A stretch of 64,000 nucleotides of DNA from Pseudooctadecabacter jejudonensis (lineage in GTDB: Bacteria; Pseudomonadota; Alphaproteobacteria; Rhodobacterales; Rhodobacteraceae), in assembly GCF_900172275.1 (NCBI RefSeq), contig NZ_FWFT01000001.1:496001-560000 (forward strand), written 5' to 3'. A program made the translations under genes and the position numbers. The stretch's first letter is position 1. Every line of letters starts with the position of its first letter. Below the pieces are notes generated by a model, which searched no databases, was not told where the DNA came from, and saw only the letters and a list, made by a program, of their open reading frames with translations. Below are positions 1 to 64,000 of the stretch, piece after piece.

Positions 1-1776
1 TCCCTGAACCCCGCCATGCGCATCGGCAAGCAGCTGATGGAAGTGCCGATGATCCACGAAGGCGTTTCCGAAAAGGAAGCCTATGAACGTGCGCTTGAGG
101 TCGTCACCGACGTCAAACTCCCCGATCCCAAACGCATGCTCAATTCCTTCCCGCACCAGCTGTCTGGCGGCCAACAACAGCGCATCGTTATCGCCATGGC
201 GTTGATGTCCAAACCCTCGCTGCTGATCCTCGATGAACCCACAACCGCCCTCGATGTGACAGTTGAGGCCGCCGTGGTCGAACTGGTCAAAGACCTCGGC
301 AAAAAATACGGCACCTCGATGCTGTTCATCTCGCACAACCTCGGTCTGGTGCTGGAAACCTGCGACCGCATTTGCGTGATGTATTCCGGTGAGGCGGTGG
401 AACGCGGCTCCATCGAAGATGTCTTTGACGAAATGCAGCACCCCTACACGCAGGCGCTGTTCCGCTCGATCCCTCTGCCGGGTGCCGACAAGAACGCACG
501 ACCCCTCGTGGCGATCCCCGGCAACTTCCCCCTGCCCCATGAACGCCCTCAGGGCTGCAACTTCGGCCCCCGCTGCGATTATTTCGAAGACGGCCTGTGC
601 AATGAGGCCAAACCCATCCCGATGTATCCGGTCACAGGCAACGAACGGCACGAAACCCGCTGCCTGAAGTTTCAGGAAATCGACTGGAACGCCCCCATCG
701 ACGTGGGCCCGCAAACCGAAAAGCCGGAACCGGGCCGCGTTGTCCTCAAGATGGACAACCTCAAGAAATACTACGAGGTCGCGGCCTCTGCCCTCTTTGG
801 GGGTGGCAACAAGAAGGTCGTCAAAGCCAACGAAACCTTGTCGTTTGAGGCCCGCGAGGCTGAAACGCTGGCCATTGTGGGCGAATCCGGCTGCGGCAAA
901 TCCACCTTTGCGAAGGTGCTGATGGGGTTGGAAACAGCCACAGACGGCCAGATCCTGCTGGACAATCAAAACATCGAAGGCACCCCGATTGAGGCCCGCG
1001 ACACCAAAACCGTGTCCGACGTGCAGATGGTGTTCCAAAACCCCTTCGATACGCTGAACCCCTCCATGACCGTGGGCCGCCAGATCATCCGCGCGCTTGA
1101 AATCTTCAAGATCGGCAAAACCGACGAAGACCGCCGCCAACGGATGCTCGAACTGCTTGATCTGGTGAAACTGCCCCGCGCCTTCGCCGACCGGATGCCG
1201 CGTCAGCTGTCGGGGGGGCAAAAGCAACGTGTGGGCATCGCGCGGGCCTTTGCGGGTGACGCGCGGATCGTGGTGGCCGATGAACCTGTGTCCGCGTTGG
1301 ACGTCTCGGTTCAGGCCGCCGTCACCGACTTGCTGATGGAAATTCAACGCGAACAGAAAACGACCCTGCTGTTCATCTCTCACGACCTGTCCATCGTGCG
1401 CTACCTCAGCGACCGCGTGATGGTCATGTATCTGGGCCATGTCGTGGAACTGGGCACTACCGAACAGGTCTTCGCTCCGCCCTATCATCCCTATACAGAA
1501 GCGTTGCTGTCCGCCGTGCCCATCGCAGACACCAGCGTGAAGAAAAAACACATCGTGCTGGACGGAGACATCCCCTCGGCCATGAACCCGCCCAGCGGCT
1601 GCCCGTTCCAAACACGCTGCCGCTGGAAGGACAAGGCGGGCAAGGAAAAGTGTGAAACCGAAGTGCCGCCCGTGCGCGTGCTGGCCGAAGGTCATCAGGT
1701 CAAATGTCACCTGCCCGATGCCGAACTGGCCAATATGGAACCGGTGATCGAAATCCCCGCCACCGCTGCTGAATAA
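1..1776 (+). CDS. Dipeptide/oligopeptide ABC transporter, fused double ATP-binding protein (5' end missing)
   Basis: The reading frame is open from the first base, and the visible start (SLNPAMRIGKQL) is the middle of a first ATPase domain, so the gene begins upstream. Visible are the first signature LSGGQQQR and Walker B LLILDEP, then a cysteine-bearing oligopeptide/dipeptide C-terminal region (GPRCDYFEDGLC), then a complete second ATPase with Walker A GESGCGKST, signature LSGGQKQR, Walker B IVVADEP and another C-terminal extension (CPFQTRCRWKDKAGKEKC). This DppD-DppF-type fusion energises uptake of peptides or similar solutes across the inner membrane. The permease and binding-protein genes should lie to the left. 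The substrate cannot be read from the ATPase. Confidence 0.93.
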   Translation, partial: SLNPAMRIGKQLMEVPMIHEGVSEKEAYERALEVVTDVKLPDPKRMLNSFPHQLSGGQQQRIVIAMALMSKPSLLILDEPTTALDVTVEAAVVELVKDLGKKYGTSMLFISHNLGLVLETCDRICVMYSGEAVERGSIEDVFDEMQHPYTQALFRSIPLPGADKNARPLVAIPGNFPLPHERPQGCNFGPRCDYFEDGLCNEAKPIPMYPVTGNERHETRCLKFQEIDWNAPIDVGPQTEKPEPGRVVLKMDNLKKYYEVAASALFGGGNKKVVKANETLSFEAREAETLAIVGESGCGKSTFAKVLMGLETATDGQILLDNQNIEGTPIEARDTKTVSDVQMVFQNPFDTLNPSMTVGRQIIRALEIFKIGKTDEDRRQRMLELLDLVKLPRAFADRMPRQLSGGQKQRVGIARAFAGDARIVVADEPVSALDVSVQAAVTDLLMEIQREQKTTLLFISHDLSIVRYLSDRVMVMYLGHVVELGTTEQVFAPPYHPYTEALLSAVPIADTSVKKKHIVLDGDIPSAMNPPSGCPFQTRCRWKDKAGKEKCETEVPPVRVLAEGHQVKCHLPDAELANMEPVIEIPATAAE

Positions 1777-1825
1777 CCGCCCTCAGCAGCACACCGAACA
1801 GAGGCGGGGGCACACCATCCTCCGC

Positions 1826-1846
1826 TTCTTTGGGTCAAAAATACCT
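1826..1846 (+). repeat. Dispersed intergenic repeat, copy 1
   Basis: Contains the core TTTGGGTCAAAAATACCT. It sits between the 3' ends of the ABC ATPase gene (plus) and the transglycosylase gene (minus). Further copies are near 3230, 12248 (reverse), 41822, 45539 (reverse) and 53548. Function unknown. Confidence 0.8.
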
Positions 1847-1891
1847 AAATCCTACGGCGACCTCGCCGAACAACGACGCAAATCAAACGCT

Positions 1892-2479
1892 TCAGTTGCC
1901 CCAGATCACGCGCACATAATTCTGCGTCTCGCGAAAGGGCGGCACCCCGCCGTGCTGCTGCACCGCACCGGGCCCCGCGTTATAGGCCGCCAAGGCCAAA
2001 CGCCAGGACCCGAAGGTGTCGTATTGCTCGCGCAGATACCGCGCCCCACCTTCAAGGTTCTGCACGGGGTCATGGGGGTTCACACGCAAATACTGCGCGG
2101 TGGTCGGCATCAGCTGCGCCAAACCAAGCGCCCCGGCGGAGGACACGGCATTGGGATTCCACGCGCTTTCCTGCTGAACCAACCGCAAAAACAAATCTTC
2201 CGGCACATTGTTGCGACGCGCCGCAGCCTTTGCAACGTTCAGAAACTGCCCGCGATAGGTGCCCGTATATGCAGGCCCCGTGTTTACGGCTGACGGAATC
2301 TCCACCCGCGGCGGCTGAAGACGCACCGAATTGGCATATTGCGACGACGCACGCCCATCCAAAACATTGGTCTGCGACTGAAACAGAGACGTCCGGTTCC
2401 GCGTGGATACCGTATCCGCCACCACCGGCACCGATGTGGCAACCGTTGCCAACGCCGCGATTATCCCCAAGACACGCAT
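1892..2479 (-). CDS. Lytic transglycosylase, SLT domain, exported
   Basis: A 195-residue protein that probably cleaves peptidoglycan glycan strands in the periplasm. The start [21 protein letters not shown] was chosen because it begins a signal peptide; an upstream in-frame ATG at 2533 would put charged residues before it. The C-terminal half is an SLT/goose-lysozyme fold with the catalytic-glutamate motif QQESAWNP, then GLAQLMP and the conserved [10 protein letters not shown]. The protein is short for the family, essentially a signal peptide, a linker and the catalytic domain. It is convergent with the ABC gene and divergent from ssb. The family call is secure; the cellular role (recycling, division, or a secretion system) is not shown. 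Confidence 0.9.
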
Positions 2480-2641
2480 GATCGCCCCCGTCCTCTTGCC
2501 GTATACATAGTCGGCTGGGGGTGACCTTTCCATAAAATTTTCGCAAAAGCCAACGCATCCCGCGCGGTCAGGGTTCCCTTACCCCCTTTGTGATGATGTA
2601 AACGAACCAAGCAATGACAAAGATTCGAAGGGGGCGCCGCT

Positions 2642-3154
2642 ATGGCTGGATCACTGAACAAGGTTATGATTATCGGCAATCTGGGCCGTGATCCAGAAGT
2701 GCGCAGCTTTCAAAACGGCGGCAAGGTCTGCAACCTCCGCATCGCCACGTCCGAGACGTGGAAAGACAAAAACACCGGCGAACGCCGCGAGAAAACAGAA
2801 TGGCACTCGGTTGCGATCTTCCAGGAAGGTCTTGTCCGCGTGGCCGAGCAGTACCTGCGCAAAGGGTCCAAGGTCTACATCGAAGGCAAGCTGCAAACCC
2901 GTAAATGGCAGGACCAATCAGGTCAGGACCGGTACTCCACCGAAGTGGTTCTTCAGGGGTATGACGGCGTCATGACAATGCTCGACGGCCGCGATGGCGG
3001 TGGCGGCGGCATGGGCGGCGGCGGTGGCGGCGGCTATATGTCCGATCAATCCGGCGGCGGATACGGCGGCGGCAACCAGGGCGGCGGCTATGACCAAGGC
3101 GGCGGCTACGGCGGCGGTGGCGGCAGCGACATGGATGACGAAATCCCGTTCTAA
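2642..3154 (+). CDS. ssb: Single-stranded DNA-binding protein
   Basis: A 170-residue SSB. An N-terminal OB fold ([20 protein letters not shown] to about residue 110) binds single-stranded DNA during replication, repair and recombination. A glycine-rich linker (about residues 117-160, many GGG and GGY runs) is followed by the acidic tail DMDDEIPF that recruits partner proteins. Length and layout are normal. AAGGGGG lies about 8 bases before the ATG. The gene is monocistronic, with a strong terminator downstream. The Gly-rich linker makes a GC-rich, repetitive DNA stretch at about 2994-3125. Confidence 0.98.
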
Positions 3155-3172
3155 ATTTATCTTTCTCAACAT

Positions 3173-3209
3173 AAAAACGCCCGCCTTTCACCCAAGGTGG
3201 GCGTTTTTT
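3173..3209 (+). terminator. Rho-independent terminator of ssb
   Basis: ACGCCCGCCTT pairs with AAGGTGGGCGT (one G-U pair) around a short loop and is followed by TTTTTT. It lies 19 bases after the ssb stop. Confidence 0.88.
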
Positions 3210-3229
3210 GTTTGGCATGCGCGGTCGAA

Positions 3230-3315
3230 TTCTTGGGGTCAAAAATACCTCTGCCAGAGGCCCCTAAAATTATATAATTTTAGGCCGGATCGGAGGGGCG
3301 CAGCCCCTTCGATCC
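3230..3315 (+). repeat. Composite intergenic repeat: dispersed motif, AT palindrome and GC hairpin
   Basis: Three parts follow each other. A copy of the dispersed motif (one mismatch, TTGGGGTC) is at 3230-3250. A perfect 22-bp palindrome with half-site CCTAAAATTAT is at 3263-3284. A hairpin GGATCGGAGGGGC / GCCCCTTCGATCC is at 3287-3315. The same three-part order recurs at 53548-53631. It lies between the converging ssb and aroB genes. Confidence 0.82.
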
Positions 3316-3319
3316 AAAG

Positions 3320-4453
3320 TCAGACACGCGACCGGCGCGCGGACAAGGCATCGTCCAGAACCGACAACACAACATCGGCAGGAACGTCGCCTGTTACGAA
3401 GGCCTCGCCAATGCCGCGCGCCAGAATGAACCTCAGCTGGCCGTCGACGACCTTCTTGTCCTGCCCCATCAGCGCCAACAGGCCCGCCGCATCCGGCAAT
3501 TCCCCCGCAATATCGGCAATATCCGTCTTCATCCCCATATCCTTGAGATGCGCACGCACGCGGCTTGGGGCCTCTTGCGCGCACAGCCCCAACCGCGCGG
3601 AGACCTCAAACGCCAGCGCGCAGCCGATCGCCACGCCTTCGCCATGCAACAACCGGTCCGAATAGCCCGTGGCAGCCTCCAACGCGTGACAGAACGTATG
3701 GCCCAGGTTCAACAAGGCGCGGTCGCCCTGCTCGGTCTCATCCCGCTCGACGATATCGGCCTTCATCTGCACCGACCGGGTAACAGCCCAAACCCGAGCG
3801 GCCAGCGGATCACTGGTTGAATCTTTCAAACCTGGTCCTGCGTCCTCCAGCCAGTCAAAGAAATCCTCGTCGCCCAACAATCCGTATTTCACGACCTCGC
3901 CGTAGCCGGACAGAAAATCCCGTTCGGTCAACGTGCCCAGCAAATCCACATCCGCCAAGACCAACGTCGGCTGATGAAACGCCCCGATCAGGTTTTTGCC
4001 ACTGGGCGAATTGATCCCCGTCTTCCCCCCGACCGAGCTGTCGACCTGCGCCAACAAAGACGTGGGCAGCTGCACAAACCGCACCCCGCGCCGCACGGTC
4101 GCCGCAGCAAATCCCACCAGATCGCCAATGACCCCGCCCCCAAAGGCCACAACGACATCGCCGCGTTCCACCTTTTGCGCCAACAACCACTCAACGGTTT
4201 GTTCAAGAAACGGCCAGCTTTTCGTGGCCTCCCCCGCAGGCAGCACCAAGGCCTCGGACGCGATGCCCGCCGCCTCAAACCCCTGTTTCAGCGCGGCCAG
4301 ATGCAATGCGGCCACGTTTTCCTCGGTCACAATGGACACCCGCGGCCTGCGCAAAAACGGCGTGATCCGTGTGCCGGCCTCTGCCAGCAATCCAGGCCCA
4401 ATGACCACATCATAGGCCCGTCCGGGCAGGTTCACATGGACGGTTTCAATCAT
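3320..4453 (-). CDS. aroB: 3-dehydroquinate synthase
   Basis: Converts DAHP to 3-dehydroquinate, the second step of the shikimate pathway, in the cytoplasm using NAD and a divalent metal. The 377-residue protein has family landmarks: GGGVIGDLVGFAAAT (nucleotide binding), QLPTSLLAQVDSSVGGKTGIN, EVVKYGLL, NLGHTFCHALE and LLHGEGVAIG with metal-ligand histidines and glutamate. The ATG at 4453 shares one base with the aroK stop (TGATG); a GTG one codon upstream (4456) would overlap it by four. It forms a two-gene operon with aroK upstream, a common alphaproteobacterial order. Confidence 0.97.
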   Translation of the reverse strand: MIETVHVNLPGRAYDVVIGPGLLAEAGTRITPFLRRPRVSIVTEENVAALHLAALKQGFEAAGIASEALVLPAGEATKSWPFLEQTVEWLLAQKVERGDVVVAFGGGVIGDLVGFAAATVRRGVRFVQLPTSLLAQVDSSVGGKTGINSPSGKNLIGAFHQPTLVLADVDLLGTLTERDFLSGYGEVVKYGLLGDEDFFDWLEDAGPGLKDSTSDPLAARVWAVTRSVQMKADIVERDETEQGDRALLNLGHTFCHALEAATGYSDRLLHGEGVAIGCALAFEVSARLGLCAQEAPSRVRAHLKDMGMKTDIADIAGELPDAAGLLALMGQDKKVVDGQLRFILARGIGEAFVTGDVPADVVLSVLDDALSARRSRV

Positions 4454-5031
4454 CACTCAGTCTCCAACACATCCGGACGCGTCAGCAAAACCTGAACAAC
4501 TTCATCCGTCATCTCATCAATGGAAAAGGCTGGGTCTGCCTTGGCCTTCAGGTCCGCCAGCGCGTAGATCGGCGCGCGGGCGTCAAACAGGGCTGTCAAC
4601 GTGGCCTTTGGATCCGGCGTGCGCAACAGCGGCCGTGTGTCCTTGTGGCGCACGCGCTCCCACAACAAATCAAGGTCCGCGTCCAATAACACGGCCACGC
4701 CGTTCTGGGATATGGCATCGCGGTTGCGCGCGGCCAGATAAGCGCCGCCGCCCGTCGACAACACGCACGGGGCGGCCATCAGCAACCGCGCGATGACCTC
4801 CGCCTCCCGGTCACGAAAGAACGCCTCACCGGACCGTTCGAAAATCTCGGCAATCGTGGCATTTGCCGCCGTTTCGATTTCTTCGTCAGAATCAACGTAG
4901 TCGACACCCAACCGCGCGGCCAGCGCCCGCCCGATGGCTGTTTTACCAGACCCCATCATGCCCACCAGAACCACCGTCCGGTGCAATCTGAACACCCTGT
5001 GCGGTGCGTCTGACGTGTCGCTGTCGGTCAT
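4453..5031 (-). CDS. aroK: Shikimate kinase
   Basis: Phosphorylates shikimate with ATP, step five of aromatic amino acid synthesis. The 192-residue protein carries the P-loop GMMGSGKT, the shikimate-binding DSDEEIE and GEAFFRDREAEV segments, and the STGGGAYL loop. The N-terminal extension before the P-loop (about 20 residues) is ordinary for this group. It is translationally coupled to aroB by a 1-base overlap. It is divergently oriented from the small-protein/xerD operon, so the promoter should lie in 5032-5202, where no clear box was identified. Confidence 0.97.
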   Translation of the reverse strand: MTDSDTSDAPHRVFRLHRTVVLVGMMGSGKTAIGRALAARLGVDYVDSDEEIETAANATIAEIFERSGEAFFRDREAEVIARLLMAAPCVLSTGGGAYLAARNRDAISQNGVAVLLDADLDLLWERVRHKDTRPLLRTPDPKATLTALFDARAPIYALADLKAKADPAFSIDEMTDEVVQVLLTRPDVLETE

Positions 5032-5202
5032 CGAGACGGAGCCTTTCTATACAACCACGCCTGCCCTGCATCGGCTGTGCACCGCCAATGCGGAAAAAAT
5101 CCCCAAACGGTGGCGTGATCTTGCCTGAAAGGACATATATAACCAAAGTCAAAGCGGCAACTGAGGCCGCTCACATTGGGGCATAAAGATGAGGCAAAAA
5201 GT

Positions 5203-5355
5203 ATGTGGCGGCTGATCAAATTTCTATTTTTGTTGATCGTCCTCGCGGCGATTGCCTTTGTAGCCTACGCGTATTTGGGGCCGATCTTTGTGCCCGCTGA
5301 CTTTGCCCCCCCTGTGGAAGAGATCATACAGCCTGTCACCTTGGGGGGCAGCTGA
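5203..5355 (+). CDS. Small single-pass membrane protein (50 aa), unknown function
   Basis: A 50-residue frame starting MWRLIKFLFLLIVLAAIAF, with one strongly hydrophobic segment (about residues 4-25), then a short proline-rich acidic tail (FAPPVEEII). Its TGA overlaps the ATG of the next gene (TGATG), so translation is probably coupled and the peptide is likely real despite its size. It opens the operon with the periplasmic protein and xerD. No function is recognised. It could anchor or assist the following exported protein. Confidence 0.7.
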   Translation: MWRLIKFLFLLIVLAAIAFVAYAYLGPIFVPADFAPPVEEIIQPVTLGGS

Positions 5356-6944
5356 TGCGGCGTGGGGCGACTCTCGCGGCTGTGGCCTTGATCGCGTCTG
5401 CCCCGCTTGCCGCACAAGAGGCCGCCGATCCGAACGCCCCCCTGTCCGCCATTGACTGGCTGTCGCAAAGTGTTGAACAGCCCGAAACCCTTGCCGTGGC
5501 CCCCCGCGTCACCGGCACCGAGGCCACCCGCGGCAGCCGCCCCACCCGCGTGCCACCGCGCGATGAAGCCCCCGTATCCGGCAGCGCCGCCCCCCCCACC
5601 GTCACCGTGCAACCCTTGGGCGTACCCGCCCCCCGTGCCGTTGGTCTTTTGGCCCCTGAAACCACAGGGTTGCCGGCCAATCTGTGGTCAGGCAGCGATG
5701 CAGATCTTTTGGGCACGCTCCTTATGGCGCAGGACATCGATACCCTGCCCGCCCTGCAAGAGTTGGTCATCACCCTCGCCATCGCCAAAGCCGATCCAGC
5801 CTTGGGCGATCCCTCCAACCTGACTCTGTTGCGGGCACGGGTGGATATCTTGCTCAAGACGGGGGCCTTGGAACAGGCGCTTGCCCTATTATCAGCCGCC
5901 CCCACGGAGGACGCCGCCCTCTTCCGGCGCTATTTTGATGTCGCCCTTTTGACAGGGGATGAAAACGACGCTTGCCGTGCATTGAAATCCACCCCCGATG
6001 TGGCGCCAACCCCGTCCGCACGGGTGTTCTGTCTCGCACGGTTGGGCGATTGGTCGGCGGCGGCCCTGACGCTGAACACCGGTCAGGCCTTGGGCGACAT
6101 CGATGCCGAGACCGGTGCTTTGCTGTCGCGCTTTCTGGACCCTGAATTGTTTGAGGGTGAGGCCGCCCTGACGCCCCCCGCCCCAGTTACCCCCTTGGCG
6201 TTCCGAATGTTTGAGGCCATCGGTGAACCGCTGACGACCCGCAATCTGCCCCGCGCCTTCAGCCACGCGGACCTGCGCCCCAACGTTGGCTGGAAAGCCC
6301 AGCTTGAGGCCGCCGAACGGCTGGCCCGCAGCACCGCCATTTCGCCCAACGCCCTTGTGGGGCTGTATTCTGACCGCGTGCCGTCGGCCTCTGGCGGGGT
6401 GTTTGAACGGGCCAAGGCGGTGATTTCTTTGCAAAACGCCCTGGCCGAAGGCGACGCAGACCGCATCGGCGCGGCTGCGTCCGATCTTTGGGATCAGGCG
6501 ACCCCCGTGGGCGTGGCTGTGCCCTTGGCCCAACACTTCGCCCCCGCGCTTGAGGCCGCCGAGGTCAGCGCCGATCATCACGACGTCCTGTTTAAGTGGC
6601 TGCTCTTGTCGGACCGCTATGATACCGCGGCCCTCAGGCCGGACCTCGCCGCGACTGACCCGTTCCTTGCGGCCCTTGCCACAGGCGATCCGTCTGGGGC
6701 CCTGCCCCTCAAACCCGCATACCCTGTCCTGCAAGAGGCCTTCCGCGCCGACGCCAGCCCCGACCTCACCGACCTTGCCGCCAGCGGCAAACCCGGCGAG
6801 GCGATCCTGCGCACCCTCGCCACGGTGCAACAGGGCCTTGAGGGCGACCGGATCGCCCTGCGCGAAGGTCTGGCAACGCTGCGCGCCTTGGGCCTTGAAG
6901 ACGTGGCCCGCCGCAGCGCCCTGCAATACGCGATCCTACCATGA
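5355..6944 (+). CDS. Hypothetical exported alpha-helical protein
   Basis: A 529-residue protein not recognised as a named family. It begins with a signal peptide (MRRGATLAAVALIASAPLAAQ). A proline/threonine-rich linker (about residues 45-95) follows, then a long Ala/Leu-rich helical region suggestive of TPR-like or solenoid helices (for example GALEQALALLSAAPTEDAALFRRYFDVALLTG, quoted here as two shorter runs: GALEQALALLSAAP and RRYFDVALLTG). It overlaps the small membrane protein by one base and xerD by four (ATGA). The tight coupling suggests co-expression with both. Position next to xerD hints at an envelope or division-linked role, but this is only inference. Confidence 0.75.
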   Translation: MRRGATLAAVALIASAPLAAQEAADPNAPLSAIDWLSQSVEQPETLAVAPRVTGTEATRGSRPTRVPPRDEAPVSGSAAPPTVTVQPLGVPAPRAVGLLAPETTGLPANLWSGSDADLLGTLLMAQDIDTLPALQELVITLAIAKADPALGDPSNLTLLRARVDILLKTGALEQALALLSAAPTEDAALFRRYFDVALLTGDENDACRALKSTPDVAPTPSARVFCLARLGDWSAAALTLNTGQALGDIDAETGALLSRFLDPELFEGEAALTPPAPVTPLAFRMFEAIGEPLTTRNLPRAFSHADLRPNVGWKAQLEAAERLARSTAISPNALVGLYSDRVPSASGGVFERAKAVISLQNALAEGDADRIGAAASDLWDQATPVGVAVPLAQHFAPALEAAEVSADHHDVLFKWLLLSDRYDTAALRPDLAATDPFLAALATGDPSGALPLKPAYPVLQEAFRADASPDLTDLAASGKPGEAILRTLATVQQGLEGDRIALREGLATLRALGLEDVARRSALQYAILP

Positions 6945-7879
6945 CGGCAGCAGAACGTCCCAACGTCCACTGGATCCAGGCCTTTCTTGAGGCGCAGGCC
7001 GCTGAGTTGGATGCCGCGACGAACACCCAACTGGCCTACGCCCGCGACCTTCAGGACTTCGACGCTTGGCTGACCCACAAGGCGCATTTTGCCCAAGCCA
7101 CCAAGGCCCATATCGAACGCTACCTGATCTGGTGCGACGCCCAAGGCCTGTCCAAAGCCACCCGCGCGCGGCGACTGTCCGCGATCAAACAGCTGTACCG
7201 GTTCGCTTTTGAGGAAGGCTGGCGCGACGACAATCCCGCCATTCAAATTTCAGGCCCCGGGCGCGACAAACGGCTGCCCAAGACCCTGACCCATGACGAA
7301 GTCGATGCCCTGCTGGAGGCCGCAAAGGCCGCGCCGCGCGACACATCCCGCACCCATGCGATGATGGAGCTTCTTTACGCCACCGGTATGCGCGTGACCG
7401 AACTGGTGTCCTTGCCCGTGTCGGCGGCGCGCGGCGATCCACCTATGCTGTTGGTGCGCGGCAAGGGCGGCAAGGAACGGCTGGTGCCGCTGTCCCCCCC
7501 TGCGCGGGCGGCCTTATCCACTTGGCTGGCCGACCGTGATGCGGCCGAGGACGCTGCCGTCAAAAACGGCACCGCCAAATCGCCATTCCTCTTTCCGTCG
7601 CGCGGTAAACTGGGTCACATCACGCGGCAAAGCTTCTTTAACCTGATCAAGGGCCTCGCCCAGACATCCGGTGTCGACCCTGCCAAAGTCACGCCCCACA
7701 CCCTGCGACATGCCTTCGCCACCCACCTTTTGGCGGGCGGCGCGGATCTGCGGTCGATCCAGACGTTGCTGGGCCACGCAGATGTCGCCACCACCGAGAT
7801 TTACACACACGTGCTGGACGAACGTCTGAAAGATTTGGTGTTGGACCATCATCCATTGGCCCAGAAACGCGATGACTAA
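6941..7879 (+). CDS. xerD: Tyrosine recombinase XerD/XerC type
   Basis: Site-specific recombinase that resolves chromosome dimers at dif with FtsK and a partner Xer protein. The 312-residue protein has an N-terminal SAM-like core-binding domain (about 1-95) and a catalytic domain with the complete set: Arg151 (GMRVTEL), Lys175 (GKGGKER), His253 and Arg256 (HTLRHAFATHLL), His279 (LLGHADVATTEIY) and nucleophile Tyr288. Length and lack of neighbouring phage genes favour the housekeeping enzyme over an integrase. XerD versus XerC is judged from overall resemblance only. The start overlaps the preceding stop (ATGA). Confidence 0.92.
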   Translation: MTAAERPNVHWIQAFLEAQAAELDAATNTQLAYARDLQDFDAWLTHKAHFAQATKAHIERYLIWCDAQGLSKATRARRLSAIKQLYRFAFEEGWRDDNPAIQISGPGRDKRLPKTLTHDEVDALLEAAKAAPRDTSRTHAMMELLYATGMRVTELVSLPVSAARGDPPMLLVRGKGGKERLVPLSPPARAALSTWLADRDAAEDAAVKNGTAKSPFLFPSRGKLGHITRQSFFNLIKGLAQTSGVDPAKVTPHTLRHAFATHLLAGGADLRSIQTLLGHADVATTEIYTHVLDERLKDLVLDHHPLAQKRDD

Positions 7880-7972
7880 ACGCGGACCATTGCCCCGTAT
7901 CGTGACAAAGGCGTCTTGATTACGCCCCCCAGAACCTCATATGACAGGCCATGATGATTGACACCTCCGCCC

Positions 7973-9265
7973 ATGCTTGACGCCGTTTTCTGGACCACCG
8001 CCGGTGCTGTCCTGTTCCTTCTTGTTCTGTCTGGCTTCTTTTCAGGCTCTGAAACCGCCCTGACAGCCGCGTCCCGCGGTAAACTGCGATCCAACGCGGA
8101 CAAAGGCGACAAAGGTGCGGAACGGGCGTTTCGCATCACCGAAGACCGTGAACGCCTGATCGGGTCCGTGCTGCTGGGCAACAACCTTGTCAACATTCTG
8201 GCCACCGCACTGACCACCGCGATGTTCACACGGGCCTTGGGCGAAAGCGGTGTGGCCGTAGCCACCGCGATCATGACCATCCTCATCCTGATCTTCGCGG
8301 AAGTCTTGCCGAAAACCTACGCCATCACCAACCCCGAACGTGCGGCGGGCTTTGCATCGCTGCCCATTTCAGTGGTCGTGACGGTCTTTGCCCCTGTCGT
8401 CTCTGCCGTGCGCATTCTTGTGCGCGGGGTGTTGCGGATTTTTGGGGTCCAAACGGACCCTGACAACAACATCCTTGCCGTGCGTGAGGAAATCACCGGC
8501 GCGCTGCAGATGGGCCAAGCCGAAGGTGTGGTCGAAAAAGAGGACCGCGACCGCATCCTGGGCGCGCTTGATCTGGCGGACCGCACGGTGGAAGAAATCA
8601 TGCTCCACCGCACAGAGATTGAGATGATTGATGCCGCCCTGCCCGTGGCTGAGATCCTCAAACTGTGTCTGGACAGCAACCACACCCGCCTGCCGCTGTT
8701 TCGCGATGAACGTGAGAATATTGTAGGTGTTCTGCACGCCAAAGACCTGTTGCGCGCGATGCATAAAATGTTGGCCGATGGGCGGATCGAACCCCATGAG
8801 ATGGCAGAATTCGACATTCTGACCGTCGCCATGACGCCTTATTTTGTGCCCGAAACCACGACGCTGGATGATCAGATGCGCCAGTTTCTCGCCCGCCATA
8901 CGCATTTTGCGTTGGTTGTCGACGAATACGGCACCTTGCAGGGCCTCATCACGCTTGAGGATATTCTGGAAGAAATCGTGGGTGAGATCACCGATGAATT
9001 TGACACCGATGGCGAAAACGATCTGCAGGCCGACGACATGGGCCGCTATATCATCGACGGCGCCATGACGATCCGCGACCTCAACCGCGCAACCGATTGG
9101 AACCTGCCGGATGACGAGGCCAACACCGTCGCCGGTCTTGTGATCCATGAGGCGCAGATGATCCCGACCGTGGGTCAGGTGTTCAGCTTTCATGGCTTCC
9201 GGTTTGAGGTTCTGGCCAAGGAAGAGAACCGTCTTTCTGAGTTGCGGATTACGTCGCTGTCCTGA
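7973..9265 (+). CDS. CorC/HlyC-type membrane protein (DUF21, CBS pair, transporter-associated domain)
   Basis: A 430-residue CNNM/CorC family protein implicated in magnesium and cobalt efflux or resistance. An N-terminal DUF21 membrane domain (about 1-185) starts with the motif GFFSGSETALTAA. A CBS-domain pair (about 205-330, including TRLPLFRD and VVDEYGTLQGLITLEDILEEIVGEI) should bind an adenine nucleotide. The C-terminal CorC_HlyC domain (about 345-430) contains GAMTIRDLNRATDWNLP. The ATG at 7973 was preferred to a TTG at 7958. It is probably its own transcription unit, 93 bases after xerD. Confidence 0.93.
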   Translation: MLDAVFWTTAGAVLFLLVLSGFFSGSETALTAASRGKLRSNADKGDKGAERAFRITEDRERLIGSVLLGNNLVNILATALTTAMFTRALGESGVAVATAIMTILILIFAEVLPKTYAITNPERAAGFASLPISVVVTVFAPVVSAVRILVRGVLRIFGVQTDPDNNILAVREEITGALQMGQAEGVVEKEDRDRILGALDLADRTVEEIMLHRTEIEMIDAALPVAEILKLCLDSNHTRLPLFRDERENIVGVLHAKDLLRAMHKMLADGRIEPHEMAEFDILTVAMTPYFVPETTTLDDQMRQFLARHTHFALVVDEYGTLQGLITLEDILEEIVGEITDEFDTDGENDLQADDMGRYIIDGAMTIRDLNRATDWNLPDDEANTVAGLVIHEAQMIPTVGQVFSFHGFRFEVLAKEENRLSELRITSLS

Positions 9266-9375
9266 CGGTCTATAAAATTGTTTGCATTTGATGGGGGATA
9301 AGCAGTGGGGCGTTAAGCCACTGGTAAGGCTGCGGACGCAAAGTGCTGTCAGTTGACCTTGAGCGAGGATACCCC

Positions 9376-9510
9376 ATGACCCTACGTGCCCTGACCCTGA
9401 TGACAGCCTGTCTTGTGACGCTGGCCGCCTGTTCTGGCAGCAACGGCGATTCGACCGAAGGCATCATCACCATCACCCACACTGAGCGTGGAACGCTCTA
9501 CTGGGAATAA
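9376..9510 (+). CDS. Small lipoprotein (44 aa), unknown function
   Basis: A 44-residue frame with a signal peptide ending in a lipobox (MTLRALTLMTACLVTLAAC), so Cys19 should be lipidated and the remaining 25 residues tethered to the membrane. The mature part (SGSNGDSTEGIITITHTERG) shows no known motif. GAGCGAGGA precedes the ATG by about 6 bases. It is too short for most gene callers. A symmetrical hairpin follows. Confidence 0.65.
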   Translation: MTLRALTLMTACLVTLAACSGSNGDSTEGIITITHTERGTLYWE

Positions 9511-9522
9511 CCAAGATCCAAA

Positions 9523-9552
9523 CTTAGGGGCCGATACCGACCGGCCCCTAAG
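9523..9552. terminator. Hairpin between converging genes, possible bidirectional terminator
   Basis: A perfect 11-bp stem, CTTAGGGGCCG / CGGCCCCTAAG, with an 8-base loop between the lipoprotein gene and the HerA-like gene. No long T run follows on either strand, so termination strength is uncertain. Confidence 0.55.
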
Positions 9553-9561
9553 GGCTGCCAC

Positions 9562-11103
9562 CTATCTGCCTTTGAACAACCCACCCAATATGCCACGCAC
9601 AATGCGGCGGCCCGTGGTGCCTTTGAGTTCTTTGGCAACCACTGTCGCAATGGCTTCGCCGAACCCTCCGCCTGATCGGCGGCGACCTCGGCTGGAAGAC
9701 CGTTCCACCTCGCGTCCGGTGTAGCGGCGCCCTTTGCGGTGTTCGCGGGCCTCCTCTTCCAGCTTTTCTTCCTCGGCCTCGGCGGCTTCCGCCGCTTTAG
9801 CGGCCTCCTCAGCCCGCTTGGCCAACATCTCCGCCGCGCTGTCACGGTCAAGGCGTGCATCATATTTCCCGGACATGGGCGATGCGGCCATGATACCCGC
9901 GCGTTCGGCTTTTGTAATCGGACCCAGCTGGGATGACGGTGGCCGGATCAACGTGCGTTCCACAATGCCGGGCACGCCTTTGTCCACAAGCATCGAGGTC
10001 ACAGCCTCCCCCGTGCCGACCTCTCGGATCGCCTCGGCGGTGTCAAACGCGGGGTTAGGGCGATAGGTGTCTGCGGCCTGTTTCAACTCCTTTTGGTCCT
10101 TGGCCGTAAACGCACGCAACGCATGTTGCACGCGGTTGCCCAACTGGCCCAAGATATCTTCCGGCACATCGCCGGGGTTTTGGGTGATGAAATACACGCC
10201 CACGCCTTTGGACCGGATCAGGCGTGCCACCTGTTCGACCTTGTCCACCAAGGCCTTTGGCGCGTCCTCAAACAGCAAATGCGCCTCGTCAAAGAAGAAC
10301 ACCAACTTGGGTTTGTCAGGGTTGCCGACCTCCGGCAGTTCCTCGAACAGTTCCGAGAGCAGCCACAACAGGAACGTGGCATAAAGCTTCGGGCTCGCCA
10401 TCAGTTTGTCGGACGCCAGAATGTTGATACGCCCGCGGCCGTCGGCCTCCGTGTGCATCATATCCTCGAGCGCCAATGCCGGCTCTCCGAACAACTTCGC
10501 GCCGCCTTGGTTTTCCAGCACCAAAAGACTGCGTTGAATGGCCCCGACGGAAGACGTTGACACATTGCCATACCGCAGCGACAGATCCTTGGCATTCTGA
10601 CCCACCCAGACCAACAACGCCTGCAGATCCTCAAGATCCAGCAGCGGCAGGCCCTCTTCATCCGCCACGCGGAAGGCCACGTTCAGCACCCCCTCTTGTG
10701 CCTCCGTCAGGCCCATCAGCGTGGACAACAAAAGCGGGCCCATCTCCGCCACGGTTGTCCTGACGGGGTGACCCTGTTCGCCCAAAAGATCCCAAAACGT
10801 CACCGGAAAGGCATCATACTGCAGATCCAGCCCGATGGTCTCGGCGCGTTTCATGAACGGCTCATGCAGTTTGAACTCCGCCGTGCCCGATTTGGCCAAC
10901 CCCGACAAATCGCCTTTCACGTCAGACAAAAACACCGGCACACCTGCCGCCGAAAACCCTTCGGCCAGAATTTGCAACGTCACGGTTTTTCCGGTCCCCG
11001 TGGCCCCCGCGATCAACCCGTGGCGGTTGGCGTATTCCAACAGCAATGTCTGGGCATCGCCGTAGCCGTCACCGCCGCCCCCAATAAAGATCCCGTCACC
11101 CAT
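9562..11103 (-). CDS. HerA-like helicase/ATPase (DUF853 family)
   Basis: A 513-residue ATPase of the DUF853 branch of the HerA-FtsK superfamily. Walker A is [12 protein letters not shown] and Walker B is [13 protein letters not shown] sensor-like segment [20 protein letters not shown] follows, with an arginine-rich, charged C-terminus ([17 protein letters not shown], then [10 protein letters not shown]). The start [10 protein letters not shown] at 11103 has GGGAGG nine bases upstream, better than the ATG twelve codons earlier. The substrate is unknown; relatives are proposed to act on DNA. No nuclease partner of the HerA-NurA type lies beside it. Confidence 0.88.
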
Positions 11104-11230
11104 GCTGTTGCCTCCCGCATGATAAATATTGTGGGTCAAAATACATTCTTAACCATTTTGGGCCAGTATATTCGTATCGAGGCGCGCACATGTCCTTTCT
11201 TGGCGCTTCGATATCCTCCCTGTCAGACTT

Positions 11231-11256
11231 GCCGCGCCCTCGGGCGCGGTTTTTTT
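11231..11256 (+). terminator. Intrinsic terminator with no assigned gene
   Basis: CCGCGCC / GGCGCGG with a tetraloop, followed by TTTTTTT. The only protein gene upstream points the other way, so this may end a small RNA starting within about 11140-11190. Confidence 0.7.
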
Positions 11257-11421
11257 ATACTTTTGGTCAAAAAAATTACATCAACACGGCACCTGAACCC
11301 ATTGGTTTAGTTGGAAAATAGATAGATTTCATTTTGTGGCGAAAACCATGTTGACGCCTGCGGATCGGTTTCGTAGCGTGTCGCCAATAAGTCGGCTAAG
11401 TCCGACAGGGAGAAAACGGTA

Positions 11422-11447
11422 AAAGGGTCCTTTCGGGGCCCTTTTTC
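11422..11447 (+). terminator. Terminator-like hairpin upstream of the IalB-like gene
   Basis: AAAGGGTCC pairs with GGGCCCTTT (one T-G pair) around TTTCG-type loop bases and ends CCCTTTTTCC. It could terminate a leader or a small RNA, or act on the minus strand, where it also ends in TTTT. Confidence 0.5.
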
Positions 11448-11582
11448 CAATTTTGAGGGGCCCATAAAGCGGGCAATCGGGTGTCGTCGGCGGGGTCTTG
11501 CCTTGGTGATGATTTGCCCTGACACCGCCCTAGCCCCATGTTAAGCCTTGCGTAAATTATGAAGAAACACATTGGACAACAC

Positions 11583-12215
11583 ATGACGATGACACATCGA
11601 CCCTTCGCAACACTTACAGCGCTTTTGGCAACAGTGGCTCTGTTGGCGGGTCCAGCCGCCGCGCAAGAGGCCGAAACCTCAAACGACCAACCCGAAAGCG
11701 TCTTTAATCTCGGCGAGCCTGTGGACGAAAACGGCAACCCGATCGCCCCAGAGCCGCAAGAGCCGCAACCCGGCCAGCAGTATCTGCAAGAGGTGTTCAA
11801 CGATTGGGCCCTGCGGTGTCTGAAGGTCGAGGAGGGCGAGGACCCCTGCCAGATGTATCAGTTGATGCAGGATCAAGACGGCAACGACGTGGCGGAAATC
11901 GCGATCGTGTCCTTGCCCAACAGCGGTCAAGCCGTGGCGGGCGCGACGATTGTTGTCCCGCTTGAGACATTGTTGACAGAACAGATGACCCTGCGTGTCG
12001 ATGGTGGGCAGGCCCGTCGGTTCCCGTTCAACTTTTGCAACCTGGGTGGCTGCGTGACGCGGCTGGGCCTGACGGCAGAGGACGTCGCCTTGTTCAAGCG
12101 CGGTGCAGAGGCGACGCTGTCGATGGTGCCTGCTGCGGCCCCGGACCAGCAGGTGACGGTCACAATGTCACTATCCGGCTTCACCGCCGCCTTTGACGCG
12201 GTTGCCGCACAATAG
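11583..12215 (+). CDS. Invasion-associated locus B (IalB) family periplasmic protein
   Basis: About 210 residues with a signal peptide (MTMTHRPFATLTALLATVAL followed by LAGPAAAQ). The mature domain matches the IalB pattern: NDWALRCLKVEEGEDPCQMYQ near the start, later NFCNLGGCVTRLGL with a conserved cysteine pair, and a C-terminal VTVTMSLSGFTAAFDAV. IalB homologues are widespread in alphaproteobacteria and are not evidence of pathogenicity; their molecular role is unsettled. An in-frame ATG at 11559 is possible but lacks a ribosome binding site. A terminator follows at 12273. Confidence 0.85.
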   Translation: MTMTHRPFATLTALLATVALLAGPAAAQEAETSNDQPESVFNLGEPVDENGNPIAPEPQEPQPGQQYLQEVFNDWALRCLKVEEGEDPCQMYQLMQDQDGNDVAEIAIVSLPNSGQAVAGATIVVPLETLLTEQMTLRVDGGQARRFPFNFCNLGGCVTRLGLTAEDVALFKRGAEATLSMVPAAAPDQQVTVTMSLSGFTAAFDAVAAQ

Positions 12216-12247
12216 ACGCGTTCAGGCGTGTTGAAGCGCCGGGTTTC

Positions 12248-12268
12248 AGGTATTTTTGACCCAAAGAA
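12248..12268 (-). repeat. Dispersed intergenic repeat, copy 3 (reverse)
   Basis: Reverse complement of the motif with core TTTGGGTCAAAAATACCT, between the converging IalB-like and ketoacyl synthase genes, just before the terminator at 12273. Confidence 0.8.
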
Positions 12269-12272
12269 ACAG

Positions 12273-12302
12273 AAGGTCGCGCCCCTCAGGTGCGGCCTTT
12301 TT
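12273..12302 (+). terminator. Terminator after the IalB-like gene
   Basis: AAGGTCGCGCC pairs with GGTGCGGCCTT (two wobble pairs) and ends in TTTTT. Confidence 0.75.
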
Positions 12303-12317
12303 CAATGGCGGCGGGGT

Positions 12318-13526
12318 TTAGATGGACCGTAGGGCGATTACGGCGTTGAGGCCACCAAAGGCAAAGGCGTTGGACAAGGTGGCTGTCACTTTTGCGTCGC
12401 GTGCAATGTTGGGGACCACGTCTAGCGCGCATTCGGGGTCCGGTTCTTCGTAGCCGATGGTGGGCGCAATGACACCGTCGCGCAGTGCCATGAGACAGGC
12501 CAAAAGTTCGACCGCGCCGGTCCCGCCGATCAGGTGGCCATGCATGGATTTCGTGGATGAGATCATCAGATCGTCGGCGTGCGCCCCAAAAACATCCGCA
12601 ACTGCGGCGCATTCGGTCTTGTCGTTGGCCGCTGTCCCTGTTCCGTGGGCGTTGATATACCCCACATCCCAAGCGTTCAGTTTGGCGTCGTGCAACGCGC
12701 CCGCGATGGCACGGCCTGCGCCTTGTTTGCTGGGCGTCACAATGTCGGAGGCATCAGAGGTCATGGCAAAGCCCGCGACCTCTGCCAGAATATCCGCGCC
12801 ACGCGCGCGGGCGTGGTCATACTCTTCAAACACGAAAACGCCGGCACCTTCACCCTGCACCATGCCGTTGCGGGTCGCGGAAAACGGGCGGCAGGCGTCC
12901 TTGGACATCACCCGCAGCCCTTCCCAGGCTTTGACCCCGCCAAAGCACAACATGGATTCCGACCCGCCCGTGATCATCACATCCGCCATGCCGCCGCGGA
13001 TCATCGCAAAGGCCTGTCCCATGGCGTGATTGGACGAGGCACAGGCCGTGGCCACCGTAAAGGACGGCCCCCGCAGGTTGTGTTGCATCGACACATGAGA
13101 CGCGGCGGCGTTGTTCATCAGTTTGGGGACGATAAATGGATGGACGCGGTTCTTCCCGTCTTCATAGACCGCGCGGTAGTTTTCATCCTGCGTGTTCAGC
13201 CCCCCACCTGAGGTTCCCAACACAACGCCCGACCGATCAGACAGCGCGCCCGAAAACGACAGCCCCGCCTGCGCCAACGCCTGGTCAGCGGCCAGCAGCG
13301 TGAATTGCGTAAACCGGTCGTAAAGGCTGATCTGCTGGCGGTTGAAGTGGGCGTGTTCGTCATACCCCGTCACCTGTCCGCCGATCTTGACCGCCAAGCG
13401 GTCCACATCTCGGATGTCCAGCCGCCCGATGCCACAGCGCCCTTCGCGCATGGCCTCAAGGGTTGAGGCCACGTCATGCCCCAGCGCGTTGATCGTTCCC
13501 GCACCGGTGATGACAACCCGTCTCAC
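12318..13526 (-). CDS. Beta-ketoacyl-ACP synthase, FabF-like
   Basis: A 402-residue condensing enzyme that extends acyl chains on ACP. The active-site set is complete: Cys162 (VATACASSNHAMG), His294 (NAHGTGTAANDKTE), Lys326 and His331 (STKSMHGHLIGGTGAVE). It starts with GTG overlapping the ACP stop by four bases (GTGA), so the two are translationally coupled. The operon with ACP and lpxD, away from any fabD/fabG cluster, suggests a specialised chain, perhaps for lipid A, rather than bulk synthesis. That role is inference; it could also be a second general FabF. Confidence 0.9.
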   Translation of the reverse strand: MRRVVITGAGTINALGHDVASTLEAMREGRCGIGRLDIRDVDRLAVKIGGQVTGYDEHAHFNRQQISLYDRFTQFTLLAADQALAQAGLSFSGALSDRSGVVLGTSGGGLNTQDENYRAVYEDGKNRVHPFIVPKLMNNAAASHVSMQHNLRGPSFTVATACASSNHAMGQAFAMIRGGMADVMITGGSESMLCFGGVKAWEGLRVMSKDACRPFSATRNGMVQGEGAGVFVFEEYDHARARGADILAEVAGFAMTSDASDIVTPSKQGAGRAIAGALHDAKLNAWDVGYINAHGTGTAANDKTECAAVADVFGAHADDLMISSTKSMHGHLIGGTGAVELLACLMALRDGVIAPTIGYEEPDPECALDVVPNIARDAKVTATLSNAFAFGGLNAVIALRSI

Positions 13527-13783
13527 CCGCGTTGATCCTGAATAAGCTTTTCCACCGCCTTGACGATGGCACCGACGGACGAGATGTCAAAGTCGCTGGC
13601 CTGTGGATCATTGGCATTGAAGGGCACATTGATATCGAAGGCTTCTTCGATGGCAAAAATGCTCTCGACGAGGCCTAGGCTGTCAATCCCCAGATCTTCG
13701 AGCGATTTTTCAGCGGTCACGTCGCTGATATCCAGCAACGCCTGCTCTGCGATAATTTGTCTGACTTCGGTGTCGATGGTCAT
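13523..13783 (-). CDS. Acyl carrier protein, specialised
   Basis: An 86-residue ACP. The phosphopantetheine site is Ser35 in LEDLGIDSLGLVESIFAIEE. The sequence differs from a standard AcpP in the recognition helix and has a longer C-terminus (NANDPQASDFDISSVGAI), so a dedicated role is likely. The start MTIDTEVRQ was chosen over a GTG two codons upstream. It sits between lpxD and a ketoacyl synthase and overlaps the latter by four bases. AcpXL-like carriers for long lipid A chains occur in other alphaproteobacteria, but identity with AcpXL is not claimed. Confidence 0.9.
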   Translation of the reverse strand: MTIDTEVRQIIAEQALLDISDVTAEKSLEDLGIDSLGLVESIFAIEEAFDINVPFNANDPQASDFDISSVGAIVKAVEKLIQDQRG

Positions 13784-13858
13784 GGGCACGGATCCAGGTC
13801 TTGAGGTCTTGGGGATGATGTAGTGCGCGCGCAGGAAATTTGAAACCCAATTGCGGCG

Positions 13859-14905
13859 CTACCCTGTCGTCAACCGGCGCAACGCCTTTAGCCCTGCGCG
13901 GTAAAGGTGGGTGGGCTGCGCGGGATGGCCCGACACAAACACGCCGTCCGCCACGTCCGACAGGATCACCGCCCCGCCGCCTGCAACCACATCGCGGCCC
14001 AGCGTCAGGTTGTCGGCCACACCCGCCTTACCGCCCAGGATCACCCGCGCGCCCAGCACGGAGGAGCCCGCCACCGCGGCCTGCGCGCACAACAAACAGT
14101 CCTCGCCCAGCACCACGTTGTGGCCAACCTGCACAAGGTTGTCGATTTTCACGCCATGGCCCACGCGCGTGGCACGGATCGTGCCGGCATCAATCGTAGC
14201 ATTCGCGCCGACCTCAACATCATCGCCAATCTCAACCGCGCCCAGCGAATGAATGCGGTGCCAGGTCCCGTCTGTGGGTTCAAGCGGCACACCGGGCCGC
14301 GCCCGCACGGCGCGTTCCACGTTGGACGGCCCTTGCGTGGTAAAGGAGAACCCGTCGCCGCCAATCGCAGCCCCCGCTTGCGCGATGAACCTGTCACCGA
14401 TGGTCACGCGCGCACCGATTTTTACGCCTGCAAAAAGGGTCGCCGCTGCGCCAATCTGTGCCTCAGGCCCGATGGAGACGTGGGACGCAATCCGCGCGCC
14501 CGCCCCCACCACAGCGCCCGCACCGATGACCACGAAGGGACCGATCTGTGCGCCCTCCCCGACAACCGCCGCAGGATCAATCACCGCAGATGGGTGTACG
14601 CTAGCCCCGGCCGCAAAGGTCGGATCATCATCCATCGCTTGGGTCAGGCCTGCCATGGCAAGCCGCCCGCGCGGGGCCACGATAGCGCCCTTTAGCCCCA
14701 GCGCGTCCAAATCGGCCCCCGCCCAGACCACCGCCGCCCGCGCCCTGGAGGCGGCCAGTTGGTCTGCGAATTTCGGGGCCACGGCCAGCGCCAGATCGGC
14801 CTCGCGCGCCTCAGCCGGTTCCGCCAAACGGTCCACAATCAAAGACGCATCGCCAAGGGTGTCAGCCCCCAGAGATGCGGCAAGATCTTTCAAACGATGT
14901 GGCAT
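13859..14905 (-). CDS. lpxD: UDP-3-O-acylglucosamine N-acyltransferase
   Basis: Adds the N-linked 3-hydroxyacyl chain in lipid A synthesis, using acyl-ACP, on the cytoplasmic side. The 348-residue protein has an N-terminal LpxD domain (about 1-105) and a left-handed beta-helix of hexapeptide repeats (for example VIDPAAVVGEGAQIGPFVVI). The catalytic-histidine motif is VQVGHNVVLGEDCLLCAQ. The start MPHRLKDLAASLGA has GGAAGGGG upstream, better than an ATG five codons earlier. The gene lies outside the usual bamA-lpxD-fabZ-lpxA context and instead heads the ACP/ketoacyl synthase pair, which may make or carry its acyl donor. Confidence 0.95.
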   Translation of the reverse strand: MPHRLKDLAASLGADTLGDASLIVDRLAEPAEAREADLALAVAPKFADQLAASRARAAVVWAGADLDALGLKGAIVAPRGRLAMAGLTQAMDDDPTFAAGASVHPSAVIDPAAVVGEGAQIGPFVVIGAGAVVGAGARIASHVSIGPEAQIGAAATLFAGVKIGARVTIGDRFIAQAGAAIGGDGFSFTTQGPSNVERAVRARPGVPLEPTDGTWHRIHSLGAVEIGDDVEVGANATIDAGTIRATRVGHGVKIDNLVQVGHNVVLGEDCLLCAQAAVAGSSVLGARVILGGKAGVADNLTLGRDVVAGGGAVILSDVADGVFVSGHPAQPTHLYRAGLKALRRLTTG

Positions 14906-14938
14906 GATGGCCCCTTCCATGCGGTTCGGGGGCCAGAT

Positions 14939-16543
14939 TTAGCCTTCAAACGCGCGGACAACCACCCCTTCGTTGGCCAAGGCGTTCCAGATGCGACTGT
15001 CCCGGCTGTAGACGTCGCGGCGGAAGTTCAGCAGACCGGTCGTATGCGTGAACGCGGTCCGGTAGACCAAATGCACAGGCACGGGGGCGTCCAGATTGAC
15101 GCGGCGTTCGCGGCCCGTGTTCAGGATCCCCTGAAAGACCCCGACGGGGTCGGCTTCCTGCACCGCCAACAACGCATAGGCGAAATCAAACGGGTCATTG
15201 AGACGGATACAGCCGTGGGAAAACGCCCGCACCTCACGTCCGAACAGGGATTTGGCCGGCGTGTCGTGCAGATAAATGTTGTACTGATTGGGGAACATAA
15301 ACTTCACCAGACCCAGCGCATTGCGGCTGCTGGGGGGCTGGCGCATGGCAAACGGGAAAGTCCGCGCATTGTACTGGCTGAAGTTCACGGCGCCACGGTT
15401 GACGACCCGCCCGTTGCGATCCGTAATCTCGATGTGACCAACCGCATTGCGGTTGCGCTGCAACGCCGGAAGGTATTCGCCCACGATGATGGACCGTGGA
15501 ACGTACCAGCTGGGGTTGATGACCATATGGCTCATCACGTCAGAAAATTCGGGGCTCTGACGATCCTCATCCAGCGCACCAATCACAGACCGTGTGGAAA
15601 ACGTGACCGACCCGTGGTCAACAATCGCCGCACTGAAATCGGTCATGTTGACCCAGATATGGCGGTCGCCCCGTTCGAAATTGGTCCAGCGTTCCCGCTC
15701 CATCGCGACAATCACCTGTTCCAACCGGCGCGATGCGGGGATGTTGAGTTCTTGCAAGGTGCCCTCACCCGCGATGCCATCCGCGGTCAGACCATGGGCC
15801 GTCTGAAAATCCATCACGGCAACCTGCAGTGCCGCGTCATAGCTGCGCGTCACCGACCGATCCATGAACCCCATGGCGACCAGCCGATCCCGTAAGGCCA
15901 CGACCCGCGCGCCCGTGTCACCCGGTTCCAGCTTCCCGCCGGGCACCGTGGGGCCCCAGCCGCCATTGGCCAACAAGACCTCCATCCGTAACTTTTCACG
16001 CAACAGCCGCGCATATTCGGGGGAGCTTGGCGGCAAGCTTGCAAGATAGGCCTGCGGATTGCCCGCCATAATGCCATCAAGGTAGCCGGATCGATCCCGC
16101 AACGGGACCTCTCGTTTGATGTCGGACACAACACGACCCGGTGTCAAAATGCCGGTCTGAATATCGCGGGCATAGGACAGGTACAGCTGTGTCAGCTCAA
16201 CCTCCACCGCGCCTTGATCGGCTGCCGTTGTGGCCGCCTGCATCCGCGCCATCAGCGCCTGTGGGTCATACAGATCCTCAGGCAGGCCGTGATCGGACGC
16301 ATTGGCAAAGGCCGTCAGCAGCGCATTGCGGCGCGCCTGTGCGGCCTCAGACGTGCCCGTCCAGATGCCTTCAAACGTGCGGGCACGGTAAAATTCCGCG
16401 ACAACATCGTCCCGCGCGGCCCCTTCGGCCACGGCCTGACGAAAGGCTGTCGTTTGGGCGACCGCAAAATTCGGCGCCACAGCCGTCATCGAAACAGCCA
16501 AAGCGATCGCCGCAGCAGCGCGGCTTGCAAAATGCATAAACAT
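14939..16543 (-). CDS. L,D-transpeptidase, YcbB/LdtD type, exported
   Basis: A 534-residue periplasmic enzyme that makes 3-3 peptidoglycan crosslinks. It has a signal peptide (MHFASRAAAAIALAVSMTAV), a scaffold region, a peptidoglycan-binding domain (about 215-280, with VMDFQTAHGLTADGIAGEGT) and a YkuD catalytic domain. The catalytic motif is SHGCIRLNDP with nucleophile Cys about 445, preceded by a conserved histidine (YLHDTP). Length and order match YcbB. The gap to lpxD is 33 bases, so it probably leads the envelope operon. It is divergent from the DUF882 peptidase-like gene, another peptidoglycan-active protein. Confidence 0.92.
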   Translation of the reverse strand: MFMHFASRAAAAIALAVSMTAVAPNFAVAQTTAFRQAVAEGAARDDVVAEFYRARTFEGIWTGTSEAAQARRNALLTAFANASDHGLPEDLYDPQALMARMQAATTAADQGAVEVELTQLYLSYARDIQTGILTPGRVVSDIKREVPLRDRSGYLDGIMAGNPQAYLASLPPSSPEYARLLREKLRMEVLLANGGWGPTVPGGKLEPGDTGARVVALRDRLVAMGFMDRSVTRSYDAALQVAVMDFQTAHGLTADGIAGEGTLQELNIPASRRLEQVIVAMERERWTNFERGDRHIWVNMTDFSAAIVDHGSVTFSTRSVIGALDEDRQSPEFSDVMSHMVINPSWYVPRSIIVGEYLPALQRNRNAVGHIEITDRNGRVVNRGAVNFSQYNARTFPFAMRQPPSSRNALGLVKFMFPNQYNIYLHDTPAKSLFGREVRAFSHGCIRLNDPFDFAYALLAVQEADPVGVFQGILNTGRERRVNLDAPVPVHLVYRTAFTHTTGLLNFRRDVYSRDSRIWNALANEGVVVRAFEG

Positions 16544-16884
16544 AAATCATCCCCCGAGGACTTATCTTAAAATGTCGTGCAAAAACACGGACATGTCTAT
16601 TGGCAGACAGCAGACTTCGCTTGTCTACTCACAAACCTGTCACAGGGCGATTTGTTTCGAAATCGTTGCGCCAGAGGGCCGATTTAGAGCGACACAAATG
16701 CCACAAATCACCTATTGCACACAAATTGCGCAAAATTTCGCCTATTTCCCCCTTGAGGATGGAACCAAATCCAAAGGGGCTTTTTCGAAGATTCGTTTTG
16801 TGCAATACAGCACGGGCATCTGGGGATAGATCGCAAAAACGTCCGGACAACGGGCACACAGGTAGACGACGGGACAGCGTTTAT
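16544..16884. other. 341-bp divergent intergenic region, promoters expected
   Basis: Lies between the L,D-transpeptidase (minus) and DUF882 (plus) genes. It is AT-richer than its surroundings. An open plus-strand frame runs into the DUF882 gene from 16600, but it has no signal-peptide logic and is rejected. No riboswitch or clear promoter was recognised. Confidence 0.45.
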
Positions 16885-17454
16885 ATGACAAGTTTGACAG
16901 CATCGAGCATTTCTCGACGTGGCCTTCTGGGCGCGTTTGCCGCAACAGCAGTCGTTGCAGCCCCAACGTATTCAAATGCCGCTGGGTTCCTGCGTGGCGG
17001 TGGCGACATCCGCCGCATCAAAATGTACAACGGCCGCACCGGCGAAAACATTGACACCATCTACTGGATCGAAGGCCAGTATGTGGGCGACGCAATGTCG
17101 GAAGTGTATCGGTTCTTCCGCGATTGGCGGAACGGTCAGACCCATGAAATCGACAGCCGGACGATCGACATCATCGCGGCGACACAGAACCTGCTGGACA
17201 GCGATCAGCCCTACACATTGATCTCCGGCTACCGCTCCCCGCAGACAAATTCCATGCTCCGGTCAAATTCGTCCGGCGTGGCGCGCACATCGTTGCACCT
17301 GCGCGGTCAGGCCGCTGATTTGCGCATGCAGGGCCGGTCAGTTGCCCAGATGGCCCGCGCCGCGGCCGCATGTCGTGCGGGCGGCGTTGGCCGCTACTCC
17401 GGATCCAACTTTGTGCACATGGATTGCGGCCCTGTTCGCAGCTGGGGCAGCTAA
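16885..17454 (+). CDS. Tat-exported DUF882 / M15-like peptidase
   Basis: A 189-residue protein with a twin-arginine signal (SISRRGLLGAFAATAVVAAP), so it is exported folded. The body is a DUF882/peptidase M15-like domain with zinc-ligand residues in TSLHLRGQAADLRM (His, Asp) and NFVHMDCGPVRSW (His), plus the family motif LISGYRSPQTN. Related enzymes cut peptidoglycan stem peptides. ATG 16885 was chosen because the Tat motif follows directly. It is divergent from the L,D-transpeptidase, so wall remodelling is a likely shared theme. Confidence 0.88.
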   Translation: MTSLTASSISRRGLLGAFAATAVVAAPTYSNAAGFLRGGGDIRRIKMYNGRTGENIDTIYWIEGQYVGDAMSEVYRFFRDWRNGQTHEIDSRTIDIIAATQNLLDSDQPYTLISGYRSPQTNSMLRSNSSGVARTSLHLRGQAADLRMQGRSVAQMARAAAACRAGGVGRYSGSNFVHMDCGPVRSWGS

Positions 17455-17490
17455 GACAGCACCATCGTTACCATAACGTCAACAATCCGA

Positions 17491-17516
17491 AAGACCGGCC
17501 AGAATTGTCCGGTCTT
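17491..17516 (+). terminator. Hairpin after the DUF882 gene
   Basis: AAGACCGG pairs with CCGGTCTT around a 10-base loop, followed by CTCTATATT and only later a T run. Probably a weak terminator. Confidence 0.5.
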
Positions 17517-17610
17517 CTCTATATTATATACCCTTTTTTCACCTTAAATTTGCCTCCTCCGTCAGGCCCTATATCACCCTGCTTGGGGGGGACCAAAGGG
17601 TGAGTGTGTT

Positions 17611-20322
17611 GTGGTAAAGAGTTGTCCCTTCCTTGCAGACCTTGAAGAACAAGACCGTCTGACGGACGCGCGATACGACGACGGCGTGTCAGAGACCTTC
17701 TCGGGCGGCGCCGATCCGGTCACCGTGTCCATGGTCGTGTTCGATCAAGACGGCGACATGCCCAACAGCGCGGGGCTCAGCACGCTGTTCACCACATTCG
17801 GCCAGTTTCTGGATCACGACATGGTCCTCTCCCCCGAGGACCACGACGCGGGCGTTCTGGATCTGGTCGGCATGCCCCACGACATCGCGCGCTCCGCCGT
17901 GGCCGACGGCATCGAAGACGGCGAAACCATAGCCCCCACCAACGTTGTCACATGGCAGCTGGACGGAAGCCAGATTTACGGCTCAACCGAAGGCCGCGCC
18001 GACGATCTGCGCAGTTTCGAAGGCGGCCGCCTGCGCGTGCAAGAGGATGACACCTCAACCCAAGGCCTTCTGCCCGATGCGGACGCAGACAGCTTCATGG
18101 CGGGCGACGTGACCGGCGACGATCCCGTGCATCTGGCCGGTGACGTGCGCGCCAACGAAAACCCCAACCTGTTGTCCATGCACACGATGTTCGTGCGCGA
18201 ACACAACTATTGGGCCGAACGTCTGGCAGAGGAAAACCCCGATTGGGATGATCAACAGCTGTATGCCGCCGCGCGTTCAATCGTCGAAGTCGAACTTCAA
18301 CAGATCACCTATGATGAATGGCTGCCCCATCTGATCGGGGACGCGGTGCCCGAAGACGCAGACCATGACCCGGACGCCAACGGTCAGGTCTCGGTGGAAT
18401 TTTCCACCGCCGCATTCCGGTTCGGCCACACGCTGGTCTCTGAGACCATCGACATTCTGAATGACGCAGGCATCGACATCGGCACCATGGGCCTGATGGA
18501 CGCGTTCTTTAACCACACCCCGGTTGAGGATTTCGGCATCGACGCCATCCTGCGCGGCCAACTGACCGCCAGCGCCCAGGAACTTGATGCGCACATCGTG
18601 GATGACCTGAATTTCTTTCTGGAAACACCCGATGGCATTTCCGGCTTTTCACTGGCGGCCTTGAACCTTGCGCGGGGCCTCGATCACGGGCTGGAAAGCT
18701 ACATCAACGTCCGCGCCGAACTTCTGGGCGACATTGATCCCGCCACTTTGGACCCCTTGGATTTTTCGATCATCACCAGCGATGCAGACCTGCAGGCCCG
18801 CCTCGCTGAGGCCTATGACGATGTGTTTCAGGTCGATCTTTGGGTTGGTGGCTTGGCCGAAGACGCAGCCGAGGGCACCCAGCTGGGCGCCCTTTTCACC
18901 CACATCATTGCCGATCAGTTTATCCGCACGATGATCGCGGATGAGACCTTCGGCGCGTTCCACCCCGGCCTCAGCGACGCCATCATTGCCGAGGTCCACG
19001 ACACCACCTTCGCGGACATCATCGACCGCGTCACCGACATTGATATGATCCAAGAGGACGTCTTCCTCGCCATGGATCGCACCCTGACGGAGCAAACCAA
19101 CGTCACCGTCTCGTGGAATGCCGACGACGTTCAACTGGCCGCCAAGATCGTCGCGTTTGACATCAACACCTTCGCTGGCGATGACATCCTGACCCTTTCG
19201 GGCGGCACCCAAATCGACGGGACCGTCACCATGGGCCGTGGGGATGATACCTATATCGCCACCTCCGGTGAGGTGTCCGGCGATGTCGTTCTGGGCCGTG
19301 GCCATGATACGGCGGACCTGTCGGGCACCGCACGCATCCTGGGCGATCTGGAAACCGGACGGGGCCGCGATGCCGTTTCGCTGTCCGATCAGGCCCGCGT
19401 CGGCGGCGACGTGGAAACCGGGCGCGGCGATGACGCCGTGACGGTGACAGGGGGCGGCATCATCGACGGACGGCTGCGAACGGGACGCGGCGATGATGAC
19501 GTCACTCTTGGCGACGGCGTCACTGTGGCAGGCGAAATCCACCTTGGGCGCGGGGATGACGTGATCACCGTTGAGGCCGGTGCCGACATCTCGCTGATCC
19601 AGGGGGGCGCGGGCTTTGACACCCTGAAGCTTGGCCCCAACACGCGCGTTGAACTGGGCGACGACCCGACCGACGGGACCGTTTTTTATCTGGACGAGGA
19701 CGGCAATGAGACAGGTGAGAGTTTCGATTTTCATTCAATCGAACACATCACCTGTTTCACCAAAGGCACCCGTCTGATCACGGCCCGCGGCCTGCAGGCC
19801 ATCGAAACCCTGACCGTCGAAGACCGCGTCTGGACGCTGGATGCCGGCCTGCAACCGATCACATGGATCGGCACCGCCACTGTTGCGGCACAGGGTGATC
19901 TGGCCCCCATCCATATTGCCAAAGGGGCTTTAGGCAATACCCGCGATTTGCTGGTATCGCCCCTACACCGTATGATGTTGGACGACTGGCGCGTGGCCCT
20001 TCATTGCGGCGTGGATGAGGTTTTGGCCCCTGCCAAGGGCCTCATCAACGACACCACGATCCGGCCCCAAACGGGCGGCTTGGTCACCTATGTCCATATA
20101 GCGTTTGACAGCCACCAGATCGTCATGTCCGAAGGCATCCCGTCTGAGAGTTTTTATCCCGGCGCTGCTGCCCTGAACGCGCTGGACGCCGCGGCGCGCG
20201 CGGAAATCCTGACGCTTTTCCCCGAATGGGCCTGCCCGCATCTGCGCCCTGAAACCGCGCGCCCGACCCTCACCAAAGGTGAGACCCGAGCGCTGCAATC
20301 GTGCCCTTATGGCCACGACTGA
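17611..20322 (+). CDS. Secreted animal-type heme peroxidase with RTX-like repeats and C-terminal Hint domain
   Basis: A 903-residue mosaic. Residues about 1-500 are an animal/peroxinectin-type heme peroxidase with distal His69 (FGQFLDHDM) and proximal His273 (FRFGHTLVSE), plus SMHTMFVREHNYWAERL. Residues about 536-690 are repeats with GRGDD/GRGHD turns (MGRGDDTYIA, LGRGHDTADL, TGRGDDAVTV), which look calcium-binding like RTX and suggest type I secretion. From Cys715 there is a Hint_2-type domain (CFTKGTRLITARGLQAIE, WTLDAGLQPITWIG, SPLHRMML) running to the end with no extein after it, so self-cleavage rather than splicing is plausible. There is no N-terminal signal peptide. The start is GTG. 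No type I exporter genes are adjacent. Confidence 0.9.
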   Translation: MVKSCPFLADLEEQDRLTDARYDDGVSETFSGGADPVTVSMVVFDQDGDMPNSAGLSTLFTTFGQFLDHDMVLSPEDHDAGVLDLVGMPHDIARSAVADGIEDGETIAPTNVVTWQLDGSQIYGSTEGRADDLRSFEGGRLRVQEDDTSTQGLLPDADADSFMAGDVTGDDPVHLAGDVRANENPNLLSMHTMFVREHNYWAERLAEENPDWDDQQLYAAARSIVEVELQQITYDEWLPHLIGDAVPEDADHDPDANGQVSVEFSTAAFRFGHTLVSETIDILNDAGIDIGTMGLMDAFFNHTPVEDFGIDAILRGQLTASAQELDAHIVDDLNFFLETPDGISGFSLAALNLARGLDHGLESYINVRAELLGDIDPATLDPLDFSIITSDADLQARLAEAYDDVFQVDLWVGGLAEDAAEGTQLGALFTHIIADQFIRTMIADETFGAFHPGLSDAIIAEVHDTTFADIIDRVTDIDMIQEDVFLAMDRTLTEQTNVTVSWNADDVQLAAKIVAFDINTFAGDDILTLSGGTQIDGTVTMGRGDDTYIATSGEVSGDVVLGRGHDTADLSGTARILGDLETGRGRDAVSLSDQARVGGDVETGRGDDAVTVTGGGIIDGRLRTGRGDDDVTLGDGVTVAGEIHLGRGDDVITVEAGADISLIQGGAGFDTLKLGPNTRVELGDDPTDGTVFYLDEDGNETGESFDFHSIEHITCFTKGTRLITARGLQAIETLTVEDRVWTLDAGLQPITWIGTATVAAQGDLAPIHIAKGALGNTRDLLVSPLHRMMLDDWRVALHCGVDEVLAPAKGLINDTTIRPQTGGLVTYVHIAFDSHQIVMSEGIPSESFYPGAAALNALDAAARAEILTLFPEWACPHLRPETARPTLTKGETRALQSCPYGHD

Positions 20323-20325
20323 CGG

Positions 20326-22569
20326 TTAGACAAATCCGATGTGATTGCGCATCGGCATCTCACGGATGCGCTGACCGGTGGCCGCAAAGATCGCGTTTGC
20401 GAGGGCTGCGGCGGCGGGTGGCACTGGGGGTTCGCCAATGCCGCGCACAGCATCGCCTAACTCAAGCCCCCGCACCTCGATCTGTGGGGCCTGATAATTC
20501 CGCATCGCCTCAAACCCATCATAATTCAGCTGATCCGTCATCCCATCGCTGTGCGTGATCTCAGCCGAAATGGCATGGCCCAGGGCCCAGATCACCGCCC
20601 CGCTGACGTGATGTTCAAAATTGATCGGATCGACAATGCGGCCCACGTTGGCGGCCGCATAGACCTTATCAATGCGGATGCCGCGGTCGGTGTTCGTCAC
20701 CTCAACCACTTCGGCGCAGGGCACCCCGAAGGACAGACAAAACGCCACCCCGCGTCCGCGCCCCTGCCCCATCTGCGGGCCATCCCAGCCTGACATCTCG
20801 GCCACGGCCTCTAGCGTGGCGCGGGAATTGTCGTCCCACATCAGACGCAAACGTTCCTCCATCGGGTCGGCCCCTGCCGCATGGATCAACTCATCCAGCG
20901 CACTTTCATGAAAGAACCCGTTGCTGGACGCGCCGACGCTGCGCCAGCTGGAAATCGGCGCCAGCGGTTCCGCGCGATACCCCGACACGCGGTAATTGGG
21001 CACACCGTAGGGCTGATCCCACGCGCCTTGCACAATCGACGCATCGGGCCCGGGCACAGATTGCCCCAACCGGCCCATCTGGCTGCTGATCACCGAGGGC
21101 ATCGAAATCCCAAGATCAAGGCTTTGCACCTGCCCACCCGACACCGTGCCCTTGACGCGGGCCATGGCGATCTGGCGCAGGTAGTCGTGCGCGGTGTCCT
21201 CTTCGCGGCTGTAGGTCAACTTCACCGGCGTGCCCTTGATGGCCATGCCGACCTCGGCCGCCTGTTTCACCACATCAAGTTCCAGCCGGTGCCCAAAAGA
21301 TCCCCCCATCATCAACACATGGATATGCACATCTTCGACCGGCAAACCGGTGATCTCTGCCACGGCCTCTTGCGCGAAACGGGGCACTTGGGTGCCTGTC
21401 CAGATGTCGGCGCGGGTGTCGGTGATCAGGGCTGTCGCGTTGATCGGCTCCAGCGGGGCGTGGGCCAGATAAGGCGCGCGGTATTCGGCCTCCACGGTCG
21501 CACCGCCTGCCAAAGCCGCCTCAACATCGCCCTCATCACGGTATTGACTGTCAAGCTGGTCATCATTGAATGCCGCCTCAAGTGCGGCCCAATGATCGGC
21601 CTGCTCCGCGGGATAGGGCGCAGGGCCCCAGTCAAACGACACCATGCGGGCGGCCTCAAACGCGCGCCAGGTGTTGTCCGCGATCACGCCAACACCGTTG
21701 GTGATTGGCACAACCGCTTGCACACCGCGCATCGCGTCCGCCTCAGAGGCATCAAACGACAGCATTTCGCCCCCCTTGCGCGGGTTCGTCACAACGGTCG
21801 CATGCACCATGCCGTCCATCTCAAAATCGATACCGTAGCTTTGCGTGCCTGTGGATTTCGCCAGCACATCCAGCCGCATCATATCCTTGCCGATGTAGCG
21901 CCAGTCGCCCGGCTCTTTCAGGGTGACCTCCGTCACCGGATCGATGTCCGCCGCAGCCTCCGCCAACGCCGTATACTCCAGCCGCGCCCCATCGGGCAGC
22001 ACAACCGCGCCGCGGTCTGTGGTCATATCGGCCACCGATACGCCCGTTTGCGCCGCAGCGGCCGCCTTCAGTGTCTCACGCGCGACAGCCCCTGCCACGC
22101 GCAACTTGTCCCAGCCGTCCGCCACAGTGGTCGACCCGCCGGTGATCTGAACGCCCATGATTTTCATGGCCGCATCCATGACCGTGCGCATGGCGTTGGC
22201 GCCGAAACTGTCATCTGTGACCATGAAACCGGGCGCTTCGCCTGACAGGGCCGTATTATAATAGGCCGCCGACGGCGGGCCGGGATCGACGGTCACCTGA
22301 TCGAGGTCAATGTCCAACTCTTCCGCAATCAGCGCGGCCTGCACGTGGTACGCACCCTGCCCCTTGTCCGCGCGCGGCGTGATCAGCGTCACCCCCTCAG
22401 GCGTGATGCGCACGTATTCGGTCAGCGATGCCTCCCCCTCAGCCAAATCCGCCAAAAGCGGGTTCTCGACGGGGCGTTTGTACAAATAAACCCCAAAAGC
22501 CACGCCGCCCAGAATGGCCGCTGACCCGATCAGAAAGCTCCGCCGTGCGATTGTTTTGACACGTCCCAT
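20326..22569 (-). CDS. Molybdopterin oxidoreductase large subunit, IorB-like (xanthine dehydrogenase family)
   Basis: A 747-residue catalytic subunit of the isoquinoline 1-oxidoreductase/aldehyde oxidase group, holding molybdopterin cytosine dinucleotide. The N-terminus has a Tat-like signal or anchor (ARRSFLIGSAAILGGVAFGV), so the complex is probably periplasmic. Family motifs include TQVPRFAQEAVAEITGLP, MMGGSFGHRLELD and the C-terminal GIGEPPVPPAAAALANAI with the catalytic glutamate. It follows the 2Fe-2S subunit by two bases. The substrate is unknown; aldehydes and N-heterocycles are typical. No FAD subunit is present, as expected for this class, which passes electrons to a cytochrome. The start ATG 22569 was chosen over a longer frame. 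Confidence 0.88.
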   Translation of the reverse strand: MGRVKTIARRSFLIGSAAILGGVAFGVYLYKRPVENPLLADLAEGEASLTEYVRITPEGVTLITPRADKGQGAYHVQAALIAEELDIDLDQVTVDPGPPSAAYYNTALSGEAPGFMVTDDSFGANAMRTVMDAAMKIMGVQITGGSTTVADGWDKLRVAGAVARETLKAAAAAQTGVSVADMTTDRGAVVLPDGARLEYTALAEAAADIDPVTEVTLKEPGDWRYIGKDMMRLDVLAKSTGTQSYGIDFEMDGMVHATVVTNPRKGGEMLSFDASEADAMRGVQAVVPITNGVGVIADNTWRAFEAARMVSFDWGPAPYPAEQADHWAALEAAFNDDQLDSQYRDEGDVEAALAGGATVEAEYRAPYLAHAPLEPINATALITDTRADIWTGTQVPRFAQEAVAEITGLPVEDVHIHVLMMGGSFGHRLELDVVKQAAEVGMAIKGTPVKLTYSREEDTAHDYLRQIAMARVKGTVSGGQVQSLDLGISMPSVISSQMGRLGQSVPGPDASIVQGAWDQPYGVPNYRVSGYRAEPLAPISSWRSVGASSNGFFHESALDELIHAAGADPMEERLRLMWDDNSRATLEAVAEMSGWDGPQMGQGRGRGVAFCLSFGVPCAEVVEVTNTDRGIRIDKVYAAANVGRIVDPINFEHHVSGAVIWALGHAISAEITHSDGMTDQLNYDGFEAMRNYQAPQIEVRGLELGDAVRGIGEPPVPPAAAALANAIFAATGQRIREMPMRNHIGFV

Positions 22570-22571
22570 GA

Positions 22572-23033
22572 TTACGCCTCCCGCAGTTTGGCCGCGGCGG
22601 TCACGATGGCCGCGCGGATTTGAGGATAGGTGCCGCACCGGCACAGATTGCCGGACATTTCGGCGTCAATGTCGTCATCGGTGGGGTTCGGGATTGCCGC
22701 CAACATGGACGCCGCCTGCATGATCTGGCCCGACTGACAATAGCCGCATTGGGCCACCTGATGTTCGGCCCAGGCCTCTTGCACCGCGTGCATGGCGTCC
22801 GGCGTGCCCAGACCGTTGATCGTCGTCACCTCCGCCCCTTCGGCGTCAGCAGCCCAGGTTTGACACGACCGCACCGCGACCCCGTCCAGATGCACCGTGC
22901 AGGCCCCGCATTGCGCAATGCCGCAGCCGTATTTCACGCCTTTGATGCCAATCTCGTCCCGCAAGACCCACAACAAGGGCATGTTTTCTTCTACATCGAC
23001 CTCATGGGTCTGTCCGTCTACAGTCAGTTTCAT
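22572..23033 (-). CDS. 2Fe-2S subunit of molybdenum oxidoreductase, IorA-like
   Basis: A 153-residue small subunit that relays electrons from the molybdenum site. It holds two 2Fe-2S clusters: a plant-ferredoxin-type set ([18 protein letters not shown] then VRSC) and the helical domain set ([12 protein letters not shown] and [12 protein letters not shown]). The start [12 protein letters not shown] has GGAGGT upstream; the longer frame from 23072 would run through the operator. It is first in the iorAB operon and divergent from the TetR gene. Confidence 0.93.
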
Positions 23034-23056
23034 GGTGACCTCCGCCTTGGGGTTAA

Positions 23057-23083
23057 CTTGACATTCCGTCAAAATTTGTCAAG
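23057..23083. promoter_or_regulatory. Inverted repeat, likely TetR operator for iorAB and its own gene
   Basis: CTTGACA and TGTCAAG arms are separated by 13 bases, lying in the 59-base gap between the divergent iorA and TetR starts. A third GTCAAA sits inside. Position and symmetry fit an autoregulated TetR operator; binding is inferred. Confidence 0.6.
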
Positions 23084-23092
23084 GTGTCAGTG

Positions 23093-23659
23093 ATGAAAGA
23101 TGAAACGTCCCCCATTCTCGATGCCGCGTTGGAGGTGTTTGGCCGCTACGGGTACAAACGCGCCACCATGGGGGATATCGCCAAGGCCGCGGGCCTGTCG
23201 CGGCAAAGCCTTTATGCGCGGTTTGCTGGCAAAGATGACGTCTACGCCGCGGGCCTTGTTCTTTACGCCACCCGCATGACTGACGCGTTGACGGCGGCCT
23301 GGGCTGGCCGAACGGCGCTGTCTGATCAAATGAACGATCTGATGACCCTCGGCACCGTTCCGTCGTTTGAGATGTTGCGGGCCATGCCCGATGCCGCGGA
23401 TATTCTGAACGCGGCCGAGACGGAGGCGGGCCAGCAGGCCATGACACAGGTCAAGGCGTTGAAGGTCGCACTTTTTGCAGACCTTCTCGCCCCTTATGAG
23501 GCCGCCTTGGCAGGTCACGGCCAGACCCCCGCCAGCCTTGCGACGTTCATGGAAACGGCCCTTCATGCCATGTTGATCACCTGCACGACCCGCGCAGACC
23601 TCGACGCTCAATTCGCATCCCTCAAGGCAAGTGTCCTGGCCCTGACCGATCAAACCTGA
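23093..23659 (+). CDS. TetR family transcriptional regulator
   Basis: A 188-residue repressor. The N-terminal helix-turn-helix is clear (AALEVFGRYGYKRATMGDIA then KAAGLSRQSLYARFAGKDDV). The C-terminal ligand-binding domain is not specific. ATG 23093 is preferred over a GTG three codons upstream. It is divergently arranged with iorAB around an inverted repeat, the classic layout for local control, so the ligand may be the enzyme's substrate. Confidence 0.92.
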   Translation: MKDETSPILDAALEVFGRYGYKRATMGDIAKAAGLSRQSLYARFAGKDDVYAAGLVLYATRMTDALTAAWAGRTALSDQMNDLMTLGTVPSFEMLRAMPDAADILNAAETEAGQQAMTQVKALKVALFADLLAPYEAALAGHGQTPASLATFMETALHAMLITCTTRADLDAQFASLKASVLALTDQT

Positions 23660-23710
23660 TCCCTGCCGCACGCGCGGCGCGGGGATGTTACCATGTTCAA
23701 ACTCCAGTGT

Positions 23711-26152
23711 TCAGGCCCCGGCCCGCAATGCGCTTGCGGGCAGACTTGCCGCAAACTCATCCGCAGGAACTGGACGTCCCAACAAAAAGCCCTGCACCGC
23801 TTCGCATCCAAGATCGACCGCCGCTTGCAGCTGCGTCTGCGTCTCGATCCCTTCGATCAGGACACCACAGCCCTGCAAAGACGCCACGCACGTCAGGGCC
23901 TCAAGGATATGGAATTGCGCGGGGTTTGTCTCCAAAGGGGCCACCAGCTGACGATCGACCTTAACCCGATGAGGTTTGATGGCCTGCAGCGCAACGACCG
24001 AGGAATGACCCGACCCGAAATCATCCAGATCAAACGGGATCCCCGCCGCCCGCATCTGCGCCAAAACAGCTGCGATGTCCTCGGTGATATCATCCAGAAA
24101 CGCCGTCTCCAGCAATTCGAACGAAATGGCATGATGGGGCTGCAATTTCGACTGGACCTGATCCACAAATCCCGGCTGCATCAGATGATCGAACGAGATG
24201 TTCAGGGCCACCGTCGGGATCTCCAGCCCCGCATTGGCCCACCGCGTTTGATCCTTCAAAACAACATTCATGACGTATTCATCGAACCGTGACGCCAGGC
24301 CGGAGGTTTTGACAATCGGTAAAAAGTCCCCCGGCAAGATCAATCCGTTCTGGGGACAGTTCCAACGGACCAAAGCCTCCGCCCCGATGATCTCAAGGGT
24401 GCGGGTGTCGAACTGTGGCTGGTAATAACACTCAATCTCGCAGTCTTCCAACGCGCGCACCAGATCGACATACATCGACACATCCGAATGGGACGTGGTC
24501 TGCACATCCGGCTGAAACACCTTGTAGCACGACCGTCCCGCGGACTTGGCCGCATAAAGCGCCAGATCGGCATTTATGAAAACTTCGGACGGATCGGTGC
24601 TGTCCCCTTTAGCCAAGGCGACGCCGATACTGATGCCCACATGGCAGCGATGCCCTTGCAGGATCAGCGGCTCCTTCATTTGGTCGATCATACGTTGGCA
24701 CAGCCGCGCGATGTCCGCTTCATCGGTGACCTTTTCAAGAAGGACCACAAATTCGTCCCCCCCGTTGCGGCACACCAGCCCATCATCCCCCACAAGGGTC
24801 CGCAAGGTTTCAGCAACGCGCACCAGCAGTTGATCCCCAACCGCATGCCCCATGGTGTCATTGATCTGCTTGAAGTGGTCCAGATCAATGTGCATCGCGG
24901 CAAAGCTGTCTTCGTCCCCCAACCGCGTCAGCAAATCTTCGACAGTTTCATCCAGCAGGCGTCTGTTCGCCAGCCCCGTCAATGCATCGTGGCGGCTGTC
25001 ATGTTCCAGCCGTTGGCGCGCGGCCTCAAGCTCTTGCGTGCGTTTATGATCCTCGGTGACATCCAAATTCACCCCGACAAGCTTCCCTGCCCCCTCACCA
25101 TCCGCCAAAAATCGCGCCATGGACCGGATATACCGAATGTCACCATCGCGCCGCACGATACGGTATTCGCCAAGATAATCGCGCCCTTCTTCAAGGGATT
25201 TATCCGCCTCTTGGGTGTTCTTTTCGCGATCGTCGGGGTGGAGATAGGTCTCCCACAAATTGTCAGACTGGTCGTTCTCTTGCCCCTCAAGCCCATAAAT
25301 CGACAGCATCGTGTCATCCCAATTCACACGGGCCGTCGCACTGTCAAATTCCCAAATGCCAATCCCTGCAACATCGAGGGCCAGCTGAAATTTATTGGCC
25401 AATTCTTCCTGGGCGACCTGACGATCCTTGAGCAGGGTAATGTCCGTGTCCAGCCCGACCAATTCCAAAGGCGCACCGGTGTCATCCCAACTCATGACTT
25501 TGGCGCGGGACAGGATCCAGATCCAATCCCCCTCCATGGTCTGATAACGATATTCCAGCTCGAACGTCTCAGACGCGCCTGACACCAGATCTGCCGCCAT
25601 TTTCTCGACCGCGGCGCGGTCCTGCGGGTGCACCCGACCATGCAACCAGGGGGCGGATTTCGGATCAATATAGGCGGATATATCCGGTTGGATTTTGCGC
25701 ATCCGCCGCCAAGCATCGGTCACGCGCAACTTGTCTGAGGGGACGTTGAAACTCCAAACACCTTGATTGAGATGCTCAAGAAGAAAGCGCAGCCGCGTGC
25801 TGTCCGTGGCCAAATCCGGTATGATCTGACACAGGACGTGCGCGCCCAGATCATCATCTTCCATCACGTCCAGATTCAGAATGAAGGGACCGGGCCCCAT
25901 CTCAACCGAAACAGGCTCAAATCCTTCGCCGGCCAGCACCTGACGAAGGGCCTCCGTCCCGTCGATCTTCGCTACCCGTGACAGGACCGCACAGAAATCC
26001 GCGCCGACACACTGCATTTTGTGCAGGCCAGTCAGGCCCTTAAAATCAAGGTTTGCAGCCAGGATTCTGCCATCTGCGTCCACCACAGCAGCAGGATGCA
26101 CGATAACGGATACCAACTGCGACGCGCGTTGGTCACATTTGCGCTGCACCAT
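23711..26152 (-). CDS. PAS-GGDEF-EAL cyclic-di-GMP protein
   Basis: An 813-residue soluble signalling protein. Several PAS-like sensor repeats occupy about residues 1-375 (for example IGIWEFDSATARVNWDDTML), with no membrane segments. A GGDEF domain (about 385-545) has an intact RNGGDEFVVLL motif but no RxxD inhibitory site just before it. An EAL domain (about 560-805) keeps the catalytic set: EALVRW, ALNISFDHL, ELLETAFLDD, LDDFGSGHSS, KVDRQLV, IEGIET and VQGFLLGRP. Both synthesis and hydrolysis of c-di-GMP are therefore possible. It is a stand-alone gene downstream of a tRNA on the opposite side, with no obvious partner. Confidence 0.94.
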   Translation of the reverse strand: MVQRKCDQRASQLVSVIVHPAAVVDADGRILAANLDFKGLTGLHKMQCVGADFCAVLSRVAKIDGTEALRQVLAGEGFEPVSVEMGPGPFILNLDVMEDDDLGAHVLCQIIPDLATDSTRLRFLLEHLNQGVWSFNVPSDKLRVTDAWRRMRKIQPDISAYIDPKSAPWLHGRVHPQDRAAVEKMAADLVSGASETFELEYRYQTMEGDWIWILSRAKVMSWDDTGAPLELVGLDTDITLLKDRQVAQEELANKFQLALDVAGIGIWEFDSATARVNWDDTMLSIYGLEGQENDQSDNLWETYLHPDDREKNTQEADKSLEEGRDYLGEYRIVRRDGDIRYIRSMARFLADGEGAGKLVGVNLDVTEDHKRTQELEAARQRLEHDSRHDALTGLANRRLLDETVEDLLTRLGDEDSFAAMHIDLDHFKQINDTMGHAVGDQLLVRVAETLRTLVGDDGLVCRNGGDEFVVLLEKVTDEADIARLCQRMIDQMKEPLILQGHRCHVGISIGVALAKGDSTDPSEVFINADLALYAAKSAGRSCYKVFQPDVQTTSHSDVSMYVDLVRALEDCEIECYYQPQFDTRTLEIIGAEALVRWNCPQNGLILPGDFLPIVKTSGLASRFDEYVMNVVLKDQTRWANAGLEIPTVALNISFDHLMQPGFVDQVQSKLQPHHAISFELLETAFLDDITEDIAAVLAQMRAAGIPFDLDDFGSGHSSVVALQAIKPHRVKVDRQLVAPLETNPAQFHILEALTCVASLQGCGVLIEGIETQTQLQAAVDLGCEAVQGFLLGRPVPADEFAASLPASALRAGA

Positions 26153-26288
26153 CGAACCTTGTCCCTTGCCGTTACACTCGGTCTTCGAACGACGTTAGCA
26201 CTGTGACTGCTCGAAAAAGTTAACGACCGCAGAAAACCCAGGGTTTTTGACAACAAAATTCGCGTTAAATGCAACAAAAACGGCAGAT

Positions 26289-26365
<77 letters not shown>

Positions 26366-26407
26366 ACTTATGTCGCTATAGCTGCCCCTGCGAAGGGGTG
26401 CAACAGA

Positions 26408-27631
26408 TCACGCAAAGAGTTTGTGACAAAGCTCCAGCGCATCCACAAGGCTGTCGACCTCATCGGTGGTGTTGTACATGCCGAACGACGCACGACACGA
26501 CGCGGTGACCCCCATATGATCCATCAAAGGCCCGCAACAATGCTGCCCCGCACGCACGGCGACACCTTTTTTGTCCAGCACGGTTGAGATGTCATGGGCA
26601 TGGGCCGCACCCTCCAACGTGAACGAGAATATGGCCCCCTTGCCTGCCGAATGGCCTTGCACGTTCAACCAATTCAGACCGTCCAACCGTTCGCGGGCAT
26701 AATCGCGCAAATGACGTTCGTGGGCGGCGATGTTGTCCATGCCAAGGCCCATCATATAGTCCAACGCAACCCCCAGACCGATGGTCTGCACGATCCCCGG
26801 CGTGCCCGCCTCAAACTTGAACGGGGCATCGTTGTAGATCACCTCGTCCTTGTGGACCTCACGGATCATATCCCCGCCCCCGATAAAGGGCCGCATCTCA
26901 GCCATCCGGTCGGGGTGAATATAGATCGCGCCGGACCCAGACGGCCCGTAGAGTTTGTGCCCCGTCACGGGGTAAAAATCGCATCCCAGATCGGTAACAT
27001 TCACCGGCATATGCACCGACGCCTGCGATCCATCGATCATCGTGGCAATGGCACGCGCGCGGGCGGCCTGACAAATGGTTTTGACATCGACGACAGTGCC
27101 CAACACGTTGGACATATGGGTCACCGCGATCAGCTTGGTGCGGTCCGTGCAGGCCTCCATCACCGCTTGCGGGTCCAGATCCCCGTTCACGTCCACATCG
27201 ACCCAAACCAGCTTCACGCCCATCCGCTCGCGCAGAAAATGCCAAGGCACGATATTGGCGTGGTGTTCCATCACGCTGAGGACAATTTCATCCCCCTCGC
27301 GCAAATTCTCCATCGCCCAGCCGTAGGCCACCAGATTGATGCCTTCGGTGGTGCCTGAGGTGAAGATGATCGACGTCTCATCCTCAGCCCCCAAAAACCG
27401 CGCCACGATCCCGCGCACGCCTTCATACTTCTCGGTGGCAAGGTTGCTCAGATAATGCAGCCCGCGGTGCACATTCGAATATTCCTGCGTATAGGCCTTG
27501 GTGATCGCATCAATCACCACCTGCGGCTTTTGCGCCGAGGCCCCATTGTCCAGATACACCAACGGCTTGCCGTTCACCTCACGGCTGAGAATTGGAAAAT
27601 CTGCGCGGACAGCCTCTACATCAAACCCCAT
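26408..27631 (-). CDS. sufS: Cysteine desulfurase SufS
   Basis: A 407-residue PLP enzyme that removes sulfur from cysteine for Fe-S cluster assembly. The PLP lysine is Lys226 (VTGHKLYGPSG). The persulfide cysteine is Cys379 in TASCRASFGMYNT, the group II pattern of SufS. The substrate motif AGQHCCGPLM is also present. Its ATG overlaps the upstream YIP1-like stop by one base (TGATG). It is last in the suf operon; no sufE or sufU sits beside it here. Confidence 0.96.
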   Translation of the reverse strand: MGFDVEAVRADFPILSREVNGKPLVYLDNGASAQKPQVVIDAITKAYTQEYSNVHRGLHYLSNLATEKYEGVRGIVARFLGAEDETSIIFTSGTTEGINLVAYGWAMENLREGDEIVLSVMEHHANIVPWHFLRERMGVKLVWVDVDVNGDLDPQAVMEACTDRTKLIAVTHMSNVLGTVVDVKTICQAARARAIATMIDGSQASVHMPVNVTDLGCDFYPVTGHKLYGPSGSGAIYIHPDRMAEMRPFIGGGDMIREVHKDEVIYNDAPFKFEAGTPGIVQTIGLGVALDYMMGLGMDNIAAHERHLRDYARERLDGLNWLNVQGHSAGKGAIFSFTLEGAAHAHDISTVLDKKGVAVRAGQHCCGPLMDHMGVTASCRASFGMYNTTDEVDSLVDALELCHKLFA

Positions 27632-28245
27632 CAGACAAGACCTCCAAACAACAGCGCAAAGACCGGCAGGGCAAACATCAACCCAAGGAACAGCACGAAA
27701 ATCGACGCCAGAATGATCATCACCGATTTGCCCACACCGTCCAAAAGATGCGCTTCCTTCACCGAAAAGATCAAACCGCGCACGGTGACCACAACCACGA
27801 AAATGACCACCAGAAAGGCAATGAACGGAAAGGCAATGTTAATCACCGACGTCAGGACACTTAGAACCGTCATCGCAATTTGAAAGGCCGCCAACACCGC
27901 CAGAACCTGCGGCAACTCCCCCTGCCCGCCACTGCGCCGGCCGACCCAATGGATCAGATAGGCAATGATAACACCCAGCAGCGCCGACACCGCGCCCGTC
28001 GTCAGCGGCGACGCCTGTTCAATGACCTGCACCGACCCGTCGGGCATGTTCAATTCAAACGTCTGCACCCCGTAAAGTGCCACCGTCACCGCCGCCATGA
28101 CGCCAGACATCACCCCCGACAGCACGATCATCAGGATCGACACATTCATCGGCAAATGCGCCGCCATGACAATCCGCGCCGCCTGCGCAGGGTCCCGGAT
28201 ATAAAGCTTGGTCAACGTCCAGACCGAGGTTGCAGAAAAATCCAT
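27631..28245 (-). CDS. YIP1-like polytopic membrane protein (second copy in suf operon)
   Basis: A 204-residue protein with about five hydrophobic segments (for example VSILMIVLSGVMSGVMAAVT, AVSALLGVIIAYLIHWVG, FIAFLVVIFVVVVTVRGL). The layout resembles the YIP1/DUF1282 family. It overlaps sufS and the preceding YIP1-like gene by one base each, so it is translated as part of the suf operon. GTG at 28248 directly precedes the ATG and could be the start. No function in Fe-S assembly is established; a membrane role is only inferred from position. Confidence 0.75.
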   Translation of the reverse strand: MDFSATSVWTLTKLYIRDPAQAARIVMAAHLPMNVSILMIVLSGVMSGVMAAVTVALYGVQTFELNMPDGSVQVIEQASPLTTGAVSALLGVIIAYLIHWVGRRSGGQGELPQVLAVLAAFQIAMTVLSVLTSVINIAFPFIAFLVVIFVVVVTVRGLIFSVKEAHLLDGVGKSVMIILASIFVLFLGLMFALPVFALLFGGLV

Positions 28246-28730
28246 CACGTCCCCTTCGACGTCTCAATCAGGCCCGACACCCAAAACCAAATCAGGGCCA
28301 CAAACCAAAGCGCGCCCACCAATGTGGTGCCCGGATGATCCAACCCGTTGAACCCCACCAACAGCCCATAAAACAACGCCAAGGGCGATGCGGCCAACCA
28401 GCCCCAAAAGATCGCCAGTCGCGCCCCATAGGCGGTCGCATGGGGTCGCACGATGCGGGTGACGATATAGAACACCAGCGCAATCGCGTAAAACAGCAGC
28501 GGCGCAATCATCATCATCGCAAAGAACGCATAAATCGCATCGCGCTGAAAATCAGACCCGGTCTGAATGGCCGCCCGCTGCAAGGCGGGCAAACGCGACA
28601 AAAAGACCAACAAACAGCCGATCATCAGCCACGCAATTGCACGATCTTCCCGCACGCCCATGGCGTACAGGTCGCGCACCACGGCGCGCGGACCACGGTA
28701 GGTCCGCGCAATATCACGGCTGACCGGCAT
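28245..28730 (-). CDS. YIP1-like polytopic membrane protein (first copy in suf operon)
   Basis: A 161-residue protein with about four hydrophobic segments (AWLMIGCLLVFLSRLPAL, FAMMMIAPLLFYAIALVFYI, IFWGWLAASPLALFYGLLVG, VGALWFVALIWFWVSGLI). It resembles YIP1-family proteins and the next gene, though similarity between the two is loose. It overlaps sufD and the second copy by one base at each end. Co-translation with sufD/sufS suggests a conserved, unexplained membrane component. Confidence 0.72.
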   Translation of the reverse strand: MPVSRDIARTYRGPRAVVRDLYAMGVREDRAIAWLMIGCLLVFLSRLPALQRAAIQTGSDFQRDAIYAFFAMMMIAPLLFYAIALVFYIVTRIVRPHATAYGARLAIFWGWLAASPLALFYGLLVGFNGLDHPGTTLVGALWFVALIWFWVSGLIETSKGT

Positions 28731-30019
28731 CAGCCCGCCCGACGTCCCAGCCAGCCTTCAAGGCGCGCATAAATCTCCTCGGCCAGCGTGTCGTCTGCGA
28801 TCTCTTCCAGGGCTTCCGCCAAAAACGCCAACACCAGCAAATCCGTGGCCTGCGCATGGGGCACGCCCCGCGACCGAAGGTAATACAGCGCCTCCTCATC
28901 AATCGCACCAGAGGTCGAACCATGGGAACACGCCACATCATCGGCGTAAATCTCAAGTTCCGGCTTGGCGAGGAACTGGCTGTCCTCGTCCAGCAACAAA
29001 GACTGGCTGATCTGGTAGCCATCGGTCTTCTGGGCGCCCTCTTTCACCAGAATCTTGCCCTGAAACACACCCGTGGCCCCGTTGCGCAGCACCTTTTTGA
29101 ACACCTGACGGCTTTCGCAATTCAGCGCATCATGGGTGATGAACACCGTGTCATCGTGGTGGAAATCATCCCCATCCCCCACACAGGCGCCCGCCACATG
29201 GGCCTGGGCATCGTCGCCCGTCAGCTCAATCACGCATTCGTTGCGCGTCAGCGTGCCGTTCATGGTCAATGTGAAAGACTTGAACACTGATTCCGTACCC
29301 AGCCGCGCAAAAATGCCCGTCACCGCACGGCGTTCGTGGTCACGCCCCTGCACGCGCACATGATGAAATGCGGCTTTGTCGGCCACATCGACCTCCATCA
29401 CCTTGTTGAACCGCGCCGCGGCGGGTCCGGTCTCAAGAAGGGTCATCTCGGCCCCCTCTTCGACCTTCACAACATGGTGCAACATCGCATCCGAGGTTTC
29501 CGATTGGTGCAGATAAATCAGGTTCACCGGCTTGCTGACCTTGCCCGTGACGCGGATCACCACACCGTCGCTGGCGAAGGCTGTGTTCAACGCAGCAAGC
29601 GGGCGCGGCGTGTAGCCGTGTTCGTTTGCCTCCAGCTGACCATACAGGTCCTTCGCCCAGTGAATGTCCTTGCTCGCCGCATCGGCCAGACGTTCGATCT
29701 CAAGCCCCTCAAGAGCCAGATCGTCAGACGCCTCTGCATCAAACACACCGTCCACGAAAACGACCTTCAACCGGTCCACGTCCGCCCACAAAGGCCCCTC
29801 GTCGTTGTCAAACACCGCAGCCGGTGTGACATCGGCGACCACAAGGGACGCAGGCTTGGTGAATTTCCAATACTCATCGCGCGCATGGGGCAACCCCATG
29901 TCACGCACACGGGCCAGCGCCGCAGACCGCGCCTCAGCGGCCCAGGTGCCGCCCTCAGGCACGGTCAGGTCCGCCAAACGGGCCTCCGTCGCATCCGCCT
30001 TGATCTGTGGAAGCGCCAT
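28730..30019 (-). CDS. sufD: Fe-S assembly scaffold protein SufD
   Basis: A 429-residue beta-helix protein that joins SufB and SufC in the scaffold complex on which Fe-S clusters are built. Family features include DDEGPLWAD in the N-terminal part, the core HLSD-like region, KILVKEGAQKTDGYQISQSL and the C-terminal ADDVACSHGSTSGAIDEEAL with the conserved histidine, then YLRSRGVPHAQA. It is coupled by one-base overlaps to sufC upstream (TAATG) and a YIP1-like gene downstream (TGATG). Confidence 0.95.
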   Translation of the reverse strand: MALPQIKADATEARLADLTVPEGGTWAAEARSAALARVRDMGLPHARDEYWKFTKPASLVVADVTPAAVFDNDEGPLWADVDRLKVVFVDGVFDAEASDDLALEGLEIERLADAASKDIHWAKDLYGQLEANEHGYTPRPLAALNTAFASDGVVIRVTGKVSKPVNLIYLHQSETSDAMLHHVVKVEEGAEMTLLETGPAAARFNKVMEVDVADKAAFHHVRVQGRDHERRAVTGIFARLGTESVFKSFTLTMNGTLTRNECVIELTGDDAQAHVAGACVGDGDDFHHDDTVFITHDALNCESRQVFKKVLRNGATGVFQGKILVKEGAQKTDGYQISQSLLLDEDSQFLAKPELEIYADDVACSHGSTSGAIDEEALYYLRSRGVPHAQATDLLVLAFLAEALEEIADDTLAEEIYARLEGWLGRRAG

Positions 30020-30774
30020 TACGCCACCTCCGCCAGAATGTCGGCATAGCCATTGTTTTCGACTTCCAAAGCCAGCTCAGGCCCGCCGGTTTTCACAATG
30101 CGACCGTCGGCCATAATGTGCACCACGTCGGGTTTGATGTGATCCAGCAGACGTTGGTAATGGGTGATCACCAGGAACCCACGGCCCGCATCACGCAGCG
30201 CATTGACGCCCTCGGACACCAGTTTCATCGCATCCACGTCAAGACCGGAATCCGTCTCGTCCAGGATGCACATCTTGGGCTCCAGCATGGCCATCTGCAA
30301 AATCTCGTTGCGCTTTTTCTCACCGCCGGAAAAGCCCACGTTGACGGGACGTTTCAGCATGTCGGCGTCAATCTTCAACGTCTTGGCCTTGGCGCGCACC
30401 TCTTTCAGGAAATCGCCTGCCGAAATTTCATCCTCACCGCGCGCTTTGCGCTGTGCGTTCACGGCAGTGCGCAGGAACGTCATGTTGCCCACACCGGGGA
30501 TTTCAACCGGATACTGGAACGCCAGAAACAGGCCCGCCGCCGCGCGCTCTTCGGTTTCCATCTCCAACAGGTCTTCACCGTCCAGCGACGCGCTGCCGCC
30601 CGTGACTTCATAACCCTCTTTGCCGGACAACACGTAAGACAACGTGGATTTGCCCGACCCGTTGGGCCCCATGATCGCGTGCACCTTTCCAGGCTCAACG
30701 GTCAGGTTCACACCCTTGAGGATTTTCTTTTCCTCTTCTTCAAGTTCGACGTGCAAGTCTTTGATTTCCAGCAT
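30019..30774 (-). CDS. sufC: Fe-S assembly ATPase SufC
   Basis: A 251-residue ABC-type ATPase, not a transporter, that drives conformational change of the SufBCD scaffold. Walker A is GPNGSGKST, the signature VGFSGGEKKRNEI and Walker B MCILDETDSGLD, typical of SufC. The start MLEIKDLHVELE has GGAAAGG upstream; an earlier in-frame ATG at 30813 adds residues foreign to the family. A GC-rich imperfect hairpin lies just upstream at 30801-30823. Confidence 0.97.
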   Translation of the reverse strand: MLEIKDLHVELEEEEKKILKGVNLTVEPGKVHAIMGPNGSGKSTLSYVLSGKEGYEVTGGSASLDGEDLLEMETEERAAAGLFLAFQYPVEIPGVGNMTFLRTAVNAQRKARGEDEISAGDFLKEVRAKAKTLKIDADMLKRPVNVGFSGGEKKRNEILQMAMLEPKMCILDETDSGLDVDAMKLVSEGVNALRDAGRGFLVITHYQRLLDHIKPDVVHIMADGRIVKTGGPELALEVENNGYADILAEVA

Positions 30775-30855
30775 TTTATGCCCTTTCCAAATGCGACAGG
30801 AGGGCCCGCGCACGCGCGGCCCTCTGACATGAGTTTTCAGTTGTTGGTATGTGGT

Positions 30856-31380
30856 TTAGGTAACCAGCGCGGCGCTGGCCATCATATCGGCCACCCAGTT
30901 GGGCGGATAGAACTTCGCGTAAACCTCGGGTGCCAGTGCGACCAGATCGCCCTCGAACACCAGCGCGCCGAGAAAGCCCGCCGTTTGGACGGGGATCGCC
31001 GTTTTGCGCAGGCCCAGCACCAGCATCAACACAAGGCTGAGAACCAGCGCCAAAATGAACGACGTCGGCACATCCGCGATCATGGACGCCAGATCGACAC
31101 CCTTGTCCGCTGCCAACGCCAAGGCGTCGTCCAGAAACCGAAAGTCCAGCCAGCGGCCCAGAATGACCGAAGCCACCCCGGACACGAGGGCTGCGACATA
31201 CAAGACCATCCCCGCCTTTTTCTGCGTGGATTTCTGGCGCATCTTCACGCCTGCCTTGGCCAGAAAACGCCGTTCGTCGCGCACCTCGGCCAGGCCCTCT
31301 CCGGGCACTGTCCATGATGTCGTGTTGCCGCTTTCGATCTTGGCCATGCGTTCTGCAAAGGTTGTCTTGCTCACCGCCAT
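30856..31380 (-). CDS. Conserved-looking membrane protein in suf operon, unknown function
   Basis: A 174-residue protein not recognised as a named family. The N-terminal part is soluble and charged (FAERMAKIESGNTTSWTVPG), followed by two strong membrane segments (AGMVLYVAALVSGVASVI and SFILALVLSLVLMLVLGL) and a third moderately hydrophobic C-terminal stretch. The start at 31380 has GGGAGAG upstream. It sits 81 bases before sufC, in the slot where related bacteria often carry a suf-linked membrane protein. A role in Fe-S metabolism is only suggested by place. Confidence 0.7.
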   Translation of the reverse strand: MAVSKTTFAERMAKIESGNTTSWTVPGEGLAEVRDERRFLAKAGVKMRQKSTQKKAGMVLYVAALVSGVASVILGRWLDFRFLDDALALAADKGVDLASMIADVPTSFILALVLSLVLMLVLGLRKTAIPVQTAGFLGALVFEGDLVALAPEVYAKFYPPNWVADMMASAALVT

Positions 31381-31499
31381 AAAGGTCTCTCCCACGTCTG
31401 TCCGACGAAAGGGGTAGATAACCTATTGGGCCGAAATGTGGCGCAGGGTTGGCTGTGCTGCGGCGGGTGTCCGCAATTTGCACAAAATGAGGGCAGAGA

Positions 31500-32375
31500 T
31501 CACGCATCATCACGTCCCCCCTGCTGCTTCAGACCCTGCGGGAAGGACGCATAAAGCGCCTCTTTGGACGCCGCGATCCCGTCCGCATAGCCCAACGGCC
31601 CCGTGGGCGCGCGTTTGGCCACAGCCTCAATTTCCATGGTCTCAATGGGCGTGCCCAGCGCACGGTGAATGCCCGCGGCGTAGTCGTGGAATTTCAACAG
31701 CGCGCCGCCGTGAATGCCCGCAGGGTTCAGCCAGGTGTTTGGAATGCCGAAGGCATCGGCCGTCACCAACCCGTGCAGGGATTGGCTGATCACATGGGCG
31801 CACGACGCAATGTCACGCACCACACGCAGGGGCACCTCATCGCGCACATCAATCAGCTTGATGCGCGGGTTGTCCGCGGCAATCTGGCGCAAACGCGGGT
31901 CATCGGCGTAATGCATATGCGGGACCAAACCCACGATATCCTGACGTGCAGGGGCCTCCCCCAGCACATCGGCAATCAACAGCCCCGGATCGCCAAACAC
32001 ACGGTCATCGCGGTTCATCAAAGCGGCCGTGATCGGCCCGCGCAACAAAGCCACGCGGGTGTGGTGCCGGAAGGCGCGGTTTGGCAGACCGGCCATTGTG
32101 CCCGTGCCCCACAAAAACGGTTTGCGTCCGCTGTCCCGCGGGGCCGTCTGGTGGCTGGCCACGGATTTCATCAGGCTGCCCAGCGCATACATCTCGCAAT
32201 TGCCATGGTGCGCCCATTTCACATCGCGTTTGGACACATGGGACACGATATTGGCCGAAATGGCATCGCCGAAATTGGGTTCATCGCGATACCAATACAG
32301 ACGCAGCGGCGCCGTATAGGGCGTGTCCCGAACGGGGGTCACAGCTGGATCAGAATGGGCAGGCACTTGCGTCAT
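31500..32375 (-). CDS. Polysaccharide pyruvyl transferase family protein
   Basis: A 291-residue enzyme expected to add ketal pyruvate to a sugar, or to act on a related glycan. Motifs are NFGDAISANIV, LRGPITAALM, FGDPGLLIADVL and VISQSLHGLVTADAFGIP, all diagnostic of the ExoV/WcaK-like family. Its ATG overlaps the FkbM stop by four bases (ATGA), so the two act together. It lies inside the suf operon, where a glycan enzyme is out of place. The acceptor polymer is unknown; no polymer biosynthesis genes are near. Confidence 0.87.
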   Translation of the reverse strand: MTQVPAHSDPAVTPVRDTPYTAPLRLYWYRDEPNFGDAISANIVSHVSKRDVKWAHHGNCEMYALGSLMKSVASHQTAPRDSGRKPFLWGTGTMAGLPNRAFRHHTRVALLRGPITAALMNRDDRVFGDPGLLIADVLGEAPARQDIVGLVPHMHYADDPRLRQIAADNPRIKLIDVRDEVPLRVVRDIASCAHVISQSLHGLVTADAFGIPNTWLNPAGIHGGALLKFHDYAAGIHRALGTPIETMEIEAVAKRAPTGPLGYADGIAASKEALYASFPQGLKQQGGRDDA

Positions 32376-33274
32376 GCGGCCGCCTGTCTGTCTGTCTTCG
32401 GGGCCGCCAGAACATCCTGCGGCAGATGGGCTACAAACTGTTTGGCCGCCTTGGGGTCACAGGCCCCACGGCGGCCGAGTTCATCCAGACAATGCAACGT
32501 CAGATCATAGCTTTCGAACACCACCGCCGCAGCAATCGCCAGCTGTTTCAATTGATGTTCCGTCACCGTGCCGATGTCTTCGATGTTGCGAATATAAACC
32601 GCATCCCCATCCAACAGCTGCGATCCCACCGATTTGCGATCCAACTGCCGCCATTGGCTGTGTTTGACCGGCAAAGCCTTTTGCGTCAGGAACTTATGCA
32701 ACTGGAACCCTTGGGCGCGCAGCTCTGCATCCAAATCGCCCCACAGCGGCTCATCCTCATACATGCGGATAAACCGCACCTCGGGGATGACAACCATGGC
32801 CTCCGACAAGGTGGTCCGCCCGCCTTGCATCACCGACAACTCCCCGCCCTGCAGATCCATCTTCAACAGATCGACCTTGGGCATATCGGGGATGCTATCG
32901 ACCGTGACCATATCCATCTCAATCTCGGTGATCTCTTTTTGATACCACCTCTCACGGCCCAGAAAATCAGCCGTGGGTTTGTAGATCTTGAACAGCGACG
33001 ACAGCACCGCGAATTCATGGGCGTAATAAATGCCCTTGCCCTCGGGCCCCACGGCCTGCGGAAAATAGGTGGCATTGTCGCGCGGCTGTTTTTGCAGTTC
33101 CGCAAAGGCACGCGGGTTGGGCTCAAACCCCCAGACGTGGCACATCCCTTCCTCGATCAACAGCTGATAATCTGGCACGTTGATCGGGTTGGCCCCCACA
33201 TCAAGGATCTTCATATCCTCAGGCGCCAAAGTCTCTTTCAGGAACATCAGCCGATCACGGTTCGTGCGTGCCAT
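32372..33274 (-). CDS. FkbM family methyltransferase
   Basis: A 300-residue SAM-dependent methyltransferase. Motif I is KILDVGANPINVPDY, followed by WGFEPNPRAFAELQ. VDLLKMDLQGGELSVMQGG matches the FkbM pattern, where an acidic residue then Gly-Gly-Glu marks the active region. Members often O-methylate sugars. The start MARTNRDRLMFLK has GAGGTGG upstream; the frame is open another 71 codons upstream but that part is Gly/Arg-rich noise. It is 65 bases after sufB, with a hairpin in the gap, and overlaps the pyruvyl transferase. Confidence 0.88.
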   Translation of the reverse strand: MARTNRDRLMFLKETLAPEDMKILDVGANPINVPDYQLLIEEGMCHVWGFEPNPRAFAELQKQPRDNATYFPQAVGPEGKGIYYAHEFAVLSSLFKIYKPTADFLGRERWYQKEITEIEMDMVTVDSIPDMPKVDLLKMDLQGGELSVMQGGRTTLSEAMVVIPEVRFIRMYEDEPLWGDLDAELRAQGFQLHKFLTQKALPVKHSQWRQLDRKSVGSQLLDGDAVYIRNIEDIGTVTEHQLKQLAIAAAVVFESYDLTLHCLDELGRRGACDPKAAKQFVAHLPQDVLAAPKTDRQAAA

Positions 33275-33299
33275 ATCCAACCACCTCACGTCAGGGAAA

Positions 33300-33320
33300 G
33301 GGCGCACCTGTAATGCGCCC
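33300..33320 (-). terminator. Hairpin between sufB and the FkbM gene, possible attenuator
   Basis: GGGCGCA / TGCGCCC with a 7-base loop, followed on the minus strand by TTTCCC. It lies 20 bases after the sufB stop and could reduce read-through into the rest of the operon. Confidence 0.55.
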
Positions 33321-33339
33321 CCAACAGCCCAAAGGCCGC

Positions 33340-34863
33340 CTAGCCCACCGACCCTTCCAAAGAGATCGCAACCAAGGCCTGTGCTTCCATGGCAAACTCC
33401 ATCGGCAAAGCCTGCAACACTTCCTTGCAGAACCCGTTGACGACCAAGGCCACGGCCTCTTCCTCGTCCATGCCACGGCTGCGGCAATAAAACAGCTGAT
33501 CGTCATCCACCTTCGATGTGGTCGCCTCATGCTCGACGCGAGACGAATTGTTCTTAACCTCGATATACGGCACCGTATGCGCCCCGCATTTGTCGCCAAT
33601 CAGCAGGCTGTCACACTGGGTATAATTGCGGCTCTCCTTGGCCTTGGGATGCATGGACACAAGGCCACGATAGGTGTTCTGCGCCTTACCGGCACTGATC
33701 CCCTTGGACACAATGCGTGACTTGGTGTTCTTGCCCAAATGCACCATCTTTGTGCCCGTGTCGGCCTGCTGCATGTTATTGGCAATGGCGATGGAATAGA
33801 ACTCACCCTGGCTGTCGTCCCCACGCAGGATGCAGCTTGGATATTTCCACGTCACCGCAGACCCGGTTTCCACTTGCGTCCACATCACCTTGGACCGGTC
33901 ACCCCGACAATCGGCACGTTTCGTCACAAAGTTATAGATCCCGCCCTTGCCGTTCTCATCGCCCGGATACCAGTTCTGCACGGTGGAATATTTCACCTCT
34001 GCATCGTCCAGAATGACAATCTCAACCACCGCCGCATGCAGCTGTGCGATGTCACGCTGGGGCGCCGTGCAGCCCTCCAGATAGGACACGTAGGATCCTT
34101 CCTCAGCGATGATCAGCGTGCGTTCAAACTGACCGGTGTTTTCAGCATTGATGCGGAAATACGTGGACAGCTCCATCGGGCATTTCGTGCCCTTGGGGAT
34201 GTACACAAACGACCCGTCCGAGAACACGGCTGAATTCAACGTCGCATAGAAATTGTCCTGCACCGGCACAACGGAGCCCAAATATTTCTTCACCAGCTCA
34301 GGATGCTCTTTGATCGCCTCGGAGATCGAACAGAAAATCACGCCCGCCTTCTTCAACTCATCCTGAAAGGTCGTGCCCACGGACACAGAATCAAACACCG
34401 CATCCACAGCCACCTTGCGCGGGGCGTCGGACATCTCTTCGGCGCCCTCAACACCGGCCAGAATGGCCTGCTCTTTCAACGGAATGCCCAGCTTTTCGTA
34501 GGTCGCCAGCAACTTGGGGTCGACCTCATCCAACGACTTGGGCTTCACCTCCATGCTTTTGGGGCGCGCATAGTAATACTGATCCTGAAAATCGATCTCA
34601 GGATAATCCACCATCGCCCACTCAGGCTCTTTCATTTCCAGCCAGCGGGCATAGGCAGCCAAACGCCACTCCAGCATCCACTCCGGCTCTTCATTCTTTT
34701 GGGAAATCAGCCGTACGATGTCCTCGGTCAGCCCCTTGGGGGCATAGTCCATCTCAATGTCAGTGTTCCAGCCGTACTTGTAGTCACCGCCCAGCTTCTT
34801 GACGGCATCCACCGTCTCCTGCTCGACACCTTCTTTGACCTCAACGTGATCTACGACGTTCAT
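33340..34863 (-). CDS. sufB: Fe-S assembly scaffold protein SufB
   Basis: A 507-residue scaffold protein of SufBCD, partner of SufC and SufD. It shows the long N-terminal region ([18 protein letters not shown]) and the core with [29 protein letters not shown] and the C-terminal [25 protein letters not shown]-like and cysteine residues of the beta-helix are conserved in pattern. AGGAGAG precedes the ATG. The stop of the upstream cysteine desulfurase is 15 bases away. Length is normal. Confidence 0.97.
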
Positions 34864-34878
34864 GTGGCTCTCCTCATG

Positions 34879-35922
34879 TCACACCGACCGCTGCCGGTGG
34901 CGCTTTTGCTTCTGTGTCCAGACGTCGACAAACCGCATGACGTCCTCTTGTGTTGTTTCAGGTCCCAGCGACACGCGAATGGCGCTCGCCGCAAGGTCCT
35001 CGTCAAATCCCATGGCCTGCAGAACGGTGCTGGCCTTGACCTTCCCGCTTGAACAGGCCGATCCCGCCGAAATCGCGATGCCCGCCAGATCCATCGCCAT
35101 CACCTGCGTCTCTCCCTTCCAGCCGGGTGTGATCATGCAAGTGGTGTTGGGCAAACGGGCCGCGCCTTTCCCGACTAAAATAGTCTCCTTACTGGCAGCC
35201 TCAACCCCACTTTCTAGAATATTTCTAAGTTTCTCGACACGGCTCCACACCCCGTCCTCAAGATCGCGCAAAGCCGCCCCGATCGCAGCCCCCATACCCG
35301 CAATCCCGATCACGTTCTCGGTGCCCGACCGGCGCCCCATTTCCTGGCCCCCACCGGTGATCTGGGCCGCCACATCCGTGCCTTGGGGAAAGACCAAAGC
35401 GCCCACACCCTTGGGCCCGCCAAACTTGTGCGCCGATAAAAACCCCATTCCAATGCCGGCCCAGGAAAACGCAAACGGCAGCCGCCCGACCCCTTGGGTC
35501 AAATCCGACACGGCAAGGCCCTGCGGCAACGCCTGCACCACCCCCGTTTCCGAATTGGCCCATTGCAAAACGGATCGCGCAGGCTCCTCCACCGTCACGC
35601 GGCCCTGCCCATCCACCGGCAAAACCGGATCAATCCAGCCCGCAACGGCATCATGTTCCACCGCAGCCCCCAGCAAATCACGGCCCTTGCACGCCAAAGC
35701 CGCAGCCTCTGTGGCCCCCGACACAAACACAACATCCGCACCAGACGCCCCAATGGCATCGGCCACCTGCACCCGCGCCGCCTCAACCAGCCCCTTGGCC
35801 GCTCGGCCCTCGGCATGCACGGACGACGGATTACCGGCCACATCCATGGCCGCAACCATCGCCTCCCGTGCCTCAGCCCGCACAGGCGTCGTGGCGTTAT
35901 AGTCCAGATAAACACGGCTCAT
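34879..35922 (-). CDS. Cysteine desulfurase, IscS/NifS-like
   Basis: A 347-residue group I desulfurase, distinct from SufS at the other end of the operon. PLP lysine is Lys166 (FLSAHKFGGPKGVG); the persulfide cysteine is Cys290 in SAGSACSSGKVKAS. It is shorter than E. coli IscS and lacks its C-terminal IscU-binding tail, as in many suf-linked NifS proteins. Residues about 231-252 are encoded by an AT-rich run of rare codons (AGA, CTA, TTA, ATT), unlike the rest. It lies between iscR and sufB. Confidence 0.93.
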   Translation of the reverse strand: MSRVYLDYNATTPVRAEAREAMVAAMDVAGNPSSVHAEGRAAKGLVEAARVQVADAIGASGADVVFVSGATEAAALACKGRDLLGAAVEHDAVAGWIDPVLPVDGQGRVTVEEPARSVLQWANSETGVVQALPQGLAVSDLTQGVGRLPFAFSWAGIGMGFLSAHKFGGPKGVGALVFPQGTDVAAQITGGGQEMGRRSGTENVIGIAGMGAAIGAALRDLEDGVWSRVEKLRNILESGVEAASKETILVGKGAARLPNTTCMITPGWKGETQVMAMDLAGIAISAGSACSSGKVKASTVLQAMGFDEDLAASAIRVSLGPETTQEDVMRFVDVWTQKQKRHRQRSV

Positions 35923-36067
35923 GGCGCGCGACCGCCCTGCCCCAAACCCGTCTTCGCTGTTTCAAAAATATGCAAACCGCCGACATATCCAAAAGCACGA
36001 TCGAGCAACCGCCCGCAGGGCGCCACCCGCCCGCCGCAGGCGCCGATCGTCAGATCGTCCCAAGCCC

Positions 36068-36526
36068 TCATTCGTCGACCACCTCAAACAGGCTTGGCAC
36101 CGCAGGGCACGGCGCCAACCCGTTGCCCACCACATCCGACAACCGCGTCTGGTGCAAAAACACGTAGACATGCGCGCTCAGCCCCTCCCACAACCGGTTC
36201 GTCATCGATTGCGCCCGGCTGCCCGACACAGCACCAGATGCGCCCGCACCGGTGTGCATCGCCGAAACGGTCTCATCCACCGCCGACAAAATCTCCACCA
36301 CACGGATCTCGGACGCGGGCTTGGCCAGCTGATACCCGCCCCCCGGGCCGCGCACCGACGACACAAGCCCCCCACGCCGTAGCTTCACAAACAACTGCTC
36401 CAGATAAGGCAGCGATACACCTTGACGCTTGCTCAACTCCCCAAGGCTCACCAACTCGCCCTCGGGCTGCAGCGCAATATCCGCAAGTGCCACCATGGCA
36501 TACCGCCCCTTGGTGCTTAGTTTCAT
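36068..36526 (-). CDS. iscR: Rrf2 family regulator, IscR type without the canonical cysteines
   Basis: A 152-residue repressor at the head of the suf operon. The N-terminal winged helix is IscR-like (MKLSTKGRYAMVALADIALQ, GVSLPYLEQLFVKL, VRGPGGGYQLAK). The region that carries three cysteines in E. coli IscR reads HTGAGASGAVSGSRAQSMTN; the only cysteine is Cys140. IscR of Rhodobacter sphaeroides has been described as an unusual form lacking the three-cysteine motif, so this is probably lineage-typical rather than damage. It should sense Fe-S status and repress suf. Confidence 0.92.
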   Translation of the reverse strand: MKLSTKGRYAMVALADIALQPEGELVSLGELSKRQGVSLPYLEQLFVKLRRGGLVSSVRGPGGGYQLAKPASEIRVVEILSAVDETVSAMHTGAGASGAVSGSRAQSMTNRLWEGLSAHVYVFLHQTRLSDVVGNGLAPCPAVPSLFEVVDE

Positions 36527-36635
36527 GGCTCATCCCCCGCACAATCCAGTGCCAAACCGCCTCAGGCGTTGACGACACCCCAGCGCCCCGATACTTCATG
36601 ACAACCCCTAAGGGCACACACCGCCCCCAAGGAAA

Positions 36636-36650
36636 TTAGAATCTTTCTAA
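36636..36650. promoter_or_regulatory. Irr-box-like inverted repeat upstream of iscR-suf
   Basis: TTAGAA-TCT-TTCTAA, a perfect 6-bp inverted repeat with 3-base spacing, lies 110 bases before iscR and 52 before the divergent hydrolase gene. It matches the form of the iron control element bound by Irr in alphaproteobacteria. Regulation of suf by iron is inferred. Confidence 0.6.
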
Positions 36651-36701
36651 AGTGCCTGAGTGTTTCCGTCAACAATCAAGCCAAACCAAGAACGGACCAA
36701 A

Positions 36702-37355
36702 ATGCCCGAAGTCATCTTCCCTGGCCCAGAAGGCCGCCTCGAAGGCCGCTACCACCCCCAAAAAGAACGCGACGCGCCGATTGCAATCGTGCTGCACCCG
36801 CACCCCCAGTTCGGCGGGACGATGAACAACAAGGTCGTCTATAACCTGCACTACGCGTTCTACAACATGGGCTTTACGGTGCTGCGGTTCAACTTCCGCG
36901 GCGTGGGACGCAGCCAAGGCGAATATGATCAGGGCGTGGGTGAGCTGTCGGACGCCGCCTCTGCCCTCGACTACCTGCAATCCATGAACACCAACTCCAA
37001 ACACTGCTGGGTCGCAGGCTTTTCCTTTGGCGCCTGGATCGGCATGCAACTGCTGATGCGCCGGCCTGAGATCACGGGCTTCATCTCCGTCAGCCCGCCC
37101 GCCAATATGTACGACTTCAGCTTCCTCGCCCCCTGCCCCTCATCAGGTCTGATCATCAACGGGGCCGCAGACCGCGTGGCGCCCCCCGCCGATACCGTCA
37201 GCCTTGTGAACAAACTGCACGAACAAAAAGGCATCACGATCACCCACGAAGAGGTCGAGGGCGCGGGCCACTTCTTTGAGGACCCCCACATGGATCCGAT
37301 GATCGACAGCGTGCAATCCTACGTCAAACGTCGCCTGACGGAGAACACCCGCTGA
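36702..37355 (+). CDS. Alpha/beta hydrolase (COG2945-like)
   Basis: A 217-residue serine hydrolase. The nucleophile elbow is GFSFGAW (Ser about 107); the acid is probably in INGAADRVAPP and the histidine in VEGAGHFFEDP. The oxyanion region is VLHPHPQFGGTMNN, typical of small dienelactone-hydrolase-like esterases. The substrate is unknown. It leads a three-gene operon, its TGA overlapping the next ATG (TGATG). It is divergent from iscR-suf and shares the intergenic region with the Irr-like box. Confidence 0.88.
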   Translation: MPEVIFPGPEGRLEGRYHPQKERDAPIAIVLHPHPQFGGTMNNKVVYNLHYAFYNMGFTVLRFNFRGVGRSQGEYDQGVGELSDAASALDYLQSMNTNSKHCWVAGFSFGAWIGMQLLMRRPEITGFISVSPPANMYDFSFLAPCPSSGLIINGAADRVAPPADTVSLVNKLHEQKGITITHEEVEGAGHFFEDPHMDPMIDSVQSYVKRRLTENTR

Positions 37356-37588
37356 TGTCCGACAGCGTAAACAAACTGGCGGCCAAAATGGCCGAGGATT
37401 GCCTCGAACTTCAGGACGCACTGGATGAACCGCGGCTTTTCGTGGAACTGGGAGAGGCCCTGGGCGCGGCCTCCCAAACCCTGGAAGAGGCCTTTCTGAC
37501 CGAAATCCGCATTCGTCTCGCGGAACGGTCGGGTCGCAAATTCCTTGAGACCCGCGTGGCCCAGCTGCGTGCCGAAAAGGGGATCTAA
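37355..37588 (+). CDS. Small helical protein, unknown function
   Basis: A 77-residue, highly charged alpha-helical protein (MSDSVNKLAAKMAEDCLELQ, LAERSGRKFLETRVAQLRAE). No family is recognised. It is coupled by a one-base overlap to the hydrolase gene upstream, which supports it being expressed. The next frame overlaps its 3' end or starts just after it. Confidence 0.7.
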   Translation: MSDSVNKLAAKMAEDCLELQDALDEPRLFVELGEALGAASQTLEEAFLTEIRIRLAERSGRKFLETRVAQLRAEKGI

Positions 37589-38021
37589 CATCCAGCAGGC
37601 CGATCACATCGCGATCCCACTGCTCAACGGCAGCGCAGGCCTCGCCCAAGTGGCCCTGGCGACAGAACGCGCGGTCTTGCTCTTCCTCACGGCCAAACCC
37701 GCCCCCCATAAGGGCCAGATCGCCCCCCTGCGCGCGGCCGACGTGGTCTCCATCCTGCCGGTCACCCGCGCGGGCCTGGGCGACACCCAATGGCCGATCC
37801 TTGGATACGATGCCCTGCCCCGCGCGGTCCCGATTGACCCCGCCGCCCTGGATCAAGACCTTCATGATCCAGCACTGGTCGAAGCCTTCGTAAATGCGCT
37901 GCACGGCCTTTATCCGTGGGATGCTTTCCCCGACCCCAAGATCTTCAACGCGTTGCTGCGCCCCGATCAGGACGGGGGGCAATTGACCCCCAGCACAGCG
38001 CGTCTCACATCTCAAATGTAA
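37569..38021 (+). CDS. Hypothetical protein, start codon uncertain
   Basis: About 140-150 residues, unrecognised. The protein-like part begins IQQADHIAIPLLNGSAGLAQ and contains QWPILGYDALPRAVPID and VNALHGLYPWDAFPD. The only in-frame conventional starts are a GTG at 37569 and a TTG at 37545, both inside the previous gene. A good ribosome binding site (AAAAGGGGA) lies instead just before an ATC codon at 37590, right after the previous stop. Either a non-canonical start or a changed start codon is possible. The composition is normal coding for this genome. Confidence 0.6.
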   Translation: MPKRGSNIQQADHIAIPLLNGSAGLAQVALATERAVLLFLTAKPAPHKGQIAPLRAADVVSILPVTRAGLGDTQWPILGYDALPRAVPIDPAALDQDLHDPALVEAFVNALHGLYPWDAFPDPKIFNALLRPDQDGGQLTPSTARLTSQM

Positions 38022-38073
38022 AAACTCGGACAACAAAAGCCGTCATCTGGCACAAAACCGCATCCCGCTGACA

Positions 38074-38122
38074 CCAAAATTCCGGAATTTTGGTCCCACC
38101 CCTAAAATTACATAATTTTAGG
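38074..38122. repeat. Two adjacent AT-cored palindromes
   Basis: A perfect 20-bp palindrome with half CCAAAATTCC at 38074-38093 and a near-perfect 22-bp palindrome (CCTAAAATTAC...) at 38101-38122. The second matches the palindrome of the composite repeats at 3263 and 53581. They lie just upstream of the tandem HD gene. Confidence 0.75.
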
Positions 38123-38146
38123 CGCCTCCCAAAGAAACGTTCCCGC

Positions 38147-39313
38147 ATGCCCATCCCCACACCAGCTGACCGCATCGCCCCCCAACTGGCCTTCCTGGCT
38201 GAGGCCGACAAACTGAAAACCATCACCCGCGCCAATCCTCTGGCCGATGGCTCCCGCCTTGAAAATTCCGCCGAACACTCGTGGCATCTGTGTCTCTGGG
38301 CGTTGGTGTTTGAAGATCAGTCCAGAGGCGCAAATCTCGCCCGGGTCTGGTCCATGCTGCTGCTTCATGACCTCGTTGAAATCGATGCAGGCGATCATCC
38401 GATCCACCTGCCCCACGATGCCGATGCCGTCCACGCCGCCGAACGGGCCGCCGCCGACCGCCTTTTCGGCCTGCTGCCCCCCGATCAAACCATCGCCTTC
38501 CGCACCCTGTGGGATGAGTTTGAGGACGGCTCCACCACCGATGCCGCCTTCGCCCGCATGCTCGACAAAGCGCAACCGATGTTTCTGGCCCTGTCCAATC
38601 CCCACATGACGCCCACCGACCGCGATGTGCTCCACCAGATCCAGACAACCGGACGCTTCGGCCACCTGCACGACGACTGGCCTGAGGTCTTCGACCTTGC
38701 CAGCGCATTGCTCAACCGCCGCCAACCGGTGGTGTCCGAAACCCTTGCCGCCCGCATGCGCTTCGTGATGGAGGCCGACCGCCTCAAATCCGTGACGCGA
38801 GGCACCACGATCCACGACGGCTCCCGCCGCGAAAACTCGGCTGAGCACAGCTGGCACATCATGCTCTGGGCGCTGACCTTGCAAGAACACAGCACGCAGC
38901 CCGTGCGGATCGAAAGGGTGCTGCAAATGCTTCTGTTGCATGACCTGGTTGAGGTCGACGCAGGCGACAATCCGATCCACGGCACCTTCGACGCCGCCGC
39001 AGTCGCGGCCCAGGAACAGGCCGCCGCAACCCGCATCTTTGGCCTGCTGCCCGCGGTCCAATCCGCCCCCCTGCGCGCCATCTGGGATGAGTTTGAGGCC
39101 GCGGCCAGCCCCGATGCGATCTTCGCCAAATCCCTCGACCGTGCGCAACCGCTGACCTGCAACCTGGCCACCGACGGGGGCAGCTGGCGCGATTACAACG
39201 TCACCCGCGACCAGATCGAGACCCGCGTGGGCGTCAAAGTCAAACGGGGTGCCGCAGCCGTCTGGGACGCACTTTGTCCCGAAATCGACGCATGGTTTGC
39301 GGCCAATACCTGA
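38147..39313 (+). CDS. Tandem-duplicated HD domain hydrolase (YfbR-like), two domains in one chain
   Basis: A 388-residue protein made of two homologous halves. The first (about 1-195) has ENSAEHSWHLCLWALVF and MLLLHDLVEIDAGDHPIH; the second (about 196-388) has ENSAEHSWHIMLWALTL and MLLLHDLVEVDAGDNPIHG. Each keeps the H..HD..D metal site of HD_3/YfbR-like 5'-deoxynucleotidases. Most relatives are single-domain proteins of about 190 residues that work as dimers, so this looks like an internal gene duplication and fusion. The start at 38147 lies after a palindromic element. It probably dephosphorylates nucleotides; the substrate is not shown. Confidence 0.9.
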   Translation: MPIPTPADRIAPQLAFLAEADKLKTITRANPLADGSRLENSAEHSWHLCLWALVFEDQSRGANLARVWSMLLLHDLVEIDAGDHPIHLPHDADAVHAAERAAADRLFGLLPPDQTIAFRTLWDEFEDGSTTDAAFARMLDKAQPMFLALSNPHMTPTDRDVLHQIQTTGRFGHLHDDWPEVFDLASALLNRRQPVVSETLAARMRFVMEADRLKSVTRGTTIHDGSRRENSAEHSWHIMLWALTLQEHSTQPVRIERVLQMLLLHDLVEVDAGDNPIHGTFDAAAVAAQEQAAATRIFGLLPAVQSAPLRAIWDEFEAAASPDAIFAKSLDRAQPLTCNLATDGGSWRDYNVTRDQIETRVGVKVKRGAAAVWDALCPEIDAWFAANT

Positions 39314-39342
39314 CCGCCGGGTGAACAGCTGTGCCACCCTGC

Positions 39343-39384
39343 AGCCATACGCATGCCATACGCCAGCCATACGCCAGCCATACG
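39343..39384. repeat. Short tandem repeat of GCCATACGCCA upstream of icd
   Basis: About four copies of an 11-bp unit (CATACGCCAGC phase) with the first unit slightly altered, ending about 135 bases before the icd ATG. Too short and regular for a CRISPR. It may be a slippage tract or regulator site. Confidence 0.7.
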
Positions 39385-39518
39385 ACGAATTTTTGACAAA
39401 GCCTTCACCGCGTGACACGCACATCTATATGTATACATTTGCATACGACCCCTTTTCTTGACAGCAGCAATGGTCTATCCGACCCTCAAATCACAGCCAG
39501 ATGAAGGGGACCGAACCC

Positions 39519-40730
39519 ATGGACAAGATCAAAGTCACAGGCCAAATCGTTGAGATGGACGGCGATGAAATGACCCGCATCATGTGGGCCTTCATCAAGG
39601 ACAAACTGATCCTGCCCTATTTGGACATCGATCTGCTCTACTACGATCTCGGGATGGAAAACCGCGACGCCACAGACGACCAAGTCACCGTGCAAGCCGC
39701 TGAAAAAACGAAAGAAGTCGGCTGCGCCGTCAAATGCGCCACCATCACCCCCGACGAAGGCCGCGTCGAGGAATTCGGCCTCAAAAAGATGTGGAAATCC
39801 CCCAACGGCACGATCCGCAACATCCTGGGCGGCGTCGTCTTCCGCGCGCCCATCATTTGCAAGAACGTCCCCCGTCTGGTGCCAGGCTGGACAAACCCCA
39901 TCGTCATCGGGCGCCACGCCTTTGGCGACCAGTACAAAGCCACGGACATGAAATTCCCCGGGCCCGGCAAACTGACCATGAAATTCGTCGGCGAAGACGG
40001 CGAGGTCATCGAACATGAAGTCTACGACGCCCCCTCCTCCGGCGTCTACATGGGCATGTACAACCTCGACAAATCCATCGAGGATTTCGCACGTGCGTCC
40101 TTCAATTACGGCCTCAACCTTGGTTGGCCCGTGTATCTCAGCACCAAAAACACCATTCTAAAACAATACGATGGCCAGTTCATGCTGATCTTCCAACAGA
40201 TCTTTGACGCAGAATTCAAAGACAAATTCGAAGAGGCCGGCATCTGGTACGAACACCGCCTGATCGACGACATGGTGGCCTCTGCCATGAAATGGTCCGG
40301 CAAATTCGTCTGGGCCTGCAAAAACTACGACGGCGACGTCCAATCCGACACCGTCGCACAGGGCTTTGGCTCGCTCGGCCTCATGACCTCGCAACTCATG
40401 ACCCCCGACGGCAAAATCGTCGAGGCCGAGGCCGCCCACGGTACCGTCACCCGCCACTACCGCCAACATCAGGCGGGCGAAGCGACCTCAACCAACTCCA
40501 TCGCCTCGATCTATGCGTGGACCGGCGCCCTGAAACACCGCGCCAAACTCGATGAGAACGCGGCGTTAACGAATTTTGCAGAAACTCTTGAGAGAGTAAT
40601 CGTCGAAACAGTCGAATCCGGTTTCATGACCAAGGACCTTGCCCTCCTCGTGGGTCCCGATCAAAGCTGGCTGACGACAACGGGGTTCCTCGAAAAGATC
40701 GATGAGAACCTCCAAAAGGCTTTGGGGTAA
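39519..40730 (+). CDS. icd: NADP-dependent isocitrate dehydrogenase
   Basis: A 403-residue TCA-cycle enzyme converting isocitrate to 2-oxoglutarate. It is of the eukaryotic-type subfamily ([85 protein letters not shown]), common in alphaproteobacteria, not the E. coli type. AAGGGGA lies nine bases before the chosen ATG. A short stretch near 40560-40610 uses AT-rich codons (TTA, AAT, AGA, GTA), unlike the rest. Monocistronic, with terminator. Confidence 0.96.
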
Positions 40731-40755
40731 AATACCTAATCGGCCCTCCTGATCA

Positions 40756-40786
40756 GGCCACCCGCCAAAGCCGCGGGTGGCCTTTT
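40756..40786 (+). terminator. Terminator of icd
   Basis: GGCCACCCGC / GCGGGTGGCC with a 7-base loop, then TTTT, 26 bases after the stop. A partial dispersed motif (GGGGTAAAATACCT) overlaps the end of icd just before it. Confidence 0.9.
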
Positions 40787-40826
40787 CGCTGGACAGCCCA
40801 CCGTCTGCCCCCTACGCGTAAAACCC

Positions 40827-41456
40827 ATGGCCGACGACACCCGCATCCCACCCAAAAACCGCCCCCGCCGTCATACCCTGCTTGAGGATGTGCAAGGCCT
40901 GCTCACGGGCACGACCATGGCGGCAACAGGCCTTGTTTTCCTGACGCATTTGGGGCTTATCACAGGCCAGACTGCAGGCCTTGCGCTGCTGATCAGCTAT
41001 GCCACAGGCTACAGCTTTGCGCTCACCTTTTTCGTCGTGAACCTGCCGTTCTACTGGCTTGGCCTTCAACGCATCGGCACGCGCTTCGTCCTGAAAACGC
41101 TGATCTCCGTGGCGCTTGTTTCCGGCTTTTCTATCCTGTTCCCCGCGCTGATCACCTTCGACACCCTCAACCCCGTCTTCGGGGTCATCGTCTTCGGCCT
41201 GCTCACAGGTGCGGGCCTTCTGGCCATCTTCCGCCACGGCGCAAGCCTCGGCGGTGTCGGCATTCTGGCCCTCTATGTTCAAGAAAAAACCGGCTTTCGC
41301 GCAGGCTTGGTGCAACTGGCCTTTGATGCCTGCATCTTTCTGGCCGCCTTCGCCCTCCTCAACGTCTCCGCCGTCTTGCTCTCGCTGCTCGGCGCGCTGA
41401 TCGTCAACCTGATCATCACCTTCAATCACCGCAAAGATTGGTACGTCGCCACCTGA
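40827..41456 (+). CDS. YitT family membrane protein
   Basis: A 209-residue polytopic membrane protein with about five or six hydrophobic segments (for example MAATGLVFLTHLGLITG, ISYATGYSFALTFFVVNL, VALVSGFSILFPALITF). The motif ASLGGVGILALYVQEKTGFR matches the YitT/DUF161 family. Function of the family is unknown; transport is assumed. No ribosome binding site is evident before ATG 40827. It is followed after eight bases by an SMR transporter, so the two are probably co-transcribed. Confidence 0.8.
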   Translation: MADDTRIPPKNRPRRHTLLEDVQGLLTGTTMAATGLVFLTHLGLITGQTAGLALLISYATGYSFALTFFVVNLPFYWLGLQRIGTRFVLKTLISVALVSGFSILFPALITFDTLNPVFGVIVFGLLTGAGLLAIFRHGASLGGVGILALYVQEKTGFRAGLVQLAFDACIFLAAFALLNVSAVLLSLLGALIVNLIITFNHRKDWYVAT

Positions 41457-41464
41457 GGTCCCCC

Positions 41465-41800
41465 ATGCCCACCCATCTCATCACCCTCCTCGTCGCCGTG
41501 ATCTTTGAAACCATCGGCACCACCGCGCTGCAGGCCAGCCAGCAGTTTACCAAACCTCTACCTTCCGTGATCGTGGTGATCAGCTATGCGGCGGCCTTCT
41601 ACTTGCTGGCGCTCACCCTCAAACACATGCCCGTGGGCATCATGTATGCGATCTGGTCGGGCTCCGGCATCGTGCTCATCGCCCTCATCGGCTGGGTCGT
41701 CTTTCGCCAAACCCTTGATCTGCCTGCCATTATCGGAATGACACTGATCCTGACCGGCATCGTTATCATTCAAGTGTTCAGCAAAACCGCAACGCACTAA
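41465..41800 (+). CDS. Small multidrug resistance (SMR/EmrE-like) transporter
   Basis: A 111-residue, four-helix proton-coupled exporter of the EmrE/SugE family, working as a dimer. The essential membrane glutamate is Glu15 (AVIFETIGTTAL), and later helices contain VGIMYAIWSGSGIVLI and IGWVVFRQTLDLPAIIGMTL. ATG 41465 was chosen over an upstream frame that overlaps the YitT gene. The substrate is unknown (quaternary ammonium compounds or guanidinium are typical). Confidence 0.93.
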   Translation: MPTHLITLLVAVIFETIGTTALQASQQFTKPLPSVIVVISYAAAFYLLALTLKHMPVGIMYAIWSGSGIVLIALIGWVVFRQTLDLPAIIGMTLILTGIVIIQVFSKTATH

Positions 41801-41821
41801 CACCGCCCCTTGCTCCCCCGC

Positions 41822-41869
41822 TTCTTTGGGTCAAAAATACCTCAGGGGTGAGGGCCGCCAAAGCGGCCC
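41822..41869 (+). repeat. Dispersed intergenic repeat, copy 4, plus hairpin
   Basis: Motif TTTGGGTCAAAAATACCT ends at 41842. It is followed by a GGGCCGC-CAAA-GCGGCCC hairpin (41852-41869) and then GGGGAC/GTCCCC. It lies downstream of the SMR gene. Confidence 0.78.
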
Positions 41870-41959
41870 GAGGGGACAGCGTCCCCCAAACCCCCGCCGC
41901 GCGCCCGCGCGCGCGGGTCGGATTTGCCCCGCAAATTCGAAACGGACAAAGGACAGACC

Positions 41960-42778
41960 ATGACGTCATTTCGCGACCTTCACCAACCGGGCAACCCTTT
42001 CATCCTCGCCAACGTCTGGGATGCAGGCTCCGCGCGCATGTTGGCGGCCATGGGCGCACAGGCTTTGGCGACAAGCTCGGCAGCCCATGCCTTTACGCTG
42101 GGCCGCCCCGATGGCCTCGGCGTCACCCGCGATGAGGCGCTGGCCCATGCCCAAGACATCGTGGCCGCCACCCGCCTTCCGGTGCAGGGCGATTTTGAAA
42201 ACGGCTGGGGCGATGACCCCGACACCGTGGCCGAAACCGTGCGCCTCGCCGCCGAAGTGGGCCTTGCAGGCATCTGCATCGAAGACATCGCCCTGCCCTC
42301 ACCGGATGCCTACGACATGGACCTCGCCACCGACCGCATTCGCGCCGCGGCCTCCGCCGCCCGCGCCTTGCCCCGCGATTTTGTCCTGACCGCACGGGCG
42401 GACGGCATCATGACGGGCGCCTACGATATCGAACAGGCGATCCAACGTCTGCAGGCGTTTGAGGCCGCAGGCGCGGATTGTCTTTACGCGCCTCTTCCCA
42501 AATCAATGGCCGACGTGGCGCGCATTTGCTCAAGCGTCTCAGCGCCCGTCAATGTCTTGGTGGCAGGCCCGACCTATACCGCCCAAACCCGCGACGCCTT
42601 TGCCCGCGCGGGGGCCGCGCGTCTGTCGCTGGGGTCTGCCATGGCACGGGCCGCCCACAGGGTCATCCACGACGCGGCCGAGGCCATGCTGGGGCGCGGG
42701 GATTTCTCGGCGCTTGGCACCTCAATCTCTGGCGACACCGTTGATGGCCTCCTGAGACACGGCACACCCCCCCCCTGA
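41960..42778 (+). CDS. Isocitrate lyase / PEP mutase superfamily protein
   Basis: A 272-residue TIM-barrel enzyme. ILANVWDAGSARMLAAMG, LPVQGDFENGWGDDPDTV and GICIEDIALPSPDAYDMD are typical, with metal-binding acidic residues. TARADGIMTGAYDIEQAI matches the oxaloacetate decarboxylase/2-methylisocitrate-lyase-like branch. The KKCGH lyase motif is not seen, so it is not a classic isocitrate lyase. AAAGGACAGACC precedes the ATG. Substrate unknown; carbon-carbon or phosphorus-carbon bond cleavage is the family chemistry. Confidence 0.88.
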   Translation: MTSFRDLHQPGNPFILANVWDAGSARMLAAMGAQALATSSAAHAFTLGRPDGLGVTRDEALAHAQDIVAATRLPVQGDFENGWGDDPDTVAETVRLAAEVGLAGICIEDIALPSPDAYDMDLATDRIRAAASAARALPRDFVLTARADGIMTGAYDIEQAIQRLQAFEAAGADCLYAPLPKSMADVARICSSVSAPVNVLVAGPTYTAQTRDAFARAGAARLSLGSAMARAAHRVIHDAAEAMLGRGDFSALGTSISGDTVDGLLRHGTPPP

Positions 42779-42781
42779 ACG

Positions 42782-42810
42782 CAAAAGCGCGGCGGAAAAT
42801 CCGCCGCGCC
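42782..42810 (-). terminator. Terminator of the outer-membrane protein gene
   Basis: GCGCGGCGGA / TCCGCCGCGC with an AAA loop. On the minus strand the stem is followed by TTTT. It also abuts the stop of the PEP-mutase-like gene and may work both ways. Confidence 0.8.
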
Positions 42811-42837
42811 TACGTTACTCGTACTCAAACGAACGGA

Positions 42838-43437
42838 TTAGAACTGGAAGGACACACGCAGCGACGCAGTCGTAGCATCTAGATTCACAGCATCTTCAAA
42901 ATCATCGAAGTCGTGCTGCAGGATCTCACCACCCACGCGGATGCTGTCGGACATCATGTAATCCATACCAACACCGTAAAAGCTGCCGGTGTCGTCGCCG
43001 TCAAGAGCGCCACCGGTGTTCAATTGGGCTGCACCGACAGTCAGATAGGGCAGGAATGCGCCTGCGTCATACCCGGCGCGCAGCTTTGCGCGGGCCACGC
43101 TGTCCACATCGATGTCGTTGTCGCTCACATCAAATGCGGAAATCTCAAGCTCACCGCCCAACACGAAGCTGCCGAAGTCGTAATCGTAGCCTGCGTGCAC
43201 GCCGTAGGTGGCGCCGTCACCGTCAAAGACGGTCTCATCATCTTCGCTCGCCTCGGCGTAGCCCAACGATGCACCTGCATAAAAACCGGTCCAGTCGTTG
43301 CCCATCGGAACGGGGGCCACGACCACAGGGGCCGGCGCCATTTCGACAACAGGCTCAGAAATGTTGCCAGCGGTTGCAGCGGTTGCACCGGCTGTCAGCG
43401 CGGTTGCGGATGTCAGTGCGATAATCATGCGTTTCAT
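42838..43437 (-). CDS. Outer-membrane beta-barrel protein (Omp25/porin-like)
   Basis: A 199-residue protein with a signal peptide (MKRMIIALTSATALTAGATA). A proline/valine-rich spacer is followed by WTGFYAGASLGYAEASEDDE, GVHAGYDYDFGSFVLGGELE, and C-terminal SLRVSFQF ending in phenylalanine, as required for barrel assembly. It resembles the small opacity/Omp25-type barrels of alphaproteobacteria. AAAGGAC precedes the ATG. It is probably abundant and monocistronic. No transport function is established. Confidence 0.88.
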   Translation of the reverse strand: MKRMIIALTSATALTAGATAATAGNISEPVVEMAPAPVVVAPVPMGNDWTGFYAGASLGYAEASEDDETVFDGDGATYGVHAGYDYDFGSFVLGGELEISAFDVSDNDIDVDSVARAKLRAGYDAGAFLPYLTVGAAQLNTGGALDGDDTGSFYGVGMDYMMSDSIRVGGEILQHDFDDFEDAVNLDATTASLRVSFQF

Positions 43438-43866
43438 GGGTCATGTCCTTTTTATTTGTCCATGTGGGGCACACCACCGGCGCGCCCCATCTGCTGACAC
43501 TCAAACGACAAGAGGGACCAAGGGTTCCACGGTATTTCAAACAAATTCAAAAAACGGCGCAGACCTGCGCATCGCGCCCTTATTTGCAGGCGAAACAACG
43601 CGCAAGCCCGCAAAACACATCATCGTGAATGATCCAAGTTTCAGGGTCATTCGTCCGGAAGGACAAAAAATCAGACAGGTCGCAAACAGGCAAGATCGCC
43701 CCCCGTATACGGCCGCATACTGATCTTATGACGACCGTGGTTTTTACCCAGGCAACCGGATTGCGCGTTTTGCGCACAACAGGCGCGCGGCGTGGCCGTG
43801 CCGCGCGGGGCCGCCCCCTTTTGTGAATTCACCCAATTCTTGTGACTTTGCCAAAGGAGACCACCG
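43438..43866. other. 429-bp divergent intergenic region
   Basis: Separates the outer-membrane protein gene (minus) and the MttB-family gene (plus). It should contain both promoters. Short frames show no family likeness. A local symmetry around CGTATACGGCCGCATAC (about 43707) was noticed but not assigned. Nothing else is recognised. Confidence 0.4.
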
Positions 43867-45456
43867 ATGTCCCTCGATACCCCAAACGCTTCACCCGACC
43901 CTCAAACAGGCCGCCGCGCCGCGCGCTCCGGCGGACGCGCCGCCCGTCATGCCGCCCGTGCTGCTAAACTCTCCGATGACATGCGCCCAATCCGCCCCGG
44001 CATGTCGGGGGGCACCTATAAACCAATGTCCGAGACCGATGTGGCCAAAATCCATGAGGCCGCGCTGACCGCCCTTGAGACCATCGGCCTTGCCGATGCG
44101 CCCCCGTCAGGGGTTGAAATCATGGTCGGCGCGGGCGCGCTCCTCGGCGACGATGGACGGCTGCGGTTCCCCCGCGCCCTGGTCGAGGACATGTTGGCGC
44201 TGGCATGCAAAGACGTCACGCTGAGGGGGCGCCATCCGCGCCATGACCTCGACCTCAGCGGCACCCGTGTGCACTACGGGACCGCCGGTGCTGCGGTGAA
44301 TATGGTCGACGTGATGGGCAATGACTACCGCGACAGCACCTTGCAGGATCTGCACGATGCGGCACGGATCACGGACGTTCTGGACAACATCCACTTTCTG
44401 CAACGTCCCATGGTCGCCCGCGACATCACCGACAACCTCGAGATGGATTTGAACACCATCTATGCCTGTGCTGCAGGGACAACGAAACACATCGGCACCT
44501 CGTTCAGCGACCCGTCGCACATGCCCGACTGTCTTGAGATGCTCTATATGATTGCAGGCGGGGAAGACGTCTTTCGCGCGCGGCCCTTCATGTCGAATTC
44601 CAACTGTTTCGTGGTCCCCCCCATGAAGTTCGCGACTGAATCCTGCGAAACAATGGAGATGTGCATCCGTGGCGGGATGCCCGTGCTGCTGTTGTCCGCG
44701 GGCATGTCAGGGGCCACCGCGCCGTCGACCACGGCAGGGGCGATCGTTCAGTCGGTGGCCGAATGTCTGGCCGGTGTGGTCTATGTGAACGCCATGGCGC
44801 CCGGCCATCCGGCCATCTTTGGCACATGGCCCTTCGGGTTGGATCTGCGGACAGGGGCCATGACTGTGGGCAGCGGCGAACAGGCGCTTTTGACCGCCGG
44901 TTGCGCGCAAATGCACGCGTTTTATGGCCTGCCCGGCGGGGCCGCTGGCGGGGCATCGGACAGCAAAATGCCCGATATGCAGGCGGGCTGGGAACAGATG
45001 TGTTCCAATGTCATGGCGGGTCTTAGCGGTCTTAACATGGTGTATGAGGCCGCGGGGATGCATGCGTCCCTTCTGGGCTTTTGCCACGAAAGCCTGATCT
45101 TGGGTGATGACCTGATCGGCCAGGCCCTGCGCTGCGTGCGCGGGATCGAGGTTGACGACGAAACGATGGCCTTGGATCAAATGGCGCAGGTCTGTCTGGG
45201 GACAGCCGACGCCCCAGCGCCGGGTCATTATCTGGGCACGGACCGCACGCTCAGCCATATGGAACGTGATTGCGTGTATCCCGCCTTGGGCAACCGGATG
45301 AGCCCGAAGGAATGGGCCGAAAACGACCGCCCCAATCTGGTGCAAAACGCCATCGCACGCAAAGAGGCGATTTTGGCCACACGGTCCGAGGCACGGTTCG
45401 ACGCTGGCTTGGACGCCCAACTGCGGGCCCGGTTCAACATCCACCTGCCCGCCTGA
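43867..45456 (+). CDS. Trimethylamine methyltransferase (MttB) family protein, non-pyrrolysine
   Basis: A 529-residue corrinoid-linked methyltransferase of the COG5598 group. It has a basic, Ala/Arg-rich N-terminus (TGRRAARSGGRAARHAARAA), then the TIM-barrel body with GTSFSDPSHMPDCLEML, AGMSGATAPSTTAGAIVQSV and GGASDSKMPDMQAGWEQM. The frame contains no in-frame amber codon, so pyrrolysine is not used; such homologues act on other quaternary amines such as glycine betaine. No corrinoid protein gene is adjacent. GGAGA lies just before the ATG. The true substrate is unproved. Confidence 0.9.
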   Translation: MSLDTPNASPDPQTGRRAARSGGRAARHAARAAKLSDDMRPIRPGMSGGTYKPMSETDVAKIHEAALTALETIGLADAPPSGVEIMVGAGALLGDDGRLRFPRALVEDMLALACKDVTLRGRHPRHDLDLSGTRVHYGTAGAAVNMVDVMGNDYRDSTLQDLHDAARITDVLDNIHFLQRPMVARDITDNLEMDLNTIYACAAGTTKHIGTSFSDPSHMPDCLEMLYMIAGGEDVFRARPFMSNSNCFVVPPMKFATESCETMEMCIRGGMPVLLLSAGMSGATAPSTTAGAIVQSVAECLAGVVYVNAMAPGHPAIFGTWPFGLDLRTGAMTVGSGEQALLTAGCAQMHAFYGLPGGAAGGASDSKMPDMQAGWEQMCSNVMAGLSGLNMVYEAAGMHASLLGFCHESLILGDDLIGQALRCVRGIEVDDETMALDQMAQVCLGTADAPAPGHYLGTDRTLSHMERDCVYPALGNRMSPKEWAENDRPNLVQNAIARKEAILATRSEARFDAGLDAQLRARFNIHLPA

Positions 45457-45484
45457 ACGATTGCGCCCGGCAGGCGGGCGGGCG

Positions 45485-45531
45485 CAAAATCTTGAAAAGA
45501 TTTTGAGGGCAAAGTCTTTGCAAGACTTTGC
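45485..45531 (+). repeat. Two consecutive small hairpins after the MttB-family gene
   Basis: CAAAATCTT-GAA-AAGATTTTG at 45485-45505 and GCAAAGTCTT-TGC-AAGACTTTGC at 45509-45531, then CTCCTTTT. The second could terminate transcription; both lie just before a dispersed motif copy. Confidence 0.65.
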
Positions 45532-45538
45532 TCCTTTT

Positions 45539-45559
45539 AGGTATTTTTGACCCAAAGAA
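45539..45559 (-). repeat. Dispersed intergenic repeat, copy 5 (reverse)
   Basis: Reverse complement of the motif with core TTTGGGTCAAAAATACCT, between the converging MttB-family gene and anmK. Confidence 0.8.
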
Positions 45560-45571
45560 GCAGAGGTTGTT

Positions 45572-46681
45572 TTACGACGCAGGCCCGGAGACTGTGCCGC
45601 CGCCGATGGCCGCGGCGACCCCTGTTGTGCCGGGGGCCGACGTGGGCAGCCCCTTAAGGACGCGGGCGGCCAGATAGGCAAAGGCCTGTGCCTCAAGCTG
45701 GTCACCGTCAAACCCGACATCTTCGATCGCAGAGACGGTCATGGGAACCTGCTGGGCGATCATGGACATCATCGTCGGGTTCAACCGCCCGCCCCCAGCA
45801 ACCAAAATATGTGAAGGGGGCGTTGGACAGAACGTTACAGCTTGGGAGATGGCAGTGGCCGCGGCAGCCGTCAGTGTGGCGCAGGCGTCTTGCAGGGTCA
45901 GATCAGCCACATCCGTCAACAGGTCAGCAAAGGCGTCGCGATCAAGTGATTTGGGCGGCACTTTGTAAAAATACGCATGGTGCATAAACCGCTCGACCAT
46001 GTCTTGATCCACTGTACCGCTGGCGGCCAGCGCGCCTTGTGCATCGAAAGCCGCGCCTGTGCGGGTTGAGACCAGATCGTTGATCGGGGCATTGGCGGGA
46101 CCTGTATCGAACGCCAACAAAGCGCCGTCCATTTCGGGCGCGCTGGCCGCCGGGTCAATCCACGTGAGGTTACCCACTCCGCCCAGGTTCAGCATCGCCA
46201 ATGGGGCATCCGCGCCCAGATGTCTGGCCAGGTGTTGTGCAAGGGCAAAGTGATAAAATGGCGCAAGTGGTGCGCCCTGCCCGCCCATCATCACATCAGC
46301 GCTGCGAAAATCCCACACCACCGGTTTGCCCAGGGCCCGCGCCAGTTCCGCGCCATCGCCGGCCTGATGGGTGCCGCGCCCGCCAGGATCATGGGCCAGC
46401 GTTTGTCCGTGAAACCCCACGAGGTCCGCATCCGCAAACTCCGCTGCCACCTCGGCGTGCAGGTCTTCGACCATCGTTGCAACCTCGGCCACATCGTCGT
46501 CTTGCCAGCGCCCCATCGCCCCTTTGAGAAGCGCGCGTTCGGCATCGGTGTAGGGCCTGTAGGCCACCGGCCCAAACTCCAGCACACGGTGCCCATCGGT
46601 CACAATCTCAGCCGCATCAATCCCGTCCAGCGATGTGCCCGACATCAGCCCGACCACGCGCACCACATCCTGTTTCAACAT
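45572..46681 (-). CDS. anmK: Anhydro-N-acetylmuramic acid kinase
   Basis: Opens and phosphorylates the 1,6-anhydro ring of anhydroMurNAc in peptidoglycan recycling. The 369-residue protein has the ATPase-fold signature RVVGLMSGTSLDGIDAAE at the N-terminus, later VGFHGQTLAHDP, LNLGGVGNLTWIDP, AFDTGPANAPIND and ILVAGGGRLNPTMM. The start MLKQDVVRV has GGGGAAGGG upstream. It is divergent from tyrS, an arrangement common in alphaproteobacteria. Confidence 0.95.
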   Translation of the reverse strand: MLKQDVVRVVGLMSGTSLDGIDAAEIVTDGHRVLEFGPVAYRPYTDAERALLKGAMGRWQDDDVAEVATMVEDLHAEVAAEFADADLVGFHGQTLAHDPGGRGTHQAGDGAELARALGKPVVWDFRSADVMMGGQGAPLAPFYHFALAQHLARHLGADAPLAMLNLGGVGNLTWIDPAASAPEMDGALLAFDTGPANAPINDLVSTRTGAAFDAQGALAASGTVDQDMVERFMHHAYFYKVPPKSLDRDAFADLLTDVADLTLQDACATLTAAAATAISQAVTFCPTPPSHILVAGGGRLNPTMMSMIAQQVPMTVSAIEDVGFDGDQLEAQAFAYLAARVLKGLPTSAPGTTGVAAAIGGGTVSGPAS

Positions 46682-46740
46682 ACCCTTCCCCTTTTCCCGC
46701 GCGGCCCCTATAGACACATGCAAACTAGCAGGACGAGACC

Positions 46741-48024
46741 ATGACCTACCATCCCAAATCCGATTTCATCCGCATCATGATGGAGCGTGGCTTTCTGGCC
46801 GATTGCACGGATTATCAGGGCCTGGATGAGGCGTTCTCGAAGGGCACGGTGCCCGCCTACATCGGCTATGACGCCACCGCGCAGTCGCTACACGTGGGGC
46901 ATCTGATGAACATCATGGTGCTGCGCTGGCTGCAAAAGACGGGGCACAAGCCGATCACCTTGATGGGCGGCGGCACCACGAAGGTGGGCGATCCGTCGTT
47001 CCGCTCAGATGAGCGCCCGCTTCTGGGACCAGAACAGATCGACGCCAATATCGCAGGCATGCAGAAGGTCTTTGCGAAGTACCTCGACTATGGCGATAAC
47101 CCCACGCCCTCAAGCAGCGAAGCGGTAGGGCATGATAATCGCGCCCTGATGCTCAACAACGCGGAATGGCTGGATCACCTCAACTACCTCGATTTTCTGC
47201 GCGACATCGGGCGGCATTTCTCGGTCAACCGGATGCTGTCGTTTGAAAGCGTGAAATCACGGCTGGATCGCGAACAATCCTTAAGCTTTCTGGAATTCAA
47301 CTACATGATCCTGCAGGCCTATGATTTTCTGGAGCTGAACCGCCGCTACGGCTGTCTGCTGCAGATGGGCGGGTCCGATCAATGGGGCAACATCGTCAAC
47401 GGGATCGACCTGACGCGCCGTGTGCTCGACAATGAGATTTACGGGCTGACCACGCCGCTTCTCACCACCTCAGACGGGCGCAAGATGGGCAAAAGCCAAG
47501 GCGGGGCGGTCTGGCTCAATGGCGACATGCTATCCCCTTATGAATTCTGGCAGTTCTGGCGCAATACCACGGACGCGGACACCGGCAAATTCCTGAAACT
47601 CTTTACTGAATTGCCGGTTGAGGAATGTGACCGTTTGGGCCGCCTTGAAGGGTCTGAGATCAACGAGGCCAAGATCATCCTCGCCAACGAGGTCACAACC
47701 TTGCTGCACGGGGCCGACGCGGCCGATGCGGCGGCGCAGACCGCCAAAGAGGTGTTTGAAAAGGGCGGCGTGGGCGATGACCTGCCCACCCTGACCCTGA
47801 CAGCCGAGGACGTGGGCGACGGCATTTCCATCGTTCAGCTGATCGTCAAATCCGGCCTTGCCGGCAGCGGCAAAGAGGCCAAACGCCTGATCGCCGAAGG
47901 CGGCGCCAAGATGAACGATGCGGCCCTGACGGACGCGGGCACCTTGATCACCGCCGCCGATCTGGGCACACCAATCAAGCTCAGCGCGGGCAAAAAACGT
48001 CACGCGCTGGTGCAACTGGGCTAG
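46741..48024 (+). CDS. tyrS: Tyrosyl-tRNA synthetase
   Basis: Charges tRNA-Tyr. The 427-residue class I synthetase has the HIGH-type motif HVGH (residues 51-54) and the KMSKS-type motif KMGKS (248-252), the tyrosine pocket around YMILQAYDF and [16 protein letters not shown], and a C-terminal S4 RNA-binding domain ([20 protein letters not shown]). Length is standard. Its stop overlaps the end of a possible 36-residue minus-strand gene. Confidence 0.97.
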
Positions 48025-48131
48025 AACAGCACCCCCAACAGGGTGCCTACGGGCACGGCGATGATCACCGCAATCAGGGCGGCGGCAAGGGGTGTCAGGC
48101 GGGGGCTGGGCAGCGGGGGCAGATGTTTCAT
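48021..48131 (-). CDS. Possible 36-aa membrane peptide
   Basis: ATG at 48131 opens a 36-residue frame: a polar, proline-rich N-terminus ([15 protein letters not shown]) then one hydrophobic helix ([20 protein letters not shown]). It overlaps the tyrS stop on the opposite strand by four bases. The amphipathic layout looks like a genuine small membrane protein, but the ribosome binding site is too close (GGGGGC abuts the ATG), so confidence is low. Confidence 0.4.
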
Positions 48132-48168
48132 GCCCCCATTAACCCTGTCTTAGGTAAAGGTGGGGTTA

Positions 48169-48954
48169 ATGCCCGCCATGACCGCCTTGCCGCCCACTCC
48201 TTTGCAGCAATCCCCTGAATTTCTGGCCGCACTGCGCGCCTATGGCGCCTTTGTGGCCTCCGACGCGCCTGTGGTTCTCAAACGCTATCTGGGCCGCGCC
48301 CATGTCACCTTTGCCTCACGGGTGCGGGCGGACCAGCTGGGCAGCCGCCCCCGTATCGTCAACGCGGAAACCGACACGCCCCGCGCTTATCGCCGTTTGG
48401 GCTATCGCCAAATCCTCACCCCCGCCCATGTGGCCGAATGGGACCTGACACAGCCTGATCTGCGGCGCGCCATGTCCGGCAAATGGCGCAACCGGTTGGT
48501 CAAAGGGGAGGCCGCGGGCCTGCGCATCCGCCATCACATCTGGGACGGCCGCCCCCACTGGGTGCTGACCCAAGGCGCCGCACAGGCCCGCGCCCGCAAA
48601 TACCGCACCTACCCTTCGGCACTCCTGTCGCGCTACGCCGCCCTCTCCCCCGGTGCGGCGCATCTGTTTGAGGCCTACGCCAAGGGCCACCCGGTCGCAG
48701 GCTGCCTGATCCTGACCCATGGCATCACCGCCACCTACCAGATCGCGGTCAGCACCCCCTTGGGGCACCACCTCCAGGCCCCACGCGTGCTGCTGACCCA
48801 TGCCGCTGAAACACTGGCCAGGTCGGGCATCACACGGCTGGATCTGGGCCTTGTCGACACGGACACCGACAGCGGGCGCGGCCTTGCACGGTTCAAACTT
48901 GGCACCGGTGCGCAGGCGCGGCCCTTGGGCGGCACATGGCTGCGGCTGTCCTGA
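48169..48954 (+). CDS. GNAT-like / BioF2-type acyltransferase family protein
   Basis: About 261 residues. AAGLRIRHHIWDG, ARARKYRTYPSALL, GHPVAGCLILTHG and GITRLDLGLVDTD suggest an acetyltransferase fold similar to FemAB/GNAT-like enzymes. Three nearby in-frame starts exist (GTG 48160, ATG 48169, ATG 48178); AAAGGTGGGG favours the ATG pair. The substrate is unknown. It is 56 bases upstream of the Fur/Mur gene, possibly co-transcribed. Confidence 0.7.
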   Translation: MPAMTALPPTPLQQSPEFLAALRAYGAFVASDAPVVLKRYLGRAHVTFASRVRADQLGSRPRIVNAETDTPRAYRRLGYRQILTPAHVAEWDLTQPDLRRAMSGKWRNRLVKGEAAGLRIRHHIWDGRPHWVLTQGAAQARARKYRTYPSALLSRYAALSPGAAHLFEAYAKGHPVAGCLILTHGITATYQIAVSTPLGHHLQAPRVLLTHAAETLARSGITRLDLGLVDTDTDSGRGLARFKLGTGAQARPLGGTWLRLS

Positions 48955-49010
48955 TCCCTATTTCGCATTCTGGGCTGGCCCCGCCCCAGCCTTTCACTTA
49001 CACCGCCCCT

Positions 49011-49433
49011 ATGACCGACACGATCCTGTCCCGCTGTGAGGCCCGCGGCCTGCGCATGACCGACCAACGCCGCACGATCGCAGGCGTCCTTGAAGACGCC
49101 CAAGACCACCCCGACGTCGAAGAACTCTACGCCCGCGCCTCCGCCAAGGATCCGCGCATCTCTCTGGCGACCGTCTACCGCACGGTCAAATTGTTCGAAG
49201 AATCCGGCATCCTCGAAAAGCACGATTTCGGCGATGGCCGCGCGCGCTATGAAACCGCAGGGGGCGAACATCACGACCACCTGATTGATCTGCAAACCGG
49301 CGACGTGATCGAATTCATTGATCCAGACATCGAAGCCCTGCAGGAAAAAATTGCCGAAAAGCTGGGCTATACCCTCAAGGGGCACCGTCTGGAACTCTAC
49401 GGCGTCAAGAAAGGCAAACCCGATGGCAGATGA
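49011..49433 (+). CDS. Fur family metal regulator, Mur-like
   Basis: A 140-residue repressor. The winged helix LRMTDQRRTIAGVLEDAQDH and LATVYRTVKLFEESGILEK are followed by the metal-binding HHDH motif (His87, His88, His90) in AGGEHHDHLIDL. The structural CxxC zinc pairs of classic Fur are absent; the only cysteine is Cys9. This fits the alphaproteobacterial Fur branch in which the protein acts mainly on manganese (Mur). ATG 49011 was chosen because upstream residues do not fit the family. Overlaps the NYN gene by 11 bases. Confidence 0.92.
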   Translation: MTDTILSRCEARGLRMTDQRRTIAGVLEDAQDHPDVEELYARASAKDPRISLATVYRTVKLFEESGILEKHDFGDGRARYETAGGEHHDHLIDLQTGDVIEFIDPDIEALQEKIAEKLGYTLKGHRLELYGVKKGKPDGR

Positions 49434-50124
49434 ACGCCCCCTTCTGGCCGTGTTGATTGATGCGGACAATGTGCCCGCCAAACACGCCGAAGCAATCCTC
49501 AAAGAGGTGTCGCGCATAGGTGAGCCCGCCCTGCGCCGCGTCTACGGCGATTGGTCGTCGGACATGTTGCGCGGCTGGTCCAAGATCATCCCCTCGCTGG
49601 GCCTTGTCGCCCGTCAGGAAACCGCCAACACCCGTCAAAAGAACGCCTCCGACATTGGGCTTGTGATTGACGCCATGGACATCCTGCACACGTCAAAATT
49701 CGACGGCTTTGTGCTGGTGTCCTCAGACAGTGACTTCACCGCGCTGGCCAACCGGCTGCGCGAAGACGGTCTGACCGTGATCGGCATCGGAGAGGCCAAG
49801 ACCCCCGATTCCTTGCGCAATGTCTGCAACCGCTTCATCCTCATCGAAAACCTCACCGGCGATGCAACACCCGCGGCCAAGCCCAAAGCCCAGACCACCG
49901 AATTGGCCCAAGCCTACGATTTGTTTGTCGAGGCCATGAACCGCATCGACATCGAAGACGATTGGTACAATCTGGGCGGCGTCGGCTCGATGATCCTGGC
50001 CGCCCACCCCGATTTTGATCCGCGCAGCTATGGCCATGCGAAACTGTCCGGTCTGGCGCGGGCGCTCACAGGGATTGAAACCAAGAAAAGCGGCAATAAC
50101 CTGTTGATCCGGCTCAAGGATTAA
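49423..50124 (+). CDS. NYN domain protein with C-terminal OST-HTH/LOTUS domain
   Basis: A 233-residue predicted RNA-processing protein. The NYN (PIN-like) nuclease domain has the acidic set in LLAVLIDADNVPAKHA, NASDIGLVIDAMDILH and VLVSSDSDFTALANRLRE. The C-terminal region (AYDLFVEAMNRIDIEDDWYN to SGNNLLIRLKD) fits an OST-HTH/LOTUS RNA-binding fold. This matches LabA/DUF88-type architecture. The 11-base overlap with the Fur/Mur gene means coupled translation. RNase activity is predicted, not shown. Confidence 0.88.
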   Translation: MADERPLLAVLIDADNVPAKHAEAILKEVSRIGEPALRRVYGDWSSDMLRGWSKIIPSLGLVARQETANTRQKNASDIGLVIDAMDILHTSKFDGFVLVSSDSDFTALANRLREDGLTVIGIGEAKTPDSLRNVCNRFILIENLTGDATPAAKPKAQTTELAQAYDLFVEAMNRIDIEDDWYNLGGVGSMILAAHPDFDPRSYGHAKLSGLARALTGIETKKSGNNLLIRLKD

Positions 50125-50128
50125 ACCG

Positions 50129-52349
<2,221 letters not shown>

Positions 52350-52365
52350 ATATCGCTGATCCAGC

Positions 52366-52395
52366 AAAGGCCCCTGTCTCACGCAGGGGCCTTTT
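52366..52395 (+). terminator. Terminator of eno
   Basis: AAAGGCCCCTG / CAGGGGCCTTT with a 7-base loop, then a T run; 16 bases after the stop. Confidence 0.93.
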
Positions 52396-52423
52396 TGCGG
52401 CGTCACTGATCCACCGACAAGGC

Positions 52424-53482
52424 TCAAAACCGTCCCGCGTCAAAGGGCGCGACCAAATGGGCCTGGGCGTTCGTGGCCTGCCCTGTGATCTGCGCGGCCA
52501 GAATCTCCCCCACCACGGCGGCCAGCGTCACACCAGAATGCATCACAGCAACGTGCAGGCCCTTTGGCCCCGCAGCCCCAATCACCGGCAAACCGTCAGC
52601 GGGCATGGGGCGGTATCCCAAACGCACCTGATCCCACCCAGACACACCGCCGCGCACCAACGGAGACAACCACTCCAAAACGCGGGTGGCAATCTCATCG
52701 GGTGTCTCAACCACCGTGTCTGCCTCATCCCCTTGATGATTGGCCACAGCGGACGCCAGCAACCGGCCGCACGGCAACTGTCGCACCTCCCCATGATCGG
52801 TGACCAAAATCCGCCCGATCCGCGCCTCCACGGGCGTGGTGCGCACCAACACACCGGGGCGCGTCAGCATCGGCAGACGCACCCCGCAGGTCGCCAAAAC
52901 CGCCTCAGCGCCTGTGCCCGCCGCGACCACCACATGATCCGCTGCGATGCGACCCAAGGACGTGTCCACGCCGGTCACCGCGTCTGCGCCCAAAATACCA
53001 AGGGCCCGCACCCCACGCACCACACGCGCGCCTGACGCTTCCAACACTGCGCGCGCCACACCGGCAGAATCCGCGGCCATCTCTTGTGGAAAAACCAACG
53101 TCCGTTCAGGATCGGCCAGCACATCGGGCTCAGCGGCCCGTAGCATCTTGCCCCCCCACACCTCATGGTCATAACCCAAATCGGTCAAGTCCGCCGCCAT
53201 CTGGTCCAACGCGGCCCCCTGTGCCTCCCATGACACCGCACCGCAAACCTTTATCGGCACATTCGGCACAGCGTCCCGCAACCGCCCCCACGCCGCAAGG
53301 CCCTCGGCCCGCAGCGCATGATGGGCCGGATTTGCGAAGAAACTGGCATTGATCCACCCAAATGACGCGGCAGAGGCCGACGCGCCACCCGCATCCAGAA
53401 CCGTGACATCAATCCCCTTGCGCGCCAAATGCCTTGCCACGCAGGCCCCAATGATCCCCGCACCGATGATACACACACGCAT
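52424..53482 (-). CDS. FAD-dependent oxidoreductase, DadA-like
   Basis: A 352-residue flavoprotein of the DAO family. The FAD-binding motif is MRVCIIGAGIIGACVARHLA, followed by SASAASFGWINASFFANPAH as in D-amino-acid dehydrogenases, and a C-terminal GYRPMPADGLPVIGAAGPKG then HVAVMHSGVTLA. ATG 53482 puts the Rossmann motif at the N-terminus. It probably oxidises a D-amino acid or another secondary amine. It is convergent with eno and alone. Confidence 0.87.
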   Translation of the reverse strand: MRVCIIGAGIIGACVARHLARKGIDVTVLDAGGASASAASFGWINASFFANPAHHALRAEGLAAWGRLRDAVPNVPIKVCGAVSWEAQGAALDQMAADLTDLGYDHEVWGGKMLRAAEPDVLADPERTLVFPQEMAADSAGVARAVLEASGARVVRGVRALGILGADAVTGVDTSLGRIAADHVVVAAGTGAEAVLATCGVRLPMLTRPGVLVRTTPVEARIGRILVTDHGEVRQLPCGRLLASAVANHQGDEADTVVETPDEIATRVLEWLSPLVRGGVSGWDQVRLGYRPMPADGLPVIGAAGPKGLHVAVMHSGVTLAAVVGEILAAQITGQATNAQAHLVAPFDAGRF

Positions 53483-53547
53483 AACGCCATCCCCGTTCAC
53501 GCCGACACTCTACCCACGCGCGCGGCCCAAACAAGGTGCCGCTCCGT

Positions 53548-53631
53548 TTCTTTGGGTCAAAAATACCTCCGCCGGAGGCCCCTAAAATTATATAATTTTA
53601 GGGCCGGATCGAAGGGGCGGCAGCCCCTTCG
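53548..53631 (+). repeat. Composite intergenic repeat, second full copy
   Basis: The dispersed motif (53548-53568), the perfect 22-bp palindrome with half-site CCTAAAATTAT (53581-53602) and a CGAAGGGGC-GGCA-GCCCCTTCG hairpin (53610-53631) occur in the same order as at 3230-3315. It lies upstream of the DadA-like gene and downstream of sodB. Confidence 0.85.
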
Positions 53632-53652
53632 AAACACCCCCATCAATCCAAC

Positions 53653-53681
53653 AAAAAACGGCGCCCCCAAGGACGCCGTTC
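53653..53681 (-). terminator. Terminator of sodB
   Basis: On the minus strand AACGGCGTCC pairs with GGGCGCCGTT and is followed by TTTTTG, about 22 bases after the sodB stop. Confidence 0.87.
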
Positions 53682-53703
53682 TCAAATGCAGATCGCAATG
53701 GTC

Positions 53704-54303
53704 TCACAGACGCGACGCGACGTTCTCCCAGTTCACCAGATTGTCGAGGAAGTTCGACAGATAATCAGGACGTTTGTTGCGGAAATCGATGTAGTAGGAA
53801 TGCTCCCACACATCGCAGCCCAACAGCGCCGTCTGGCCGAAACACACAGGGTTCACACCGTTTTCGGTCTTGGTCACCTTCAGGCCACCGTCAGTGTCCT
53901 TCACCAGCCACGCCCAACCGGACCCGAACTGACCTGCGCCAGCGGCCTTGAACTCATCCTTCATCTTGTCGACAGACCCGAAGCTTTCAACGATGGCCGT
54001 CTCCAACTCTCCGGGCATCGCGCTGTCGCCCGGCCCCATCATTTCCCAGAACTGGTTGTGGTTCCACAGCTGGCTGATGTTGTTGAAGATGCCGTTTTGC
54101 GCCACGGCATTGGGATCATAAGTACCCTTGATGATCTCCTCCATGGATTTGTCGGCCCACTCGGTGCCTTCAATCGCCTTGTTGCCGTTGGTCACATAGG
54201 CGTTGTGGTGCAGGTCGTGGTGGTATTCCAGCGTCTCCGCGGACATGCCTTTGGCGGCAAGCGCATCATGGGCATAGGGAAGATCAGGAAGTTCGAAAGC
54301 CAT
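53704..54303 (-). CDS. sodB: Superoxide dismutase, iron type
   Basis: A 199-residue enzyme that dismutates superoxide in the cytoplasm. The four metal ligands are in EYHHDLHHNAYV (His28), SQLWNHNQFWEMM (His), and CDVWEHSYYIDF (Asp and His). GSGWAWLVKDTDG and the overall spacing favour the iron type over manganese; cambialistic use cannot be excluded. Monocistronic with its own terminator. Confidence 0.95.
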   Translation of the reverse strand: MAFELPDLPYAHDALAAKGMSAETLEYHHDLHHNAYVTNGNKAIEGTEWADKSMEEIIKGTYDPNAVAQNGIFNNISQLWNHNQFWEMMGPGDSAMPGELETAIVESFGSVDKMKDEFKAAGAGQFGSGWAWLVKDTDGGLKVTKTENGVNPVCFGQTALLGCDVWEHSYYIDFRNKRPDYLSNFLDNLVNWENVASRL

Positions 54304-54573
54304 CAGGGCACTCCTTTAGGTATTGGTAATCTCTGCCACCTAACAAAGCCCTCAGACGGGCGGCGTCAAGGCGATTGGTTCATTTAGACCGCAATTCCCA
54401 TTGTTTCCCCCTTGGCAACAGTGGACTTGGGGCCTCAGGTCGCTATGCTGTCGCCACAGAAAGCGTCCGGCCAACGGGCCGATCCAATACGCGCACCGCG
54501 CGAGAACAGGCAGACCACACGTGACAGGTTTCACACCCCCGCGCCGCAGACCCCTGACATCGGGCCAGAACTG

Positions 54574-56343
54574 ATGGCGAAACACCAATACACCATCCTG
54601 TCGATGATGAAGGACGAAGGCCATTCCCTTGTGGAATGGGTCGCCTATCACACCCACATCGGCTTTGATAACATCTGCGTCTACACCAACAACTGTGGCG
54701 ACGGGACCGATGACATGCTGATCCGCCTTGAAGAACTCGGCTGGGTCAAACATTTCCGCAATGACGTGCCTGAAGGCAAAAAACCCCAGCCCAACGCGCT
54801 GATGCTGGCCACCAAAAACCCCGACGTGACGGACAGTGAATGGATCCTCACGATGGACGCGGATGAATTTCTGTCCATCAAATGCGGCCGCGGACATATC
54901 GATCATCTGGTCGAACGGATGGACCCCGCGGCTGACGCCATCGCCATCACATGGCGGTTCTTTGGCTCCAACGGGATCACCGACTGGAACCCCGGGCTGG
55001 TGACGGAAAACTACACCTCCGCCGCGCCTGACATGTTCAAGAAAGGCTGGGGCGTGAAAACCATGTTCAAGCCCTACCGCGACATGAAACTGGGCATCCA
55101 CCGGCCCCACATCAAAAAGGCCAAACAGGAACCGGCAAACGCGAAACTGCTGTTTGATCAACTCTGGCTCAACGGCTCCGGCAAACCCATGCCCGATGAA
55201 TTTTCGCTGTCGGGCTGGCGGTCCACCAAACCCACACTGGGCTACAAATGGGTGGAACTGAACCACTACGCCGTCAAATCGTATGAGGCGTATCTGCTGC
55301 GCCGTGTGCGCGGCAACGTGAACAACAAGGAAGACAAATACAACGCCGCCTACTTCGCCCTCTTTGACCGCAACGAAGAGGAACACATGAACGCCGTGCG
55401 TCACGCCAAGGGCGTGAAAAAGAAGATGGCAAAGATCCTCAGCGATCCCATCATGCGTGACTTGCAGGACAAAGCGTTGGAGTTTCACGCCAAACGGGTT
55501 GAGATGCTGCGCACCTCTGGCGAATACGACACATGGGTGGCTGAACTGAAAGAGGCCTCGCAGATTCCGCTGGATAAACTGGATGAGGTCCTCTTCATTC
55601 AGCACCTGCCCAAGGAATGGCAGCAAAAGGTCAAGGAACTGCAGGCCGCAGGCATCCCGGACAAGAAAATCGCCAAAATGATCGCCCAGACGCAAACCGC
55701 CAAAAAGGGCGAAACCCGTCAGGCGCTTTTGGCGGCTGCCGGTGAAAATGCGGAAGAAAAGCTTGATGCGCACCAGTTGCGGGGCCGCGAAAGCAAGGGC
55801 GACACCTTGGACAATCCGTTTATGAACACGGAGGCCGCCGCAGGGCTGGGCGTGCCCTTGATGAACGAACGCACCCAGAAAATCGCGCTCGCCGCGCAGG
55901 CCGCGGACCCCAAGGACGCCAGTGCGGCCAAACTGCTGGCCAAAGCAGAAAACGCCCGCAAGGTCTTGAAAGCACAGGCTAAAACCGCCGCTCAGACGGA
56001 CCAGCCCCCGCAAGCGGTCGTCGATCTCAACGAACCCGCCCCCTCCCTCGATGCCATTGTCGAAAACGTCACGGTTGAGGCGTCGACCACCATCGAAAGC
56101 CCGGACGGCACCGTTCCGGCGGTGGACGCCGCCCCCAAAGCCACATCAACCCGGGCCAAATCAACTGGGGCCAAATCAACCCCGGCCAAATCAACCCCGG
56201 CCAAATCAACCCCGGCCAAATCAACCAAGGTCGCCCCCAAAAAGGCCGCCCCCAAGACAACAGCGCGAAAAACCAGCACCAAAAAGACCACGGCAAAGGC
56301 GACATCTCGCAAAACCAGCACCAAAAAGGCCGCCTCAAAATGA
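54574..56343 (+). CDS. Glycosyltransferase-like protein (GT2-type, PF13704-like) with histone-H1-like C-terminal tail
   Basis: About 589 residues from the chosen start MAKHQYTILSMMKDEGHSLV, the point where the family domain begins; an open frame extends upstream to 54412. The GT-like domain (about 1-300) has VEWVAYHTHIGFDNICVYTN and the metal-binding WILTMDADEFLSI. A long helical region follows. The last 60-odd residues are Lys/Ala/Ser/Thr-rich (AKSTPAKSTPAKSTPAKSTK then KKAAPKTTARKTSTKK), like a histone H1 tail. The stop overlaps the next gene (ATGA). The acceptor is unknown; the tail could bind nucleic acid or an acidic polymer. Confidence 0.85.
   Translation: MAKHQYTILSMMKDEGHSLVEWVAYHTHIGFDNICVYTNNCGDGTDDMLIRLEELGWVKHFRNDVPEGKKPQPNALMLATKNPDVTDSEWILTMDADEFLSIKCGRGHIDHLVERMDPAADAIAITWRFFGSNGITDWNPGLVTENYTSAAPDMFKKGWGVKTMFKPYRDMKLGIHRPHIKKAKQEPANAKLLFDQLWLNGSGKPMPDEFSLSGWRSTKPTLGYKWVELNHYAVKSYEAYLLRRVRGNVNNKEDKYNAAYFALFDRNEEEHMNAVRHAKGVKKKMAKILSDPIMRDLQDKALEFHAKRVEMLRTSGEYDTWVAELKEASQIPLDKLDEVLFIQHLPKEWQQKVKELQAAGIPDKKIAKMIAQTQTAKKGETRQALLAAAGENAEEKLDAHQLRGRESKGDTLDNPFMNTEAAAGLGVPLMNERTQKIALAAQAADPKDASAAKLLAKAENARKVLKAQAKTAAQTDQPPQAVVDLNEPAPSLDAIVENVTVEASTTIESPDGTVPAVDAAPKATSTRAKSTGAKSTPAKSTPAKSTPAKSTKVAPKKAAPKTTARKTSTKKTTAKATSRKTSTKKAASK
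56155..56226 (+). repeat. 15-bp tandem repeat coding for AKSTP
   Basis: Five AKST units at 15-base periodicity (GCCAAATCAACCCCG), the first followed by a glycine linker. It sits in the C-terminal tail of the GT-like protein and invites length variation by slippage. Confidence 0.9.
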
Positions 56344-57368
56344 CCAAAGCCCCCAACGCGGGCCGCAAGGTCCTTGTCACCACAATGAAAAACGAAGGCC
56401 CCTACCTGCTGGAATGGTTGGCCTATCACAAAAAGATCGGGATCGACGAATTCTGTATCTTTTCAAATGATTGCACCGACGGCACCAACCTGATGCTGAA
56501 CCGGCTGGACCAGTTGGGCGTCGTCAAACACTACGACAACCCGCAAGGCCCGAATATGGACCCGCAGCGCTCTGCCTATAGCCGCGCCAACCGTCTCAAA
56601 TGGGTCAAATCCGCCGATTGGGTGCTGATTGTGGACGCGGACGAATTTCTCAACATCCATGTGGGCGACGGCACGCTGGATGATCTGATCCACGCCTGCG
56701 GCGATCCTGATGCGATTTCCATCAACTGGCGGCTCATGGGCTCTGTCGGGCAATCCAAGATGTCGATTGACCCGATGAACGGCGAACTGGTCACCGACCG
56801 GTTCACCCGTGGGTCCAGCTTCGAAGACCCGGAAAATGGCCTTGTCTGGGGCTTCAAAACCCTCTTTCGGCCCGGCAAGTTTGATTTCTTCGGCGTGCAC
56901 CGTCCCAAATGGCGCAAGGAAACCGACGTCGAACCCGGCAAAGTCACCTGGACGAACGCCGCCGGCAAACCCATGGGGGACGCCTACCTGCGCAAAGGCT
57001 GGCGCGGCAGCAAAGAAAACGTCACCAACGAATTTGCGCAAGTGAACCACTACGCCATCAAATCGCGTGAGGATTTCTTGCTCAAACGTCTGCGCGGCAC
57101 GGCCAATTCCAAGAACAAGGGCCGCATCGACATGGACTATTGGGACAAATACGACATCAACACACATGAGGATTCGACCATCCGCAATGACGGTGTGCGC
57201 GACCAGATGAACACGTGGCTTGAGGACGCGGATCTGGCCGCCCTCGCCCGCGCCTGTGCCGATTGTTCGCAGCGCGTGCTGGACTACCAGCTGACCGTGC
57301 CCGAATTCCGCACCTTCATCGACACCGGCATATTTGAGCCTATGAAGAAGCCCGAAGACGTCCCATGA
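56340..57368 (+). CDS. Glycosyltransferase-like protein (PF13704-like), second in operon
   Basis: A 342-residue paralogue of the preceding protein. The domain opens KVLVTTMKNEGPYLLEWLAY and carries CIFSNDCTDGTNLMLNRLDQ and the acidic metal motif VLIVDADEFLNI. Later ALNHYAIKSREDFLLKRL-type segments (here VNHYAIKSREDFLLKRLRGT) recur in all three paralogues of this region. It overlaps the first GT gene and the sulfotransferase by four bases each, so the three are one translation-coupled unit. The sugar donor and acceptor are unknown. Confidence 0.86.
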   Translation: MTKAPNAGRKVLVTTMKNEGPYLLEWLAYHKKIGIDEFCIFSNDCTDGTNLMLNRLDQLGVVKHYDNPQGPNMDPQRSAYSRANRLKWVKSADWVLIVDADEFLNIHVGDGTLDDLIHACGDPDAISINWRLMGSVGQSKMSIDPMNGELVTDRFTRGSSFEDPENGLVWGFKTLFRPGKFDFFGVHRPKWRKETDVEPGKVTWTNAAGKPMGDAYLRKGWRGSKENVTNEFAQVNHYAIKSREDFLLKRLRGTANSKNKGRIDMDYWDKYDINTHEDSTIRNDGVRDQMNTWLEDADLAALARACADCSQRVLDYQLTVPEFRTFIDTGIFEPMKKPEDVP

Positions 57369-58177
57369 GCCAACCGCGTTTCCTCTGCATCGGCACCCAC
57401 CACAAAACCGGCACCGTCTGGATGCGGCGCACGTTTCACCGCTTTGCGACATCGCGCGATATTCCCGTGGTGCGCGTGAATGGCAAATCGACGCCTGCCG
57501 ATCTGCCCGAACGCGGGCCCGCGCTGGTGGTGAACTGGTCCTCCGACATCCCCACCGCGATCCTTGATCTGCCCGAAACCCGCGCCCTGCACATGATCCG
57601 CGACCCCCGCGATGTGCTGATTTCCGGCGCGCGCTATCATCTGACGGCCAAAACCGGCAATGAAAAATGGCTGGCCCGCCCGCGTGATCAATGGGGCGGC
57701 ATGAACTATCAGGAAAAGATCAATTCCCTGACCCGCCCGCTGGATCAGATGCGGTTTGAAATGCACCACAAACACAAGGCCACCTTGCGCGAAATGCTGC
57801 GCTGGCCCGCGGGTCACCCCCATGTGGCCGACGTCAAATACGAAGACATGATTGAAGATGCGGACATGGCGCGCATGCGCCAGATCATCACCGATTTCGA
57901 CGTCGAGGGCTTCGACGTGGACGGCGTGCTGCAGTCCTATTGGGAACAATCGCTGTTCGGTGGCCAAAAAGACGGCCGCAAAGGCAACGTCAAAGACCAC
58001 GTCAAATCCGGCAAAGCCGCCCAATGGATGCGCAAACTGCCCCTGGAAATCGCGGTGGAATATCACGCGGCCTACGGCGATGCCCTGATCAAACTGGGCT
58101 ATGCCACAGACGGCACATGGATCGACCAATGCCGCCCCGCCGCACAGGTTTATGCGGACGATGCCGCCAACGTGTGA
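57365..58177 (+). CDS. Sulfotransferase (PAPS-dependent)
   Basis: A 270-residue enzyme expected to transfer sulfate from PAPS. The 5'-phosphosulfate-binding loop is CIGTHHKTGTVWMRRTF with the catalytic lysine, and the 3'-phosphate site is ALHMIRDPRDVLISGARYH. Later WRKHFT-like basic residues are represented by GRKGNVKDHVKSGKAAQWMR. It ends the GT operon and overlaps the 3' end of a convergent GT gene by 28 bases. Sulfation of the glycan made by its operon partners is the natural guess. Confidence 0.88.
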   Translation: MSQPRFLCIGTHHKTGTVWMRRTFHRFATSRDIPVVRVNGKSTPADLPERGPALVVNWSSDIPTAILDLPETRALHMIRDPRDVLISGARYHLTAKTGNEKWLARPRDQWGGMNYQEKINSLTRPLDQMRFEMHHKHKATLREMLRWPAGHPHVADVKYEDMIEDADMARMRQIITDFDVEGFDVDGVLQSYWEQSLFGGQKDGRKGNVKDHVKSGKAAQWMRKLPLEIAVEYHAAYGDALIKLGYATDGTWIDQCRPAAQVYADDAANV

Positions 58178-59160
58178 TTTTCGCGGTAACGTTTGATCTT
58201 ACTCAGCAGGGATTGCATCTCGGGCTGCTTCTTGAACGCCGCAATGCGCCGCTGCGCCACATCCACCGCCGCTGTGTGTAGGCTTTTCAGCTCCGCATCC
58301 TTCAGCAACTCATCGCGGGCCGTGTCAATGTCATCGGTCATGCGCTGGATGTTGGTGTCGTGCAGGTCGTTGTTGTCGTAGCGCCGCCAATAGGCCATCG
58401 CGTCCTTTGCGTCCGCATGGTTCGCATTCCCGCGATCGACCTTCAGCATATAGGTCTCAACCGCGCGCAGGGCGTAATGGTTCAACTGCACCAGATCGAA
58501 CCCGAAATGCGGATGCAGTAAGCTTTTGATGTCTTTGGTGAAATCCTGCTCCGTCTGTCGGATGCCTGAACCGTTGACGCAATGCACTTTGTCCAGCTTG
58601 TCGCCATGAAACACCGGCGAATGGTTGTGCCACGCCTTCGCTTCCGCCGATTGGTGGGTCAGCGTTTTCGTCCCCCGCCGGTTCAACCGCGCGTGATAGG
58701 CCTTTTCCTTGTCCCAGGCGTATTGAAACTGCCGCGTCAGCAACGCGTCCTCAAAGGGCACAATGTCTGAACAGCCAAAATTGTGCTGGTTCATCACGAT
58801 CATGTTTGCGTCGGGCACGGCGTTGAACAGATCCTCCAGATGGCCCTTACCGGTGTTCACACAAATGAATTCATCGACGTCAAAACTCACCACCCAGTCA
58901 GACCGCGGCAGCCGTTCGGAGGTGTTGATGTAGCGGATGACCTGCAGATGGTGTTTGTCGCGCGCCAGATACATGGACGGGTTGGGGTAGTGCCGCAGCA
59001 CGCCCATTTCATCCAGACGTTCCAACATCAGGTTGGTGCCATCCGTGCAATCGTTGGAAAAAACCAACATATCGTTGACGCCGATCATGCGGTGATAGGC
59101 CACCCATTCCAACAGAAACGGCGCCTCGTTTTTCATCGGCGTGACGGATGTGATGCGCAT
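58150..59160 (-). CDS. Glycosyltransferase-like protein (PF13704-like), third paralogue
   Basis: A 336-residue protein homologous to the two GT-like proteins on the other strand: VTPMKNEAPFLLEWVAYHRM, VFSNDCTDGTNLMLERLDEM, the acidic motif WVVSFDVDEFICV, and LVQLNHYALRAVETYMLKVD. ATG 59160 is preferred to an upstream frame that adds unrelated residues. It converges on, and overlaps, the sulfotransferase by 28 bases. Expression is therefore from a separate promoter on the right. Confidence 0.87.
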   Translation of the reverse strand: MRITSVTPMKNEAPFLLEWVAYHRMIGVNDMLVFSNDCTDGTNLMLERLDEMGVLRHYPNPSMYLARDKHHLQVIRYINTSERLPRSDWVVSFDVDEFICVNTGKGHLEDLFNAVPDANMIVMNQHNFGCSDIVPFEDALLTRQFQYAWDKEKAYHARLNRRGTKTLTHQSAEAKAWHNHSPVFHGDKLDKVHCVNGSGIRQTEQDFTKDIKSLLHPHFGFDLVQLNHYALRAVETYMLKVDRGNANHADAKDAMAYWRRYDNNDLHDTNIQRMTDDIDTARDELLKDAELKSLHTAAVDVAQRRIAAFKKQPEMQSLLSKIKRYRENHTLAASSA

Positions 59161-59283
59161 GGTGCGGACTGCCCTTGTTTGTTTGTCGCACCATACCAAA
59201 GCGATGCCGCCGCGTCATGACAAAGCGTAGCCGGACACAAAGGTGTCGCGCCAGAGAGACACAGAGGGCGACACCACGCGGCG

Positions 59284-59811
59284 TCAGCCCAAGGCCCCCG
59301 TTGGGGCCGCCGCCGCCGCGTTGCGCAACAGCCCTTCGGCATAATCCCCGACAGAGCGGAAACAGATCACGTCAAACCCTGCCTCATGCCGCCAGATCGC
59401 CGCCGCCACCTGCGCCATCCGCGTGCGCCGAAACGCGCCAACGGCAAAACTGTCTGCATGCAAATCCACAGGGCAAACCCGCGCCAAAACCTCATGGGCC
59501 TGCGCGCCTTCAACCGTAAAAACAGCCCGCGCATCCGACACGTCAACCGCCAAATAATGCTTACCCAACAGGGTCTTATCCAGCGCAGCTAATGTCGCCT
59601 CGACCTCCCCATAAGGCACCATCACCAACAGCTCATCCGGTGACATCCAGATTACACCCTTGGTGTCATCCCCCGCGATGTGGCCCGCCTTGGGCACCGT
59701 ATATCCGGTCGCGGCCTTGACGGCCTTCTTCAACGGGGACGACGTCAGATCGCCCCGCAGCGTGATCATCCCGCGCGCGCTATGGCGGATCACTTTGGCC
59801 AGATCAGACAT
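59284..59811 (-). CDS. soxG: Sarcosine oxidase gamma subunit
   Basis: A 175-residue subunit of heterotetrameric sarcosine oxidase, structurally related to the GcvT fold. Recognisable stretches are HSARGMITLRGDLTSSPLKK, WMSPDELLVMVPYGE and AGFDVICFRSVGDYAEGLL. The start MSDLAKVIRH overlaps the soxA stop by eight bases. It completes the soxD-soxA-soxG order. The complex oxidises sarcosine to glycine and passes the one-carbon unit to tetrahydrofolate. Confidence 0.93.
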   Translation of the reverse strand: MSDLAKVIRHSARGMITLRGDLTSSPLKKAVKAATGYTVPKAGHIAGDDTKGVIWMSPDELLVMVPYGEVEATLAALDKTLLGKHYLAVDVSDARAVFTVEGAQAHEVLARVCPVDLHADSFAVGAFRRTRMAQVAAAIWRHEAGFDVICFRSVGDYAEGLLRNAAAAAPTGALG

Positions 59812-62800
59812 TCTGTTTCTCCCCGTCCACATCATAAAACACCGGCGACACGATCTTGGCATGCACAACCGTGCCATCCACCCGCGGAAACTGGATCACC
59901 TCGCCCATGCGGTCCGGCCCATGCCGCACCAACCCCATGGCAATCCCGCGCCCCAAATTGGCGCTGTAATAGGTTGAGGTCACACGCCCTTGCACATTGC
60001 GTTGCCCATTCGCATTCTCGCCCTCATCCGTCGCATAGGCCCCGTCCGGCAGGACAGATCCGTCCACCGTCTCAAGCCCCACCAAGGTCCAACGATCCGG
60101 GTCTTGCATCGCCGTGCGCTGCTGGCCGCGCTTACCCAGATAATCATCCTTCTTCTTGGACAGCGCCCAATTCAGCCCCAGATCCTGCGGGATCACGGTG
60201 CCATCCGTCTCATCCCCGATCATGATGAAGCCCTTCTCGGCCCGCAAGATGTGCAAGGCTTCGGTGCCGTAAGGCATAACGCCAAGCTCCGCCCCCGCCT
60301 CCATCAAGGCATCCCAAAACGCCGCCCCGTCTGAGGCTTTGACCGCAATCTCATATGACAATTCGCCCGAGAATGAGATCCGGTAAGCCCGGCAGTCAAA
60401 CCCGCCAATCACCCCGTCGCGCCACTGCATAAACGGCAGCGCCTCTTTCGACACATCCATCCCGCCGAGCTTTTCCAGAACCTTGCGCGCCTTGGGCCCA
60501 ACCACAGCCACCTGCGCATATTGTTCGGTGACATTGGCGACGTAGACCTTCCAATCCCACCACTCGGTCTGCAACCATTCTTCCATGTGCCCATGGATAT
60601 GGTCCGCCCCGCCGGTGGTGGTGTGACACAGCCACGTGTCCTCATCGATGCGGGCGACCACGCCGTCATCCATCAAGAACCCCTGTTCGTTGCACATCAA
60701 TCCGTACCGGCATTTGCCCACCGGCAAGGTCGACATCAGATTGGTGTACATCATGTCCAGAAAGCGCCCCGCATCGGGGCCCTTGACGATCAACTTGCCA
60801 AGTGTCGAAGCATCGAGCAGGCCCAAATTCTCACGCGTGTTTTTCACCTCACGGTTCACGGCGTCCTCAACACTCTCACCGGTCTGCTGATAGGCATAGA
60901 CACGGCGCCACTGGCCCACAGGCTCCCAATCGGCCCCATGGGCGTCGGACCAGTCATGGATCGGCGTTTTGCGCAGCGGCTGGAACAATGCCCCCGACGC
61001 CTCACCGCCGATAGATCCAAGCGAAATCGGCGTATAGGGCGGGCGGAACGTCGTTGTGCCCGTCGCGGGAATGGGCTGGCCCAAAGCGTCCGACAAAATC
61101 GCCAAACCATTGATGTTGCTCAACTTCCCCTGATCTGTTGCCATCCCGAGGGTGGTATAACGTTTGGTGTGCTCGACGCTCTCATACCCCTCTTGCGCGG
61201 CCAGCTGCACATCAGACACTTTGACGTCGTTCTGATAATCCAGCCACATCTTGGACCGGAGTTTATAAGACGCACCCTGCGGCATCATCCACACGGCCTC
61301 CATCGGGGCCTCATCGGGCGCATCTGCGGCAGGCGCGGTGCCGGGCGCGTTGAACTGCCCTGCCGCCTTCGCCGCATCGGCGCCCGCACGGTGGGCGGTC
61401 ACGACGCAGTCGTGGGTGCTCAGTGCGCCCGTGGCGGCCCCTGCGGGCAGAACAAAGCCAGCACCATCCGCGCCCAGTGGCGGGCGGTCCGGATCGGGAC
61501 GGAAATGGCTCTGGCCCGCGTCCCACAACAATTTGCCCCCGCAATGGGACCACAGATGCACCACGGGTGACCAGCCGCCGGACATGGCCACCGAATCACA
61601 GGCGATCTCTTCCAGCGGCGCGCCCTCACCCGCTTGGGCGCAAATCTCAACACCGGTCACGCGCTTGCCGCCCTTTACGGACGCTATGGCTTTGCCAAAC
61701 ATCACCTTGATACCCAGGCCTTCGGCCTCACGGGCCAACGGCCCAGCACCGCTGCGCGCGTCAATCACCGCAGGCACCTCCAGCCCTGCCTTTTTCAGCG
61801 CAATCGCCGTGCGGTAGGCGTCGTCGTTGTTCGTCACAACCACCGTCCGGTCGCCCACAGATGCGCCGTAATTTACCACGTAATCGCGCACGGCAGAGGC
61901 CAGCATGACCCCGGGCACATCGTTGCCCGCAAAACTCAAGGGGCGTTCAATCGCGCCCGTTGCGGTCACAATCTGCGCCGCCCGCACCCGCCACAGCCGA
62001 TGCCGTGGCCCGGATTTGTCGCCCAAATGATCGGTCAGACGTTCATACGCCAGCACATAGCCATGATCATAAACGCCAGCCCCCATGCACCGGGACACGA
62101 CCGTGACATTGGGCATCTTTTCAAGGACTTGCAGGGCATTCTGCACCCAAGCGTCCGCATCCAGCCCGTCAATCTGCACTCCATCCACCGGCGCACGCCC
62201 GCCCCAATGGGCGGTCTGTTCCACCAGCAACACCCGCGCGCCCGCGCGTCCTGCGGCCAGGGCAGCGGTCAAACCCGCCACACCGCCCCCCACGACCATC
62301 ACGTCGCAGTGGAAATAGAAATGTTCATACACATCCGCATCACGGTCCTTGGGCGCGCGGCCCAGACCGGCGGCCTTGCGGATAAACGGCTCATACACAT
62401 GTTTCCACAACGGGCGCGGATGAATGAACATCTTGTAGTAAAAGCCCGCAGGCATGAACTTCGACAGCTTCGCGTTCACCGCGCCCACGTCAAATTCAAG
62501 ACTGGGGAAGTGGTTCTGCGACGTGGCCTCCAGCCCCTCAAACACCTCTTGCGTGGTGACCCTTTGGTTGGGCTCAAACCGGCCATCCGCACCAAGGTTC
62601 ACCAGCCCATTGGGCTCCTCCGCGCCAGACGCCACGATCCCTCTGGGGCGGTGATATTTGAACGACCGCCCCACCAGCATCTGGTCATTGGCCAACAAGG
62701 CCGAGGCCAGCGTATCGCCCGCAAACCCGCGCATCTGGCTGCCGTTGAACGTAAATTTCACCTGTTGGGACCGGTCAATCAGCCGCCCCTCATTGGCCAG

Positions 62801-62812
62801 ACGTGTGCTCAT
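59804..62812 (-). CDS. soxA: Sarcosine oxidase alpha subunit
   Basis: A 1002-residue subunit. It begins with a small Fer2-like domain (TFNGSQMRGFAGDTLASALL), then a Rossmann/NAD-binding domain (VVGGGVAGLTAALAAGRAGA). The C-terminal GcvT/aminomethyltransferase half (from about residue 610, with GKCRYGLMCNEQGFLMDDGV) uses tetrahydrofolate. The start MSTRLANEGRL overlaps the soxD stop by four bases (ATGA). An earlier in-frame ATG (62947) is rejected as it runs through soxD. Length and domains match soxA. Confidence 0.95.
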   Translation of the reverse strand: MSTRLANEGRLIDRSQQVKFTFNGSQMRGFAGDTLASALLANDQMLVGRSFKYHRPRGIVASGAEEPNGLVNLGADGRFEPNQRVTTQEVFEGLEATSQNHFPSLEFDVGAVNAKLSKFMPAGFYYKMFIHPRPLWKHVYEPFIRKAAGLGRAPKDRDADVYEHFYFHCDVMVVGGGVAGLTAALAAGRAGARVLLVEQTAHWGGRAPVDGVQIDGLDADAWVQNALQVLEKMPNVTVVSRCMGAGVYDHGYVLAYERLTDHLGDKSGPRHRLWRVRAAQIVTATGAIERPLSFAGNDVPGVMLASAVRDYVVNYGASVGDRTVVVTNNDDAYRTAIALKKAGLEVPAVIDARSGAGPLAREAEGLGIKVMFGKAIASVKGGKRVTGVEICAQAGEGAPLEEIACDSVAMSGGWSPVVHLWSHCGGKLLWDAGQSHFRPDPDRPPLGADGAGFVLPAGAATGALSTHDCVVTAHRAGADAAKAAGQFNAPGTAPAADAPDEAPMEAVWMMPQGASYKLRSKMWLDYQNDVKVSDVQLAAQEGYESVEHTKRYTTLGMATDQGKLSNINGLAILSDALGQPIPATGTTTFRPPYTPISLGSIGGEASGALFQPLRKTPIHDWSDAHGADWEPVGQWRRVYAYQQTGESVEDAVNREVKNTRENLGLLDASTLGKLIVKGPDAGRFLDMMYTNLMSTLPVGKCRYGLMCNEQGFLMDDGVVARIDEDTWLCHTTTGGADHIHGHMEEWLQTEWWDWKVYVANVTEQYAQVAVVGPKARKVLEKLGGMDVSKEALPFMQWRDGVIGGFDCRAYRISFSGELSYEIAVKASDGAAFWDALMEAGAELGVMPYGTEALHILRAEKGFIMIGDETDGTVIPQDLGLNWALSKKKDDYLGKRGQQRTAMQDPDRWTLVGLETVDGSVLPDGAYATDEGENANGQRNVQGRVTSTYYSANLGRGIAMGLVRHGPDRMGEVIQFPRVDGTVVHAKIVSPVFYDVDGEKQNV

Positions 62813-63138
62813 GCGAAATCCCTCCAGCGCCAGCCCGGTCGTTTGGCGCTGATCTTGTCTTTGATGTCTTTGGGCGGCTCTGTCGTTTGGGCAGGATATG
62901 TCCCAAAGACCTCGAGCGTGGTGGTGCAACGGGCCGCGTGAAACCACTTGCCGCAGCCATAGGCATGCCGCCAGCGTTCAAAATGCACGCCCTTGGGGTT
63001 TTCGCGCACGAACAAATACCCCTCAAACTCGTCCTCGGACGAGCCTGGGCCAAACCGCTTCAGATGCGCCTCACCTCCGGGGCTCAGCTCCGTTTCTTCG
63101 GCATGGACCCCACAATAGGGGCATTCAAGGATCAGCAT
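62809..63138 (-). CDS. soxD: Sarcosine oxidase delta subunit
   Basis: A 109-residue zinc-binding subunit. The zinc ligands are CPYCG near the N-terminus and HAYGCGKWFHAARC in the middle. The C-terminus (DKISAKRPGWRWRDF) is typical. It is first of the three sox genes visible here and overlaps soxA by four bases. The beta-subunit gene, which normally precedes it, is not adjacent in the 860 bases that remain to the right edge. Confidence 0.95.
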   Translation of the reverse strand: MLILECPYCGVHAEETELSPGGEAHLKRFGPGSSEDEFEGYLFVRENPKGVHFERWRHAYGCGKWFHAARCTTTLEVFGTYPAQTTEPPKDIKDKISAKRPGWRWRDFA

Positions 63139-63171
63139 GGTCGAGCCTCCAGTCCGGAGGCGCGCGCCCCC

Positions 63172-63375
63172 TTAAAAGTTGGGGTAAACCACCGTGCGAT
63201 CCGAATCGAGGCGTTCGCCCCCATAGGGCACGCCGGTGATCGCAACGGTAAGGAACGTCGTGACGACAAACAGCCCCACCGTGCCAGCGAAAAGCCCCGC
63301 AAACTTGCCCCGATGGCGCGTGGCCCAGTCAGACAGGTCGGTTGGGGAAGGCAGGCGGGAAAGGATGGCGTCCAT
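63172..63375 (-). CDS. Small membrane protein upstream of soxD
   Basis: 67 residues with one hydrophobic segment (FAGLFAGTVGLFVVTTFLTV) after a polar N-terminus (MDAILSRLPSPTDLSDWATR). GAGAG precedes the ATG. It lies 33 bases before soxD on the same strand and could be co-transcribed. No family was recognised. Confidence 0.65.
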   Translation of the reverse strand: MDAILSRLPSPTDLSDWATRHRGKFAGLFAGTVGLFVVTTFLTVAITGVPYGGERLDSDRTVVYPNF

Positions 63376-63495
63376 GGGTCTCTCGTCAGGTTGCAGATGC
63401 GGGTTGCACTGCCACCTATGTGCGAATGACCTGTGGTCAAGGGGGCAAGGGCCGCGCCCTGCCCGCCTTGTGCGCTTCGTAAGGGCTCGTGGGCG

Positions 63496-63729
63496 TTATT
63501 GCGCCGGTGCCGCAGGGGCCCCGTCCGCCACTGGGGCCGCAGGGGCCGTGACCTCTGCGGGCGTCTGGTCAACAGGCACCGCAGCCCCGCCGAAGACGGC
63601 ATACAACACGACCAGAATGATCGCGAGGCCCGCAAGAATAAACCCCACGCCGCCCGCACCCGATCCCCCGTCAATGGGGATGCGATGGGACCGGTCCGGT
63701 GCCGGCTTTGAGAAATCGTAGTCAGCCAT
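63496..63729 (-). CDS. Small membrane protein, Pro/Ala-rich tail
   Basis: 77 residues: a polar N-terminus with RSHRIPIDGGSGAGG, one hydrophobic helix (VGFILAGLAIILVVLYAVFG) and a Pro/Ala/Val-rich tail (PAAPVADGAPAAPAQ). AAGGAGGAC precedes the ATG by about eight bases, a strong site. Unknown function; possibly linked to the sox operon or a separate unit. Confidence 0.68.
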   Translation of the reverse strand: MADYDFSKPAPDRSHRIPIDGGSGAGGVGFILAGLAIILVVLYAVFGGAAVPVDQTPAEVTAPAAPVADGAPAAPAQ

Positions 63730-64000
63730 TTCAAGTCCTCCTTTTTATGGCGTTTGGGAAACACCAGGATGGAAGACGCCGACAAAATGTCCCGAGAGCG
63801 CGAAGCGCGGCAGGGTATTTTGGCGACATTCAATTCCCAGAACGCCTTAGGTGGGACTAGAATGAAGCTTGGGCGCTGAAAGCCCATATAAGCGGAAATC
63901 GCCGGACGGTTTGGGCGACAGGTGGCCGTTTGGGTTGTCGCGCATCGGCAATCGGTTGCGCAAAGGCGCGAAGGCGCGCGGCCCGACCTCGGGTGGGCCC
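63730..64000. other. Right edge, no gene assigned
   Basis: Contains a partial motif (GGGTATTTTGGCG near 63813). Minus- and plus-strand frames are open to the window edge but show no recognisable family, so a truncated gene here cannot be excluded. Confidence 0.35.

Follow-up and report, generated by a model that had tools for sequence, protein, structure and literature searches.

Three genes for glycosyltransferase-like proteins (P1, P2 and P4) and one for a sulfotransferase (P3) lie side by side in the genome of Pseudooctadecabacter jejudonensis. Do they form a compact system that sulfates a surface glycan, as a preliminary description of the locus had proposed? We analyzed them within a 64,000-nucleotide stretch of DNA, referred to here as the window. 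All four reading frames were found at the positions described, as were their couplings: the TGA stop of P1 and the ATG of P2 lie in a common ATGA (56340-56343), the same holds for P2 and P3 (57365-57368), and P3 (end at 58177) converges with P4 (end at 58150, opposite strand) in a 28-base overlap. Scanning the locus for sigma-70-type promoters gave 0 hits against a mean of 1.6 in shuffled sequences and was uninformative. The features are as follows.

53704-54303, minus strand: sod, superoxide-dismutase-like flanking gene
54574-56343, plus strand: P1, predicted Glyco_tranf_2_4 glycosyltransferase, 589 aa (profile, conserved motif)
54856-54870, plus strand: P1 metal motif D95-A-D97-E98-F, within the conserved core (about residues 1-395)
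55861-56340, plus strand: C-terminal tail of P1, residues 430-589, Lys/Ala/Pro-rich in the window genome and variable between lineages
56140-56226, plus strand: 15-bp tandem repeat in the P1 tail
56340-57368, plus strand: P2, predicted Glyco_tranf_2_4 / GT92-like glycosyltransferase, 342 aa (profile, predicted fold)
56634-56648, plus strand: P2 metal motif D99-A-D101-E102-F
57365-58177, plus strand: P3, predicted PAPS-type sulfotransferase, 270 aa (motif, profile, predicted fold)
57395-57424, plus strand: P3 5'-PSB loop THHKTGTVWM
57599-57625, plus strand: P3 3'-PB motif RDPRDVLIS
58150-59160, minus strand: P4, predicted Glyco_tranf_2_4 / GT92-like glycosyltransferase, 336 aa, convergent to P3
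58867-58881, minus strand: P4 metal motif DVDEF
59284-59811, minus strand: soxG, sarcosine oxidase gamma-like flanking gene
59804-62812, minus strand: soxA, sarcosine oxidase alpha-like flanking gene

P1, P2 and P4 are paralogues by sequence, with similarity far above chance: single pairwise comparisons gave 38% over 296 aligned columns for P1 and P2 (E 1e-58), 33% over 336 columns for P2 and P4 (E 2e-49), and 27% over 329 columns for P1 and P4 (E 3e-38). All three scored above the curated cut-off of 27.5 bits for Glyco_tranf_2_4 (PF13704; 68, 76.3, and 73.2 bits for P1, P2, and P4, respectively). P2 and P4 also exceeded the cut-off of 23 bits for Glyco_transf_92 (PF01697; 43.6 and 45.9 bits), and P1 fell below it (21.6 bits). 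An NCBIfam profile search up to E 1 returned no family for P1 to P4. The acidic metal motif ascribed to the three proteins is present as DADEF in P1 and P2 and as DVDEF in P4. The opening KNE..LLEW.AYH, said to be common to all three, does not extend to P1, which reads KDE..LVEW.AYH, and the SNDCTDGT-type or equivalent loop takes the form NNCGDGT in P1. D99, D101, and E102 (P2 numbering) are invariant in 48 of 48 aligned rows of P2 and P4 relatives, and the D.DE motif of P1 is identical to the window sequence in at least 95% of 35 aligned rows. From about residue 400, P1 becomes variable, with a Lys/Ala-rich tail in the source genome. Homologues of 750-800 aa were considered for an identifiable N-terminal domain; this idea was dropped, Pfam giving none in the two checked (L102 and L099).

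The predicted model of P2 (pLDDT 92.3) found GalS1, a plant galactan synthase of family GT92, as its best PDB match (E 1.7e-9), with a TM-score of only 0.47 and ∼15% identity; a single-sequence search of solved structures with P2 gave no match up to E 10. Its glycosyltransferase-type predicted fold and acidic metal motif identify P2 as a predicted GT-A glycosyltransferase, and P1 and P4 are assigned by sequence to glycosyltransferases of the Glyco_tranf_2_4 type. P3 scored 24.4 bits against PF00685, narrowly above the cut-off of 22, and a profile search matched it to SULTs (best E 2.5e-9). Cytosolic SULTs and Teg12/14 were among the best structure matches of its predicted model (pLDDT 91.2; E from 1.3e-6), and T11, K14, G16, T17, R79, and S87 are invariant in 43 of 43 aligned rows. 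The catalytic His of SULTs sits in a KTH motif; by eye, P3 lacks a counterpart, the approximately placed stretch reading VNW. Both PAPS-binding motifs, the profile, and the fold bear out the proposed PAPS-type sulfotransferase, and the two proteins that were folded, P2 and P3, gave predicted folds of the glycosyltransferase and sulfotransferase type. The enzyme classes of P1 to P3 are thus assigned by sequence and, for P2 and P3, also by predicted fold.

Are the four genes a unit? We surveyed the neighborhoods of the best 80 P3 relatives, anchored on P3. P1 and P2 share the locus in 38 of them, which span at least 13 genus names; a further 41 lie between sdhA and sdhB, and 1 was unassigned. 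In 36 of the 38 clusters, P1, P2, and P3 follow in this order on one strand, and among 36 tabulated loci, with starts set by a script rule, the 4-base overlap is retained in 18 for P1-P2 and in 26 for P2-P3. P1 and P2 are fused in four loci (L110, L133, L136, and G144), and P2 and P3 are fused in two (L118 and L130), of which L130 could reflect a sequencing error, since its junction falls within an A-rich run. Thalassobium R2A62 (L117) carries a frameshift in P2. P1 orthologues form a single clade (100/100), P2 forms another (99/98), and the module P3 sequences are monophyletic; P4 was, provisionally, not recovered as one clade. P4 is present in 18 of the 38 clusters, a TupA-like ATP-grasp gene fills or shares its region in 11 (2 of the 11 checked by Pfam), and the Ruegeria THAF57 locus carries an additional second sulfotransferase (PF03567) and a methyltransferase. 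Because the survey was anchored on P3, P1 and P2 without P3 could not be counted in it; among 149 genomes in which P2 was also queried, seven carry P1/P2, and in one of these, G144, the fused P1-P2 lacks an adjacent P3. That fusion shows an apparent N-terminal extension of 300 aa, which was left out of account as a possible overcall of the start site. The three genes P1-P2-P3 make up a conserved unit, with P4 as an optional member. The proposed compact system is partly supported: three of its genes are found together and in several genomes fused rather than consistently alone, G144 excepted, but all four do not make up a single fixed unit, since P4 occurs in 18 of the 38 clusters and was provisionally not recovered as one clade.

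We take the flanking genes to be sod (named from its sequence), soxG, and soxA. Among the 38 module loci, sod is present in 32, soxA in 28, and both the sod and sox flanks in 26. Window genes other than P1 to P4 were judged by eye, and none of those called at 51-63 kb appeared to encode a flippase, polymerase, or exporter; PF13440 and PF04932 matches occur on other contigs of the source genome. That no other glycan gene lies nearby held for ∼21 kb upstream in the gene list, the downstream view covering only ∼5 kb; the stretch 31500-33274 encodes an FkbM methyltransferase and a protein resembling polysaccharide pyruvyl transferases. Candidates for PAPS supply and PAP removal are also present in the source genome, in the form of an APS kinase and CysQ. 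APS kinase was rejected as a marker of sulfotransferase carriers because 137 of the 149 genomes have it. At a second locus of the source genome, cysQ and galU accompany two Glyco_tranf_2_4 genes together with genes for a sulfotransferase and a Branch/DUF5927 protein; the GT-Branch-sulfotransferase arrangement of this locus is kept in 12 of 12 fetched relatives.

The lasting co-location of P1, P2, and P3 and their gene fusions suggest a joint assembly line for sulfated sugar decoration. We consider it probable that this line works in the cytosol, putting sugars and sulfate on an envelope glycan completed elsewhere. P1 and P2, as metal-dependent GT-A enzymes, would attach two sugars in succession, probably from a UDP-hexose donor such as UDP-galactose, and P3 would then move sulfate from PAPS onto their product. 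P4 would act as an optional extra glycosyltransferase, its slot being filled or joined in other strains by an ATP-grasp ligase or a different decorating enzyme. The acceptor would probably be an envelope glycan or glycolipid; with no flippase or polymerase seen in the locus, its synthesis and its export to the surface would fall to general machinery whose genes lie in other parts of the genome.

That same absence would also fit a P3 that sulfates a small molecule or lipid, with P1 and P2 glycosylating the same metabolite and no envelope glycan involved. By profile as well as by fold, P3 comes closest among solved structures to SULTs and Teg12/Teg14, and cytosolic SULTs and Teg antibiotic sulfotransferases act on small molecules or lipids. 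We nevertheless regard this as unlikely, because the best match of the P2 model is a polysaccharide-making GT92 enzyme, the slot partners are TupA-like ATP-grasp, glycosyltransferase, and methyltransferase genes, and GT61, GSCFA, and FkbM genes occupy the same sod-sox gap in other genomes. Somewhat less likely again is a protein target, such as flagellin or an outer-membrane protein, glycosylated and sulfated by P1 to P3. It would accord with the absence of lipid-linked machinery from the locus and with a weak profile similarity of P2 (E 0.0025) to GmaR, a flagellin-linked glycosyltransferase; however, this similarity spans only ∼59 residues around the D.DE motif, and no protein-target gene was noticed among the annotated neighbors, a minority of the neighbors in the 38 loci.

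The sod-sox gap itself varies from 0.6 to 7.2 kb (66 genomes, paired by hand), and 6 of the 10 gaps that were fetched carry genes of the glycan type. Together with the variability of P4, this could make P1 to P3 independent passengers of a glycan-gene hotspot without joint action, but the conserved gene order, the monophyly of each of the three proteins, and the P1-P2 and P2-P3 fusions render that very improbable. The assembly line on an envelope glycan is, in our judgment, the best reading. More tentatively, and with appreciable doubt, marine Rhodobacteraceae may have a common sulfated surface-glycan system with the cysQ-galU-Glyco_tranf_2_4-Branch/DUF5927-sulfotransferase locus as its core and swappable, fusible decoration modules like P1-P2-P3(-P4) as accessories. 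If so, such modules would occupy spaces within housekeeping operons (sod-sox, sdhA-sdhB, suf), and the sulfated surface epitope would differ from strain to strain.

To our knowledge, bacterial sulfated surface sugars have seldom been described outside cyanobacteria, rhizobia, and mycobacteria. Among the literature matches listed, we found no title on the P1-P2-P3 module and no description of a shared Rhodobacteraceae sulfated surface-glycan system; the passages available from PMC6418280 and PMC2824669 do not describe the module. The conserved, sometimes fused GT-GT-sulfotransferase line offers a small deletable gene set in marine roseobacters with which sulfated envelope glycans, and their role in phage, algal surfaces, or salt tolerance, could be tested.

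Several known systems resemble parts of this locus. TupA-like ATP-grasp proteins (PF14305) take part in the decoration of surface polymers, and such genes occur at the P4 region of other clusters, although the window cluster has none. Among bacterial loci for sulfated polysaccharides, that for synechan in Synechocystis likewise has glycosyltransferases and a sulfotransferase in a single cluster; unlike it, the P1-P4 locus has only three or four genes, with fusions in relatives, and no flippase, polymerase, or export gene was seen there. P3 shares the 5'-PSB and 3'-PB motifs and the predicted fold with cytosolic SULTs and Teg12/Teg14, but appears by eye to differ from SULTs at the position of the catalytic His, and it has glycosyltransferases as partners; related sulfotransferases sit between sdhA and sdhB. 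With the Glyco_tranf_2_4 (PF13704)/GT92 (PF01697) group and its solved member GalS1, the glycosyltransferases of the locus have in common the D.DEF metal motif and, as predicted for P2, the GT-A type fold, whereas P1, P2, and P4 are bacterial and accompanied by a sulfotransferase.

The four genes lie exactly where the preliminary description had placed them, and a gene call based on codon usage, with a training set that consisted partly of these genes themselves, recovers the same four, with the start of P4 24 bases further in:

54574-56343, + strand: P1, glycosyltransferase (GT), 589 aa
56340-57368, + strand: P2, GT, 342 aa, overlapping P1 by ATGA
57365-58177, + strand: P3, sulfotransferase, 270 aa, overlapping P2 by ATGA
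58150-59160, - strand: P4, GT, 336 aa, convergent on P1-P3, with a 28-base overlap with P3

P1, P2, and P4 exceed the Pfam cut-off for Glyco_tranf_2_4, and P2 and P4, not P1, also exceed that for GT92; pairwise comparisons show that the three are paralogues. P3 lies only just over the Sulfotransfer_1 cut-off, and the profile of its family retrieves SULTs (best E 2.5e-9). We folded P2 and P3. The P2 model (pLDDT 92.3, pTM 0.92) has as its top PDB match GalS1, a GT92 galactan synthase (E 1.7e-9, TM 0.47); next come collagen galactosyltransferase and then other glycosyltransferases. A D.DE motif is invariant in all 48 rows of an alignment of P2 and P4 relatives and is conserved in P1 too. The P3 model (pLDDT 91.2) matches SULT1A1, SULT1B1, Teg14, and Teg12, and its PAPS-contact motifs show no variation across all 43 rows of the alignment. 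The KTH motif of SULTs contains a His, which is absent from P3 as judged by eye. The enzyme classes of P1-P4 are thus established at the level of sequence, and for P2 and P3 the predicted folds bear out the GT-like and PAPS-type sulfotransferase classes proposed earlier. The Lys/Ala-rich tail of P1 contains a 15-bp tandem repeat (window 56140-56226, 5.8 copies) encoding AKSTP-like units; the tail differs in length and composition among relatives and is possibly a length-variable linker.

We searched one genome per species with the P3 family, which gave 177 relatives, and retained the 80 best. In this P3-anchored survey, 38 share their locus with P1 and P2, and 41 are enclosed by sdhA- and sdhB-like genes (L135, L139, L141-L145, L147-L152, L154-L170, L172-L182); L171, a match close to a contig end, has neither context. 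The 38 module loci span at least 13 genus names in record titles, including Octadecabacter, Oceanicola, Histidinibacterium, Salibaculum, Marivivens, Ruegeria, Actibacterium, and Shimia. The order P1-P2-P3 on a single strand is kept in 36 (with two P1 copies in three and a split P2 in one), and P3 is opposed to P2-P1 in two Ruegeria loci. The module P3s are monophyletic (support 100/99), and P1 (100/100) and P2 (99/98) each form one clade; P4 was not recovered as a single clade in a tree with unsettled bootstrap and some probably misframed paralogue rows. In a second sample of 149 family genomes, which includes the window's own and overlaps the survey, P2 also served as query. Close P2 relatives (at least 58% identity) occur in seven genomes, and P3 adjoins P2 in six; in the exception, G144, two other contigs carry the sulfotransferase relatives, of which the closer lies between sdhA and sdhB. 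More distant P2-like proteins are widespread (E <=0.001 in 122 of 149); to encode a GT of this type is therefore nothing unusual in this bacterial family.

Of the four-gene module originally proposed, P1-P2-P3 stands, but P4 is present in only 18 of the 38 clusters, and G144 lacks an adjacent P3. A TupA-like gene occurs in 11 clusters (by Pfam PF14305 in two, by similarity in the remaining ones), both genes in two, and neither in 11, one of which (L126) stops at P3, so that its slot is not visible. In Ruegeria THAF57, P4 is accompanied by a Sulfotransfer_2 gene, a methyltransferase, and a gene that resembles Gb3_synth with a score below the cut-off. In O. dasysiphoniae (L125), of the window's genus, P4 is missing from the cluster, and the genome has a P4-like gene (43%) at another place. 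Separately, genome G064 encodes a 1742-aa protein (L099:2538-7766, + strand) with Gb3_synth-like and weak Gly_transf_sug stretches and a Glyco_tranf_2_4 domain.

Besides being conserved as coupled genes, P1-P3 occur as pairwise fusions. A single open frame joins P1 through a linker to P2 in four loci: those of Harenicola maris, L133 (an Octadecabacter MAG), L136 (an uncultured Rhodobacteraceae), and G144. P2 shares an open frame with P3 in Actibacterium atlanticum and another Octadecabacter MAG (L130), where the junction falls within an A-rich run and the fusion may be an error. Both links of the chain are therefore fused somewhere, the strongest sign that the three enzymes share a pathway and a compartment. 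Tandem P1 domains, two per open frame, are seen in the Octadecabacter relatives L130, L132, and L133, the last running on into P2.

The 38 loci are flanked by sod in 32, soxA in 28, and both in 26, several being cut by contig ends. Across 66 of 100 genomes, paired by hand, sod and soxA are 0.6-7.2 kb apart. Ten of the wider gaps (2.3-7.2 kb) were fetched, and Pfam identifies glycan-type genes in six: Glyco_tranf_2_4 (L212, L213, L219), GT61 (L217, L219), GSCFA (L212, L215), and FkbM methyltransferase (L221); none were seen by eye in L214, L216, L218, and L220. Glycan genes are thus found repeatedly in this gap, and a shared position is by itself no proof of joint function.

The window's genome encodes an APS kinase, as do 137 of 149 genomes, and carries two further sulfotransferase loci on another contig:

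L094:7723-14922, + strand: cysQ-galU-GT2_4-GT2_4-Branch/DUF5927-Sulfotransfer_2
L095:7965-8762, - strand: P3-like sulfotransferase between sdhA- and sdhB-like genes

In L094, cysQ and galU both exceed NCBIfam cut-offs. Of 100 genomes of the family, 83 have relatives of its Sulfotransfer_2 at E <=0.001, some weak, and 74 have them at E <1e-100 (hand count, own genome included). All 12 regions fetched from hand-chosen carriers keep the GT-Branch-sulfotransferase order; 11 of them also have galU and 10 have cysQ, L204 being truncated at a contig end. Glyco_tranf_2_4 and a sulfotransferase are thus paired twice in this genome. Flippase- and ligase/polymerase-type matches (PF13440, PF04932) lie on other contigs. 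Elsewhere, Pfam also identifies GT-type or polysaccharide pyruvyl transferase genes in the sdhA-sdhB gaps of L143, L159, and L180, and those of L142, L145, L147, L149, and L174 hold genes with, by eye, the appearance of sulfotransferases; the four of these searched with Pfam gave no match. Polysaccharide pyruvyl transferase-like and FkbM methyltransferase genes lie at window 31500-33274 (- strand) inside an apparent operon of what we take to be suf genes.

P1 and then P2 would each add a sugar from a UDP-hexose, a donor suggested by GT92 kinship only, and P3 would add sulfate; the product may be a glycan or glycolipid of the envelope for which general machinery provides the export. Among the literature matches listed, no published title concerns the combination, the fusions, or the swappable slot. 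The locus encodes a conserved line of two GTs and a sulfotransferase, joined in some clusters by a fourth enzyme, within a glycan-gene hotspot, and its parts are of known kinds.
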